Origin: an uncultured Chlorobiaceae bacterium | GTDB lineage: Bacteria; Bacteroidota; Chlorobiia; Chlorobiales; Chlorobiaceae | NCBI GenBank assembly: GCA_903895195.1 | Contig: CAITSZ010000042.1 | Location: 1-49,425, forward strand | Length of the DNA stretch: 49,425 nt | Reading direction: 5' to 3' | Part shown: positions 1 to 49,425 of the stretch, in pieces | Position numbering within the stretch: position 1 is the first letter of the stretch | Layout of the letters: each line of letters begins with the position of its first letter | Made by a program: the position numbers and the translations under genes | The notes under the pieces: model-generated | What the model saw: only the letters and a program-made list of their open reading frames with translations | Told to the model about the DNA's origin: nothing | Databases searched by the model: none

Positions 1-2586
1 AAGAATTGACGGGTTTTTCGAAAGCCGCTGTAAGGCATCTTCAAAGGATGAAATACCCAGATTACTACCGTTCTCTCCCCATATACGATAATACACGACC
101 ATGGCCGATTGACCAGCAAGTGCTACTGCTTCTGCTATTGCGCCTTGCGAAACTTTGCTAATGACATTTCGCAACAACGCCGCTTCCTTCGGGCCGTTGA
201 TGAATGCAGCCCGAATCAGAGACTTTTTCAATCTTACAAGATCAGGATCGGTAGGAATCGGAGCTAACTGCACTTTGGCTTTCCACCCCGACCAGGATTC
301 TTTTGCCAGCAGTACTTCCGGTTCATATTCGTGGTAGCGAATGAAATTGCCAAAGGTCAACTCCTGCCCCGTCTCGCTCGTGAATGTCTGCAAGCGATCT
401 GGCACCTGCACATTAAGATTCCTAAGGTTTTCCCTAATATTTCGGAGTACATATTCCCGTGACTGCCTGTCAAGTTGGATAGAACAGCCTGGAGGTAGGT
501 GTGGAAAATCTAGCTCAACCTCACGGTCTATTGCATAGCGATGCTTGGGCAGCAATGCTCGAAATTTTGTGTCCATCCGGTAGCGCCGATGTACTTGTCC
601 CACAAAATCGAGAACCGTGAGGCACTCTTTCTCCGGCGCATGACGAAGGCCTCGTCCTAACTGCTGGAGAAACACAGTGAGACTCTCTGTAGGACGGAGG
701 AACATGACAAGATTAATCTCCGGAATATCAAGACCTTCATTAAAGACATCAACGGTAAAGAGAAATCGTAGCTGCCCATTCTTGAAGTCTGAGACCGCCT
801 TATTCCGCTCATCGGATGTAAGGGTGGCCACAACTGCTACGGAAGGAATCCCCCTCTCATTAAAACGCTCAGCCATGTAGAGCGCATGGTTAATTGTGAC
901 GCAGAAGCCAATCCCCTTAGCATTGGTACAATAGTCTGGCTGATAGCGCTCTAACGCCCCAATGATTGCGTCAACTCGCCGATATGCATTCTCTCGGTCT
1001 AAAGTATAGACGTTTTCCAGCTCTGACTTGTTATAGTTCCCGTTGGTCCAGAAACGATCATTATCGGTCGATATCGGGTCTGAAACACCAAAATAATGGA
1101 ATGGGCAGAGGAGCTTCTCCTCCAATGCTTCTGGAAGACGGATTTCTGCCGCGAAGGTGTTATGGAAATCGGCAGCAACAGATTTTCCGTCCATTCGTTC
1201 CGGCGTAGCGGTTAGGCCGATAAGTATCTCTGGATCAAAATGTTCGAAGATGGGGCGATAACTGTCAGAGGCTCCATGATGAACCTCATCAACAACAATA
1301 TAGTCGTAGAAACCTCCTCCAACCTGCTTCCAGAGTTCTCGATTTGTCAGCATCTGTACCGAGCAAAACAGGTGTTCCAATCGGCCAGCCGCAAAATCTC
1401 CGACAAGGAGTTCACCGAAATTCTGGTCACGCAGCACATTTCTGAAAGTTATAAGCGCCTGCTCAAGGATTTCCTTGCGATGTGCAACAAACAGAAATTT
1501 TGCATTACGGTTACGCCTCTTGTAAAACTCATAAAAATCGAATGCGGCAACCACGGTTTTACCTGTTCCGGTAGCTGCTATAACAAGATTTTTATAGCGA
1601 TTGTGCACTTCACGCTCTCGCTTCAAGGCATCAAGGATGCGCTCCTGAAACGGGTGCGGCGTAAGATCAAAGAAAACCGATGTGATCCCATATTTTCTTG
1701 TTCGCTCACGAACAATTGCATCCCTGAAGCGCTCAGGCTCTTCGGTGTCAAATGGAATAAATTCTTTGCTATTCCAGTAGGTCTCAAATTCGGCAGTAAA
1801 TTTCTCCAGAATATGCCCCATATCTTGAGCAGTAACCTTAAGATTCCACTCGAGTCCGCTGGTAATGGCAGCATTGGACATGTTTGCCGAACCGATATAA
1901 GCAGTTGAAAAATTAGATTTCCGCTTAAAATGATAGGCCTTCGCATGAAGCCTCGTGCGTTCGGTATCGTAGGATACGCGTACCTTAACGTTCGACATTT
2001 CAGCCAGCCATTCGACGGCAGGTGCATCGGATGCACCCATGTATGACGTAGTGATAACCCTAACCGGTATGTTACGCAGAGACAAATCTTCAAAAGCTGG
2101 CATCAGCAGACGCAACCCAGACCACTTGATAAACGAAACCAAAATGTCAACACTGTCTGCCGACTTCATCTCCTCAAGCAGCTCATGTGCAAGTTGAGGC
2201 TCTTGTGGCGAACCGGTAAATAGACTGCTTTCAGTTAAAGATGTCTGTGGTCGAGCAACTCTTGATGACCCATAATTGGAAGGGGTGATTTCAAGAAGTA
2301 TTGGTTTTTTTTCTTGTACAAGGCGACGGTTCGCGAGGTGACTCAAGCCCGGCTCACTGGCAACCTGACCAAGAATCCGATTGCAGATATCCAGACGTTT
2401 TTCCGGATCTTTCTCTTCTCGCAATGCCTGCTCGATAACCTTGGCTACAAATGATGCATAGATAGCCGGCTGCTCTTCTTGATCGATTTTGCCAAAGACA
2501 CTTCGTAACTCTGGGTGCTGACCTAAAGCCTCTTGGAGAAGCTCATCGAGGAGTGCTTCATATATACCAAAAGCAAGTTGACTCAT
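1..2586 (-). CDS. PLD-domain superfamily II helicase (DUF3427-type), C-terminus off the window
   Basis: The minus-strand frame is open from the ATG at 2586 to the window edge, giving 862 codons without a stop. After about 120 unassigned residues comes a phospholipase-D-like half-site (LHAKAYHF near residue 212, then GSANMS). A ResIII-type SF2 helicase follows: Walker A AATGTGKT near residue 340, Walker B/motif II VVDEVHHG near 434, motif III GLTATPER, and motif VI QQLGRGLR near 642. The order PLD-helicase matches the family whose C-terminus is DUF3427. The last helicase strand and probably part of DUF3427 are present, but the end is missing. The start overlaps the stop of the upstream NUDIX gene as ATGA, so the two are probably translationally coupled. 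The family presumably acts on DNA or RNA ends with ATP hydrolysis. Its biological role is not established, and a defence role is inference from architecture and accessory context. Confidence 0.88.
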   Translation of the reverse strand, partial: MSQLAFGIYEALLDELLQEALGQHPELRSVFGKIDQEEQPAIYASFVAKVIEQALREEKDPEKRLDICNRILGQVASEPGLSHLANRRLVQEKKPILLEITPSNYGSSRVARPQTSLTESSLFTGSPQEPQLAHELLEEMKSADSVDILVSFIKWSGLRLLMPAFEDLSLRNIPVRVITTSYMGASDAPAVEWLAEMSNVKVRVSYDTERTRLHAKAYHFKRKSNFSTAYIGSANMSNAAITSGLEWNLKVTAQDMGHILEKFTAEFETYWNSKEFIPFDTEEPERFRDAIVRERTRKYGITSVFFDLTPHPFQERILDALKREREVHNRYKNLVIAATGTGKTVVAAFDFYEFYKRRNRNAKFLFVAHRKEILEQALITFRNVLRDQNFGELLVGDFAAGRLEHLFCSVQMLTNRELWKQVGGGFYDYIVVDEVHHGASDSYRPIFEHFDPEILIGLTATPERMDGKSVAADFHNTFAAEIRLPEALEEKLLCPFHYFGVSDPISTDNDRFWTNGNYNKSELENVYTLDRENAYRRVDAIIGALERYQPDYCTNAKGIGFCVTINHALYMAERFNERGIPSVAVVATLTSDERNKAVSDFKNGQLRFLFTVDVFNEGLDIPEINLVMFLRPTESLTVFLQQLGRGLRHAPEKECLTVLDFVGQVHRRYRMDTKFRALLPKHRYAIDREVELDFPHLPPGCSIQLDRQSREYVLRNIRENLRNLNVQVPDRLQTFTSETGQELTFGNFIRYHEYEPEVLLAKESWSGWKAKVQLAPIPTDPDLVRLKKSLIRAAFINGPKEAALLRNVISKVSQGAIAEAVALAGQSAMVVYYRIWGENGSNLGISSFEDALQRLSKNPSIL

Positions 2587-2987
2587 GAGGCATCTACCCT
2601 ATTTTCAACAAGATATGATTCTAATACCGGTACATCGGCCTCAGCCCAGTCGAGAGAATGGAGGTTATTAGGCGCCAACCAAGTTATGGCTGCATGTTCA
2701 TTAAGGACGATCTCACCCTCTTCAATTGAACAGATAAACGGATGGAGTGTAACAGTAAATGTCGGATACTGATAATTGCTAACAGAAAGAGATTTTCCTA
2801 CACTAACGTGAATATTCAGCTCTTCAAATAACTCACGACGCAAACACTCTGAAGGTGATTCCTCCTGATGGATCTTACCTCCAGGGAATTCCCATTTAAG
2901 AGGCAAACTCATAACTGCACTCCGCTGTGCAGCAAGAACGAACCCATCACGTTCGATAATAGCGCAAGTTACTTGAATATGATCCAT
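2583..2987 (-). CDS. NUDIX hydrolase (MutT/CTP pyrophosphohydrolase-like)
   Basis: This is a 134-residue protein from the ATG at 2987, chosen because an AGAAGGG Shine-Dalgarno lies just upstream. The frame itself is open to 3068, but the extra 27 residues do not look like a MutT N-terminus. The NUDIX box is at residues 37-59: GGKIHQEE, then RRELFEEL, matching G-x5-E-x7-RE-U-x-EE-x-G-U except that the last Gly is Asn. The N-terminal strand (VTCAIIERDGFVLAAQR) is typical of (deoxy)nucleoside triphosphate pyrophosphohydrolases such as 8-oxo-dGTPase. Its stop codon overlaps the ATG of the PLD-helicase by 4 bp, so the pair forms one operon. It could sanitise nucleotides or process a nucleotide made or used by the helicase; the substrate cannot be read from sequence. 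Confidence 0.85.
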   Translation of the reverse strand: MDHIQVTCAIIERDGFVLAAQRSAVMSLPLKWEFPGGKIHQEESPSECLRRELFEELNIHVSVGKSLSVSNYQYPTFTVTLHPFICSIEEGEIVLNEHAAITWLAPNNLHSLDWAEADVPVLESYLVENRVDAS

Positions 2988-3139
2988 GTAGCCCTTCTCT
3001 TCATTATCAGGAACCTCACATGTAACAGGAAAAAAAACGATTCGGAATAACCTGCTTTTATTTACCAAATAAACCCGTCACATGAAAACAATAAAGCCGT
3101 TTAACGCTTTATTTGAAGAATACTCGCTCAACCAAAACA

Positions 3140-3285
3140 TGATGTGGGCAGAAGGGGGGATTCTGAGTTTGATGTTAAACTGATGCGGTTCTATGGCCCG
3201 CAGGGGTTTTTTTGAATAAAGCTATTCTATCTGCCCGACGCCGCCTCCAGGAGTGCTGAAATCAGGATCAGGAATAAAGTGAGGG
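3140..3285 (-). pseudogene. Decayed fragment of a second ROK-family kinase gene
   Basis: About 140 bp aligns, with many substitutions and small gaps, to the 3' part of the intact ROK gene (roughly 6820-6960) in the same orientation. Shared words include GTTAAAC, GAATAAAGCT, CTGCCCGAC and ATCAGGATCA. In the minus-strand frame the conserved glycine motif survives as PGGGVGQIE, where the intact gene has LGGGVGQVE. The flanks do not continue the gene and stops occur. It is a relic of a paralogue or of a duplicated segment. Confidence 0.6.
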
Positions 3286-3291
3286 TTCCGT

Positions 3292-3587
3292 TCAGTGCTG
3301 GATTTTCTTGTAGAGTGTTTACGGAGCTATATCAGCCCCATTTGACCATGAATTTGTTCCCCCGTCTATAGACGCCTGCAAAAAAAGCTTTTATCCTTTA
3401 ACGGCTCAAAGAATCTCACTTTTGAAGGATATTCAGAAAAATCAACATCTCCTCTTGCCCCGTCATCAAAGATGATATGAAATGCATATCCCTCTTTGTA
3501 TGAAGAAATGGCATGATGAACTGAGCGACTACCCGTAGAAGAATTGGAAAAGGAATGAGCAGAAAATATTGAACAGTTATTGAGCAC
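3292..3587 (-). pseudogene. DUF2442-family gene broken by a frameshift and a nonsense codon
   Basis: The minus-strand frame reads HHAISSYKEGYAFHIIFDDG, then VDFSEYP and FFEPLKDKSFF, which is the start and middle of a DUF2442 protein. It then stops early at 3366. The missing end is present in a second frame as ASIDGGTNSWSNGADIAP, a stop (TAA), then TLYKKIQH. Restoring one frame shift at the run of seven T (minus strand, near 3386) and reading the TAA as GAA would give a normal DUF2442 C-terminus (ADIAPETLY). Two independent lesions argue for a true pseudogene rather than one sequencing error. DUF2442 genes often pair with DUF4160 as toxin-antitoxin-like modules; no DUF4160 partner is visible. 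Confidence 0.65.
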
Positions 3588-3633
3588 TTATCGAACAGTT
3601 ATTGAACAGTTATTGAATAATTATTGAACATTG
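3568..3633. repeat. 11-bp tandem repeat, six copies
   Basis: The unit ATTGAACAGTT occurs six times head to tail (starts 3568, 3579, 3590, 3601, 3612, 3623). Copies 1 and 4 are exact; the others differ by 1-3 bases. The period of 11 is not a multiple of three, so copy-number change would shift any frame through it. It lies upstream of, and overlaps the nominal start of, the DUF2442 pseudogene. Confidence 0.85.
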
Positions 3634-3733
3634 CATCAAAAACTGTCTGATATCTTTTTTCGTGTTCCAGTGAGTAGCGACACCCGCGCTTTTCACCAAA
3701 CGGAATCTCTATCATTTTAACGAGAGCGCGCCT

Positions 3734-3820
3734 CTATACTTCTGTTGCGAAACTTTGCGTGAGAGCATTAAGACTCTCATTACAGCCTCTCCAGGCAGAT
3801 CAGCAAATGCCGGACTTGTG
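3734..3820 (-). pseudogene. Possible remnant of a HipA C-terminus
   Basis: Downstream of hipA, minus-strand frames read FADLPGEAV and, after a frame change, NESLNALTQSFATEV before a stop. The intact HipA ends in PVGEAMLSEWNEGLNALSA. The shared GEA and NE-LNAL words in the right order suggest a decayed duplicate of a hipA 3' end. The match is short, so chance is not excluded. Confidence 0.3.
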
Positions 3821-3913
3821 CGGTGACTTGTGCGCTTCATTCCATAAGGATTGTTTCGCCTGTTTTCCTCCAAATTGTCAGAACGAAAATCCCCCATCTA
3901 TCCTGATTTCGGG

Positions 3914-5140
3914 TTAGGCTGATAGCGCGTTAAGACCCTCATTCCATTCACTGAGCATGGCCTCGCCGACTGGCTTAAAGTCTGGATAATCTGATATGTG
4001 CCGTCGCACACCCGATACAGTTTCTGCGACAGCATTGCCGACCTCTTCAAGAATGAGTTTTGCTCGTGCGGGCTGAAGGTTACAGTGCATGTGTGCAAAT
4101 GCAATAAGGCGCTTCTGTGTCGGAAAGCGCTTGCTGCCGCCTAAGGTAAGTGCAAGAGAGTCCCCTTTGATGTAAGCTGTGGTTGAAACAATATCAAAGG
4201 CGGGTGCGAAGCGCACCTCATTGTTTGACGCACCGTAGAGTACTCCGAAATTCTTAAGATGGGCATCACCGTTTCTCACGACGCATGAGAGAGCAAAAGA
4301 GCGAAAAAAGGTTTCAAGAGCTGATGCCTGCTGTGCCGGCGAAACGAACTGGCGAATCCGTTTCGCAAGTTTCTCATAACTGCCGTCATACTTTTCCGAC
4401 GTGCCGACGCCGTTCAAGGAACAGAAATCCTCAAACCCCAGATAGACACCGTCTTCAGTAAGGTCAAACCGTCGGACAACCAGAAACTGATTATTTTCAG
4501 AAAGAAAGAACTCCGGCACTTCCAGCCCGGAGAGGCGGGCCGCACTCATGCAGAAAAACTCATTGGCCGCAAGATGGGGATACTCGTTCGCATTCCAGCC
4601 TTTGACGATATGGGTCGCACCTTTAACGGTAACCCTCGACTGATCAAGAGCGTAGGGTTCCGCATCTATTTTTTCCTGATCTCTGATCAATACCTTTGGC
4701 TGCACACCCGAAACACCGGAAACCATAGAAAACCGTTCAAGGAGATCACGCAGCAGATCCTCAGCGCCATCATAAGCCACCAGTTCCGAAACCCGTTGCA
4801 GCGGAACCTGGTCTATCACTTCAGGGTCGTTGGCAAACCGCAGCCTGCCGATCTGTGAGCGGCCTACAACCTCTAAAAGGGAGAGTGCATCAAAACCCTC
4901 AACACGCTTTCTCAACGAGAGCTCTATCGACTCGCGGAGTCGCCCTTCAGGCAGATTCATCTGAAAAACCGGGTGCAGCCCCCTCTTGTAATGATAACTC
5001 TCAAGAGACCATGGCATCGTCAGGGAAACATCATTCCCCTCATCAATTGATGGGCGATAAGCAAAAGTGAAAGCCCCTCGCTCTGCCGGGTGGCGATCCA
5101 GAGAGCCGACAACTTGGGGAGTGACCCAGACGTCCAGCAT
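3914..5140 (-). CDS. hipA: HipA-family serine/threonine kinase toxin
   Basis: This 408-residue protein has the HipA layout: an N-terminal subdomain (WVTPQVVGSLDR to about residue 105), then the kinase core. Visible features are the Gly-rich loop with GVSGVQPKVLI, the catalytic loop NGDAHLKNFG, and the metal-binding APAFDIVST motif. HipA kinases of the classic type phosphorylate glutamyl-tRNA synthetase and cause growth arrest; other HipA proteins have other targets, so the target here is unknown. The ATG lies one base after the hipB stop, and the AAGGAGG ribosome site is inside the last hipB codons. Antitoxin first, toxin second is the normal hip order. All key residues appear intact. Confidence 0.9.
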   Translation of the reverse strand: MLDVWVTPQVVGSLDRHPAERGAFTFAYRPSIDEGNDVSLTMPWSLESYHYKRGLHPVFQMNLPEGRLRESIELSLRKRVEGFDALSLLEVVGRSQIGRLRFANDPEVIDQVPLQRVSELVAYDGAEDLLRDLLERFSMVSGVSGVQPKVLIRDQEKIDAEPYALDQSRVTVKGATHIVKGWNANEYPHLAANEFFCMSAARLSGLEVPEFFLSENNQFLVVRRFDLTEDGVYLGFEDFCSLNGVGTSEKYDGSYEKLAKRIRQFVSPAQQASALETFFRSFALSCVVRNGDAHLKNFGVLYGASNNEVRFAPAFDIVSTTAYIKGDSLALTLGGSKRFPTQKRLIAFAHMHCNLQPARAKLILEEVGNAVAETVSGVRRHISDYPDFKPVGEAMLSEWNEGLNALSA

Positions 5141-5141
5141 G

Positions 5142-5393
5142 CTAAGCCTCCTTCTCGTTTACTAAATCCTGCAAAGTAGGGCGCTGTGATGCAACTTTAA
5201 GGGTGAGCTCAAGCCCAAGCGTAGCACAGATTGCCATAACCTTTCTTATCCCTATTTCCGGCAGTTTTCCGTTTTCAAGCCGACTCAGCGTAACCCGGTT
5301 TATCCGGTTAAGAGCCGCCACCTCTGTCTGCGACATCCCTAAAGCCCTCCTCCGTGCGCGAAGCTGCTCACCAACCTCCTCAATATCAACCAT
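5142..5393 (-). CDS. hipB: HipB-like antitoxin, XRE helix-turn-helix
   Basis: This 83-residue protein has an N-terminal Cro/CI-type helix-turn-helix (LRARRRALGMSQTEVAALN, then VTLSRLENGK). A short tail follows that would contact HipA. It is directly upstream of hipA with one base between them, so both are on one mRNA. It should bind as a dimer to the palindrome overlapping its own start and repress the operon, as HipB proteins do. Confidence 0.9.
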   Translation of the reverse strand: MVDIEEVGEQLRARRRALGMSQTEVAALNRINRVTLSRLENGKLPEIGIRKVMAICATLGLELTLKVASQRPTLQDLVNEKEA

Positions 5394-5452
5394 AATTGTT
5401 ATCTATATGCTACAATAAATCAGATATTAATTAAAATGTAGCATATAACAAT
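5394..5452. promoter_or_regulatory. hipBA operator/promoter palindrome
   Basis: TATATGCTACA (5404-5414) and TGTAGCATATA (5437-5447) are a perfect 11-bp inverted repeat separated by 22 AT-rich bases. Outer words ATTGTTAT (5394-5401) and ATAACAAT (5445-5452) extend the symmetry, with a 4-bp offset on the left arm. It abuts the hipB start codon, the expected place for HipB autorepression. Confidence 0.7.
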
Positions 5453-5477
5453 CATTTTAACAAATGAATTACAAAAT

Positions 5478-5745
5478 TCAAGCGCAAACCATCTCGTGCA
5501 TCTTCACGAAATGGTCTTCAAACGGCCAGGCAAACCCGGTGCGATTACTTTCGCAAAGTCTCGAATGGATATTGCCTTGATCATCAGGATTTTCATCCTG
5601 CCACTCTTTAGCCGTTTTTCCGAAAAGCGCTATACTCACTGCTTCGTTTGTAATTCCCTCGAATTCGGGGGAATTACAATTGGTGTTGCATAGCTGATGC
5701 CAGATGTCGATAAACTCTATGGTATTTTTTTGCCGAAGCCTCTTC
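5478..5745 (-). pseudogene. KilA-N domain protein, internally deleted
   Basis: The minus-strand frame reads KNTIEFIDIWHQLCNTN, then NSPEFEGITNEA, the start of a KilA-N DNA-binding domain. It jumps directly to ALFGKTAKEWQDENPDDQGN, which belongs near the C-terminus of such proteins, and ends at a stop at 5478. Most of the KilA-N core (the part around the GRYGGT and FASWIS motifs in intact relatives) is missing, and there is no start codon in place. KilA-N proteins are common in phages and mobile islands, so this is a relic of such DNA. Confidence 0.6.
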
Positions 5746-5844
5746 TCATTGAAAGAAAATAATATAAGCGTATTTAATGCTAAAGCGTTACCTTATTCGT
5801 TTTTTTTACGCTTACAACCCAAGGAGCCTCGTATTTTATCCGTA

Positions 5845-5883
5845 CTATAAGTCGCATAAGGACTATAATGCCTATTCTTCTCT
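5845..5883. repeat. 39-bp direct repeat, left copy
   Basis: It matches 6735-6773 at 32 of 39 positions in the same orientation. The right copy is the last few codons and stop of the intact ROK gene plus its immediate downstream sequence. The two copies bracket the HigBA-type module at 5964-6559. This could be the end of a lost ROK paralogue or a small dispersed 3'-end repeat. Confidence 0.6.
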
Positions 5884-5926
5884 TTGCTGATCATCCTCTC
5901 CAAATAAACGGATGCGAAGAAAAAAC

Positions 5927-5963
5927 TTGGTTACTAGTATCCAAATAGATACAATACTATTAT
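5927..5963 (+). promoter_or_regulatory. Promoter and operator of the toxin-antitoxin pair, probably leaderless
   Basis: TTGGTT (5927-5932) and TACAAT (5950-5955) are spaced 17 bp, which places the start of transcription about 7 bp on, at or within 1-2 bases of the toxin ATG (5964). No Shine-Dalgarno precedes the ATG. An inverted repeat GTATC (5937-5941)/GATAC (5948-5952), nested in TAGTAT/ATACTA, covers the spacer and -10 and could be the antitoxin operator. Confidence 0.55.
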
Positions 5964-6266
5964 ATGAACACATTCATTAGGGCGTCCGATTTTGATGCAT
6001 GGTTATCCAATCTGAAGGACCACAAAGCCAAGGCAAGAATCCTTGCCAGGTTGCAGAGTGCGGTTTTCGGAAATTTTAGTGATTGTGAACCTATTGGGGA
6101 AGGTGTGTCGGAGATGCGGATTCATGTTGGCCCGGGCTATCGGGTCTATTATACTCGAACAGAAAAAACAATTTATTTCTTGCTGGGAGGTGGCGATAAG
6201 TCCACACAGAAAAAAGACATTGCCCGCGCAATAAAATTAGCTCGTGAACTAAAGGACGTCAAATAA
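5964..6266 (+). CDS. HigB/RelE-type addiction-module killer toxin
   Basis: This 100-residue basic protein belongs to the addiction-module killer group (phage-derived Gp49-like/HigB, RelE superfamily). Features are FDAWLSNLKDHKAKARILARL, the central GVSEMRIHVGPGYRVYY strand with the conserved arginines, and FLLGGGDKSTQKKDIARA near the end. Such toxins cut mRNA, usually on the ribosome. The toxin comes before the antitoxin, as in HigBA modules, and its stop overlaps the antitoxin ATG (TAATG). The ATG follows a strong-looking -10 by only 8 bases. Confidence 0.88.
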   Translation: MNTFIRASDFDAWLSNLKDHKAKARILARLQSAVFGNFSDCEPIGEGVSEMRIHVGPGYRVYYTRTEKTIYFLLGGGDKSTQKKDIARAIKLARELKDVK

Positions 6267-6559
6267 TGAAAACAACATACGCACCATTCGATGTGGCGGA
6301 CTATCTCAATAACGATGAGGTTATTACCGAATACCTCACTGCGGCTGCTTCCGATCCAAACACTGAGGTATTTATTGCTGCACTAAGGGATGTGGCAAAG
6401 GCTCGAGGTATAGCGCAAATCGCCAAAGATGCCGGGTTAGGCAGGGAGAGCCTATACAAAACATTAAAAGTTGGCGCTCATCCAAGATTTGAAACAATAA
6501 ACGCCGTACTCCACGCCCTTGGAGTAAAATTTCAGGTCGTCACTGAAAAGCCAGCCTAA
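6266..6559 (+). CDS. HigA-like addiction-module antidote protein
   Basis: This 97-residue protein has the sequence pattern of the antidote family paired with these killers: FDVADYLNNDEVITEYLTAA at the start, then a helix-turn-helix around IAQIAKDAGLGRESLYKTL, and FETINAVLHALGVKF. It binds the toxin and should bind the operator upstream of the toxin. Start and toxin stop overlap by one base, so translation is coupled. Confidence 0.88.
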   Translation: MKTTYAPFDVADYLNNDEVITEYLTAAASDPNTEVFIAALRDVAKARGIAQIAKDAGLGRESLYKTLKVGAHPRFETINAVLHALGVKFQVVTEKPA

Positions 6560-6582
6560 GAGCCACGTTCTGCCCTCCCTTT

Positions 6583-6609
6583 TTTAAGATCACAGACTGT
6601 GATCTTAAA
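6583..6609. other. 27-bp near-perfect palindrome
   Basis: TTTAAGATCACAG (6583-6595) and CTGTGATCTTAAA (6597-6609) are perfect 13-bp arms around a single base. A one-base centre cannot form a normal hairpin loop without opening the inner pairs, and there is no T-run after it, so it fits a protein-binding site as well as a terminator. It lies 24 bp after the antitoxin stop. Confidence 0.6.
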
Positions 6610-6630
6610 GCGTTATATGCCACTGCTTCC

Positions 6631-6654
6631 AAAGTGGTCGATTTTGACCACTTT
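6631..6654. terminator. Stem-loop between the antitoxin and the ROK gene
   Basis: AAAGTGGTC (6631-6639) and GACCACTTT (6646-6654) give a 9-bp stem with a 6-base loop. No long U-tract follows on either strand, so termination is uncertain. It lies between convergent genes. Confidence 0.4.
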
Positions 6655-6734
6655 AACATTCATAAACTTCGGTAGTATTTAAGCTGTTAAATAGGCCGAA
6701 AGACTGGTCTCGCGAACAACGTCTTCTATAGGCC

Positions 6735-6773
6735 CTATAAGTCCCATACGACCTATAGGTCCTATTCTTCTCT
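6735..6773. repeat. 39-bp direct repeat, right copy
   Basis: This is the partner of 5845-5883 (32 of 39 identical). It includes the 3' end of the intact ROK gene (stop at 6762-6764) and downstream sequence with repeated CCTATA/TATAGG words. Confidence 0.6.
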
Positions 6774-7685
6774 CCTCCCTATAGTAAGCAGCGCAGCACC
6801 GAAAACACCTGCGCTATCGCCAAGAAGTGGCCGCAGCAAAGGAATCCTAAGCTCACTGTTAAACAGATGCCGCTCAATAGCCTGCATAGCTTCTTTCGAA
6901 TAAAGCTGCTCAACCTGCCCGACACCGCCGCCAAGAATGCAGACATCAGGATCAAGGATATTGAGCACCTGAGCCAGCGCTTTGCCGAAATAAAAGAGCA
7001 GGCGCTCAATCGTTTCCGCTGCGGCAGCCTCAGTTCCTGCATCTGCCGAGATTTGCTCCAATGGAAGGAAGTGTCCGGTGAGTTTCTGATAAAACCGTTC
7101 AAGCGCAGGGCCGGAAATAACCGTTTCCACACAGCCCCGTCTGCCGCAATAGCAGGGTTCGCCGTCCGCGATAAGCTCATTATGCCCCCATTCGCCTGCA
7201 ATGCCGTGGGCTCCGTGCCGCACACGCCGGTGGCAGACGATCCCTCCGCCGACACCGGTTCCAAGAATAATACCGAAAGCGGTCTTTGACTGGTCGCGCA
7301 TGATTGACGCAGCTGCACCGAGCCGGGATTCGGCGAGGGCAAAGCAGTTTGCGTCATTTTCTATGATTACGCTTCTCTGGAGCACCGCTTCAAGATCGCC
7401 TTTGAAATCACGACCATTCAGGCTTACGGTATTGGAATTTTTCATGATACCCAAAGCTGTGTCATACCGGCCGGGGGTGCCGATGCCGATCACTTCGGGA
7501 GGCGCAATACCTGACTCCTCTGAAACCATGTCAAGCAGCTGGCTGATGCGATCAAGGATATGATGGTAGCCTCCCGAGGCCTCCGTAACAATCCGGCGGC
7601 GCAGGAGCGGCTGCATTGCGCGGTCAATCACAACCGCCTCGATTTTGGTGCCGCCAAGGTCTATTCCCCAGCGGGTGTCAGCCAT
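6762..7685 (-). CDS. ROK-family sugar kinase (glucokinase-like)
   Basis: This 307-residue protein starts with the ATP-binding GIDLGGTKIEAVVID. It has IIENDANCFALAE (catalytic Asp region), GTGVGGGIV, and the ROK zinc/substrate signature GEWGHNELI followed by CYCGRRGCVETVISG, with the conserved Cys cluster. The C-terminal phosphate motif is CILGGGVGQ. ROK proteins with this pattern phosphorylate glucose, N-acetylhexosamines or fructose; the exact sugar cannot be told. It overlaps the upstream PAP2 gene by 8 bp and is the last gene of the rpmH-rnpA-yidD-yidC-pap2 run. No helix-turn-helix domain is present, so it is a kinase rather than a repressor. Confidence 0.88.
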   Translation of the reverse strand: MADTRWGIDLGGTKIEAVVIDRAMQPLLRRRIVTEASGGYHHILDRISQLLDMVSEESGIAPPEVIGIGTPGRYDTALGIMKNSNTVSLNGRDFKGDLEAVLQRSVIIENDANCFALAESRLGAAASIMRDQSKTAFGIILGTGVGGGIVCHRRVRHGAHGIAGEWGHNELIADGEPCYCGRRGCVETVISGPALERFYQKLTGHFLPLEQISADAGTEAAAAETIERLLFYFGKALAQVLNILDPDVCILGGGVGQVEQLYSKEAMQAIERHLFNSELRIPLLRPLLGDSAGVFGAALLTIGRREE

Positions 7686-8280
7686 CGCTGCAGCTCTCCT
7701 GACGCATGAACCGGGGTTGGATAACGTTCTTCCAAAGCCAAGTAACCAGGAGATAGACTACGGTGGCGCTGAACACGCCGATCAACTGCCCTCCAAGAAC
7801 GTCTCCGGGGTAGTGAACGCCTACGTAGACCCTCGACAGCGCAACGGCGAGGGCGTAGAAAATCATGGTGATGGTGAATAGCTTTTCAACCATCTCGCCG
7901 CGGTGAAAGAATATCCAGGTTATGGAGGCAACAGCGGCGGAATTGGCGGCATGGGATGAGGCAAACGAATAACTTCTCGTCTGGTCGATAAGAAGCCTCA
8001 CGTGCTCAAGGGCAAAACAGGGACGGGTACGCTGGACAAGTGGTTTGAATATGCCGGATGCGGTAAAATCGGAGAGGCCGACGGCAAGAAGTGCAAAGCA
8101 GATAATTGCAAAACCCTCTTTTCCTCTTCTGACAGCGATAAACAGAGCCGCAAGTAAAAAAATATGTCCCGACAGCCTCTCCCTGGTGAGAAACACCATG
8201 AGATCATCGGCTGCCGGATGAACCAGATGAAGGTTCAGCAGCTGGAACAGCCATACATCAGCCTGCTCAATCAGCGCCAT
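7678..8280 (-). CDS. PAP2-family membrane phosphatase
   Basis: This 200-residue protein has about five to six hydrophobic segments and the three PAP2 motifs: KPLVQRTRP, SFASSHAAN, and SRVYVGVHYPGD with the catalytic His. Members dephosphorylate lipid phosphates such as undecaprenyl diphosphate or phosphatidate at the outer face of the inner membrane. It sits 9 bp downstream of yidC and overlaps the ROK gene. The substrate is not determined by sequence; an undecaprenyl-PP phosphatase role is plausible only. Confidence 0.87.
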   Translation of the reverse strand: MALIEQADVWLFQLLNLHLVHPAADDLMVFLTRERLSGHIFLLAALFIAVRRGKEGFAIICFALLAVGLSDFTASGIFKPLVQRTRPCFALEHVRLLIDQTRSYSFASSHAANSAAVASITWIFFHRGEMVEKLFTITMIFYALAVALSRVYVGVHYPGDVLGGQLIGVFSATVVYLLVTWLWKNVIQPRFMRQESCSDG

Positions 8281-8289
8281 AATTATAAG

Positions 8290-10026
8290 TTACTTTTTAG
8301 CTCCCCCTTTTTTCTGTTTCGAGGATGAGCTCGAAGAGATCCCGAGGTTGACTTTCGGCAGATCGTCGGCCGTTGTGGTTTTATTGATATAAAACTGCTG
8401 GGCGACACTGAAAACGTTGAACATCAGATAGTAAAGACCAAGACCTGCAGGCATGTTGTTGAAAAACAGCAGCATCATGGCAGGGAAAATGTAGATCATT
8501 GCCTTCATCTGATCATTGCTCTGTGTCGTAGGTGTGATTTTCTGCTGCACAAATACGGTCACGGCCATCAGAATCGGAAACACTGCAATGTGGTCACCAT
8601 ACATGGGGACGCTGAAACCGAAATCAAGAATAGAATCAGGTATTGACAGATCCTTTACCCATAGCAGGCCTTGCTGACGGAGCTGAATTGACGAACGGAA
8701 CACATAAAACATCGCATAGAGCAGCGGCATCTGCAGCAGCACAGGGAGGCAGCCTCCAAGAGGGTTCACGCCCGCTTCCTTGTAAATCCTGCCCAGCTCA
8801 CTCTGCAGTTTAGCTGGATTGTCCTTGTATTTCTCCTGAAGCTCCTTGAGGGCTGGCTGCAGGGCCGACATTTTTTTCATTGACTTCGTCGAAGCGATGG
8901 AAAGCGGATAGGTTACCAGCTTGATCAGCAGCGCAAAGATGATAATGATAATGCCGTAATTGCTGATAAAGGTATTGAGCCAGCTGAAAACCGGTAAAAT
9001 GATATACTCGGCAAACGGCCTTGTAAGCCAATCCCAGCCGAAATCCATGATCTTTTCAAGACCAACGTTCTGGGCCTTGACAATGTTGTAATCAAGAGGC
9101 CCGAAATAGAGAGAGAAGCGGTTATCGACAACGCTGCCGGTCGAGGGGACTCCCATTTTGAGAGCTGCTATGTAATCTGTAAAATTATTTGCCTTTCTTT
9201 TTCCGTCAAGAAAAATCCCTTCAGTGCGGCCTTGAGGAATCAGCGCAGCCACAAAATACTTATTCCGGACTGCAACCCATTTTCCCTCTCCAGACTGTTC
9301 TTCGCGATAGGCCTGATTCTCCTTGCTTGCAGCCAGTTTAACGACGCTGCCGCCAAGGTATGCTGCGGCAATGGCACTCTGGGACTCATCTGCATGGTCT
9401 TTTTCCGAATAATTAAGCCCTCCGTCCCACTGCAACTGATACTCGTTGCCGGCAAGGGCATTTCCAAATCCGGTCAACTTGACATCATAACCAACCTTAT
9501 AGCTGTTGCCTCCGAAGATATAGCTGATATCAATAGCCTGCTGGGGAGCGACATCCAGGTGATAGCGCACGGCATAGCTCTCCTTGCCGGTGACGGTATG
9601 AAGGGTATCCAGGGTGACGCTGCTGAAATAAAGGTCACGCGTATCGATTTTTTTACCTTCCCTGGTCAGAAAAAGCAGCGAAAGTGCACCGTTTTTGTCA
9701 TTGCTGACAAGGTTAAACTGTTTGTGGTTGCTGTCAAGATGCTTTTTCAGCACCAGTGACTTCAAGGTTGCGCCTTTTGTAGAGAGTGTAGCACGAAAAA
9801 CGTCATTGTCGACCGTAATCAGCTGCTCTTTACCGCCGGCTGCTGAAGCAAAAACACCTAAATTTTCTGGAGCAGGAGCCTGAGCCGCCAGCACCTGAGG
9901 CTCTACCTTTTCCGTTTTGACCGCAGTTATCTGCTTTACCAGCTTTTTCTCAGGCGTCATAAACTGAAGCCAGACAATCATGATCAAGCCGATAAGCGCA
10001 AGACCGGTTACTGAATTTCTATCCAT
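8290..10026 (-). CDS. yidC: Membrane protein insertase YidC
   Basis: This 578-residue protein starts with a transmembrane anchor ([14 protein letters not shown]). A large periplasmic domain follows (about residues 60-340), then the conserved insertase core with [40 protein letters not shown] and the last segments ending in [21 protein letters not shown]. It ends in a Lys/Ser-rich tail that can contact ribosomes. YidC inserts membrane proteins alone or with SecYEG-SecDF; secDF are also in this window. Gene order rpmH-rnpA-yidD-yidC is the common bacterial one. Confidence 0.97.
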
Positions 10027-10050
10027 TACCTCACACTTTTTATTTTAAAA

Positions 10051-10299
10051 CTATGAAACTCTTTTTTTGTTTACAGGCACCGGATCGAACCCTCCCCTGG
10101 TAAAGGGATTACATCGCAGAATGCGCCAGACTGTCAACCAGGATGCATAAAAAAAGTTATGCTGCCGAAAAGCTTCAAGAGCATAACTGGAACAGGTGGG
10201 ATAATATCTGCAGGACGGACCAAGCAAAGGAGAAAGAAACGACTGATAAAATTTTATCAGCATAATCGGAACCTGATTAAAAAACATCCAGCTACTCAT
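10051..10299 (-). CDS. yidD: Membrane protein insertion efficiency factor YidD
   Basis: This 82-residue protein has the full YidD core: [46 protein letters not shown]. The internal Met at residue 12 is an alternative start closer to the usual length. It lies between rnpA and yidC as in most bacteria. YidD aids YidC-dependent insertion; the conserved cysteines are present. Confidence 0.95.
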
Positions 10300-10387
10300 G
10301 CTCTCTTATCATTTGTCAAGTAAAAAAACATCTTCCGTCACATTCAGCTTCGGCAGCTCAATCAATGCCCGACTTTATCACAACCGC

Positions 10388-10819
10388 TCATGAAAGGGAC
10401 ATATTATGCAACAACCTGCTGATTTCCTCTCTGAATGCGTCAAGATTTGGAAAAGTTTTTTTTCTGCCGGTGTAAAGAAAAGCAATACAAAGCTGCCCGG
10501 GAGCACTGCCTTCATGCTGAACACCCGCCCCAGGCACCACAATCGATTTTTCCAGCCTGTAGGCTTCTCTCATCATTCTTTTTACCCTGTTGCGCTGAAC
10601 TGAAGAGGGGACTGTTTTTTTGCTCACAGCAAAAAGAATAGACGGAATCCCTGTAACGCAATTGTTCTCAGGATTGAGAGAGGCATATATCATTTTCAAA
10701 AAATCGCCTTTCAAACTTCGTCCTCTCTTGAAGAGGAGTGAAATCAGTAGTTTTTTCCTCAAAATCTCATGCTTACGCAGAGAATGGACGTGTAACTTAT
10801 TCAAAACGTGAAGGAGCAA
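10388..10819 (-). CDS. rnpA: Ribonuclease P protein component
   Basis: This 143-residue basic protein carries the RnpA signature RNRVKRMMREAYR and the N-terminal region RKHEILRKK through LLFKRGRSLKGDFL. It helps the RNase P RNA cut tRNA leaders. A Gly/Glu-rich stretch (VPGAGVQHEGSAPGQ) forms a small insertion before the last strand. It lies just downstream of rpmH, the usual linkage. Confidence 0.95.
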   Translation of the reverse strand: MLLHVLNKLHVHSLRKHEILRKKLLISLLFKRGRSLKGDFLKMIYASLNPENNCVTGIPSILFAVSKKTVPSSVQRNRVKRMMREAYRLEKSIVVPGAGVQHEGSAPGQLCIAFLYTGRKKTFPNLDAFREEISRLLHNMSLS

Positions 10820-10863
10820 TTTTTTTCATGAGTCAACCCCGAAAGGGTCGACGCCGAGATCAC

Positions 10864-11025
10864 TTACTGTCCTGCTGTACCCATAGAACTGCTTACGGAA
10901 AGAGAGTGACGGCCTTTGGCTCTTCTTGCGGACAGAACTCTGCGGCCATTCTTGGTCGCCATTCTCTGTCTGAAACCATGCTTGTTTCTTCTTTTTCTAT
11001 TCCGAGGCTGAAAGGTTCTTTTCAT
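10864..11025 (-). CDS. rpmH: 50S ribosomal protein L34
   Basis: The minus-strand frame from the ATG at 11025 encodes 53 residues: [19 protein letters not shown], then [19 protein letters not shown], and HSLSV. This is the L34 signature with a short extra tail (SSSMGTAGQ). It is the first gene of the leftward operon facing away from dnaA. Confidence 0.96.
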
Positions 11026-11491
11026 CGCTTATAGCTCCAAACTTATTAATAATTCATAATACAGGGCGCGTAATTTAGCATAATGAACGCTCATTAACAA
11101 ATTCATCCATCACAACACGACCATTAACGGCAAAATAAGTGCCAGATTTCGTCAATAAAAGAGATCGGGTGTTGTATAAAATTTACGTACCAGCTTAAGT
11201 TATCAACAATGTTGACAATTTGTGGATAAAATAATTCAACCGACTGCGGCACCCCGAAAACCTTGAGAACAGAACAATTAACACATGTTGATTACTTTTT
11301 TGTCGGCATGCCCTAATTTCAACTAAAACAACATCTTATCATGTTGAGAACTTTGGCCGGACCGACCCCTCTATATGGAAGGATTTTCGTAAACGAAATT
11401 GTTTTTTGTCCACTTAAAAGACTAACTTGTGAACAGTAAATGTTGATGGTTCAGACAATTCCGGCCCGTACCGCTCAAATCCCTTTCTTTT
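11026..11491. other. Intergenic region rpmH-dnaA, probable part of oriC
   Basis: This gene-free, AT-rich stretch lies between divergent rpmH and dnaA. It holds one exact DnaA box on the minus strand (TGTGGATAA, 11221-11229, complement of TTATCCACA), a near box TTATCAACA at 11200-11208, and a weaker one at 11286-11294 (TGTTGATTA). The promoters for rpmH and dnaA must also lie here. Position and content fit a replication origin. Confidence 0.65.
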
Positions 11492-12967
11492 ATGCTCGAA
11501 GTTACGTCAAAAGCGTTTCCGGATTTTCCGCAAACAAACACACAGAAAGGGGGCCTGGTAGAACAGCAAGTCTGGGATGCATGTCTTAACGCTATCAGGG
11601 AAAAAATTAATCCTCTTGCATTTAAAACCTGGTTTTTCCCAATTCGACCGCTCAGCTTTGCCGGCACAGAACTGACTATTGAAGTTCCGAGTCAGTTTTT
11701 TTACGAGTGGATCGAAGAAAACTACTCCTCTTTTTTAAAACAGGCTCTTAAAGATGTGATCGGCCCCGAGGCAAGACTGATGTATTCGATAGTCATGGAT
11801 AAATCGCAGGGGCAGCCGGTAACTATAGAGCTGCCGCACCAGAACAGCATGAACGCTGATTTTATAGCATCAAGCAATGCGGCGGTCGTGCGCACACGGA
11901 ATAGTGAAGAATTTGAGCGCAATCTTGCCCGTTTTGAGACCCACCTGAATACAAAGTATACCTTCGACACACTTATAAGAGGCGACTGTAACTCGCTGGC
12001 ATTTGCTGCTTCTAAATCAGTTGCGCAAAGTCCCGGCCAGAATGCTTTCAACCCGCTTGTTATATACGGCGGCGTGGGACTCGGGAAAACCCACATGATG
12101 CAGGCTGTCGGCAACAGTGTCAGGGAAAACCGGCTTTCTGAACGAGTGCTCTATGTGTCGAGTGAAAAATTTGCCATAGATTTTGTCAATGCCATCCAGA
12201 ACGGCAAAATCCAGGAATTTTCCTCATTCTATCGCTCAATTGACGTCCTGATCATTGACGATATCCAGTTTTTTTCGGGCAAGGAAAAAACGCAGGAGGA
12301 AATTTTTCATATTTTCAACACCCTGCATCAGTCCAACAAACAGATTATCCTATCGGCTGACAGACCTATAAAAGATATCAAGGGAATTGAAGATCGGTTG
12401 ATATCACGATTCAACTGGGGACTCTCGGCAGATATCCAGCCACCGGACTACGAAACGCGCAAAGCTATTATTCTCAGCAAACTCCATCAGAGCGGCGTCA
12501 ATCTTGATGAAGCTGTTATCGAATTTATAGCTACCAATATTACAGAGAACGTTCGTGAACTTGAAGGGTGCATAGTCAAACTTCTTGCCGCCCAGTCTCT
12601 CGACAACCGGGAAATCGATCTTCAGTTTACTAAATCGACCCTGAAAGATATTATCCGTCATACCACCAAACGTCTGACACTCGATACTATTGAAAAAGCG
12701 GTCTGCGCTTACTTCTCCATCACCGCGAACGACCTTAAGGGAAAATCAAAGAAAAAAGAAATAGCGGTCGGCCGGCAGATGGCTATGTATCTGGCAAAAC
12801 ACCTCACTGAATCATCATTGAAAACCATCGGTCTTCATTTTGGCGGAAGAGATCACTCCACCGTCATCCATGCCGTGAACACTATTACCAAACGGGTGGA
12901 GACAATCACTGAGGAGCGGAAAAAAATTGAAGAAATCAAAAAGAGAATTGAGATAAGCTCCATGTAA
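11492..12967 (+). CDS. dnaA: Chromosomal replication initiator DnaA
   Basis: This 491-residue protein has domain I near [20 protein letters not shown], a linker, then the AAA+ core starting at [15 protein letters not shown]. It has Walker [12 protein letters not shown], Walker [15 protein letters not shown], and the domain IV DNA-binding signature [14 protein letters not shown]. The ATG at 11492 has no clear Shine-Dalgarno, and the first 18 codons are weakly supported. An AGAAAGGGGG stretch lies inside them but no standard start codon follows at good spacing. DnaA-box-like sites flank the gene on both sides, consistent with autoregulation. Confidence 0.98.
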
Positions 12968-13009
12968 TGAGGGATGTGTACAAGTTGTTGGCGGAGTGTG
13001 TGTTACTTC

Positions 13010-13193
13010 TTGATAACTTATGAGTTATCAACACTGTTTATTTGAAATGAAATGCATCCACAATGCTTACACATTCCTTCATCACCCGGACATACAAGTT
13101 GTTAACACTTTTGCCATACCGGAAAATTTTTATAACATGTTTATTTACAGGTAAATAGAAATTTTTCACCATAGGTTATCCAGATATCAACAC
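13010..13193. other. DnaA-box-like cluster between dnaA and dnaN
   Basis: TTGATAACT (13010-13018) and AGTTATCAA (13023-13031) form a perfect 9-bp inverted repeat with a 4-base centre. The right arm runs into a TTATCAACA box (13025-13033). Further sites are TTATCCAGA (13177-13185) and ATATCAACA (13185-13193). The 280-bp gap is AT-rich with many TTGTTAACA-like words. It may be a second half of oriC or the dnaN control region. Confidence 0.5.
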
Positions 13194-13247
13194 AGTCAAC
13201 AACAACAACAATTCTCTATAAATATTAAATAGTAAAAGTTGGAGCAG

Positions 13248-14372
13248 ATGAAATTAACCTCCTCAATCCGTCAACTCCAGGATGCCGTAAGTAAGGTCGC
13301 ACAGGCAATCCCGGCAAAAGCCATTGATGCGCGTTTTGAAAATGTCCATTTATCCATTGAGTCAGGGTCATTGACGCTCTTTGCCACCGATGGAGAACTT
13401 TCCATCACTGCAAAAAGTGAAGTTGAAACAACTGATAATGGAAATATTGGCATTAAAGCCAGAACTTTGCAGGATTTTCTAAGAAGTATGTATGATACCT
13501 CTGTTTCGTTTGTCATTGAACGACAGGAAATAAGCGATCATGGTACTGTGCATATAACAACAGACAAAGGCAGATACAAAATCCCCTGTCAGTTTGAGAG
13601 CAAGCCTGAAAAACATGAGAAGAGCTACGATATTTCTCTGGAACTCCCCACAGAGGAACTGCTTGATCTTATTCAGAAAACTCTTTTCGCCTGCAGTGTC
13701 GACGGTATGCGACCTGCAATGATGGGTGTGTTGTTTGAATTGCAGGGAACTGTTCTTACTGCTGTTGCAACTGACGGCCATCGGTTGGTAAGGTGCAGAA
13801 AAAATTCGACGACAGATATCTCTGAAAAGCAGAAATTTGTTGTCCCTGCCCGTGTTCTCTCCATCTTGCAGAAACTTGTACAGAACGACTCTGTTACCAT
13901 GTGCATTGATGCTGATAGACGGTTTGTGCGTTTCGTAAGCGGACAGATTGTTCTCGATGCGGCTCTCATTGTTGAACCATATCCGAATTATGATGCGGTT
14001 ATTCCGGTTGAACATGATAAACATCTCATTATTGATCGCTCTTTAATTTATGATTCAGTGAGGCGTGTCGGTCGGTTTTCGAGTATCGGCGACATAAAAA
14101 TGGTTATTGAAGGTCAGCTTCTGAAAGTAATGGCTGAAAATACCAATGAAGGTGAAGCTGCACAGGAAGAGTTGCCATGCAATTACACTGGTGAAGATAT
14201 TACTATCGGTTTTAATTCAAGATTTATCGAAGCAGCGCTTGCACATCTTGACGACAGTGACATACGTATCGAGCTCAAAAGTCCAACGACAGCAGTTATT
14301 TTCAAGCCGCATAAGGAAGTGGATGACGATAAATTGATCATCCTGGTTATGCCTGTCAGAATAAACAGTTGA
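13248..14372 (+). CDS. dnaN: DNA polymerase III beta subunit (sliding clamp)
   Basis: This protein is 374 residues from the ATG at 13248. That start is chosen over an in-frame TTG at 13239 because GGAG (13241-13244) then sits just upstream as a ribosome site and the protein begins with the normal [14 protein letters not shown]. Clamp features include the [20 protein letters not shown] and [10 protein letters not shown] motifs and the C-terminal hydrophobic pocket end LVMPVRINS. It forms the ring that tethers polymerase III. It is followed 16 bp later by recF. Confidence 0.98.
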
Positions 14373-14388
14373 TGAGTGGGGATAATTA

Positions 14389-15498
14389 TTGAGACTGCAG
14401 CGTATAACCTATGAAAATTTCAGAAACCACCGGTTCCTGAGTTTTGAGCCATGCCCGGGAATCACTCTCCTGTATGGCTCAAATGGATCGGGTAAGACCT
14501 CTGTGGTTGAGGGTATTCATTTCTGTGCGCTTACAAAAGGTTTTGTCAGCGCTTCAGATAGTGAATGTCTTATGTTTTCGCAGGATTATTTTTTATTGAA
14601 CGCTCTTTTCAATGATGAGAGTAAAAGTGATATAAATGTAAAAATAACTTGTACGAAAGAAAAAGAAAAGCAGATTATCGTCAATAACAGTGAGATAAAA
14701 CCCTTTTCACGTCATATCGGGCGGGTTCCCTGCATTACATTTTCACCCCAGGAGATTGTTATTGTCAATGGTGCTCCTGCCGAACGCAGGCGGTTTATCG
14801 ATAACGCTCTCAGTCAGACCGATCGCCGGTACCTTGATGACCTCTTAGCCTACCGGAGGGTACTGCAACAGCGCAATGCCATGCTTGCGCAATTGTATGA
14901 ACAGCATAGATCATATAATGATATGCTCTCATTATGGACGGAGCAGCTCGCAAAGCTTGCCTCATCGATCGTCCATGCCAGACTTAAATTTGCTGCTCTT
15001 TTTTTATACCACTTCAAGGAGCTTTACTCACAGTTATCGGTCGATGAAAATCCTGCTATACTCTACCGTTGTTCTTTAGGCAGCATTAGTGCCGATACAA
15101 CGCAGGAAGAGCTTTATTCGCTTTATATTGCAAAGTTTAAAGAGGTAGAAAAACAGGAGATTCTGCGTACTCAAACCATTCTTGGGCCGCATCGGGATGA
15201 TCTTGTTTTTTTGCTGAATGACAAGGAGATTAAAAAATATGCTTCCCAGGGTCAAATGAGAACATTTCTCATCTGCCTCAAGCTCTCCCAACACCGCTTT
15301 TTTTCTGAAATCCTTGGAGAAAAACCTCTCTGTCTTCTTGATGATGTTTTCAGCGAGCTTGATTCCCGCAGGACAGCTGATATTTTAAGCATTCTTGAAA
15401 CCTGCGGACAGACAATCATTACCTCTACTGAAATAAAGGAACAGTCAAACATCCATGCTCTCTCAATAGAGACTCTGAAAACAAACAGTCCGAAATAA
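14389..15498 (+). CDS. recF: DNA replication and repair protein RecF
   Basis: This 369-residue SMC-like ATPase starts at TTG (14389) after a GAGTGGGG ribosome site. It begins RLQRITYENFRNH, then Walker A LLYGSNGSGKTSVVEGI. The ABC signature is near YASQGQMRTFLICLKLSQ and Walker B is CLLDDVFSELD. RecF loads RecA at single-strand gaps. It is in the standard dnaA-dnaN-recF order and runs into the DciA-like gene after two bases. Confidence 0.97.
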   Translation: MRLQRITYENFRNHRFLSFEPCPGITLLYGSNGSGKTSVVEGIHFCALTKGFVSASDSECLMFSQDYFLLNALFNDESKSDINVKITCTKEKEKQIIVNNSEIKPFSRHIGRVPCITFSPQEIVIVNGAPAERRRFIDNALSQTDRRYLDDLLAYRRVLQQRNAMLAQLYEQHRSYNDMLSLWTEQLAKLASSIVHARLKFAALFLYHFKELYSQLSVDENPAILYRCSLGSISADTTQEELYSLYIAKFKEVEKQEILRTQTILGPHRDDLVFLLNDKEIKKYASQGQMRTFLICLKLSQHRFFSEILGEKPLCLLDDVFSELDSRRTADILSILETCGQTIITSTEIKEQSNIHALSIETLKTNSPK

Positions 15499-15500
15499 TT

Positions 15501-15794
15501 GTGGCAAGAACCCGCGATCCTAAAAAAATATCTTCACTTCTGGGCGATATGTGCCACACGCTGGGGTTTGAAGAGGCTTACCAGCAGTATAAGACGCTGC
15601 AGATATGGGGTAGTGTGGTAGGAGAGTCTATTGCGGATGCAACTGTTATTGAGCGATTTACCAATGGTCAGTTGTTCATCAAGGTCAAAAATCCCTCATG
15701 GAGAATGGAGCTCAATTACCGTAAAAAAGATATCATCGCCAGACTTAATGAGGCTCTGAAGAGTGCTATGGTGAATGAAATAATCTTCAAATAA
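15501..15794 (+). CDS. DUF721 protein, DciA-like helicase loader
   Basis: This 97-residue protein starts at GTG, two bases after recF. The core is the DUF721 fold: TLQIWGSVVGESIADATVIE, then NGQLFIKVKNPSWRMELNYR. DUF721/DciA proteins assist loading of the replicative helicase DnaB in bacteria without DnaC or DnaI. Location after recF near the origin supports this role. It ends just before a strong hairpin. Confidence 0.85.
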   Translation: MARTRDPKKISSLLGDMCHTLGFEEAYQQYKTLQIWGSVVGESIADATVIERFTNGQLFIKVKNPSWRMELNYRKKDIIARLNEALKSAMVNEIIFK

Positions 15795-15796
15795 AA

Positions 15797-15826
15797 AAAG
15801 CCGTGATAGCTTACCATCACGGCTTT
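15797..15826. terminator. Bidirectional terminator between dciA-like and fprA
   Basis: AAAGCCGTGAT (15797-15807) and ATCACGGCTTT (15816-15826) form an 11-bp stem with an 8-base loop. It is preceded by seven A, which give U on the minus strand. It separates convergent genes. Confidence 0.85.
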
Positions 15827-15846
15827 CAAGAATTTATTTCCGTTGT

Positions 15847-17070
15847 TCAGAGATCACAGCTGAGCTGATACCTTTCAATCATTTTGTCAGCAAAGGCCTT
15901 TCCGAACGCGTTGCACTCGGCAAACTCCTCTTCATGAGGTTTGAACTTTATTCTGACGCTCTGATCAAAAACCTTCAGCTTCAGCATTGTAAAATTAGTC
16001 TCTATCATCTTTACAGCCTCACCGCTCCATCCGTAGGAGCCGAATGCCGCACCAAGCTTTCCCTTGTCGCGAATAGGATTGATAGCTGCAAAAAGCTGGT
16101 AGATCTGAGGCAGAATATTCTGGTTTATTGTAGGTGAGCCGACAATAATGCCTGAACAGTGTGCAAGTTTATCCTCCAGCGTCAGAAAGGGAACAGTTTC
16201 AATATCGCAGATATCAATATTGAAGTCACACGACTGCCGCAGTCCGTCAGCTATCTTTTCAGCGAGCAATGCTGTGTTTTCATATGCCGAAACGTAAGCT
16301 ATCAGGATATTTTTATCCTGAGGAAGGGCAATGGCTGTTGTGGCAAGGGTAAAGGAAAGATCAACATATTTTTTCCACTGAGTTCTCAGAATCGGACCAT
16401 GGCCAGGGCAGATAATCTTGATGTCAAGATCTTTTATTTTTTCAATTGCCTGCAGCATATACTTGCTGAACGGCCTCAGAATGGAATCAAAGTAGTAGGT
16501 GAAAGCATCGTCAAAATTGCCGACAGTATCGTCAAACATCTCTTCCTGACAGAAATGTGATCCAAACGAGTCGCAAGTAAAGAGAATGCGGTCTTCCTCA
16601 AGCCAGGTATAGATAGTGTCAGGCCAGTGTAGGTTCGGTGCAAGAATAAAATGAAGGGTTTTATTGCCGAGGCTGAGCGTATCGCCTGTTTTGACGACCA
16701 GTGACTTGAAGTCGTGTCCCGTCTGATCCCGAAGAAATTTTATGGCGTTCCCACTGCCGACCACAGTGGCGTTTGGCGCTATGGCAAGCAGATTCTTCAT
16801 ATTCCCTGAATGATCGGGCTCCGTATGGTCGACAATGATGTACTCCAGGTCGGCAGGATTGACAACCTGTCTGATTTTAGCAAGGTAGGAAGGCCAGAAC
16901 TTCTCTTTTGTTGTCTCTATAATGGCCTTTTTTTCGGCATTGATGAAATAGGAGTTGTAGGTGGTGCCATATTTGGTTTCCATCACTATATCAAAGGTGA
17001 TGAGGCCAGGATCCAGAACACCTATCCAGCTGACATCGCTCGTAATGGGAAGTACTTTATTATCTGACAT
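15847..17070 (-). CDS. fprA: Flavodiiron protein (rubredoxin:O2/NO oxidoreductase type)
   Basis: This 407-residue protein has an N-terminal metallo-beta-lactamase-like diiron domain with the HxExDH motif as His82, Glu84, Asp86, His87. Further ligands lie near [17 protein letters not shown] and CPGHGP. The C-terminal flavodoxin domain starts at [13 protein letters not shown] and includes [12 protein letters not shown] and the [16 protein letters not shown] loop. These enzymes reduce oxygen or nitric oxide to protect anaerobes. No rubredoxin domain is fused, so an external rubredoxin is the likely donor. It is alone between a terminator and the polB gene. Confidence 0.93.
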
Positions 17071-17164
17071 ATTTATTTATTGTGCTTGATGTTATAAGAA
17101 TAGTACCGAAATATCTTTCACAGGTTCCTTGCAGCAGGCGCAAGATATAAACATAACAATCATG

Positions 17165-19558
17165 TTAAAAAGGAAGTTCACCGCCAAGATCATTTGTTTC
17201 GGTGTGCCGGATCTCTCTCAGCAGTTCTATGCCTTCAGGAGAAAATGAAAAGAGTGTATCGTCCGAAAAAATTGTACTGTAATCCTGTGGTTTGAAAAAC
17301 GGAAGAAACTTCTGGCAGTGCTCATCGAGGCGCTTAAGATAGAAGTGTGTATTTTCATCAGGCTTCTCCCTGTTCCATTCAGCGGCAAGCTTCCCTTTTT
17401 CATACGAAGAGCTTCCGGTTCCGCTCCCTGATACGTAATAGGTTATTCTGTCGCCTTTTGTAACGCCAAGTCCTGCTTTTATGGCAGTCTCATAGGTGAT
17501 GGATTTCGATCGTTTTCCGATTTTAACATCATTCTGATATTGTTCTATCGAGTTTTTCAGACTCTCTGTTCTTGAAAACTCAGAAACATCAAGTTCATGG
17601 TTCAGTATCTTGTTTCTGTATTCCGTGAACAGATCATGCAGCCCGCTGATATCCTCTGTTAAAAGCGTTTCAAATCCCCTGCGGACAAAATCCCTTCCGA
17701 ATTTCTCTCCGCTTCTGCTCGTCAGTGACGATCCTTTAAGCAGCATGACGTTATCATAGCCAAGAAGCGCGTAGTTTTTCTTCATGTAGGAGATCATTTT
17801 TCTGTATCTCCCGTCAAAACCGATGTTGATGCCTTGCGGCATGAGCATCGAGACCTCCTGAACCAGCTCTTTTTCTTCTGTTTCTGTGGTTACTGAAGCA
17901 GGGGGGACAAACAGAATGCCATCGGTGTCAACTTCTATAACTTTGCATCCTCTCGATTCAAACTCAAAAATCATCTTTTTTGCAAGGTTTTGACCTGTCG
18001 AAGTAACCTTGTCGGCTTCATCAAAATCATTGAAAATGCCGCCAACATACCCCAGATAGCCGTACATGGCATTTATGAGAATTTTGAATGAACTCTGCAT
18101 TGCATCGAAATTATTGGCAAGAGAGGCGTTTCCAAGAGCTTTTTCTTTGCGGGCTTTGTCTTTTGCCTTGAATCGAAGATCTTTCAAGTCATTAAGGATC
18201 CCTGGAAATACTCTTAAATCATCACTCTTAGGACAGATATTGTATGAAAGCATAATCGACGGATAGAGCGACTCCACATCGGCGTAGACAATCGGACCGA
18301 GAATTCCTTTAAGAAACACTTCGGTATATCCGCCTGAATGCTGCTGCCCTGAGGTCGGTTTTGGAATTGACTGCTTTCGTCGAAGATATTCGCGTACCAG
18401 AAGAACCTCAATTTTAGCAGCCTGTCCTATCCTTGACGTCATTGCATAGGTATAAGGAAGCATCTGCGCAAGGAAAAAATTGCTTCCCGAGAGAAGCGAC
18501 GAAAGCGCACGTGTTTCCCTAACATCATCAAGGGCGTAGGCCAGAAGCTTTTCATGATTGTTCTGCCAGAGTGCGGCTATATCTTTGTAATCAACGTAGG
18601 TTCGGTCCGGAGAGGCAAAGCCGAAATGCTTTGCGACAGCTTTTAAGCCGTAACTCTGCATCGAACGTTTTGAAATATCGTAGCTCTGGACAAGAAAAAG
18701 TGTATCAATAACATGCCTTCCCGGAATATCAAAAAATGGATAATCAATGCTTCGTTCAGCAAAACGGATGCTTGCCGGGTATGTTTTTGGAATAAGTCCG
18801 TTGCGCCCTATTGCAAATGGGATGCCATGGCGCTCGCATCTTCTTTGCAGATAAGAGAGGTCAAAACTGAAAATATTGTGGCCTTCGATAACGTCCGGAT
18901 CCATTTTTACTATCAAGGCCACAAGCTCCTCCAGAAGAGCTTTTTCATCCCTGCCCTTTGAATGCAGAGCCGTTTCCCATCCTTTGCTGTCGCTGAGCGA
19001 AACAATAATAACTTCATCTTCTCCAAAACCTGAATTCCCTGTTTTCTTTCCGGCCGGATCATAATTTGTCTCTATATCGAGCTGCATTCGATACAGGTCA
19101 TCAAATATCATTCCCTTGAATAGTGTCTTTCCGCTTTGAAGCAGATACTGCGTGACGGCGTCCCCTTTATTATATATGTGAGAGTTGTTCTCGAACTGCC
19201 CGCCTTCATTTGAAGATTCCGAAGCCTCAGTATATTTTTTGCCGTTTATGAAATCAATTGCGCCTCTGTATGTTTTCCAGCTGCGAAAAATTGAGAGGCA
19301 CTGATAAAAATTGGAGCCTCCAAGTTTTACCAGCCAGAATTTATCCTTGTCTTCTGGAATAAAGCCCTCAAGCAGCGAGGCGTCTGAAACAAATATAAAA
19401 GGGAAAAATGGTTCGTCGTGAAAACTCACCGTCCCGTTTATTCGGTTAAATACTCTGATTCGGGTATCTGTTAACTGGTAGGCGCCAACTATGTTCTCCT
19501 CTTTATCCTTTCCAAACAGGAGGTCGTTGGTTACGATTTCATGTATAATACTCTCCAT
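17165..19558 (-). CDS. polB: B-family DNA polymerase
   Basis: This 797-residue family B polymerase has an intact 3'-5' exonuclease: ExoI with LDIET (Asp161, Glu163), Exo[13 protein letters not shown] (Asn228, Asp233), and Exo[12 protein letters not shown]. The polymerase motifs are A ([12 protein letters not shown]), B ([13 protein letters not shown]) and C (EVDTDGILF). All metal-binding aspartates are present. The closest functional analogy is E. coli Pol II in repair, restart and translesion synthesis, but the protein also resembles archaeal-type PolB. It lies between fprA and mnmG, close to the origin, with a parS-like site right upstream of its start. Confidence 0.93.
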
Positions 19559-19601
19559 TCGGGCTCAATAGCTTAATTCGCTGCAGAAAAAGGATGAAAA
19601 T

Positions 19602-19617
19602 AGTTTCACGTGAAACA
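19602..19617. promoter_or_regulatory. parS-like centromere site, 15 of 16 bases
   Basis: AGTTTCACGTGAAACA matches the ParB-binding parS consensus TGTTTCACGTGAAACA except at the first base. It lies in the short gap between polB and mnmG, about 8 kb from dnaA. ParB is not encoded in the window. Confidence 0.8.
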
Positions 19618-19626
19618 TTTGAGTTG

Positions 19627-21492
19627 TCACCGCCCGAGACGTATCATGAGGACTGAGATATCTGAGGGCGAAACACCAAGTATTCTTGAAGCCTGCCCTA
19701 TAGTGTCCGGGCGATGTTTCATTAATTTTTCGCGACCTTCATTTGAAAGTCCTGATACACTGTCGTACTTGAAAGACCCTGGAATCTGATGAGAATCCAG
19801 CCGGAGAATCTTGTCTGCCATCAGGAGATCCCTTTTAAGATAACCCTGATATTTAAAATCAATATCAACCTGTTCAAAAATAGATGGGTCATCTGTTATG
19901 GTGAGGACGGCTTTTTTGAATGACACAGATTGCTCAATGAGTATGTGCAGATAGATCCCTGTTCTTTTCAGAAGAGTCGATGCATTTTGTAACGTAGTGA
20001 CTTCAGTATAGCCGAGTTGCGTCAGTAAAGGGCTGATTTCTGCTGCCGACAGCCTTGTCTCAAGGCAAAGCTGCTTGAGTGCTTCAATAGCAATGATTTT
20101 CTGGCTGCATGAGGCAAATGTCGCTTCATCGAGAAGCCCTGATGCATATCCGAAATCATACAGACGGATATCTGCATTGTCATGACGCAGCAGGAGACGA
20201 TGTTCAGCCGAGGAGGTGAACATACGATACGGCTCATTAGTCTCTTTGGTGATTAGGTCATCAACTAGAACGCCAATGTAGGCATCAGATCGCTTGAGAT
20301 GCATCTGAGGTTTCTGGCGAAGCTTGAGGGAGGCGTTTATACCGGCAACCAATCCCTGCGCTGCAGCCTCTTCATACCCTGATGTGCCATTGATCTGTCC
20401 TGCAAAGTAGAGGTTTGCCACCAGTTTCGTCTCAAGACTTCTGTTTATCTGATAAGGAAAAAAGTAGTCATACTCAATTGCATACCCCGGACGTATCATT
20501 TTGACCTTCTCGAGTCCGCGAATAGAGCGCAGTCCCTCTATCTGTATATCTTCAGGCAGAGAGGTCGAAAAGCCGTTGACATACATTTCATTAGTGTCGA
20601 TTCCTTCGGGTTCAAGAAATATATGATGGCTCTCCTTGTCTGGGAATCGGCAGATTTTGTCTTCAATTGATGGACAGTATCGCGGTCCTATTCCCTGCAC
20701 TTTCCCTGTAAACAGAGGGGATCTGTCGAAGCCTTTCTTTAAGATTTCATGAGTCTCGAGTGAGGTCTTTGTGACAAAACAGCTGATCTCTTTCCTTTTA
20801 AGGGTGGGTTCCGTTTTGAACGAGAATACTACAGGCTCCTCGTCTCCTCTCTGTTCGTCAACAAGAGAGTAGTCGACACTGCGTGCGTCAATTCTCGGCG
20901 GAGTACCTGTTTTAAGGCGACCCGCTGAAAAGCCCATCGAAATAAGGTTTTCCGTCAACCCGTACACCGGAGGCTCCGCTATTGTACGGCCCCCATGGTA
21001 ATGGTTCATGCCGATATGAATCAGTCCGTTCAAAAATGTTCCACAGGTAAGGATCACCGCTGAAGCGTTAATGGTTCTTCCTGAAGTCAGCCTTACCCCC
21101 TTGCAAACTCCCGAAGAACACTCAATCCCTGTAACCGTATCCTGAAGAAGGTCTATATTCTTTTCTTCTTCAATTACCCGCCTCATGTAATGAGAGTACA
21201 TGGCTTTGTCGGCCTGCGCTCTCGGTGAGTGCATCGCAGGGCCTTTGCTTCTGTTGAGCATCCTGAACTGTATCCCGGTGGCATCTATTGCTTTCGCCAT
21301 CTCTCCGCCGAGCGCATCAATCTCTCTCGTTATCTGCCCTTTTGCTACGCCGCCTATCGCGGGGTTGCATGACATTCTGGCAATTGCTGTAAGATCGGAA
21401 GAAATAAGCAGGCAGGAGCACCCTGTTCTTGCTGCAGCCAGTGCCGCTTCGCACCCTGCATGACCTGCCCCTGCAACTAAAATATCATACAT
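19627..21492 (-). CDS. mnmG: tRNA uridine-5-carboxymethylaminomethyl modification enzyme MnmG (GidA)
   Basis: This 621-residue FAD protein starts [20 protein letters not shown]. It has the family words [32 protein letters not shown] and [11 protein letters not shown], and the C-terminal helical domain ending [10 protein letters not shown]. With MnmE (not in the window) it modifies the wobble uridine of several tRNAs. Full length, no lesion. It is bracketed by two parS-type sites. Confidence 0.97.
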
Positions 21493-21503
21493 GATGAGCT
21501 GAT

Positions 21504-21519
21504 TGTTTCACGTGAAACA
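21504..21519. promoter_or_regulatory. parS centromere site, exact consensus
   Basis: TGTTTCACGTGAAACA is identical to the bacterial parS consensus, lying 12 bp upstream of the mnmG start. With the site at 19602 it brackets the gene, which supports a ParB loading zone near the origin. Confidence 0.88.
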
Positions 21520-21934
21520 TTTGTCAATTGCTTAAGATTTAAGGACCGAAGATACAAATAATAGCGCTTTATCTCTTTCAAGTATCAATATCAATGAAAA
21601 TGGCCGAATACTGTATTATATAAGTATAATATATTGACTTTTGTTGCCTTATGTACACTATATATTAATACAAGTTCTTGTTAAAAGAGATATTCTGCAG
21701 ATTATCCCCTCTTCCGTGCCGGTTAAAAGGTGAAAACTGAAATCCACATGATGGCGGTTAAGCTACCAGCACTCCCTGTCGGCTGTCGGCCTTGTTTTCT
21801 TAAAGTCAGCGTGGATGCCCGGATTTCCCTTGAAAAAGGGCAGTTAGGGGGCTCTTGTGCTTGAAGCCGATTGTTAGATAATCAATACCCCATTTTATAT
21901 ATTGGCTGAATTATTTCTATTCGAGCGAAAAGCG
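21520..21934. promoter_or_regulatory. Gene-free gap upstream of secD
   Basis: This stretch of about 415 bp has no supportable gene. A possible promoter is TTGACT (21634-21639) with CACTAT (21656-21661) 16 bp on, or TATATT further along. Small G/C-rich inverted words around 21825-21860 may be a remnant or a weak hairpin. An in-frame TTG at 21902 would extend secD but has no ribosome site. Confidence 0.35.
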
Positions 21935-23797
21935 ATGCCATCAATGAAAAATAAACGTTTTAATCTTCTTCTTATTGCAGTTGTTACCCTCGTGGCAGCC
22001 TGGTCATTATGGCCAACCTGGCGCGACTACTCCCTTTCGAAACAGCTCAGCACCTTTAAGTCAGCACCGGACAGTCTTCGCTACACTCTGAGCAAACGTG
22101 ATGAGATAGAGACTGCCCGCAAAAAAAGTCTCAAACTCGGCCTTGATTTGAAAGGCGGCATGCATCTGGTTATGGAAGTTGACCAGGTTGATCTGTTTGA
22201 ACAGAAAGCCTGGAATAAAGATGCAAAGTTTACTTCAATTATGAATACCGTCCGGAGCAAAGCCTCGAAAAGCGATGCTAAGGTTCTTGATATCCTTGCC
22301 GGGGAGTTCAAAAATGAAAATATGCGCCTGAGCCGCTATTTTTACGATATCCGCAACTCAGACCAGGAAATTTCTAAAAAACTGGAGAAGGAGTCCGAAG
22401 ACGCTCTTAACCGCGCAAAGGAGATCATTCGCAACCGTATCGATCAGTACGGCGTAGCTGAGCCGGTCATCACAACGCAGGGCAGCAGAAAACTTATCAT
22501 AGAGCTTCCCGGTGTTTCAGATGAAAACAGGGTGAGAAACCTTCTGAAAGGAACAGCTAAGCTTGAGTTCCGGCTTCTTCGTGATCCTGAAATACTCGTC
22601 AGGACTCTTGACAGGCTCAACACCTATATGGTTCAGAATATAGCCGCTCCGCCAGTCGCTCCTGCGGCTGACGCTTCACAATCTTCATCAGTTTCATCGC
22701 AGCTTAAGTTGCCCGTACCGGCACCGGCAGCAGCCAGGCCCGCCTCTCTCAAACCGATATACGATGTTATCGGTGTATTCCAGAACGGAACGGCCTATAC
22801 CACAGAGCGCTCCAAGGATTATGTGGCCTCCCTGCTTCATCGCAGCGACATTCAGGCTCTCTTGCCACAGGATACCGAGCTGCTGCTCGCCGCCAAGCCT
22901 GAAATCGGCAAGAATGGCGAAAAACTTTTCCCTGTCTATCTTGTAAAAAAGACTCCTGAGTTGACGGGCGGTGTTATTACAGAAGCTAAGGCGACTTTCG
23001 GTTCGCAGGGTGTGCAGCCTGAAGTGCTTATGGCAATGAACTCCGAGGGAACCTCCAAATGGGCCCGTATTACCGGAGCAAATATCGGCAAGCGTATTGC
23101 CATCGTGCTTGACGGTGCGGTCTACAGTGCTCCTGTAGTGCAATCGAAAATCCCCAGTGGCAACTCTGTCATTAATGGAATTGAGAGCCTTGAAGAGGCA
23201 AAAGATCTCGAAATTGTCCTCAAGGCGGGAGCTCTTCCTGCTCCGGTCAGGATCATTGAAGAGCGTTCCGTGGGACCTTCACTCGGAGCCGATTATATCC
23301 GCGCTGGAATCCTCTCGCTCGGCTGGGCATTTCTGGCGGTTTCTGTCTTTATGCTCCTCTACTATAAAAAGGCAGGTATTGCTGCCGATATAGCTCTTGT
23401 GCTTAACATTGTCATTGTCCTTTCAGTACTTGCAGGGTTCAGTGCATCCCTTTCATTGCCGGGTATTGCAGGTATTGTTCTGACTATTGGAATGGCAGTC
23501 GATGCCAACGTTCTGATCTATGAGCGCATACGCGAAGAGCTTGACGGAGGAAAGGTGCTGAAATCCGCGATTGAAGTCGGGTACGACAGGGCTTTTTCAT
23601 CGATTCTGGATTCGCATGTAACAACGCTTTGTGCAGCATTTCTTCTCTTTACCTATGGAATCGGGCCGATTCAGGGATTTGCCCTTACCCTTATGATCGG
23701 TACTGCAGCAAGCCTCTTTACCTCGATTGTCGTGACCAAAGAGATATTCTCGTTCCTGCTCGACAGGAACCTTATGACGAAAAAAAGTTTCGGTTAA
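21935..23797 (+). CDS. secD: Protein translocase subunit SecD
   Basis: The start is taken at the ATG 21935; ATG 21944 is equally possible and the frame is open to a TTG at 21902. The protein has an N-terminal membrane segment ([15 protein letters not shown]) and the SecD motif [15 protein letters not shown]. The large periplasmic P1 domain has [16 protein letters not shown], and the membrane half has [21 protein letters not shown] Pro/Ala/Ser-rich linker around residues 240-265 (of the longer frame) is an unusual insert in the periplasmic part. SecD and SecF pull translocating proteins out using the proton gradient. secF follows 21 bp later. Confidence 0.95.
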
Positions 23798-23818
23798 TTT
23801 TTCAATACGTAACAACCC

Positions 23819-24754
23819 ATGAGGATTTTTCATAAAGCCAGCTTTGATTTTATACGGTTTCGTAAAATTGCCTATATCTTTTCGCTTGTTATTCTTGCAT
23901 CAGGGATGATATCTCTGGCTGTTAAAGGTTTGAATTACGGGATCGACTTCAGGGGCGGATCTGAAGTGCTTATACGGTTTGAAAAAAATATAGATGTCAG
24001 TACCGTTCGTTCCGTTCTGGATGTGGCAGGAGTTTCAGGATCGCTGAAGCAGTACGGCATGGACCGTTCGTTTCTCTTCAGTACCGTGTTCAATGGTGAA
24101 ACAAACGATTTGAAATCACTTGTTTCACATGCTTTAAACGACAGGCTCAAAAACAATCATCACGAAATTGTCCGCGTTGAAGCTGTCGGCCCGAGCATTG
24201 CATCTGATTTGAAATGGTCTGCTGTAAAAGCTCTGCTGGCATCGCTGCTGGCAATTCTGCTCTATGTAGGATTCCGCTTTGAGCTCAAATTTGCCACTGC
24301 AGGAGTGGTTGCTATTTTTCATGATATTCTTACTGTGCTTGGTCTCTTCAGTCTGCTTGGAGGAGTGTTTGAGTTTATGCCCCTTGAGATGGATCAAAGC
24401 ATCATAGCGGCATTTCTTACCATCGCGGGGTACTCCATTACCGATACCGTTGTTGTCTACGACCGTATAAGAGAGCGCATCCGAGGACAGAAGCCCTCTG
24501 AATATGAGCGAATCTTTAATGAAAGCATGAACCAGACGCTTGGCCGGACCATTATAACCTCCAGCACAGTGCTTCTCTCTGTTCTGGTTCTCTTTATTTT
24601 TGCAGGCCCGGCTATAAGAGGGTTTGCTTTTGCCGTGTTCATCGGTATTCTTATTGGAACCTATTCATCCATCTTTGTTGCAGCGCCTCTTGTCTATGAC
24701 TGGCTGAGGCTGTCAAAAAGCCCTGTTCATCTTAGAGGAAGCAAGGTATCCTGA
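23819..24754 (+). CDS. secF: Protein translocase subunit SecF
   Basis: This 311-residue protein has six membrane segments, a first periplasmic domain beginning NYGIDFRGGSEVLIRF, and the conserved SecF motif TIAGYSITDTVVVYDRIRE. The end includes GPAIRGFAFAVFIGILIGTYSS. It forms the complex with SecD just upstream. An intact gene of normal length. Confidence 0.96.
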   Translation: MRIFHKASFDFIRFRKIAYIFSLVILASGMISLAVKGLNYGIDFRGGSEVLIRFEKNIDVSTVRSVLDVAGVSGSLKQYGMDRSFLFSTVFNGETNDLKSLVSHALNDRLKNNHHEIVRVEAVGPSIASDLKWSAVKALLASLLAILLYVGFRFELKFATAGVVAIFHDILTVLGLFSLLGGVFEFMPLEMDQSIIAAFLTIAGYSITDTVVVYDRIRERIRGQKPSEYERIFNESMNQTLGRTIITSSTVLLSVLVLFIFAGPAIRGFAFAVFIGILIGTYSSIFVAAPLVYDWLRLSKSPVHLRGSKVS

Positions 24755-24818
24755 GACGCATATCCCCTTTTTGGGGGCCCGGATTAAACAATACTATATA
24801 TACCTGAGGAGTTAAGGG

Positions 24819-28563
<3,745 letters not shown>

Positions 28564-28571
28564 GGTGTGCG

Positions 28572-29189
28572 TTATTTTTCACCAAGTTGTCTGAGCTTGA
28601 AGCTTTTGCGGTGAATCGGGCACCGTCCGTACTGCATAATCGCCCGGACGTGTTCCCCTGTGCCATAGCCGACATGCCGCTCAAAGCCATACTCCGGCCA
28701 CTTGGCGCCGTATGCCGCCATAATTGCGTCCCGATGGGTTTTTGCCAGCACAGAAGCTGCGGCAATCGAGAACACCAGGGCATCTCCCTTCACAATGGTC
28801 GTATAGGGAATCCCGAGGCTTGTCTTGAACCTGTTGCCGTCAACAAGCAGCAGATCCGGCGTCACCGGAAGCGACTCAACAGCACTGTTCATGGCAAGCA
28901 TGGTTGCCTGAAGAATGTTTATTAGATCGATCGTCTCAGGCTCAACAGCTGCGACTGCCCACCCCAGAGCATGTTCCTTTATTTCAAGGGTAAGCTCCTC
29001 CCTGAGTCTTGGCGAAAGCTTTTTGGAGTCATTCAGCTGTTCCAGCACACTGCCATCCGGCCTGAACCAGCGGGGGAACACAACCGCTCCGGCGACTACC
29101 GGCCCGGCCAGAGGCCCCCGGCCAACCTCATCAATACCGCATATCATCCCGGTCGTTTCCCAAAGGGGGAACTCATAGTCCGTATTCAT
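28572..29189 (-). CDS. rnhB: Ribonuclease HII
   Basis: This 205-residue protein starts with the active-site block [20 protein letters not shown]. It has [28 protein letters not shown] and the later acidic residue region [15 protein letters not shown], then the GYGTGEH motif. It removes ribonucleotides and RNA primers from DNA. Normal length; co-oriented with yraN. Confidence 0.96.
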
Positions 29190-29308
29190 GGAAACAAAAT
29201 TGTTTTATGCATCAATCTGATAAGCTTGGCGTGGTCATTTTCCGTCCCTTCAGCACACCAAGAATCGCTTGAAAATTGTCCAGTCCCGCTTCAAGGTTTT
29301 CGATGATC

Positions 29309-29547
29309 TCAACTCTCTTTTCCAATGAGATCTATATTTGATTGTTTTCTATTACGAATTACCTTTTCATTGCCATACTGTTCCGGCATTACCGGTGTTT
29401 GATCCCATACGCGACCGTCAAGCATACGGCCTGCTTTCTTTTTGTTGAATCCTCCCCATTGTTTGAAGAAGAAGGGAACATTAGCTTGTCACATCCAGTG
29501 ACAGGGTTCCAGGTCATCTCTGTCCACTCTATGTGCGATTGCGCCAT
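29309..29547 (-). pseudogene. DUF5131 (phage Gp37/Gp68-like) gene, internally deleted and frameshifted
   Basis: From the ATG at 29547 the minus strand reads MAQSHIEWTEMTWNPVTGC, the exact type of start of DUF5131 proteins. After DKLM the frame changes and continues as [20 protein letters not shown], then [16 protein letters not shown], which is the C-terminal end of the same family. The whole middle, with its Cys-rich radical-SAM-like part, is missing. The remaining frame ends at 29309. A short downstream frame (29208-29321, [17 protein letters not shown]) is unassigned. Confidence 0.7.
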
Positions 29548-29549
29548 GG

Positions 29550-29837
29550 TTAACTCTTTATTATAATAGCGCTTGCAATATTTTTTGCAGCAGCATTGTT
29601 GGATGCGAACACAAAATGATAAATCGGAACGTTACGACTGTTACTTAGCATGAGCGGAGTTTCAGTAACATATCGCCATATCGTATGCAACTGACGAATA
29701 TACAGATTTGCAATATGCTGAATAGGATTCCTGATTTTTCTTGTAATCTCGTCATCACCAAACAGGGTTGTCTGTTTTTCTTTTTTGAAAAACTCCGCCC
29801 TGATTTCCTCTTCTGAAAGCTTTTTACTGTCGCGCAT
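29550..29837 (-). pseudogene. C-terminal fragment resembling TcmP (three-Cys-motif partner)
   Basis: The 95-codon frame reads KKLSEEEIRAEFFKKEKQ, then NPIQHIANLYIRQLHTIW and NVPIYHFVFASNNAAAKNIA, and stops. This looks like the end of a TcmP-type protein. TcmP genes are typically next to DUF5131 genes, and the DUF5131 remnant begins 3 bp downstream. The N-terminal two thirds are missing; the frame is fused upstream to an HsdR-like fragment. The family call rests on resemblance and context. Confidence 0.5.
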
Positions 29838-30000
29838 GAAGAAGAATGCATTCGAGAGGCTTGAGGTCGGTGCTGGTTGCAGTCATATCCACAGTGACGG
29901 CTATTCTCGGATTGTATTCGTTAATCTCATCGCGAGCGCGTTGCTCCGGTGTCTGGTTCAAAGAGGAACTATCCTCCATTTGAAAAAGCGCTTAAACTGT
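29824..30000 (-). pseudogene. Fragment of a type I restriction R subunit (HsdR-like helicase)
   Basis: The frame ending at 29824 reads YNPRIAVTVDMTATSTDLKP, then LECILLHAR. This is helicase motif V of HsdR-type proteins (consensus IAVTVDMIATGTD-KPLE). The normal continuation FFMRD is present one frame over. Both the rest of HsdR and the hsdM/hsdS partners are absent, so it is a dead fragment. Confidence 0.65.
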
Positions 30001-30429
30001 TACGTCTATGAACGCAGGAAAGGAGTATTCGAATACATGAAAAATACTTTAAGTAATGTACATATTTCCATAATAAATACTGCAGGCAAAACCCGCGAAA
30101 GGACTCTTTTGGTACTTGACTGCACTATCATGATGTGTATCTTGCAATCAGCATTATCAATGCGGTAGCGATCCTCTATTTCCATTTCACCTTCAGTGAG
30201 GGCGTTGCTGATTCCTTGTATAATTTCTTATCTTGATCGTTGGTTTGCAGGTCTGTTTTCCTGCCTGCCATCGGTTTTTCCTGTCTAAATGTATTGATTG
30301 GTATTGGACGCTTGACTCTTGACCTGTTTAAGAGCAGCGTTGCATAGTTCTGCGACAGGTTGATTTCAGCTGTATGTGCGGCTTAAAGAGTGACAAAAGG
30401 GGCTTGCCCCCTGGTTCTTACCATTATAA
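30001..30429. other. Gene-free gap between the defence remnants and rng
   Basis: I see no gene here. Short minus-strand frames near 30010-30240 have no family I recognise. A candidate promoter with TTGACC near 30320 precedes rng. A G/C-rich inverted word AGGGG-CTTG-CCCCCT near 30398-30412 lies in the probable rng leader and could be a control hairpin. Confidence 0.3.
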
Positions 30430-32127
30430 ATGAGTGAACGAATGAAGAAGAGTTCGAATAAGCAGTTGTTGATGAACAAGACTGGCGACGAGATACAGGT
30501 TGCGCTTGTTGACGAAGGTCGTCTGGTCGAGTTGATTATTGAGCGCCCTGAAAGCAAAAGAAGTATCGGTGATATTTATCTTGGCCGGGTGCATAAGGTT
30601 ATCGAAGGGTTGAAGGCGGCATTTGTCGATATCGGGCAGAAGTCCGACGGCTTTCTTCACTTTTCAGATGTAGGCACTACCAGTGAGGACTACCGAGCAC
30701 TGATCGAGGATGATGATGATGATGAAACTGTCGTCGGAACTGAAGAAGAAGGTGAGGAAGGTCTCCTTTCTGTTGAAGCGCCCGCTGCTGAGCAGAATGT
30801 GAAAGCGTCGGCACGAAGCGGCAACAAGCGCATGTCAGCCGATACCGAGGACAAGGGTGAAAAACGTCAGTCCTATACGCAGATTATTGCCGGCAAGCTG
30901 AAGCCTAACGACTCCATTCTTGTCCAGGTCATCAAGGAGCCTATAAGCAGCAAGGGTTCACGCCTTACTTCCGATATTACCATTGCGGGTCGATTTATGG
31001 TGCTGCTGCCTTTTGGGGGTGGTCAGGTAGCTGTTTCCCGCAGGGTGGTTGTTCGTAAAGAGAGGGCAAGATTGAAAAAACTTGTGCGCTCCATGCTTCC
31101 GGAAGGTTTCGGTGCAATCATCCGTACGGTTGCCGAAGATCAGGAGGAGGCCCTGTTGAAGCAGGATCTCGAAAAACTTCTGGCCAAGTGGACGCAGATT
31201 GAGGAAAAGCTTCAGGATGCCGCTCCTCCTCAGCTGATTTTCAAGGAGGATACCATCATATCAAGTGTTCTTCGCGACTCTCTGACCTCCGACGTCACTG
31301 AAATTGTTGCCAATTCGCCCGTCATCTACAAAGAGACGCTGAATTATATCCAGTGGGCGGCGCCTGAAATGGTTAAAAATGTCAGCCTCTACCAGGGAAA
31401 GCTTCCTCTGTTTGAAGGCTATGGTATCGCAAAAGATGTCGAGTCGATCTTTTCCCGCAAAGTCTGGCTGAAGTCAGGCGGGTATATCATCATCGAGCAT
31501 ACCGAAGCCATGGTGGTTGTTGACGTCAACAGCGGACGCTATGCCGCCAAGCGTGAGCAGGAGGAGAACTCTCTCAAGACCAACCTCGAGGCGGCCCGTG
31601 AGGTAGTCCGTCAGCTTAGGCTTCGCGATATCGGCGGTATTATCGTCGTTGATTTCATCGATATGCTTGATCAGAAAAATGCCAAGAAGGTCTATGACTC
31701 CATGAAGACCGAACTGCGCAACGACAGGGCAAAATCAAACATCCTGCCCATGTCCGATTTCGGAATCATGCAGATTACCCGCGAAAGGATACGTCCGAGT
31801 CTGATGCAGCGTATGGGCGATCAGTGCCCGGCCTGCGGCGGAAGCGGAGTCGTACAGGCAAGGTTTACGACCATCAACCAGATTGAGCGCTGGCTAAGAA
31901 AGTATGCGCTTCAGCACGCCATGCGCTTTCAGCAGCTTGATCTCTACGTGAGCCCGACGGTTGTCGAACCGCTGCGGAACAGCGATATGAAAACAGAGCT
32001 GAAATGGTTTCTCCAGCACATGCTCTTTGTTCAGGTGAAGGCGGACGAAAGCCTGAGAAGCGACGATTTCCGATTCTACAGTAGAAAAAACAACAAGGAC
32101 ATTACCGCTGAATACGGCGATATCTAA
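30430..32127 (+). CDS. rng: Ribonuclease E/G family endoribonuclease
   Basis: This 565-residue protein has an S1 domain starting near residue 45 ([20 protein letters not shown]). The RNase E/G catalytic part has the two metal-binding aspartates in [10 protein letters not shown] and [10 protein letters not shown]. The Zn-link is CPACGGSG, with the end [12 protein letters not shown]. It cuts single-stranded RNA in rRNA maturation and mRNA decay. It lacks the long C-terminal scaffold of E. coli RNase E, so the name RNase G fits. Odd: a long acidic, Ser/Ala-rich insertion (about residues 85-155) interrupts the S1 domain, including five GAT codons in a row (30709-30723). Confidence 0.93.
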
Positions 32128-32144
32128 TAATAAGAAAGTGTTTT

Positions 32145-33008
32145 ATGGGACAGTATGATAAGTTGAAACAGGATATTCTCGGCTTTTCTTCGTTAGGCGC
32201 GGCTGCGCTCTGGGAAATTCCGGAAGCACGCAACGTGTTTGATCAGTTCAAGCAGCTGCTCAATGCCGGTCTGGTGAGGGCTGCTGAAAAATCCGGTGAG
32301 GATTGGGTGGTCAACGCCTGGGTCAAAGAGGGCATTTTACTCGGCATGCGACTTGGTCGGCTGCAGGAAAGTCATGTCTCGCATGACGGACAGGGCGCCG
32401 GGCTCACCTTTATCGACAAGGACACCTATCCGCTTAAAACGATAACGCTTGAAAATAATGTGCGCATTGTCCCAGGAGGATCGGCCGTCCGCGACGGCTC
32501 CTATCTTGCGCCTACAGTTGTCATGATGCCTCCTGCTTATGTGAATGTCGGGGCTTATGTTGATGAGGGAACCATGATTGACTCCCACGCTCTTGTCGGC
32601 AGCTGTGCGCAGGTTGGTAAAAAGGTGCACCTTTCGGCAGGCGTTCAGGTTGGCGGTGTGCTTGAGCCGGTAGGGGCCATACCCGTTGTTATCGAAGATG
32701 AGGTGATGGTCGGCGGCAACTGCGGTATTTATGAAGGCACCATTGTCAGGGAGCGAGCGGTGATAGGTACCGGGGTTATTCTCAATGGTTCAACGCCGGT
32801 CTATGATCTGGCGCGCAATGCGATCTACAGAAAAACAGCCGAGGCTCCACTGATTATTCCTGCCGGAGCTGTCGTTGTTGCCGGATCACGCAAGATCAAG
32901 GGTGATTTTGCTGCTGAACACGGACTTTCAATCTATACACCGGTTATTATCAAATACCGTGATGGTCGGACAGACAGCGCAACGGCTCTTGAAGAGGCTC
33001 TCAGGTAG
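32145..33008 (+). CDS. dapD: Tetrahydrodipicolinate N-succinyltransferase
   Basis: This 287-residue protein is a left-handed beta-helix acyltransferase. It has [18 protein letters not shown], then hexapeptide repeats with [40 protein letters not shown] and [19 protein letters not shown]-like turns. This is the DapD signature rather than DapH. DapD makes the succinylated intermediate of lysine/diaminopimelate synthesis. It starts 17 bp after rng and its stop abuts ctpA, so rng-dapD-ctpA may be one transcript. Confidence 0.93.
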
Positions 33009-34739
33009 GTGCCCGTGAATCGCTCCCGGAAGAGTCAGGATGGCCGCAAGAGGGGTAATGCTCCCGACCGCAGGATGCGGGGATTCCTTGTGTTTCTTGT
33101 TTTGTTCTGCTCTGTGCCATCCACTTCGCTTTACTGCGCAACAGCTCCCTCTGACAGAGGGTATTTTGATATCGTTAAAAGTATCGACCTGTTTGGCGAG
33201 GTGTATCGCGAAGTTTCAAAAAGTTATGTTGATACCGTCAATGTCAGCAAGATGATATATGCCGGTATCGATGGTATGCTCCACACCCTTGATCCCTATA
33301 CGGTATTTCTTAATGAAGAGGATTCGGGCGATCTTGATGATATGACCAACGGACAGTATGCCGGTATCGGCGTCATCATTTCGCCCGTTGACGGAGTGCT
33401 TTATGTAACATCGGTTGTTGAGGGCAGTGCAGCAGCAAAGGCCGGGATCAGGGCGGGTGATGCTATTGTTTCGATCGACAGCAAAGATGTTAAGAAGTCG
33501 CCATTTGCAGAGGTGAAGTCACTGATGAAAGGAGTCTCAGGTACTCCGCTTTCTCTCAAGCTGGAGCGTGAAGGTTCCCAGCCTTTTTCTGTCAGGGTTA
33601 TCCGTGAAGAGGTTCGGGTCAGTCCGGTCAGTTATTCCGCTATTATTGATGGTATCGGCTATGTCGAGATGAAAACCTTCAGTTCTCACTCAGCGGAAAA
33701 TTTACGTGAGGCCATACTTTCTCTTCAGCGTCAGGCTGCAGAGAATCACGTGCCGATGAAAGGGATTATTCTCGATCTGCGCAACAATCCAGGCGGGCTC
33801 CTGACGGTTGCCGTTGATGTAACCTCGCTTTTTGTTAACAGGGGCAGTTTAGTTGTTTCAATTCGAGGGCGGGGACCGGAAACCTCAAAAACCTATGTAA
33901 CATCTGTTCCTCCACTCAATGCCTCCCTTCCGCTTGCGGTGCTTATCAATTCCGAGAGTGCATCCGCGTCTGAAATTGTAGCCGGCGCAATCCAGGATCT
34001 TGACCGCGGGGTAGTTATCGGTGAGCGCTCCTTCGGTAAAGGACTGGTGCAGTCCATTATCAGGATATCCTACAATAATACCCTCAAGCTGACGACAGCC
34101 AAGTACTATACCCCCTCCGGCCGTCTGATCCAGAAAGAAAAAGATGGAGTCAACGATGTGCATCAACTGCTCCGCAAGGTAAAAGGGGATGCTGCAGAAA
34201 AGACATTCTATACCAGAGGCAAAAGAAAAGTGTACGGCGGCGGCGGAATTACCCCTGATATCCAGCTTCCTGATCCGGCGCGTTCATCCTATATAGCTGC
34301 GCTTCGCAAGAAAGGGCTGCTTTTTCTCTTCCCGGCATTCTATTGTTCTTCTCACCCGGTTATGCCTTCGCTGCCGTTGGATCGCAAAGCGCTGATGGCC
34401 TCCTTCAGTGACTTTTTGCAAAGAAAAAACTTTACCTATCTCTCTGAGGCTGAACGACGTTTCAATGAACTGAAGGAGAGCATCAAAAAAACGTCAGGCG
34501 CTAAAGATGTCGAATGGGAGAAAACGCATGAAGGACTCCGCCAGGAAGTCAAAAGGCTCAAGGTGCTGGAGATAGCCAAAGAGTCTGAAAGAGTCTCGCT
34601 ATTGCTGGAGCAGGAGGTTATCCGTACTTATAATGAGCGCCTGGCCCGTAAGACTGAACTCGATCACGATCCTGCTGTGAAAAAAGCGCTTGAAGTGCTC
34701 TCCGATTCCCGGAAATATTCAGGAATTCTTCATCCCTGA
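33009..34739 (+). CDS. ctpA: C-terminal processing (tail-specific) S41 protease
   Basis: This 576-residue protein starts at GTG directly after the dapD stop; GTG 33015 is an alternative. A basic N-terminus and hydrophobic stretch (FLVFLVLFCSVPSTSLYC) form a signal anchor. The PDZ domain has YAGIGVIISPVDG and VEGSAAAKAGIRAGDAIVSI. The S41 core has GIILDLRNNPGGLL, the nucleophile Ser in INSESASASEIVAGA and the Lys in GERSFGKGLVQS. The C-terminal 150 residues are charged and helical. It degrades or processes periplasmic proteins. The 3' end overlaps the convergent DUF2499 gene by 10 bp. Confidence 0.93.
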   Translation: MPVNRSRKSQDGRKRGNAPDRRMRGFLVFLVLFCSVPSTSLYCATAPSDRGYFDIVKSIDLFGEVYREVSKSYVDTVNVSKMIYAGIDGMLHTLDPYTVFLNEEDSGDLDDMTNGQYAGIGVIISPVDGVLYVTSVVEGSAAAKAGIRAGDAIVSIDSKDVKKSPFAEVKSLMKGVSGTPLSLKLEREGSQPFSVRVIREEVRVSPVSYSAIIDGIGYVEMKTFSSHSAENLREAILSLQRQAAENHVPMKGIILDLRNNPGGLLTVAVDVTSLFVNRGSLVVSIRGRGPETSKTYVTSVPPLNASLPLAVLINSESASASEIVAGAIQDLDRGVVIGERSFGKGLVQSIIRISYNNTLKLTTAKYYTPSGRLIQKEKDGVNDVHQLLRKVKGDAAEKTFYTRGKRKVYGGGGITPDIQLPDPARSSYIAALRKKGLLFLFPAFYCSSHPVMPSLPLDRKALMASFSDFLQRKNFTYLSEAERRFNELKESIKKTSGAKDVEWEKTHEGLRQEVKRLKVLEIAKESERVSLLLEQEVIRTYNERLARKTELDHDPAVKKALEVLSDSRKYSGILHP

Positions 34740-35416
34740 CCGTTCTGAAGCTGCCCTTTCTCGAACTCACGTATTTGACGATGCGCACCGAATGCGATCA
34801 TAAGATTGCTCATAGTGAGCAGGCTTTCAGCCAGTCCGTGCAGCAGATCATCGTGTGAAAGGGTCGGAAAACCTCGCACTACAGTTGCGAGGTAGATACA
34901 GAAGACGGTTACGGAGATAAAGACAAGGACAAACCAGAAGCCAGCCACTGTCAGTGCCGAAAAAACAGTCCGGTCGCGCCTGTAAAGAACAATAAGCAGC
35001 ACCAGAAACGTAAGATAAACAATGCTTGAAAGCTGCAGGATAGTGTCAAAAATATCCGCACCCATATAGGATTGCGGTTTTCCTGCAAACACAATAGCGG
35101 CAACAGCAGCACTATACCCTGCCGCCTGCTCTCTTTTAGTTGCTTTCAGGAGATTCAGTGTGGCCCATAACAGTGAAATGCTTCCGAAAAAATTGATCAC
35201 CTCCGACATATCCAGAAGCAGCGGAATGGAGTCTGTGGATATGTGATACCCAAGAACAAAAAAACTGCCGAACCAGTGAGGAAGCATGGCTATGCCGAAG
35301 AGCCTGATGTTGCGCTTCCCGGTCAGTGTGCCGTATCGAAAAATCAGAAAGGCTCCGATTCCCCACTCAAGGGCCGACGAGATATGGATGATCCAGTTCG
35401 GAAAAGAGAGGAGCAT
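34730..35416 (-). CDS. DUF2499 (Ycf49-like) integral membrane protein
   Basis: This 228-residue protein has about seven hydrophobic segments. The N-terminal half (LLSFPNWIIHISSALEWGIG, then FRYGTLTGKRN and GIAMLPHWFGSFFVLGYH) resembles DUF2499/Ycf49, a family of cyanobacteria and chloroplasts. The second half (residues 85-210) is another set of membrane helices that might correspond to the partner family DUF3593, but this is less clear. The ATG abuts the stop of the bchP gene. Function is unknown. A link to pigment or photosynthetic membrane biology is inference from its distribution and neighbour. Confidence 0.75.
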   Translation of the reverse strand: MLLSFPNWIIHISSALEWGIGAFLIFRYGTLTGKRNIRLFGIAMLPHWFGSFFVLGYHISTDSIPLLLDMSEVINFFGSISLLWATLNLLKATKREQAAGYSAAVAAIVFAGKPQSYMGADIFDTILQLSSIVYLTFLVLLIVLYRRDRTVFSALTVAGFWFVLVFISVTVFCIYLATVVRGFPTLSHDDLLHGLAESLLTMSNLMIAFGAHRQIREFEKGQLQNGQG

Positions 35417-36559
35417 TTAAGAGCCTTTGATCAAGTGGTAGATGTTTTTAGAAAAAATTTTCATCTGGGTTGACCAGGGGGCCGGTATCATCTTTTTATA
35501 GAGATAGGAGTCAAAGGTGATCCTTTGCACATCATCATCAGCGCAAATGGCCACAAAGCTCTCCCTCAGGCGGTCAGAGCGGTAGTAGACTGCCTGCAGC
35601 ACTTCAAGGCCGAAAAAGATAGGTGCATAGAGCTTTCGAAACTCATCTTCATAGTTCTTCAGCGGGGTATTTCTTTTCAGGTGCTCAATCATTGCTTGCG
35701 CTCCCAGCTTACCGGATCGCATGGCAAAAAATATACCCTCTCCGTTAGCCGGAGTTACCAGGCCTGCTGCATCCCCTACAAGAATTGATTTCTCGGCAGT
35801 AAAAGATTTACGAGGCTTCATCGGAATTTTAGCGGCCTCGTCCAGGTAGGGAGTATCGGTAATCCCTATTTTCTGAATAAAGCGCTTCTGGAGCGCCTTG
35901 ATATTATACTTGTTGTCCTCTGTTCCTGTTCCGATGGCAAGGTGATCCGCTTTGGGAAAAATCCAGCCATAAAAATCGGGAGAGACTTCACCGTCAAACC
36001 AGATTTCCACTATATCGCTGAATTTCTGGATGGATGGCGTGTAGTGGAATCGCTGCTGCATGGCGATAACTTTCAGCTCATTCGGCGGAAAGTGCAGTTC
36101 ATCGGCGGTTTTAGAGTTTGCCCCGTCAGCACCGATAATCCTCAGCACTTCAACCGGCGGCACCTTGTTGTTTAGAGTACTGATTACAAAGCCGTTGCCG
36201 GAAGGCTTGATGGAATTAACCAGACCTTCAACGACAACCGCACCCGCTTTTTCAGCTTCTGAACGGAGCCAGCTGTCAAATTTTTCACGCCTTACCATGC
36301 CGACATAGCCGTTCGGCATTCGCATCTCAATAACTCTGCCTTTGGGAGAGCGGGCCCTCATGCGGGAGAGTTTCTTTTCCACCAGATCCAGAGGAATATT
36401 GAACTCTTCGATAAGGCCAAGAGGAATGGCTCCTCCGCATGGCTTGACATTGTCAAGGTTTCTCTCAAACAGAACAGTAGAAACTCCTGCCCGTGCAAGT
36501 TCTGCGGCAGCAACAGCTCCCGAAGGTCCTCCTCCAATGACGGCGACATCGTAACGCAT
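35417..36559 (-). CDS. bchP: Geranylgeranyl reductase family protein, probably BchP
   Basis: This 380-residue FAD protein starts with the dinucleotide motif [21 protein letters not shown]. It has the family word [13 protein letters not shown] near residue 40 and the second FAD motif [20 protein letters not shown]. BchP reduces the geranylgeranyl tail of bacteriochlorophyll to phytyl; related enzymes reduce other isoprenoids. Distinguishing BchP from other members needs a tree. The DUF2499 gene follows with no gap, so the two are likely co-transcribed. Confidence 0.85.
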
Positions 36560-36594
36560 TGTTATAAAAAGAAATTAACCGGCATTAATGCGAC

Positions 36595-38067
36595 TTAGAC
36601 AAGCTTTGCCGCCAGAAACGATCTGACTTGTGAAATATCAATTCTTTCCTGCAGTGCGGAGTCCCGATAGCGTACCGTTACAGTGTTTGCTTCCAGCGAC
36701 TCATGGTCAACCGTAATACAGAACGGTGTGCCGATTTCATCCTGTCTCCGGTAGCGCTTGCCGATAGAGCCGGCATCATCATACTGGACAAGGAACTCTT
36801 CAGAAAGCTCATCACGCAGCTTCAGTGCAGCTTCACCCATTCCGCCCTTCTTCATGAGCGGCAGTACCGCAGCCTTTACCGGAGCCACTTTAGGCGACAG
36901 TCTCAGCACTACGCGCTCTTCGCCGTCAACGGTGTCCTCCGTATAGGCATCTGCGAGCAGCGCAAGGAAAAGCCGATCGCATCCGGCTGAGGTTTCAACA
37001 ACATAGGGGATGTAACGCTCGTTAGTCAGCTGGTCGATATACTCCATGTTCTTGCCTGAAAACTCCTGATGCTGTTTCAGGTCAAAATCTGTTCTCGAGT
37101 GTATTCCTTCAATCTCTTCTATTCCGAACGGAAACTCAAACTTTATGTCGTAGGCAAGGTCGGCATAGTGGGCAAGCTTGTCATGCTTGTACCAGTGCAG
37201 TTTCTCCCTGCTGATGCCAAGCGAGTCAGTGTACCAGTTAAAGCGCTCCTCTCTCCATGCTTCAAACGCCTCAACCTGGCTGCCTGGTTTTACAAAGTAC
37301 TGCATCTCCATCTGTTCAAACTCAACCATACGGAAGATGAAGTTGCCTTTGACGATCTCGTTACGGAAAGCCTTGCCGATCTGTGCAATTCCAAAGGGAA
37401 CTCTCATGCGCGACGATTCCCGCACGTTGTGGAAGTTCACAAAAATGCCCTGTGCTGTTTCAGGACGCAGATAGACAATACTTGACGTATCAGCAACCGC
37501 TCCCATATTGCACTGGAACATCAGGTTGAACTGACGCACTTCTGTCCAGTCTCCCGATCCTGTATCCTGAGCTTTCATCCCCTCGGCAATGATCAGCTCA
37601 TAGAGTGCGCGGTTCGAATCCTTCGCTCCTCCGGCTGCTTCGTAGGTCGCCTTAACTCTCAGTGCGTCCTCTTCCTTGCCTTCGCGGCGGAGTTTTTCAA
37701 TATGATTTTCAATCAGGTGGTCAGCACGGTAACGTCTTTTGGTAGTCTTGTCATCAATCATCGGGTCATTAAAGCTCGACACATGTCCCGAAGCCTCCCA
37801 GACCCTGGGATTCATCATAATCGAAGCATCAAGCCCTACAATATTCTGATGGCGGCGCGTCATCGATTTCCACCATAGATCCTTGATATTCTTTTTCAGT
37901 TCACTGCCGAGCGGACCATAGTCAAAGCACGAAGAGAGCCCTTCATAGATCTCCGACGACTGAAAAATAAACCCTCGGCGCTTAGCCAGTGAAACCAGTT
38001 TATGCATGACTTTATCAGGCGGCAGATTGACGCTCTGCACCCGTTTCTGCTCAGAATTACTCATCAT
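36595..38067 (-). CDS. glyS: Glycyl-tRNA synthetase, homodimeric type
   Basis: This 490-residue class II synthetase has GFIFQSSEIYEGLSSCFDYG and PLGSELKKNIK. Motif 2 is around VPFGIAQIGKAFRNEI and motif 3 in ETSAGCDRLFLALLADAYTE. The C-terminal anticodon-binding domain runs VAPVKAAVLPL to the end. It is the alpha2 type, not the alpha2beta2 type, so no second subunit is expected. An internal insertion domain of moderate size is present (residues 95-190). It lies 35 bp upstream of bchP, possibly in one operon. Confidence 0.96.
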   Translation of the reverse strand: MMSNSEQKRVQSVNLPPDKVMHKLVSLAKRRGFIFQSSEIYEGLSSCFDYGPLGSELKKNIKDLWWKSMTRRHQNIVGLDASIMMNPRVWEASGHVSSFNDPMIDDKTTKRRYRADHLIENHIEKLRREGKEEDALRVKATYEAAGGAKDSNRALYELIIAEGMKAQDTGSGDWTEVRQFNLMFQCNMGAVADTSSIVYLRPETAQGIFVNFHNVRESSRMRVPFGIAQIGKAFRNEIVKGNFIFRMVEFEQMEMQYFVKPGSQVEAFEAWREERFNWYTDSLGISREKLHWYKHDKLAHYADLAYDIKFEFPFGIEEIEGIHSRTDFDLKQHQEFSGKNMEYIDQLTNERYIPYVVETSAGCDRLFLALLADAYTEDTVDGEERVVLRLSPKVAPVKAAVLPLMKKGGMGEAALKLRDELSEEFLVQYDDAGSIGKRYRRQDEIGTPFCITVDHESLEANTVTVRYRDSALQERIDISQVRSFLAAKLV

Positions 38068-38219
38068 TCAATCAAAATGTTATAAAAAAATCCCTTAGGG
38101 ATTCCCATTCAATGGAAAACATTGAATATAAGAAACAAAGGAACATAACCAGCCACCCCCTCCTTGTCATCCCGATCTCTCATTCGTGACATCTCATCTT
38201 TCTCCGCGAAGCCCCCCGC

Positions 38220-38537
38220 TCACCCCGTCTGTATCTCGGTTTTAAGGGCAATCTCTTCGAGAATCCCGCTAACTTTAAGGCAGGAACTCATCTGACCGAA
38301 ATAGACGATACTCCTTCCCCGGGTATGAACTTCCCATGTACACTGCTCAGCTTTCTGACGGCTGCATTGCGTAGCCTTGATGATCTGCATGATGACCTCA
38401 TCGAAGGAGTGCTCTTCATCATTGAACAACACGACGCGATATGCGTCAAGCGTATCAGTCCCGGAGCTTTGTTCACTCTCTTTTGTTGCCTGCCCGGGAA
38501 AAGATGCGTTCCAGCTGATCAGCAGGGAGGAGTTCAT
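38220..38537 (-). CDS. clpS: ClpS-like adaptor of the Clp protease
   Basis: This 105-residue protein has a flexible N-terminus of about 30 residues, then the ClpS fold: [17 protein letters not shown], with the N-degron pocket Asn-Asp, and [16 protein letters not shown] with the conserved His. It would hand N-end-rule substrates to ClpA/ClpC. The length fits the family. About 150 bp separates it from glyS; that gap has an inverted repeat ATTCAATG (38107-38114)/CATTGAAT (38120-38127) and nothing else. Confidence 0.88.
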
Positions 38538-38619
38538 GGTTGTTCCGTTCTATCGGTTTAAAACTGTAAAATAGGAAATGCGTCCCTACAGATGCAAGAG
38601 TAACAGATGCCCTGGACTC

Positions 38620-39564
38620 TTATCGTATAACAGGCTCGAGAGCACCGAGCGAAAAAGTGCCGGTTGGCGATACCGTGAGTTTAAAACGGGCACCTACCGG
38701 TATGGTCATCAGATCCTGTATATGGCCGTAGGAGAGCCCTGAAAGGGTCGCGGCGTGATTGTTGAGCATACTGTAATATTCGAATACCCGTTTCATTCGT
38801 TCATCATCACCTGTTTTTTCCTGTTCGCCTGAGAATTGGCCAAACAGAATGGCACTGCATCGTGAAAGAAGGCTTGCATTGGAGAGATGCGACAGCATCC
38901 GGTCAACGCGGTATGCAGGCTCGTTGACGTCTTCGAGAAAAAGAAGAGTGTTATTGAAGGACGGAAGAAAGGGTGTCCCGATCATGGAGGAGAGAACAGA
39001 AAGGTTGCCTCCGATGAGCTGCCCTTCTGCCGAGCCCTCTCTAATACAGGTAACGGGATGACTCTTATGGTTCTGAAGCGACAGGGCATAGCCCGGAGAG
39101 GTTAGCATACCCCAGAAATGCTCTTCGGTATAAGGCGAGGGAGAATGGAGCTCCGTGGCGAGCATGGGGCCGGAAAAACTTATCAGACCGGTTTTGGAAT
39201 AGAGAGCAAGAGAGAGAGCTGTAATATCTGAATAGCCCGCAAGAATCTTCGGGTTGGACGCTATCAGGCTGTAATCGATGTTGTTCAAGAGTCGCGCAGC
39301 CCCGGCTCCACCTCTCAGGCAGAATATTGCCTGCACTGAAGGGTCGATGAACATGTCGTGAATATCGTGCAGCTTTTCTTTATCTGCAATTGCAGGGTCA
39401 GGATCGATTCTGTTCAGGTGGAGAGATGGCTTGACGTTGTAGCCGTTTTTTTCAAGATAGCGTATCGCCTGCCCGATTTTTTCAGGATAAGCGCAATGTG
39501 AAGATGGGGAGATCAGCCCGATGGTATCTCCCTTGCGCAGGGCTTTTGGTGTGAGGATTTTCAT
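38620..39564 (-). CDS. LD-carboxypeptidase, peptidase family S66
   Basis: This 314-residue protein begins LRKGDTIGLISPSSHC. It has CLRGGAGAARLLNNIDY, the nucleophile region GYSDITALSLAL, then FLEDVNEPAYRVDRML with the Glu, and the His in LSYGHIQDLMTIPVG. Family members cut the L,D bond of murein tetrapeptides during cell-wall recycling or inactivate microcin C. Cytoplasmic, no signal peptide. It lies downstream of the atp terminator hairpin. Confidence 0.92.
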   Translation of the reverse strand: MKILTPKALRKGDTIGLISPSSHCAYPEKIGQAIRYLEKNGYNVKPSLHLNRIDPDPAIADKEKLHDIHDMFIDPSVQAIFCLRGGAGAARLLNNIDYSLIASNPKILAGYSDITALSLALYSKTGLISFSGPMLATELHSPSPYTEEHFWGMLTSPGYALSLQNHKSHPVTCIREGSAEGQLIGGNLSVLSSMIGTPFLPSFNNTLLFLEDVNEPAYRVDRMLSHLSNASLLSRCSAILFGQFSGEQEKTGDDERMKRVFEYYSMLNNHAATLSGLSYGHIQDLMTIPVGARFKLTVSPTGTFSLGALEPVIR

Positions 39565-39571
39565 AAAACCA

Positions 39572-39609
39572 AAAAAACATCAGCACCCGTTAGGATGCTG
39601 ATGTTTTTT
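39572..39609 (-). terminator. Terminator of the atpDC operon
   Basis: AAAAAACATCAGCA (39572-39585) and TGCTGATGTTTTTT (39596-39609) form a 14-bp stem with a 10-base loop. It has A/U-rich ends, a good intrinsic terminator 17 bp beyond the atpC stop, reading on the minus strand. Confidence 0.88.
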
Positions 39610-39625
39610 ATTCATTTGCATGAAA

Positions 39626-39892
39626 TCAGGAAATAGTTTCAGTCAGCAGAATGGCCTTGTTGCCGCTGACCTCTAAAAATCCGTCCGAGATTGAAAATGA
39701 CTGTTCGGTTCGATCTGCCAGAGCAAGTTTAACCTTGCCTGTTTTCAGTGACGAGAGCAGGGGTGCATGGTTTTTCAGTATCTGAAACTGACCCTCTTCT
39801 CCTGGTGCCGTTACACTGACAACCTCCCCGGAAAAATAAAGCTTCTGGGGTGTGACGATCTCTATATTGAACCCTTTATCGGAATTCGCCAT
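39626..39892 (-). CDS. atpC: ATP synthase F1 epsilon subunit
   Basis: This 88-residue protein consists of the epsilon N-terminal beta-sandwich only: [20 protein letters not shown], then [20 protein letters not shown] and the end [14 protein letters not shown]. The C-terminal helical hairpin, which inhibits hydrolysis in other bacteria, is missing. The short form matches a complete gene with its own terminator, so this is not a truncation artefact. It is paired with atpD, away from the other ATP synthase genes. Confidence 0.93.
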
Positions 39893-39906
39893 GATTTTTG
39901 CCTGGT

Positions 39907-41316
<1,410 letters not shown>

Positions 41317-41424
41317 TTATAGAGTAATCAAACGTTCAGGCATCCATTCATTGTCTGGGGGCCCTTTTTTTAATCGGGAATTATGGCTCTGATCATCCCG
41401 TTGTAATGGTAGTTCATGAAACGA

Positions 41425-41496
41425 GCCACCTGAGGGAGTTGAACCCACGACCTACTATTTACGAAACAGTTGCTCTACCAACTGAGCTAAGGTGGC
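41425..41496 (-). tRNA. tRNA-Thr (anticodon CGT)
   Basis: A 72-nt cloverleaf reads on the minus strand. The acceptor is GCCACCT/AGGTGGC, the D-arm GCTCAGTTGGTAGAGC, and the anticodon stem ACTGT/ATAGT with loop TTCGTAA (anticodon CGT, reads ACG). The T-loop is TTCAACT with one T-T mismatch in the stem (GTGGG/CCCTC). CCA is not encoded. Confidence 0.95.
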
Positions 41497-41645
41497 TTAA
41501 GCATATAAAACAAATCAAGCCGAAATATAATTTTTTTGATAAAGAAACACAAAGATAAATACATCCCATTTATAGACGTCAAAAAAATAGAAGAATTGTA
41601 TATTAGATGGTGAAGGCATTTTGTGATGATGCTTTTTTATTAAAC

Positions 41646-42209
41646 ATGAACCGACTTATTACAATGATGAAGATGGCAAGGTGTTCTGTACGTGTGGTTT
41701 TACTTGGATGTTTTTTTTGGGCTGCAATGACAGGTCCTCTGTCTGCCGCACCTGCCTCTGATGCGTCACAGCCCGCTCCTGCGTTTACTGTGGTCACAAT
41801 CGACGGAAAAACAGTAAGTTCGGCCAACCTCACAGGTACATCCTATATTATCAATTTCTTTGCCTCCTGGTGCCCTCCCTGCCGTTCAGAGATTCCGGAT
41901 ATGGTTGCCCTTCAGAATCAATACGGCCGTAAAGGATTCACCTTTATCGGAGTGGCGGTTAATGAAACCGAGCCGACGATAAAGGCTTTCATCAATAAAA
42001 ATCAGATCACCTATCCTGTCGTTATGGCTAACGAGCAGATAGTCAATGCCTTCGGCCGATATGTTAATGGAGGCATACGTGCAATTCCGACCTCTTTTGT
42101 CGTCAATTCTTCAGGCCGCGTCACCCAGGTTGTTACCGGCGCGCGAAATAAAGAGGTGTTTGAAAAAATTATTCTTGATAATGTCAGGAAGCATAAGGCA
42201 TCTAAATAA
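41646..42209 (+). CDS. TlpA/ResA-like periplasmic thioredoxin
   Basis: The start is uncertain: the frame is open to 41607, and ATG 41646 gives MNRLITMMKMARCSVRVVL, a good signal sequence with a hydrophobic core and an AAPA cleavage region. The thioredoxin fold has FFASWCPPCRSEIPDM (active-site CPPC), FIGVAVNETEPTIKAF and the cis-Pro in IRAIPTSFVV. Such proteins reduce disulfides outside the cytoplasm, for example in cytochrome c maturation. It is divergent from the tRNA gene and followed by a terminator. Confidence 0.88.
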   Translation: MNRLITMMKMARCSVRVVLLGCFFWAAMTGPLSAAPASDASQPAPAFTVVTIDGKTVSSANLTGTSYIINFFASWCPPCRSEIPDMVALQNQYGRKGFTFIGVAVNETEPTIKAFINKNQITYPVVMANEQIVNAFGRYVNGGIRAIPTSFVVNSSGRVTQVVTGARNKEVFEKIILDNVRKHKASK

Positions 42210-42282
42210 AGCTCTCATCAGATGATTGGTGTTTGTAAAGTCCCGGATGAATGTTACAATCCGGAAATATATTCTCTCTTAT

Positions 42283-42320
42283 ACGTCCGTGGCCCAGGTG
42301 TGGTTGCGGACGTTTTTTTT
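42283..42320 (+). terminator. Intrinsic terminator after the TlpA-like gene
   Basis: ACGTCCGT (42283-42290) and GCGGACGT (42306-42313) make an 8-bp stem with one G-T pair and a 15-base loop. A run of eight T follows at 42313-42320. Confidence 0.8.
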
Positions 42321-42350
42321 GTATAACCTATAGACAATGAAAGAAAGACC

Positions 42351-44216
42351 ATGAGTTTACTTCAAATTAATCCTCCGGATTATGTGAAAAACAAAAAGCT
42401 GATTCAGTGGGTGAAGGAAACCGCTGAACTCTGCCGCCCAAGCTCCATCCACTGGTGCGATGGTTCTCAGGAAGAGTATGATGCCCTCTGTCAGCAGATG
42501 GTGAAGAGCGGCACATTCATCAGACTTAATGAAGAAAAACGTCCGAACAGCTATCTCTGCCGTTCAGATCCGAGTGACGTTGCAAGGGTCGAGGACAGAA
42601 CCTACATATGCAGTCTCCGCCGTCAGGATGCAGGACCGACCAATAACTGGGTAGCTCCGAAAGAGATGAAAGAGACTCTCAATGAGCTCTTCACCGGGTG
42701 TATGGAAGGCAGAACCATGTATGTCATCCCTTTCAGCATGGGACCTCTTGGATCGCATATTGCGCATATTGGCGTTGAAATTTCCGATTCTCCCTATGTT
42801 GTGACCAACATGCGCATCATGACGAGAATGGGTCGCAAGGTCATGGAGCTGCTTGGCGAAACAAGTGAGTTTGTTCCTTGTCTGCACTCAGTAGGTGCAC
42901 CGCTTGAGCCAGGCGCAATAGACGTCGCATGGCCATGCAACGGCAAGAAATATATTGTCCACTTTCCTGAAGAGCGCCTGATTGTTTCCTATGGAAGCGG
43001 TTATGGCGGTAATGCACTTCTTGGCAAAAAATGTTTTGCCTTGCGTATTGCATCGTCAATGGCTCGTGATGAAGGCTGGCTTGCCGAGCACATGCTGATT
43101 CTCGGTCTTGAATCACCTGACGGCGAAAAAACCTATGTCGGAGCAGCATTTCCAAGTGCCTGTGGTAAAACAAACTTTGCCATGCTTATCCCTCCTCAGG
43201 CTTTTGATGGCTGGAAGGTTACAACTATCGGTGACGATATTGCCTGGATTAAACCCGGTGAAGATGGTCGTCTGTATGCTATCAACCCTGAATATGGCTT
43301 TTTCGGCGTTGCTCCAGGTACATCGGATAAATCAAATCCGAATGCTATGGCGACTCTCGCGAAGAACTGTATTTTCACCAATGTAGCCATGACTCCGGAC
43401 GGAGATGTCTGGTGGGAAGGAATGACTGATGTGGCTCCTGACGAGCTGATTGATTGGCAGGGAAATCGCTGGACTCCTGATTGCGGAAGGGTTTCTTCGC
43501 ATCCTAATGCCCGGTTTACCTCACCGGCAAATCAGTGTCCATCGCTGGATCCTGACTGGGAAAATCCTAAAGGAGTTCCGATCAGTGCCTTTATTTTCGG
43601 TGGTCGTCGTGGTGATACTGTTCCACTTGTGTATCAGTCTGCAAACTGGAATTTCGGAGTATATCTTGCAGCTACAATGGGCTCAGAAAAAACCGCTGCA
43701 GCTGCCGGTACGATTGGCGATGTTCGTCGCGATCCTTTTGCCATGATTCCTTTCTGCGGTTACCACATGGGCGACTACTTCAATCATTGGCTCCATGTTG
43801 GCCGGACTCTTCAGGAGCCGCCAAGAATTTTCGGCGTCAACTGGTTCCGCAAAGATGAGAACGGCAAGTTCCTCTGGCCTGGATTTGGCGAGAATATGCG
43901 CGTACTGCAATGGATTGTCGGTCGTGTTCGTGGACAGGCTGCCGCTGTCGAAAGTCCGCTGGGCTGGATGCCGAAGTATGAGTCGATCGATTGGACAGGT
44001 CTTGAAGAAATGACTTCAGAGAAGTTTTCAAAACTGATGTCGGTTGACCGTGAAGCATGGAAGACGGAGCTTCTGTCACATGAGGAGCTTTTCGCATTGA
44101 TTTACGACAGGCTTCCCAAAGAGTTTAATCACATCCGCGAACTGATGCTCTCAACGCTTTGGATGTCTCCAAGGCACTGGTCGCTCGCTCCTGAAGATTA
44201 CTCTCTCGACCATTGA
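42351..44216 (+). CDS. pckG: Phosphoenolpyruvate carboxykinase (GTP)
   Basis: This 621-residue protein starts at ATG 42351. The GTP-dependent type is shown by [19 protein letters not shown], the P-loop [13 protein letters not shown], the metal loop [12 protein letters not shown] and [13 protein letters not shown]. It interconverts oxaloacetate and phosphoenolpyruvate. In an autotroph using the reductive TCA cycle it may work in gluconeogenesis or anaplerosis. It is a single-gene unit between two terminators. Confidence 0.97.
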
Positions 44217-44236
44217 TTCGGTCTGGGGTTAAAGTA

Positions 44237-44276
44237 AAAACAGAGAAGGCGCCCTGGAGGGCGCCTTCTCTGTTTT
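44237..44276. terminator. Strong terminator between pckG and dodecin
   Basis: AAAACAGAGAAGGCGCCC (44237-44254) and GGGCGCCTTCTCTGTTTT (44259-44276) are perfect 18-bp arms around a 4-base loop. A-run and T-run at the ends allow termination for both convergent genes. Confidence 0.93.
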
Positions 44277-44294
44277 ATCATAAAAATCTTGTTA

Positions 44295-44507
44295 TCAATC
44301 CTCGTCAAGGGTGAAGCCGATTTTTATAGTTACCTGCCAGTAGGCGATTTTCTGGTTTTCCACATGACCCCGGGTTTCTACGATTTCAATCCACTTGATA
44401 TTTCTGATTGATTCAGAAGCTTTTGCAACAGCATTATTGACTGCTTCTTCAATGCTTGTAGGCGAAGAGCCTACAATTTCGATTTTCTTATAAATGTGAG
44501 CGCTCAT
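44295..44507 (-). CDS. Dodecin family flavin-binding protein
   Basis: This 70-residue protein reads IYKKIEIVGSSPTSIEEAVN, then NIKWIEIVETRGHVEN with the flavin-stacking Trp, and YWQVTIKIGFTLDED. Dodecins form hollow dodecamers that store riboflavin-type flavins. The length and all conserved positions are normal. Its minus-strand 3' end faces the shared hairpin. Confidence 0.92.
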   Translation of the reverse strand: MSAHIYKKIEIVGSSPTSIEEAVNNAVAKASESIRNIKWIEIVETRGHVENQKIAYWQVTIKIGFTLDED

Positions 44508-44682
44508 GGCGTATCATGGTTTAAGTGCTTAAAAAAAAGGTACACGTAAGGTGACGCGTGCGTCAGTTCAGCACTCATATTAGCAATTCAGGCGAAATCT
44601 TCAAAAAACCTTTCTATGCCTGAGCATTGTTGTAATAATGATAATCGAGGGAAGAGAGTGGGGTTGTTCATGTGTGGGCGCC

Positions 44683-44719
44683 GCCCGGAACAATCATCAA
44701 CTTAAAGGTTGTTCCGGGC
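44683..44719. terminator. Stem-loop downstream of the acetate-type transporter
   Basis: GCCCGGAACAA (44683-44693) and TTGTTCCGGGC (44709-44719) form an 11-bp stem with a 15-base loop, 16 bp beyond the transporter stop. There is no U-run, so termination is only likely. The rest of the 44508-44734 gap holds no gene. Confidence 0.5.
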
Positions 44720-44734
44720 ACAGGGGGCAGGTTG

Positions 44735-45283
44735 TTACATTCCTAGGGAGCGAAACAGAAGCGGCAACGCGCACAGTGCGATGGCAACATTAGTTGCTCC
44801 GCAGATTTTGGTGATAGTTGCATTCTGCTTGTACCAGGCAAACGGAAGCAGGATGGTAAGCACGTTGATAAGAAGAAGAACCGTGCCTAACGGCCATATT
44901 TTTCCCATCAGGATAGCCTTGTAGCTGAACACCGCCGTGATGAAAAAGATAGCGAGAAAAAGGTGAGCGTAAATTTTTTTGTCACCGGGATTGTAGAAAT
45001 GCATGGCCACAACAACCCAGAACAGGCCGTAAGTGGCAAAGATTGTCCCGATGTAAATTCTTGCTTCAGGCGGCATACCGACATCGAACAGATAGAGACA
45101 GGCGGCAGTGAAAAGCTGAGCGAATCCGCCGAAATAGAGTGCAATATGGGCAAGATTTCTTCCCAGTTTTGCGTGATCAGTCTCCTTGTCAAGTCCAAAT
45201 CCCAACTGTTCCAGGCCAAAAACCCATACAGTGACGATAAGTCCAAATAATCCGATAGCTTCCGGATTAACCACATTCATCAT
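44735..45283 (-). CDS. GPR1/FUN34/YaaH-family transporter (acetate/succinate type)
   Basis: This 182-residue protein has six hydrophobic segments. The family motif near the start is NPEAIGLFGLIVTVWVFGLE. Further segments are ALYFGGFAQLFTAACLYLF, GTIFATYGLFWVVVAMHF and LFLAIFFITAVFSYK. Proteins of this family (SatP-like) move acetate or succinate across the inner membrane. Acetate uptake is known in green sulfur bacteria, so the role fits, but the substrate is inferred. Transcribed alone. Confidence 0.75.
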   Translation of the reverse strand: MMNVVNPEAIGLFGLIVTVWVFGLEQLGFGLDKETDHAKLGRNLAHIALYFGGFAQLFTAACLYLFDVGMPPEARIYIGTIFATYGLFWVVVAMHFYNPGDKKIYAHLFLAIFFITAVFSYKAILMGKIWPLGTVLLLINVLTILLPFAWYKQNATITKICGATNVAIALCALPLLFRSLGM

Positions 45284-45470
45284 CAGAGCTCCTTTTTATT
45301 TTAGTTTATAACTGTTACTGCCGTTCAACGGATGCAACGGCTGCGTCAATGTACTGCAATTATTTTTAAAGAATAACAGAATTGTTTTGTTCCGATTGTA
45401 ACACGTTTTCCGCATTCTTTTAATACCTTGCAACTTTGATGAAGACAATAAATGAACATGTTTTTACCCG

Positions 45471-46781
45471 ATGACCTTATCTGCTGAAGAATCCACGATT
45501 AACAATTCTGATACGGCCGGGCCTCAAACAAAAAAAGGCATTTCGAGGCCGTTGCTTTCAGCTTTTCCAGCATTCCAGAGCAGGAATTTCCGGCTTTATT
45601 TTCCGGGGCAGGTTATTTCCATGATAGGAACATGGATACAGATGGTCGCGCAGGGCTGGCTGGTGCTTGAAATTACCGGTTCGGCTTTTGACGTTGGAGT
45701 AGTTGCTGCGGCCTCGACCCTCCCGACTCTTTTTCTCTCACTCTTTGGAGGGGTGATTGTTGACCGCTACCCGAAGCGAGCCATTCTGCTCTGGACCCAG
45801 TCATCCGCAATGATCCTTGCCTTTATTCTTGGCATTTTTGCGGTGACAGGTACCGTTACGATCTGGATTATTATTGTGCTTTCGTTTCTTCTCGGCTGTG
45901 TCAATGCTCTCAATGTCCCGGCTCTGCAGGCGTTTCTCAGTGAAATTGTTGAGCGGGAGGATCTTGCATCTGCCATTGCGATGAATTCAGCTATCTATAA
46001 CGGCTCCAGAATCATCGGGCCGGCTATTGCAGGATTTCTGATTTCAGCAACAGGGACGGGCGTTGCCTTCCTTGTCAACGGAGTCAGTTTTTTTGCGGTT
46101 ATCCTCTCTCTCCTCTCCATGAAAAATCTCCCAAAACAGGTTGTTGCTAAACTTCCCATACATCCACTGCTGTCGATCAAAGAAGGGTTGAAATATTCCT
46201 GGAATCATCCGTTGATAAGAACCATTGTCCTCTTTATTGCCGTGATTTCAATTTTTGCATGGTCTTATGTCACCATGCTTCCAGTTATAGCAAAACGGAC
46301 GTTCGGTATGGATGCTTCAGGACTGGGGTATCTTTACGGAATCTCAGGCCTTGGCTCTGTTGTTGGTACTGTGGTTGTCTCCATATACTCCAAAAAAATC
46401 GACCGGCTCTTTTTTATTGCCGGAGGAAATATCCTTTTCGCTCTTGCTCTTATAGGATTTACGGAAACAACGGTTCTCCCTGAGGCTCTCGCCTTTCTTT
46501 TTATCGCAGGCTTCGGGCTTGTTGCTGCCGTGTCGACCATGAGCGCAACCATTCAGAGTACTGTTGACGATCGTTTCCGGGGACGTGTGATGAGTCTTTA
46601 TATGATGGTTTTCATGGGATTCATGCCGATCGGCAACCTCGAGATCGGCTATCTTTCGGAACACTTCGGCACAGGGCTTGCAATCCGCATAGGCTGTGTT
46701 GTAACAATCCTCGCCTCATTATTTCTAATCTACTCAAGTAGAAGTGTCCGCACAGCCTACCAACGTTATAAAGCAATGTAA
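45471..46781 (+). CDS. Major facilitator superfamily transporter (MFS_3/EntS-like)
   Basis: This 436-residue protein has 12 predicted membrane segments. The first signature is NFRLYFPGQVISMIGTWIQM, then ITGSAFDVGVVAAASTLPTL, GGVIVDRYPKRAIL (the MFS loop 2-3 motif) and the second-half FRGRVMSLYMMVFMG. This pattern fits exporters such as enterobactin or macrolide efflux pumps. The substrate is unknown. The ribosome site is weak. It is the last housekeeping-looking gene before the mobile segment. Confidence 0.87.
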   Translation: MTLSAEESTINNSDTAGPQTKKGISRPLLSAFPAFQSRNFRLYFPGQVISMIGTWIQMVAQGWLVLEITGSAFDVGVVAAASTLPTLFLSLFGGVIVDRYPKRAILLWTQSSAMILAFILGIFAVTGTVTIWIIIVLSFLLGCVNALNVPALQAFLSEIVEREDLASAIAMNSAIYNGSRIIGPAIAGFLISATGTGVAFLVNGVSFFAVILSLLSMKNLPKQVVAKLPIHPLLSIKEGLKYSWNHPLIRTIVLFIAVISIFAWSYVTMLPVIAKRTFGMDASGLGYLYGISGLGSVVGTVVVSIYSKKIDRLFFIAGGNILFALALIGFTETTVLPEALAFLFIAGFGLVAAVSTMSATIQSTVDDRFRGRVMSLYMMVFMGFMPIGNLEIGYLSEHFGTGLAIRIGCVVTILASLFLIYSSRSVRTAYQRYKAM

Positions 46782-46784
46782 AGA

Positions 46785-46936
46785 TTAGAGGGCATTGAGA
46801 GCAAAGCCGTATTTGAGGTAGCTGATCCTATGGTTATCACTATTAATGTTTTCAATCCATGCTTTTTCCTCATGACTGATCTTGACAATTTCTTGAGTAC
46901 TGCTACCGGAGAAAGTGGCAGCTACAGTTTGTAACG
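46785..46936 (-). pseudogene. C-terminal remnant of a Panacea/SocA-like (DUF4065) protein
   Basis: The minus-strand frame reads SGSSTQEIVKISHEEKAW, then ENINSDNHRISYLKYGFALN, and stops at 46785. This resembles the end of Panacea (DUF4065, SocA-like) antitoxins. Only about 45 codons remain; there is no start and no partner toxin. Confidence 0.45.
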
Positions 46937-46973
46937 TACTCACTCTGAGTACCCTTGAAGGGGTAACGTTACA
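46930..46973. repeat. Compound inverted repeat (three-way junction type)
   Basis: The outer arms are TGTAACG (46930-46936) and CGTTACA (46967-46973). They enclose GTACTC (46936-46941)/GAGTAC (46947-46952) and a CCCTT-G-AAGGG word (46952-46962). All could fold together as a stem with two branches. It sits exactly between the Panacea-like and the terminase-like remnants. Confidence 0.6.
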
Positions 46974-47099
46974 GCTGCGCTGACGAGCTGGTTTGCTGCT
47001 GCGTGGATACTTGAGCGGAAGTGGCCGGAGCGGTGGGGCCGGCGTGAGGTGCCGCCTGGGGATGAGACGGGGTTGGATCCGCTGGTGGTGATGGGGTAA
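46959..47099 (+). pseudogene. Remnant resembling a phage terminase small subunit C-terminus
   Basis: The plus-strand frame reads RGNVTAALTSWFAAAWILER, then KWPERWGRREVPPG, and ends at TAA 47099. GNVTAA and the WxLER-PERWGRRE words resemble the ends of phage small-terminase-like proteins. It is visibly richer in G and C than its flanks, which suggests a different origin. No start codon and no large terminase are present. Confidence 0.35.
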
Positions 47100-47142
47100 T
47101 TATTTCAAAACCTGAATCGTGCAGGGCTTTTGAATATTGTCG

Positions 47143-47433
47143 CTAACGTGCCAACGCCCTGCTGACTGCTTCAGGTTCATGGGCAATGACGGTTAAAAGT
47201 ACCCGTGCTGCACGATCAGGTTGACGGCGCTTTTGTTCCCAATCTTGTAGTGCCCGAACATCAAAGCCAAACCGCGAAGAAAATTCGGGTTGCGTCAACC
47301 CTAAACTGGTTCGGATAGACTTAACGTCAATCTCTTCTGGAACATGAACAGTAAAACCGTCACTCGTTTCGCCGCGTGCATAGGCTAACGCCTGGTTGGC
47401 GGACTTGATAAGTTTAGTTCCTGCGTTGGACAT
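47143..47433 (-). CDS. HigA-like antitoxin, XRE helix-turn-helix
   Basis: This 96-residue protein is read from the ATG at 47433. The longer frame to 47466 lies inside the toxin gene and is not needed. It has the helix-turn-helix [20 protein letters not shown], then [20 protein letters not shown], typical of HigA/MqsA-type antitoxins paired with HigB2 toxins. Its start lies within the toxin 3' end (20-bp overlap), so translation is coupled. Confidence 0.85.
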
Positions 47434-47779
47434 AGTTTTTAACTCCTTTCTTGTAAACTTCAGCAATCGATCCTAAAATCAGCTTCAGTTCATTTCTTTC
47501 GGATTGCGATAAATTGGCTCTTTCACCTTTTGAAAATATAGATAACAGGAATACAGGAATATCTTCTCCGGCATAGAAGGTAACAACCCTGTACCCTCCG
47601 CTTTTTCCCTTTCCTCGCCCAGCAAATCGAATTTTTCGCGCCCCGCCTGTACCTTTCATTTCCACTCCGGCATCAGGGGTTTGCGCTATATAATCGACGA
47701 TTGATCGACGCTCATCAGCAGTTAAACCGAGCGCTTTGGCATCGACGAGATAATCCGGCGTTTCTATAACAACATGCAT
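47414..47779 (-). CDS. HigB2/RelE-type toxin
   Basis: This 121-residue protein starts with the family words [21 protein letters not shown]. The core is [20 protein letters not shown], then [20 protein letters not shown] and [13 protein letters not shown]. This is the RelE-like HigB2 (PF06296) pattern. Toxin before antitoxin. The extra tail [13 protein letters not shown] overlaps the antitoxin start. It probably cuts mRNA at the ribosome. Confidence 0.88.
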
Positions 47780-47788
47780 CGTTTAATG

Positions 47789-47803
47789 TACGGCAATGCC
47801 GTA
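47789..47803. promoter_or_regulatory. Palindromic operator upstream of the second HigBA pair
   Basis: TACGGCA and TGCCGTA are perfect 7-bp arms around one base, 9 bp upstream of the toxin ATG. The antitoxin helix-turn-helix is the likely binder. The rest of 47780-47916 holds nothing else I can support. Confidence 0.6.
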
Positions 47804-47916
47804 GATAATGCAAGGGGTAGTTCGAGGGAACCACGCCTGCAGGCAAAAAGTACAAGCCGATGCGCACAGGGTACCCTTATTTTAAATCGCTCGAGCGAGT
47901 GACTGTATAATCTGTA

Positions 47917-48375
47917 TTATGGTGCAGGAAACGCTTGTCGTTGCCTTGTGTCCAGACGCCATATGCAAGGGTCGTATGCCGCAAACGCATGTGCGCAGAA
48001 AGATAAATGCACCGCAGTGCCATGATTCATGCTGCTGAACGGAAGGGTAAAGACAAGCACTGGGCAACTCACCCATTCATGGCTCTCGCGGTCAAAATAT
48101 TGGAGCGGTTTTCCGGCAAAAACAATCTCAAGGCGTTCACCTGGCACATGCGACTGCGCCATCGTTGCCTGTGGCTGTGCCGCCAGATAATGCTTGAGAT
48201 GAAAACTGAATTGCGCATAACGGTACCCGTCCGGTTGTTCCTTCAGGTACTCTTCCCACAAGAGTTGTTTGGTGACCCCGAGCAATTTGAGTTGCTGGCC
48301 ATAATACTGAAACCTTGGCTCTAACTGCTGAAAACGTTTATCAGTCGTTTGGCTGGATCGTGGAGAATAAACCAC
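47917..48375 (-). pseudogene. IS21-family IstA transposase fragment
   Basis: The frame reads RFQQLEPRFQYYGQQLKLLG, then VTKQLLWEEYLKEQPDGYRY and QFSFHLKHYL, with RLEIVFAGKPLQYFDRESHE later. This is the middle of IstA, up to the start of its catalytic domain (VFAGK where VDFTGK-like sequence with the first Asp is expected). After about residue 115 the frame loses similarity. The N-terminus, the rest of the catalytic domain and the IstB gene are missing. The element is dead. Confidence 0.75.
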
Positions 48376-48966
48376 TGCGCTGAGATCAGCGTCAGGTAGG
48401 GCGGAGTGCAGCGCTGTGTGATGAGCGGGTGCAGTTTGGTGCGGTTAGAGGCAACTGGGCTGAGTCTGCTGAACAGTATAGCACAGAGGCATGGAGCGTA
48501 GCGGACGAGCTGAGTTTGGAATGTTAGTTTTTATGGTTTTATCGCCATGCAAACTGAATCGATTTAAATAGTTAGGATAACAGGTGCAATGGGGAAGTAG
48601 TCAAAAGAATCAAGCGAATTAACATAAATAAAAGGAATTTGAAGAGCTTCTGACTGAGCTGAGAAGTGATTAGACTTTGCTGGCGAATTCAGGTGAAGGG
48701 GAAATGCTAACGGATTGATTAAGTGTATGGTTTAAAAAATACGCAATGTTCAAGGGTCGCAGGTCTATGTATGTAATTGCTTGGCCGAACATATGACTTA
48801 AGAAATCGGGAAACATCGGATTGCGCGGTTGTTGATTCTTGAGGTTGACTAGTAGCGTGACAGGCAGTCGTAAAGAAGTTATTGGTGATTATAAGATGTG
48901 GATTTTGATGATATTTTGCCAGACTCGGAATATGTCAACAAAGATGTCGCCGGTTTATAAAAAAAA
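48376..48966. other. Gene-free stretch between IS remnants
   Basis: There is no supportable gene in about 590 bp. The first 60 bp continue the open IstA frame without recognisable sequence. The rest is AT-rich with many stops in all frames. One end of the IS3 element should lie near 48900-48966, but I could not define its inverted repeat. Confidence 0.4.
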
Positions 48967-49425
48967 TCATTCAATTGTATCCGGGTTTAAGACTACTTCC
49001 CGGGTCACACTCCATTGCTTAACAGGTCGAGATCCCCATCGTTCTGGATATGCCATGTGAGCCTCTCGCATCGTTGCATTTCTCCTCCTGAAAATTGCTT
49101 CTGCCTGCCCTGTTCGCATCTGTTCCGGAGTCACATAACCGATTGATGAATGGAGATGCTCTTGATTATACCAATGCACGAAAGATGCCATCCATTGCCG
49201 TGTATGATCCAGACTTTCAAACCGCTCGGGATAGTTAACCCGGTACTTCATTGTCTTAAAGAGAGACTCGCTAAACGGGTTGTCGTTGCTGACTCTCGGT
49301 CGACTATGTGAGACTTCTACCTTGAGCTCCTGAAGCAAAGCCATAAGGGTAATGCCTTTCATAGGGCCACCATTATCGGCGTGTAGGGCTCTGATCTTTA
49401 TCTTTCTGCCCTTCAGGGTTCTCTC
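48967..49425 (-). mobile_element. IS3-family transposase (OrfB), C-terminal part, 5' end off the window
   Basis: The minus-strand frame is open from the window edge, about 152 codons. The rve/DDE core shows KIRALHADNGGPMKG (second Asp) and NDNPFSESLFKTMKYR (catalytic Glu). The ending is FVHWYNQEHLHSSIGYVTPE, the classic IS3 pattern. The stop is at 48967 after LNPDTIE. Whether the element is complete cannot be seen. Confidence 0.9.

Follow-up and report, generated by a model that had tools for sequence, protein, structure and literature searches.

How a small NUDIX hydrolase gene and a large gene combining a phospholipase D (PLD)-type nuclease with a helicase might work together is the question raised by the first 3 kb of the window, i.e., the whole 49,425-nucleotide stretch of DNA from an uncultured Chlorobiaceae bacterium analyzed here. 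The initial annotation had taken the two genes as a candidate system for antiviral defence or nucleic-acid repair, knowing of no defined function for the pair. The features of the pair, all on the minus strand, are as follows.

1..2586, minus strand: gene for the predicted SauUSI-type (modification-dependent) restriction enzyme, covering residues 1-862 of its 1043, with the 3' end at L006:74-619 on contig C27
1774..2178, minus strand: PLD-family nuclease domain, residues 137-271 (PLDc_2 PF13091, E 5.4e-11; PF09565 NgoFVII, E 1.1e-8)
1939..1947, minus strand: HxK nuclease half-site, H214 and K216, invariant in 10 relatives
1195..1665, minus strand: first RecA-like domain of the SF2 motor, residues 308-464 (ResIII, E 2.3e-34)
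1555..1575, minus strand: Walker A ATGTGKT, residues 338-344, invariant in the alignment of relatives
1279..1290, minus strand: DExH box DEVH, residues 433-436
640..924, minus strand: second RecA-like domain of the SF2 motor, residues 555-649 (Helicase_C, E 4.7e-16)
643-666, minus strand: QQLGRGLR, residues 641-648, within the second RecA-like domain
2583..2987, minus strand: NUDIX hydrolase of 134 aa, predicted modified-dCTP pyrophosphohydrolase (PF00293, E 3.3e-16; PADLOC PDC-S07, E 9e-50; PDB 5x1x, E 1.2e-25; 3gwy, E 5.6e-24)
2811..2879, minus strand: Nudix box, residues 37-59
2583..2586, minus strand: ATGA overlap of NUDIX stop and restriction-enzyme start, 4 bp
2992..2998, minus strand: Shine-Dalgarno-like AGAAGGG ahead of the NUDIX start

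Gene layout and identity of the large protein

The 4-bp overlap described initially is real, with one ATGA providing both the stop of the NUDIX reading frame (ATG at 2985-2987, stop at 2583-2585) and the ATG of the larger gene (2584-2586). The domain matches and motifs likewise bore out the PLD half-site (a single HxK, H214 and K216, together with GSxN) and the complete SF2 helicase core (ResIII plus Helicase_C). This gene runs off the window and continues on contig C27, which has an exact 73-bp overlap in common with the window contig; the join was confirmed by three congeneric genomes, in which the same 1043-residue protein is encoded unbroken (94-95% identity). The start of a DUF3427-type tail had also been announced; nothing in the 862 residues encoded in the window scored as DUF3427, but the domain was found on the continuation (L006:2-619, PF11907, E 2e-20).

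Comparison with known systems pointed to a single family. The large protein matched the PADLOC mREase_IV model (E 4e-162) and, as a single-sequence query, the SauUSI structure 7clg (E 6.7e-82), while a 24-row profile aligned from PLD through TRD to 7clg residues 35-919 (E 4e-144). Furthermore, the predicted model of a relative (L046) matched 7clg over 762 residues (7clg 39-943), the high rmsd reflecting domain placement, and 7clg was its only listed fold match spanning all domains. In the whole-enzyme 3D model, the N-terminal 125 residues were of poor confidence and were left uninterpreted. HxK, GSxN, GTGKT, DExH and QQLGRGLR were invariant in the alignment of relatives, as were D951 and W961 in the aligned set, which correspond to the SauUSI 5-methylcytosine contacts D858 and W868; the positions corresponding to the SauUSI pocket residues M829 and Y831 differ. 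The protein thus shares with SauUSI the PLD HxK nuclease, the SF2 motor, the helical coupler and the DUF3427/SRA-like domain with its Asp and Trp, and is distinguished from it by about 110 extra N-terminal residues and by the two base-pocket residues. CglI and NgoAVII also combine a PLD nuclease with an SF2 ATPase, but place them on two separate subunits, R (PLD-B3) and H (ATPase-Z1-C), and use B3 as the target domain; that layout is absent from the window enzyme, in which PLD and motor lie on one chain with the coupler and the C-terminal SRA-like/DUF3427 target domain.

Reading the PLD-helicase instead as a RadD-like DNA-repair helicase, which would make the pair a repair module, is highly improbable. 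The motor taken alone does match RadD (NF053632, E 2e-26; 6jde, E 1.5e-19), which had the highest Z among the fold matches; however, the NF053632 score was 92 bits against a cut-off of 720 and covered only the motor, whereas for the PLD and DUF3427 domains the match is to SauUSI. The repair alternative offered initially is therefore weak for the helicase gene. Judged by its sequence, the large protein belongs with SauUSI, a type IV restriction enzyme whose structure and biochemistry have been characterised; this half of the pair is a known kind of enzyme and not one of unknown function.

SauUSI cuts S-5mC-N-G-S bearing 5mC or 5hmC and is active alone in vitro, and its main documented job in S. 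aureus is to block transferred DNA (PMC7913695). Among the islet genes identified around the pair, no cognate methyltransferase was found. The genome carries three PF00145 m5C methyltransferase genes on other contigs, so that host DNA probably contains m5C; the enzyme would then have to require a sequence context or prefer a different modification.

Recurrent linkage of NUDIX and SauUSI-type genes

The NUDIX gene is a real, recurrent partner of SauUSI-type genes. In line with the co-occurrence search suggested by the initial annotation, a directly adjacent NUDIX gene was found in 35 of 109 SauUSI-type loci, compared with about 0.1 expected, and always on the same strand (35/35; 27 upstream and 8 downstream of the SauUSI-type gene). 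A NUDIX neighbour confined to a few lineages would have spoken against the pairing, but linked genes turned up in Bacteroidota/Chlorobiota, Bacillota, Nitrospirota and Planctomycetota as well as in deltaproteobacterial records, and the pair is also present on a Hymenobacter plasmid. It extends to the characterized enzyme itself: the S. aureus protein WP_000755954.1, encoded directly upstream of SauUSI, is identical to 5X1X over the 125 residues aligned, and the SauUSI ATG lies 1 bp past its stop codon. Similarly, when the 30 best relatives of 5X1X in Bacilli were examined, 28 adjoined a SauUSI-type gene. The same holds for every one of the ten 3GWY homologues with 50-54% identity (L124-L131, L165, L166), whereas below 50% the link is mostly lost. 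The B. fragilis 3GWY gene itself was not found among the genomes drawn or in the plasmid collection.

On the tree, the linked NUDIX proteins group together (10 label changes vs. 39.9 in shuffled data), and in their own genomes they score well above any other match to the family (158-181 vs. at most 47 bits). The partner is not obligatory, since approximately two-thirds of the SauUSI-type loci, including that of a 75%-identical Geobacter enzyme (L051), have no adjacent NUDIX gene; no family that could substitute for it occurred in more than three of the 43 neighbours scanned at such loci. Conversely, the idea that all NUDIX proteins of the group share a common partner was rejected after viewing 35 unlinked relatives: the ten neighbours scanned were mixed (transporters, Fic, Schlafen helicase, DUFs), which indicates an association specific to certain NUDIX subgroups. 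A 4425-aa reading frame considered as a fusion (L043 in G090) was discarded as a run of masked N. In the literature searched, we found no paper proposing a function for a pairing of SauUSI or type IV restriction with Nudix/MutT; a figure legend in one article mentions MutT homologues adjoining SauUSI homologues in Streptococcus (PMC7641849).

A related signal came from PDC-S07, listed by PADLOC as a lone, single-gene phage-defence candidate without function. Its model matched all 37 NUDIX proteins of the aligned set, 35 of which are linked, and in Streptococcus suis PDC-S07 is reported to co-localize with RM type IV in 23 of 23 cases (PMC12813430). As a defence marker on its own, the model was rejected, given that at E 1e-3 it matched NUDIX proteins in each of the 14 control genomes. 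Its high scores alone carry information (137-181 bits in the genomes compared), and even among these there was one NUDIX (L157 in G394) without a SauUSI link.

With regard to genomic context, the toxin-antitoxin modules reported beside the pair are present (HipBA-like, 3914-5393; HigBA-like, 5964-6559), but look incidental: in three congeners, the DNA read on either side of the pair showed no such genes. The conserved, co-directional and overlapping arrangement, together with a patchy distribution (40 of 296 genomes) and a location in a variable chromosomal islet of the window genome, supports the defence role proposed initially as the right reading.

Family and probable substrate of the NUDIX protein

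By sequence, the solved structures nearest to the window NUDIX were 5x1x, then 3gwy and then 2rrk, with E. coli MutT far behind (E 4e-9). Among the NCBIfam models, the pyrimidine family NudG (NF007834, 102 bits, below its cut-off of 156) was a better match than MutT (TIGR00586, 77 bits, E 2e-21, below its cut-off of 97.9). The fold is MutT-like (Z 18 to 3a6t), and the Nudix box is intact, matching GX5EX7REUXEEX(N)I with N in place of the consensus G. Of the three nearest structures, 5X1X was named a "mutator MutT" by its depositors, and no substrate for it was found in the literature searched; 2RRK is E. coli NudG/Orf135, a diphosphatase of pyrimidine (d)NTPs that acts on 5-methyl-dCTP, whose equivalog cut-off the window protein does not reach.

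The remaining one, Q5LBB1 (3GWY) of Bacteroides fragilis, has been assayed by others. It works best on 5-methyl-(d)CTP and 5-hydroxymethyl-dCTP, with values of 4-7e6 per M per s for the hydrolysis of 5-Me-CTP, 5-Me-dCTP and 5-hydroxymethyl-dCTP (PMC5158307), and these carry the same bases that SauUSI recognises in DNA. The window protein belongs to the same NUDIX subgroup and keeps the catalytic box, although it is only about 39% identical to Q5LBB1, the nearest homologues of which are SauUSI-linked. NUDIX substrates are not safely readable from sequence; kinship to the assayed 3GWY makes the destruction of loose modified-cytosine nucleotides the most likely activity.

Two other roles for the NUDIX were weighed. 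As a house-cleaning MutT, it would remove oxidised nucleotides (8-oxo-dGTP or similar), having been recruited for general repair after restriction damage. The TIGR00586 match and the MutT-like fold are compatible with this, but the stronger NudG score, the order of the nearest structures, the clustering of linked NUDIXes on the tree and their standing as the best family match in their own genomes all argue against it, and general repair leaves the attachment to the SauUSI-type family unexplained; we regard this role as unlikely. Alternatively, SauUSI activity might be gated by a signal nucleotide (e.g., a ligand of the ADP-ribose or dinucleotide type) that the NUDIX makes or destroys, an idea in keeping with the translational coupling of the pair and with the Nudix domains known in NAD/ADP-ribose conflict systems (PMC7159879). 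However, SauUSI needs no partner for activity in vitro, most of its relatives lack the NUDIX, and the protein falls in the MutT/NudG group, not with the ADP-ribose hydrolases, which together make such regulation quite improbable.

A proposed two-level exclusion of modified cytosine

Based on the architecture, the catalytic residues, the same-strand linkage (including at S. aureus SauUSI) and the NUDIX kinship to an assayed pyrophosphatase, we give even chances to the pair being a type IV restriction module that includes its own nucleotide-pool enzyme, with the NUDIX serving mainly for self-protection. By homology with SauUSI, two PLD half-sites would form one nuclease site in an enzyme dimer, the C-terminal DUF3427/SRA-like domain would read modified cytosine in incoming DNA, and translocation by the SF2 motor would lead to cutting. 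Modified deoxycytidine nucleotides might arise from the breakdown of modified DNA or from early phage nucleotide enzymes, and a polymerase could insert them at random into the host chromosome, creating targets for the cell's own restriction enzyme; in vitro, Q5 polymerase incorporates 5-methyl- and 5-hydroxymethyl-dCTP as well as dCTP (PMC10742078). The NUDIX would clear these nucleotides before incorporation, hydrolysing 5-methyl-dCTP and 5-hydroxymethyl-dCTP to monophosphate and pyrophosphate. Protection from self-restriction is thus the role that we infer as most likely for it.

The same substrate evidence from 3GWY, the shared operon and islet and the patchy distribution would also fit an offensive use of the NUDIX, in which it destroys phage-made 5-hydroxymethyl- or 5-methyl-dCTP, so that unmodified phage DNA falls to ordinary restriction, with the SauUSI-type enzyme cutting any DNA that keeps its modification. 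Yet the linkage is equally strong at S. aureus SauUSI, mainly a blocker of transferred DNA (PMC7913695), phages with modified cytosine are a narrow target, and a second restriction system would be needed in every host. We consider this pool-denial trap rather unlikely.

No methyltransferase accompanies type IV enzymes, and it is, to our knowledge, a seldom-raised question how cells keep random modified bases in their own chromosome from becoming targets; a linked enzyme clearing precisely these nucleotides would provide an answer. With somewhat less than even confidence, we extend the self-protection reading to many SauUSI-type enzymes, S. aureus SauUSI among them, each being half of a two-gene system in which a nuclease and a triphosphate pyrophosphatase act against one modified base and keep the cell's own DNA unmarked. 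If true, this would be restriction self-immunity achieved via the nucleotide pool instead of via a methyltransferase. Such a system would give the orphan candidate PDC-S07 a partner and a chemistry, and it would change the view of SauUSI, which has so far been studied as a single gene and is a major DNA-transfer barrier in S. aureus.

The SauUSI-type gene and its genomic islet

Two overlapping genes were found at positions 1-2987 of the window on the minus strand, and the 4-bp overlap proposed in the initial annotation was located at an ATGA:

2583-2987, minus strand: NUDIX gene (134 residues; catalytic box intact; Shine-Dalgarno-like AGAAGGG)
2583-2586, minus strand: ATGA overlap with the start of the large gene, which leaves the window after 862 codons

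The missing end of the large gene is held by C27, another contig of the same genome, whose first 73 bases are an exact copy of the window's end; the window itself makes up a complete contig, C42. Joining both contigs yielded a protein of 1043 residues, and the join is sound because three congeneric genomes carry the same protein unbroken (94-95% identity, residues 1-1043). With regard to its Pfam domains, the PLD (PLDc_2) and SF2 helicase (ResIII, Helicase_C) parts lie in the window as initially annotated, but DUF3427 was detected only on the C27 continuation.

Although the initial annotation knew of no defined function for the pair, the large protein is, as judged by homology, of a known kind, namely a restriction enzyme of the type of SauUSI, the modification-dependent (type IV) enzyme of Staphylococcus aureus. 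It matched the PADLOC model mREase_IV (E 4e-162), and its nearest solved chain by sequence was SauUSI itself (PDB 7clg, E 7e-82), well ahead of RadD (E 1.5e-19) and HsdR. A profile of 24 relatives aligned with 7clg from the nuclease through the target domain. Similarly, the predicted structure of a relative (L046) matched 7clg over 762 residues with a large overall rmsd, as the sole all-domain match among those listed, with RadD reaching a higher Z for the motor alone. The motifs HxK, GSxN, GTGKT, DExH and QQLGRGLR were invariant in ten diverse relatives. Among the residues named for the 5-methylcytosine pocket of SauUSI (PMC7913695), Asp-858 and Trp-868 are kept (D951 and W961 of the large protein), and Met-829 and Tyr-831 are not. 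Both catalysis and target are thus predicted through homology.

The pair is located within an islet of approximately 8.7 kb that is bordered by rlmD on one side and a ROK-kinase/PAP2/yidC block on the other and also contains HipBA-like, HigBA-like and HTH-M78 genes. This interval is closed to 0.3-0.5 kb in two congeners, and in a third PAP2 lies 55 bp from rlmD; mREase_IV matches were found in 40 of 296 genomes of the phylum. Such a setting fits an accessory defence islet. These toxin-antitoxin genes were not detected in the flanks read in three pair-bearing genomes, the flanks being incomplete for two.

The rlmD-to-ROK/yidC interval (window 1-6761 plus positions 1-2061 of L006, a stretch of C27), empty in some congeners and here holding restriction, toxin-antitoxin and HTH-M78 genes, is likely a hotspot for insertions in the genus. 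Between the NUDIX gene and hipA lies a short DUF2442-like frame (3366-3587), just under the Pfam cut-off and possibly a gene remnant.

Linkage of NUDIX and SauUSI-type genes

The initial annotation had raised the question of co-occurrence, which was analyzed in SauUSI-type loci of Bacteroidota/Chlorobiota genomes plus the 80 top-ranked of 585 candidate loci from the genome collection. A NUDIX gene of the window's group was directly upstream in 27 of 109 loci and directly downstream in 8, always on the same strand (35/35). Chance would predict about 0.1, as estimated from how often such genes occur in the remaining flank sequence (2 in 0.97 Mb); this comparison ignores relatedness, uses loci picked for query similarity and is no more than indicative. 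In a NUDIX tree (short alignment, quick method), the labels upstream, downstream and unlinked required 10 changes, compared with 39.9 after shuffling. The downstream order appears at least twice; therefore, more than one origin or rearrangement of the link is probable. The NUDIX protein is a real partner of the SauUSI-type enzyme.

Further arrangements were observed. Two Bacteroidales NUDIX genes (L178, L181) have the SauUSI-type gene on their other, upstream side; according to the tree, the reversed order originated separately here. One downstream NUDIX frame (L070:11092-11958, 288 aa) runs on into a C-terminal part judged by eye as GNAT-like. A Schlafen group 3 helicase gene immediately precedes each of three unlinked Bacteroidales NUDIX relatives (L175, L180, L183) and may form a further NUDIX-helicase pair with it. 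Neither of the two nearest Geobacter-type SauUSI relatives (L051:10558-14400 and L044:5785-9918; 75% identical) has the NUDIX gene; downstream of each is a very long gene in the same direction (frames of 1280 and 1377 aa).

The nearest solved structure to the window NUDIX was 5x1x, the S. aureus 'MutT'. In S. aureus NZ_CP077890.1, the gene for WP_000755954.1 encodes a stretch that matches 5x1x at all 125 aligned residues. The gene starting 1 bp past its stop agrees with 7clg at every one of the 384 residues compared, although in this record its SauUSI frame is broken further along. The prototype SauUSI likewise has an adjoining NUDIX gene. In Bacilli, a SauUSI-type gene adjoins 28 of the 30 best 5x1x relatives (27 on the same strand), and the pair is also carried by a Hymenobacter plasmid. 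Previous studies recorded the link and left it unexplained: PDC-S07, a PADLOC phage-defence candidate, co-localised with type IV restriction in 23/23 cases in Streptococcus suis (PMC12813430), and a figure legend places MutT homologues beside SauUSI homologues in Streptococcus (PMC7641849). The PDC-S07 model (PDLC04899) matched NUDIX genes in 14 of 14 control genomes at E 1e-3; therefore, its unthresholded use would overcall defence genes.

Probable NUDIX substrate and proposed role

The next nearest solved relatives were 3gwy (Bacteroides fragilis Q5LBB1) and 2rrk (Escherichia coli NudG). Among 74 compounds assayed, the top substrates of Q5LBB1 were 5-Me-CTP, 5-Me-dCTP and 5-hydroxymethyl-dCTP (4-7 million per M per s); the value for 5-OH-dCTP was lower by about 50-fold, and NudG preferred 5-methyl-dCTP over CTP (PMC5158307). 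SauUSI cleaves S-5mC-N-G-S, the modified base being 5mC or 5hmC (PMC7913695); the substrates of Q5LBB1 and the target bases of SauUSI coincide. In two Bacteroidota genome draws (394 and 344), all ten Q5LBB1 homologues at 50-54% identity adjoin a same-strand SauUSI-type gene, and those below 50% are mostly unlinked, with exceptions that include the window's Chlorobiota group (~39%). The window NUDIX model (pLDDT 95) reached Z 20 to a group including MutT2 with bound 5mdCTP; E. coli MutT also scored Z 18, and therefore fold alone leaves the substrate undecided. Based on its kinship to the assayed Q5LBB1, the window NUDIX is probably a modified-dCTP pyrophosphatase.

Architecture, linkage and this kinship are established. 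The NUDIX protein probably hydrolyses modified dCTP; one step further, its proposed role is to prevent modified dCTP from being built into the host's DNA and thereby turned into a target for the neighbouring nuclease. In vitro, Q5 polymerase incorporates 5-Me-dCTP and 5-hm-dCTP as well as dCTP, and phage kinases are able to phosphorylate 5-methyl- and 5-hydroxymethyl-dCMP (PMC10742078). As a rival explanation, the same chemistry could be aimed at denying phage its modified dNTPs.

Alongside the SauUSI-type enzyme, the genome encodes three PF00145 cytosine-5 methyltransferases (L150-L152):

C49:1442-2431: methyltransferase gene
C16:16719-17846: methyltransferase gene
C16:2786-4084: methyltransferase gene

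Host DNA probably carries m5C at set sites, and the SauUSI-type enzyme must therefore need sequence context or another modification.

The pairing of a SauUSI-type enzyme with a probable modified-dCTP pyrophosphatase, also present beside the prototype SauUSI, appears to have no explanation in the literature searched, and it makes a sharp, cheap test possible.
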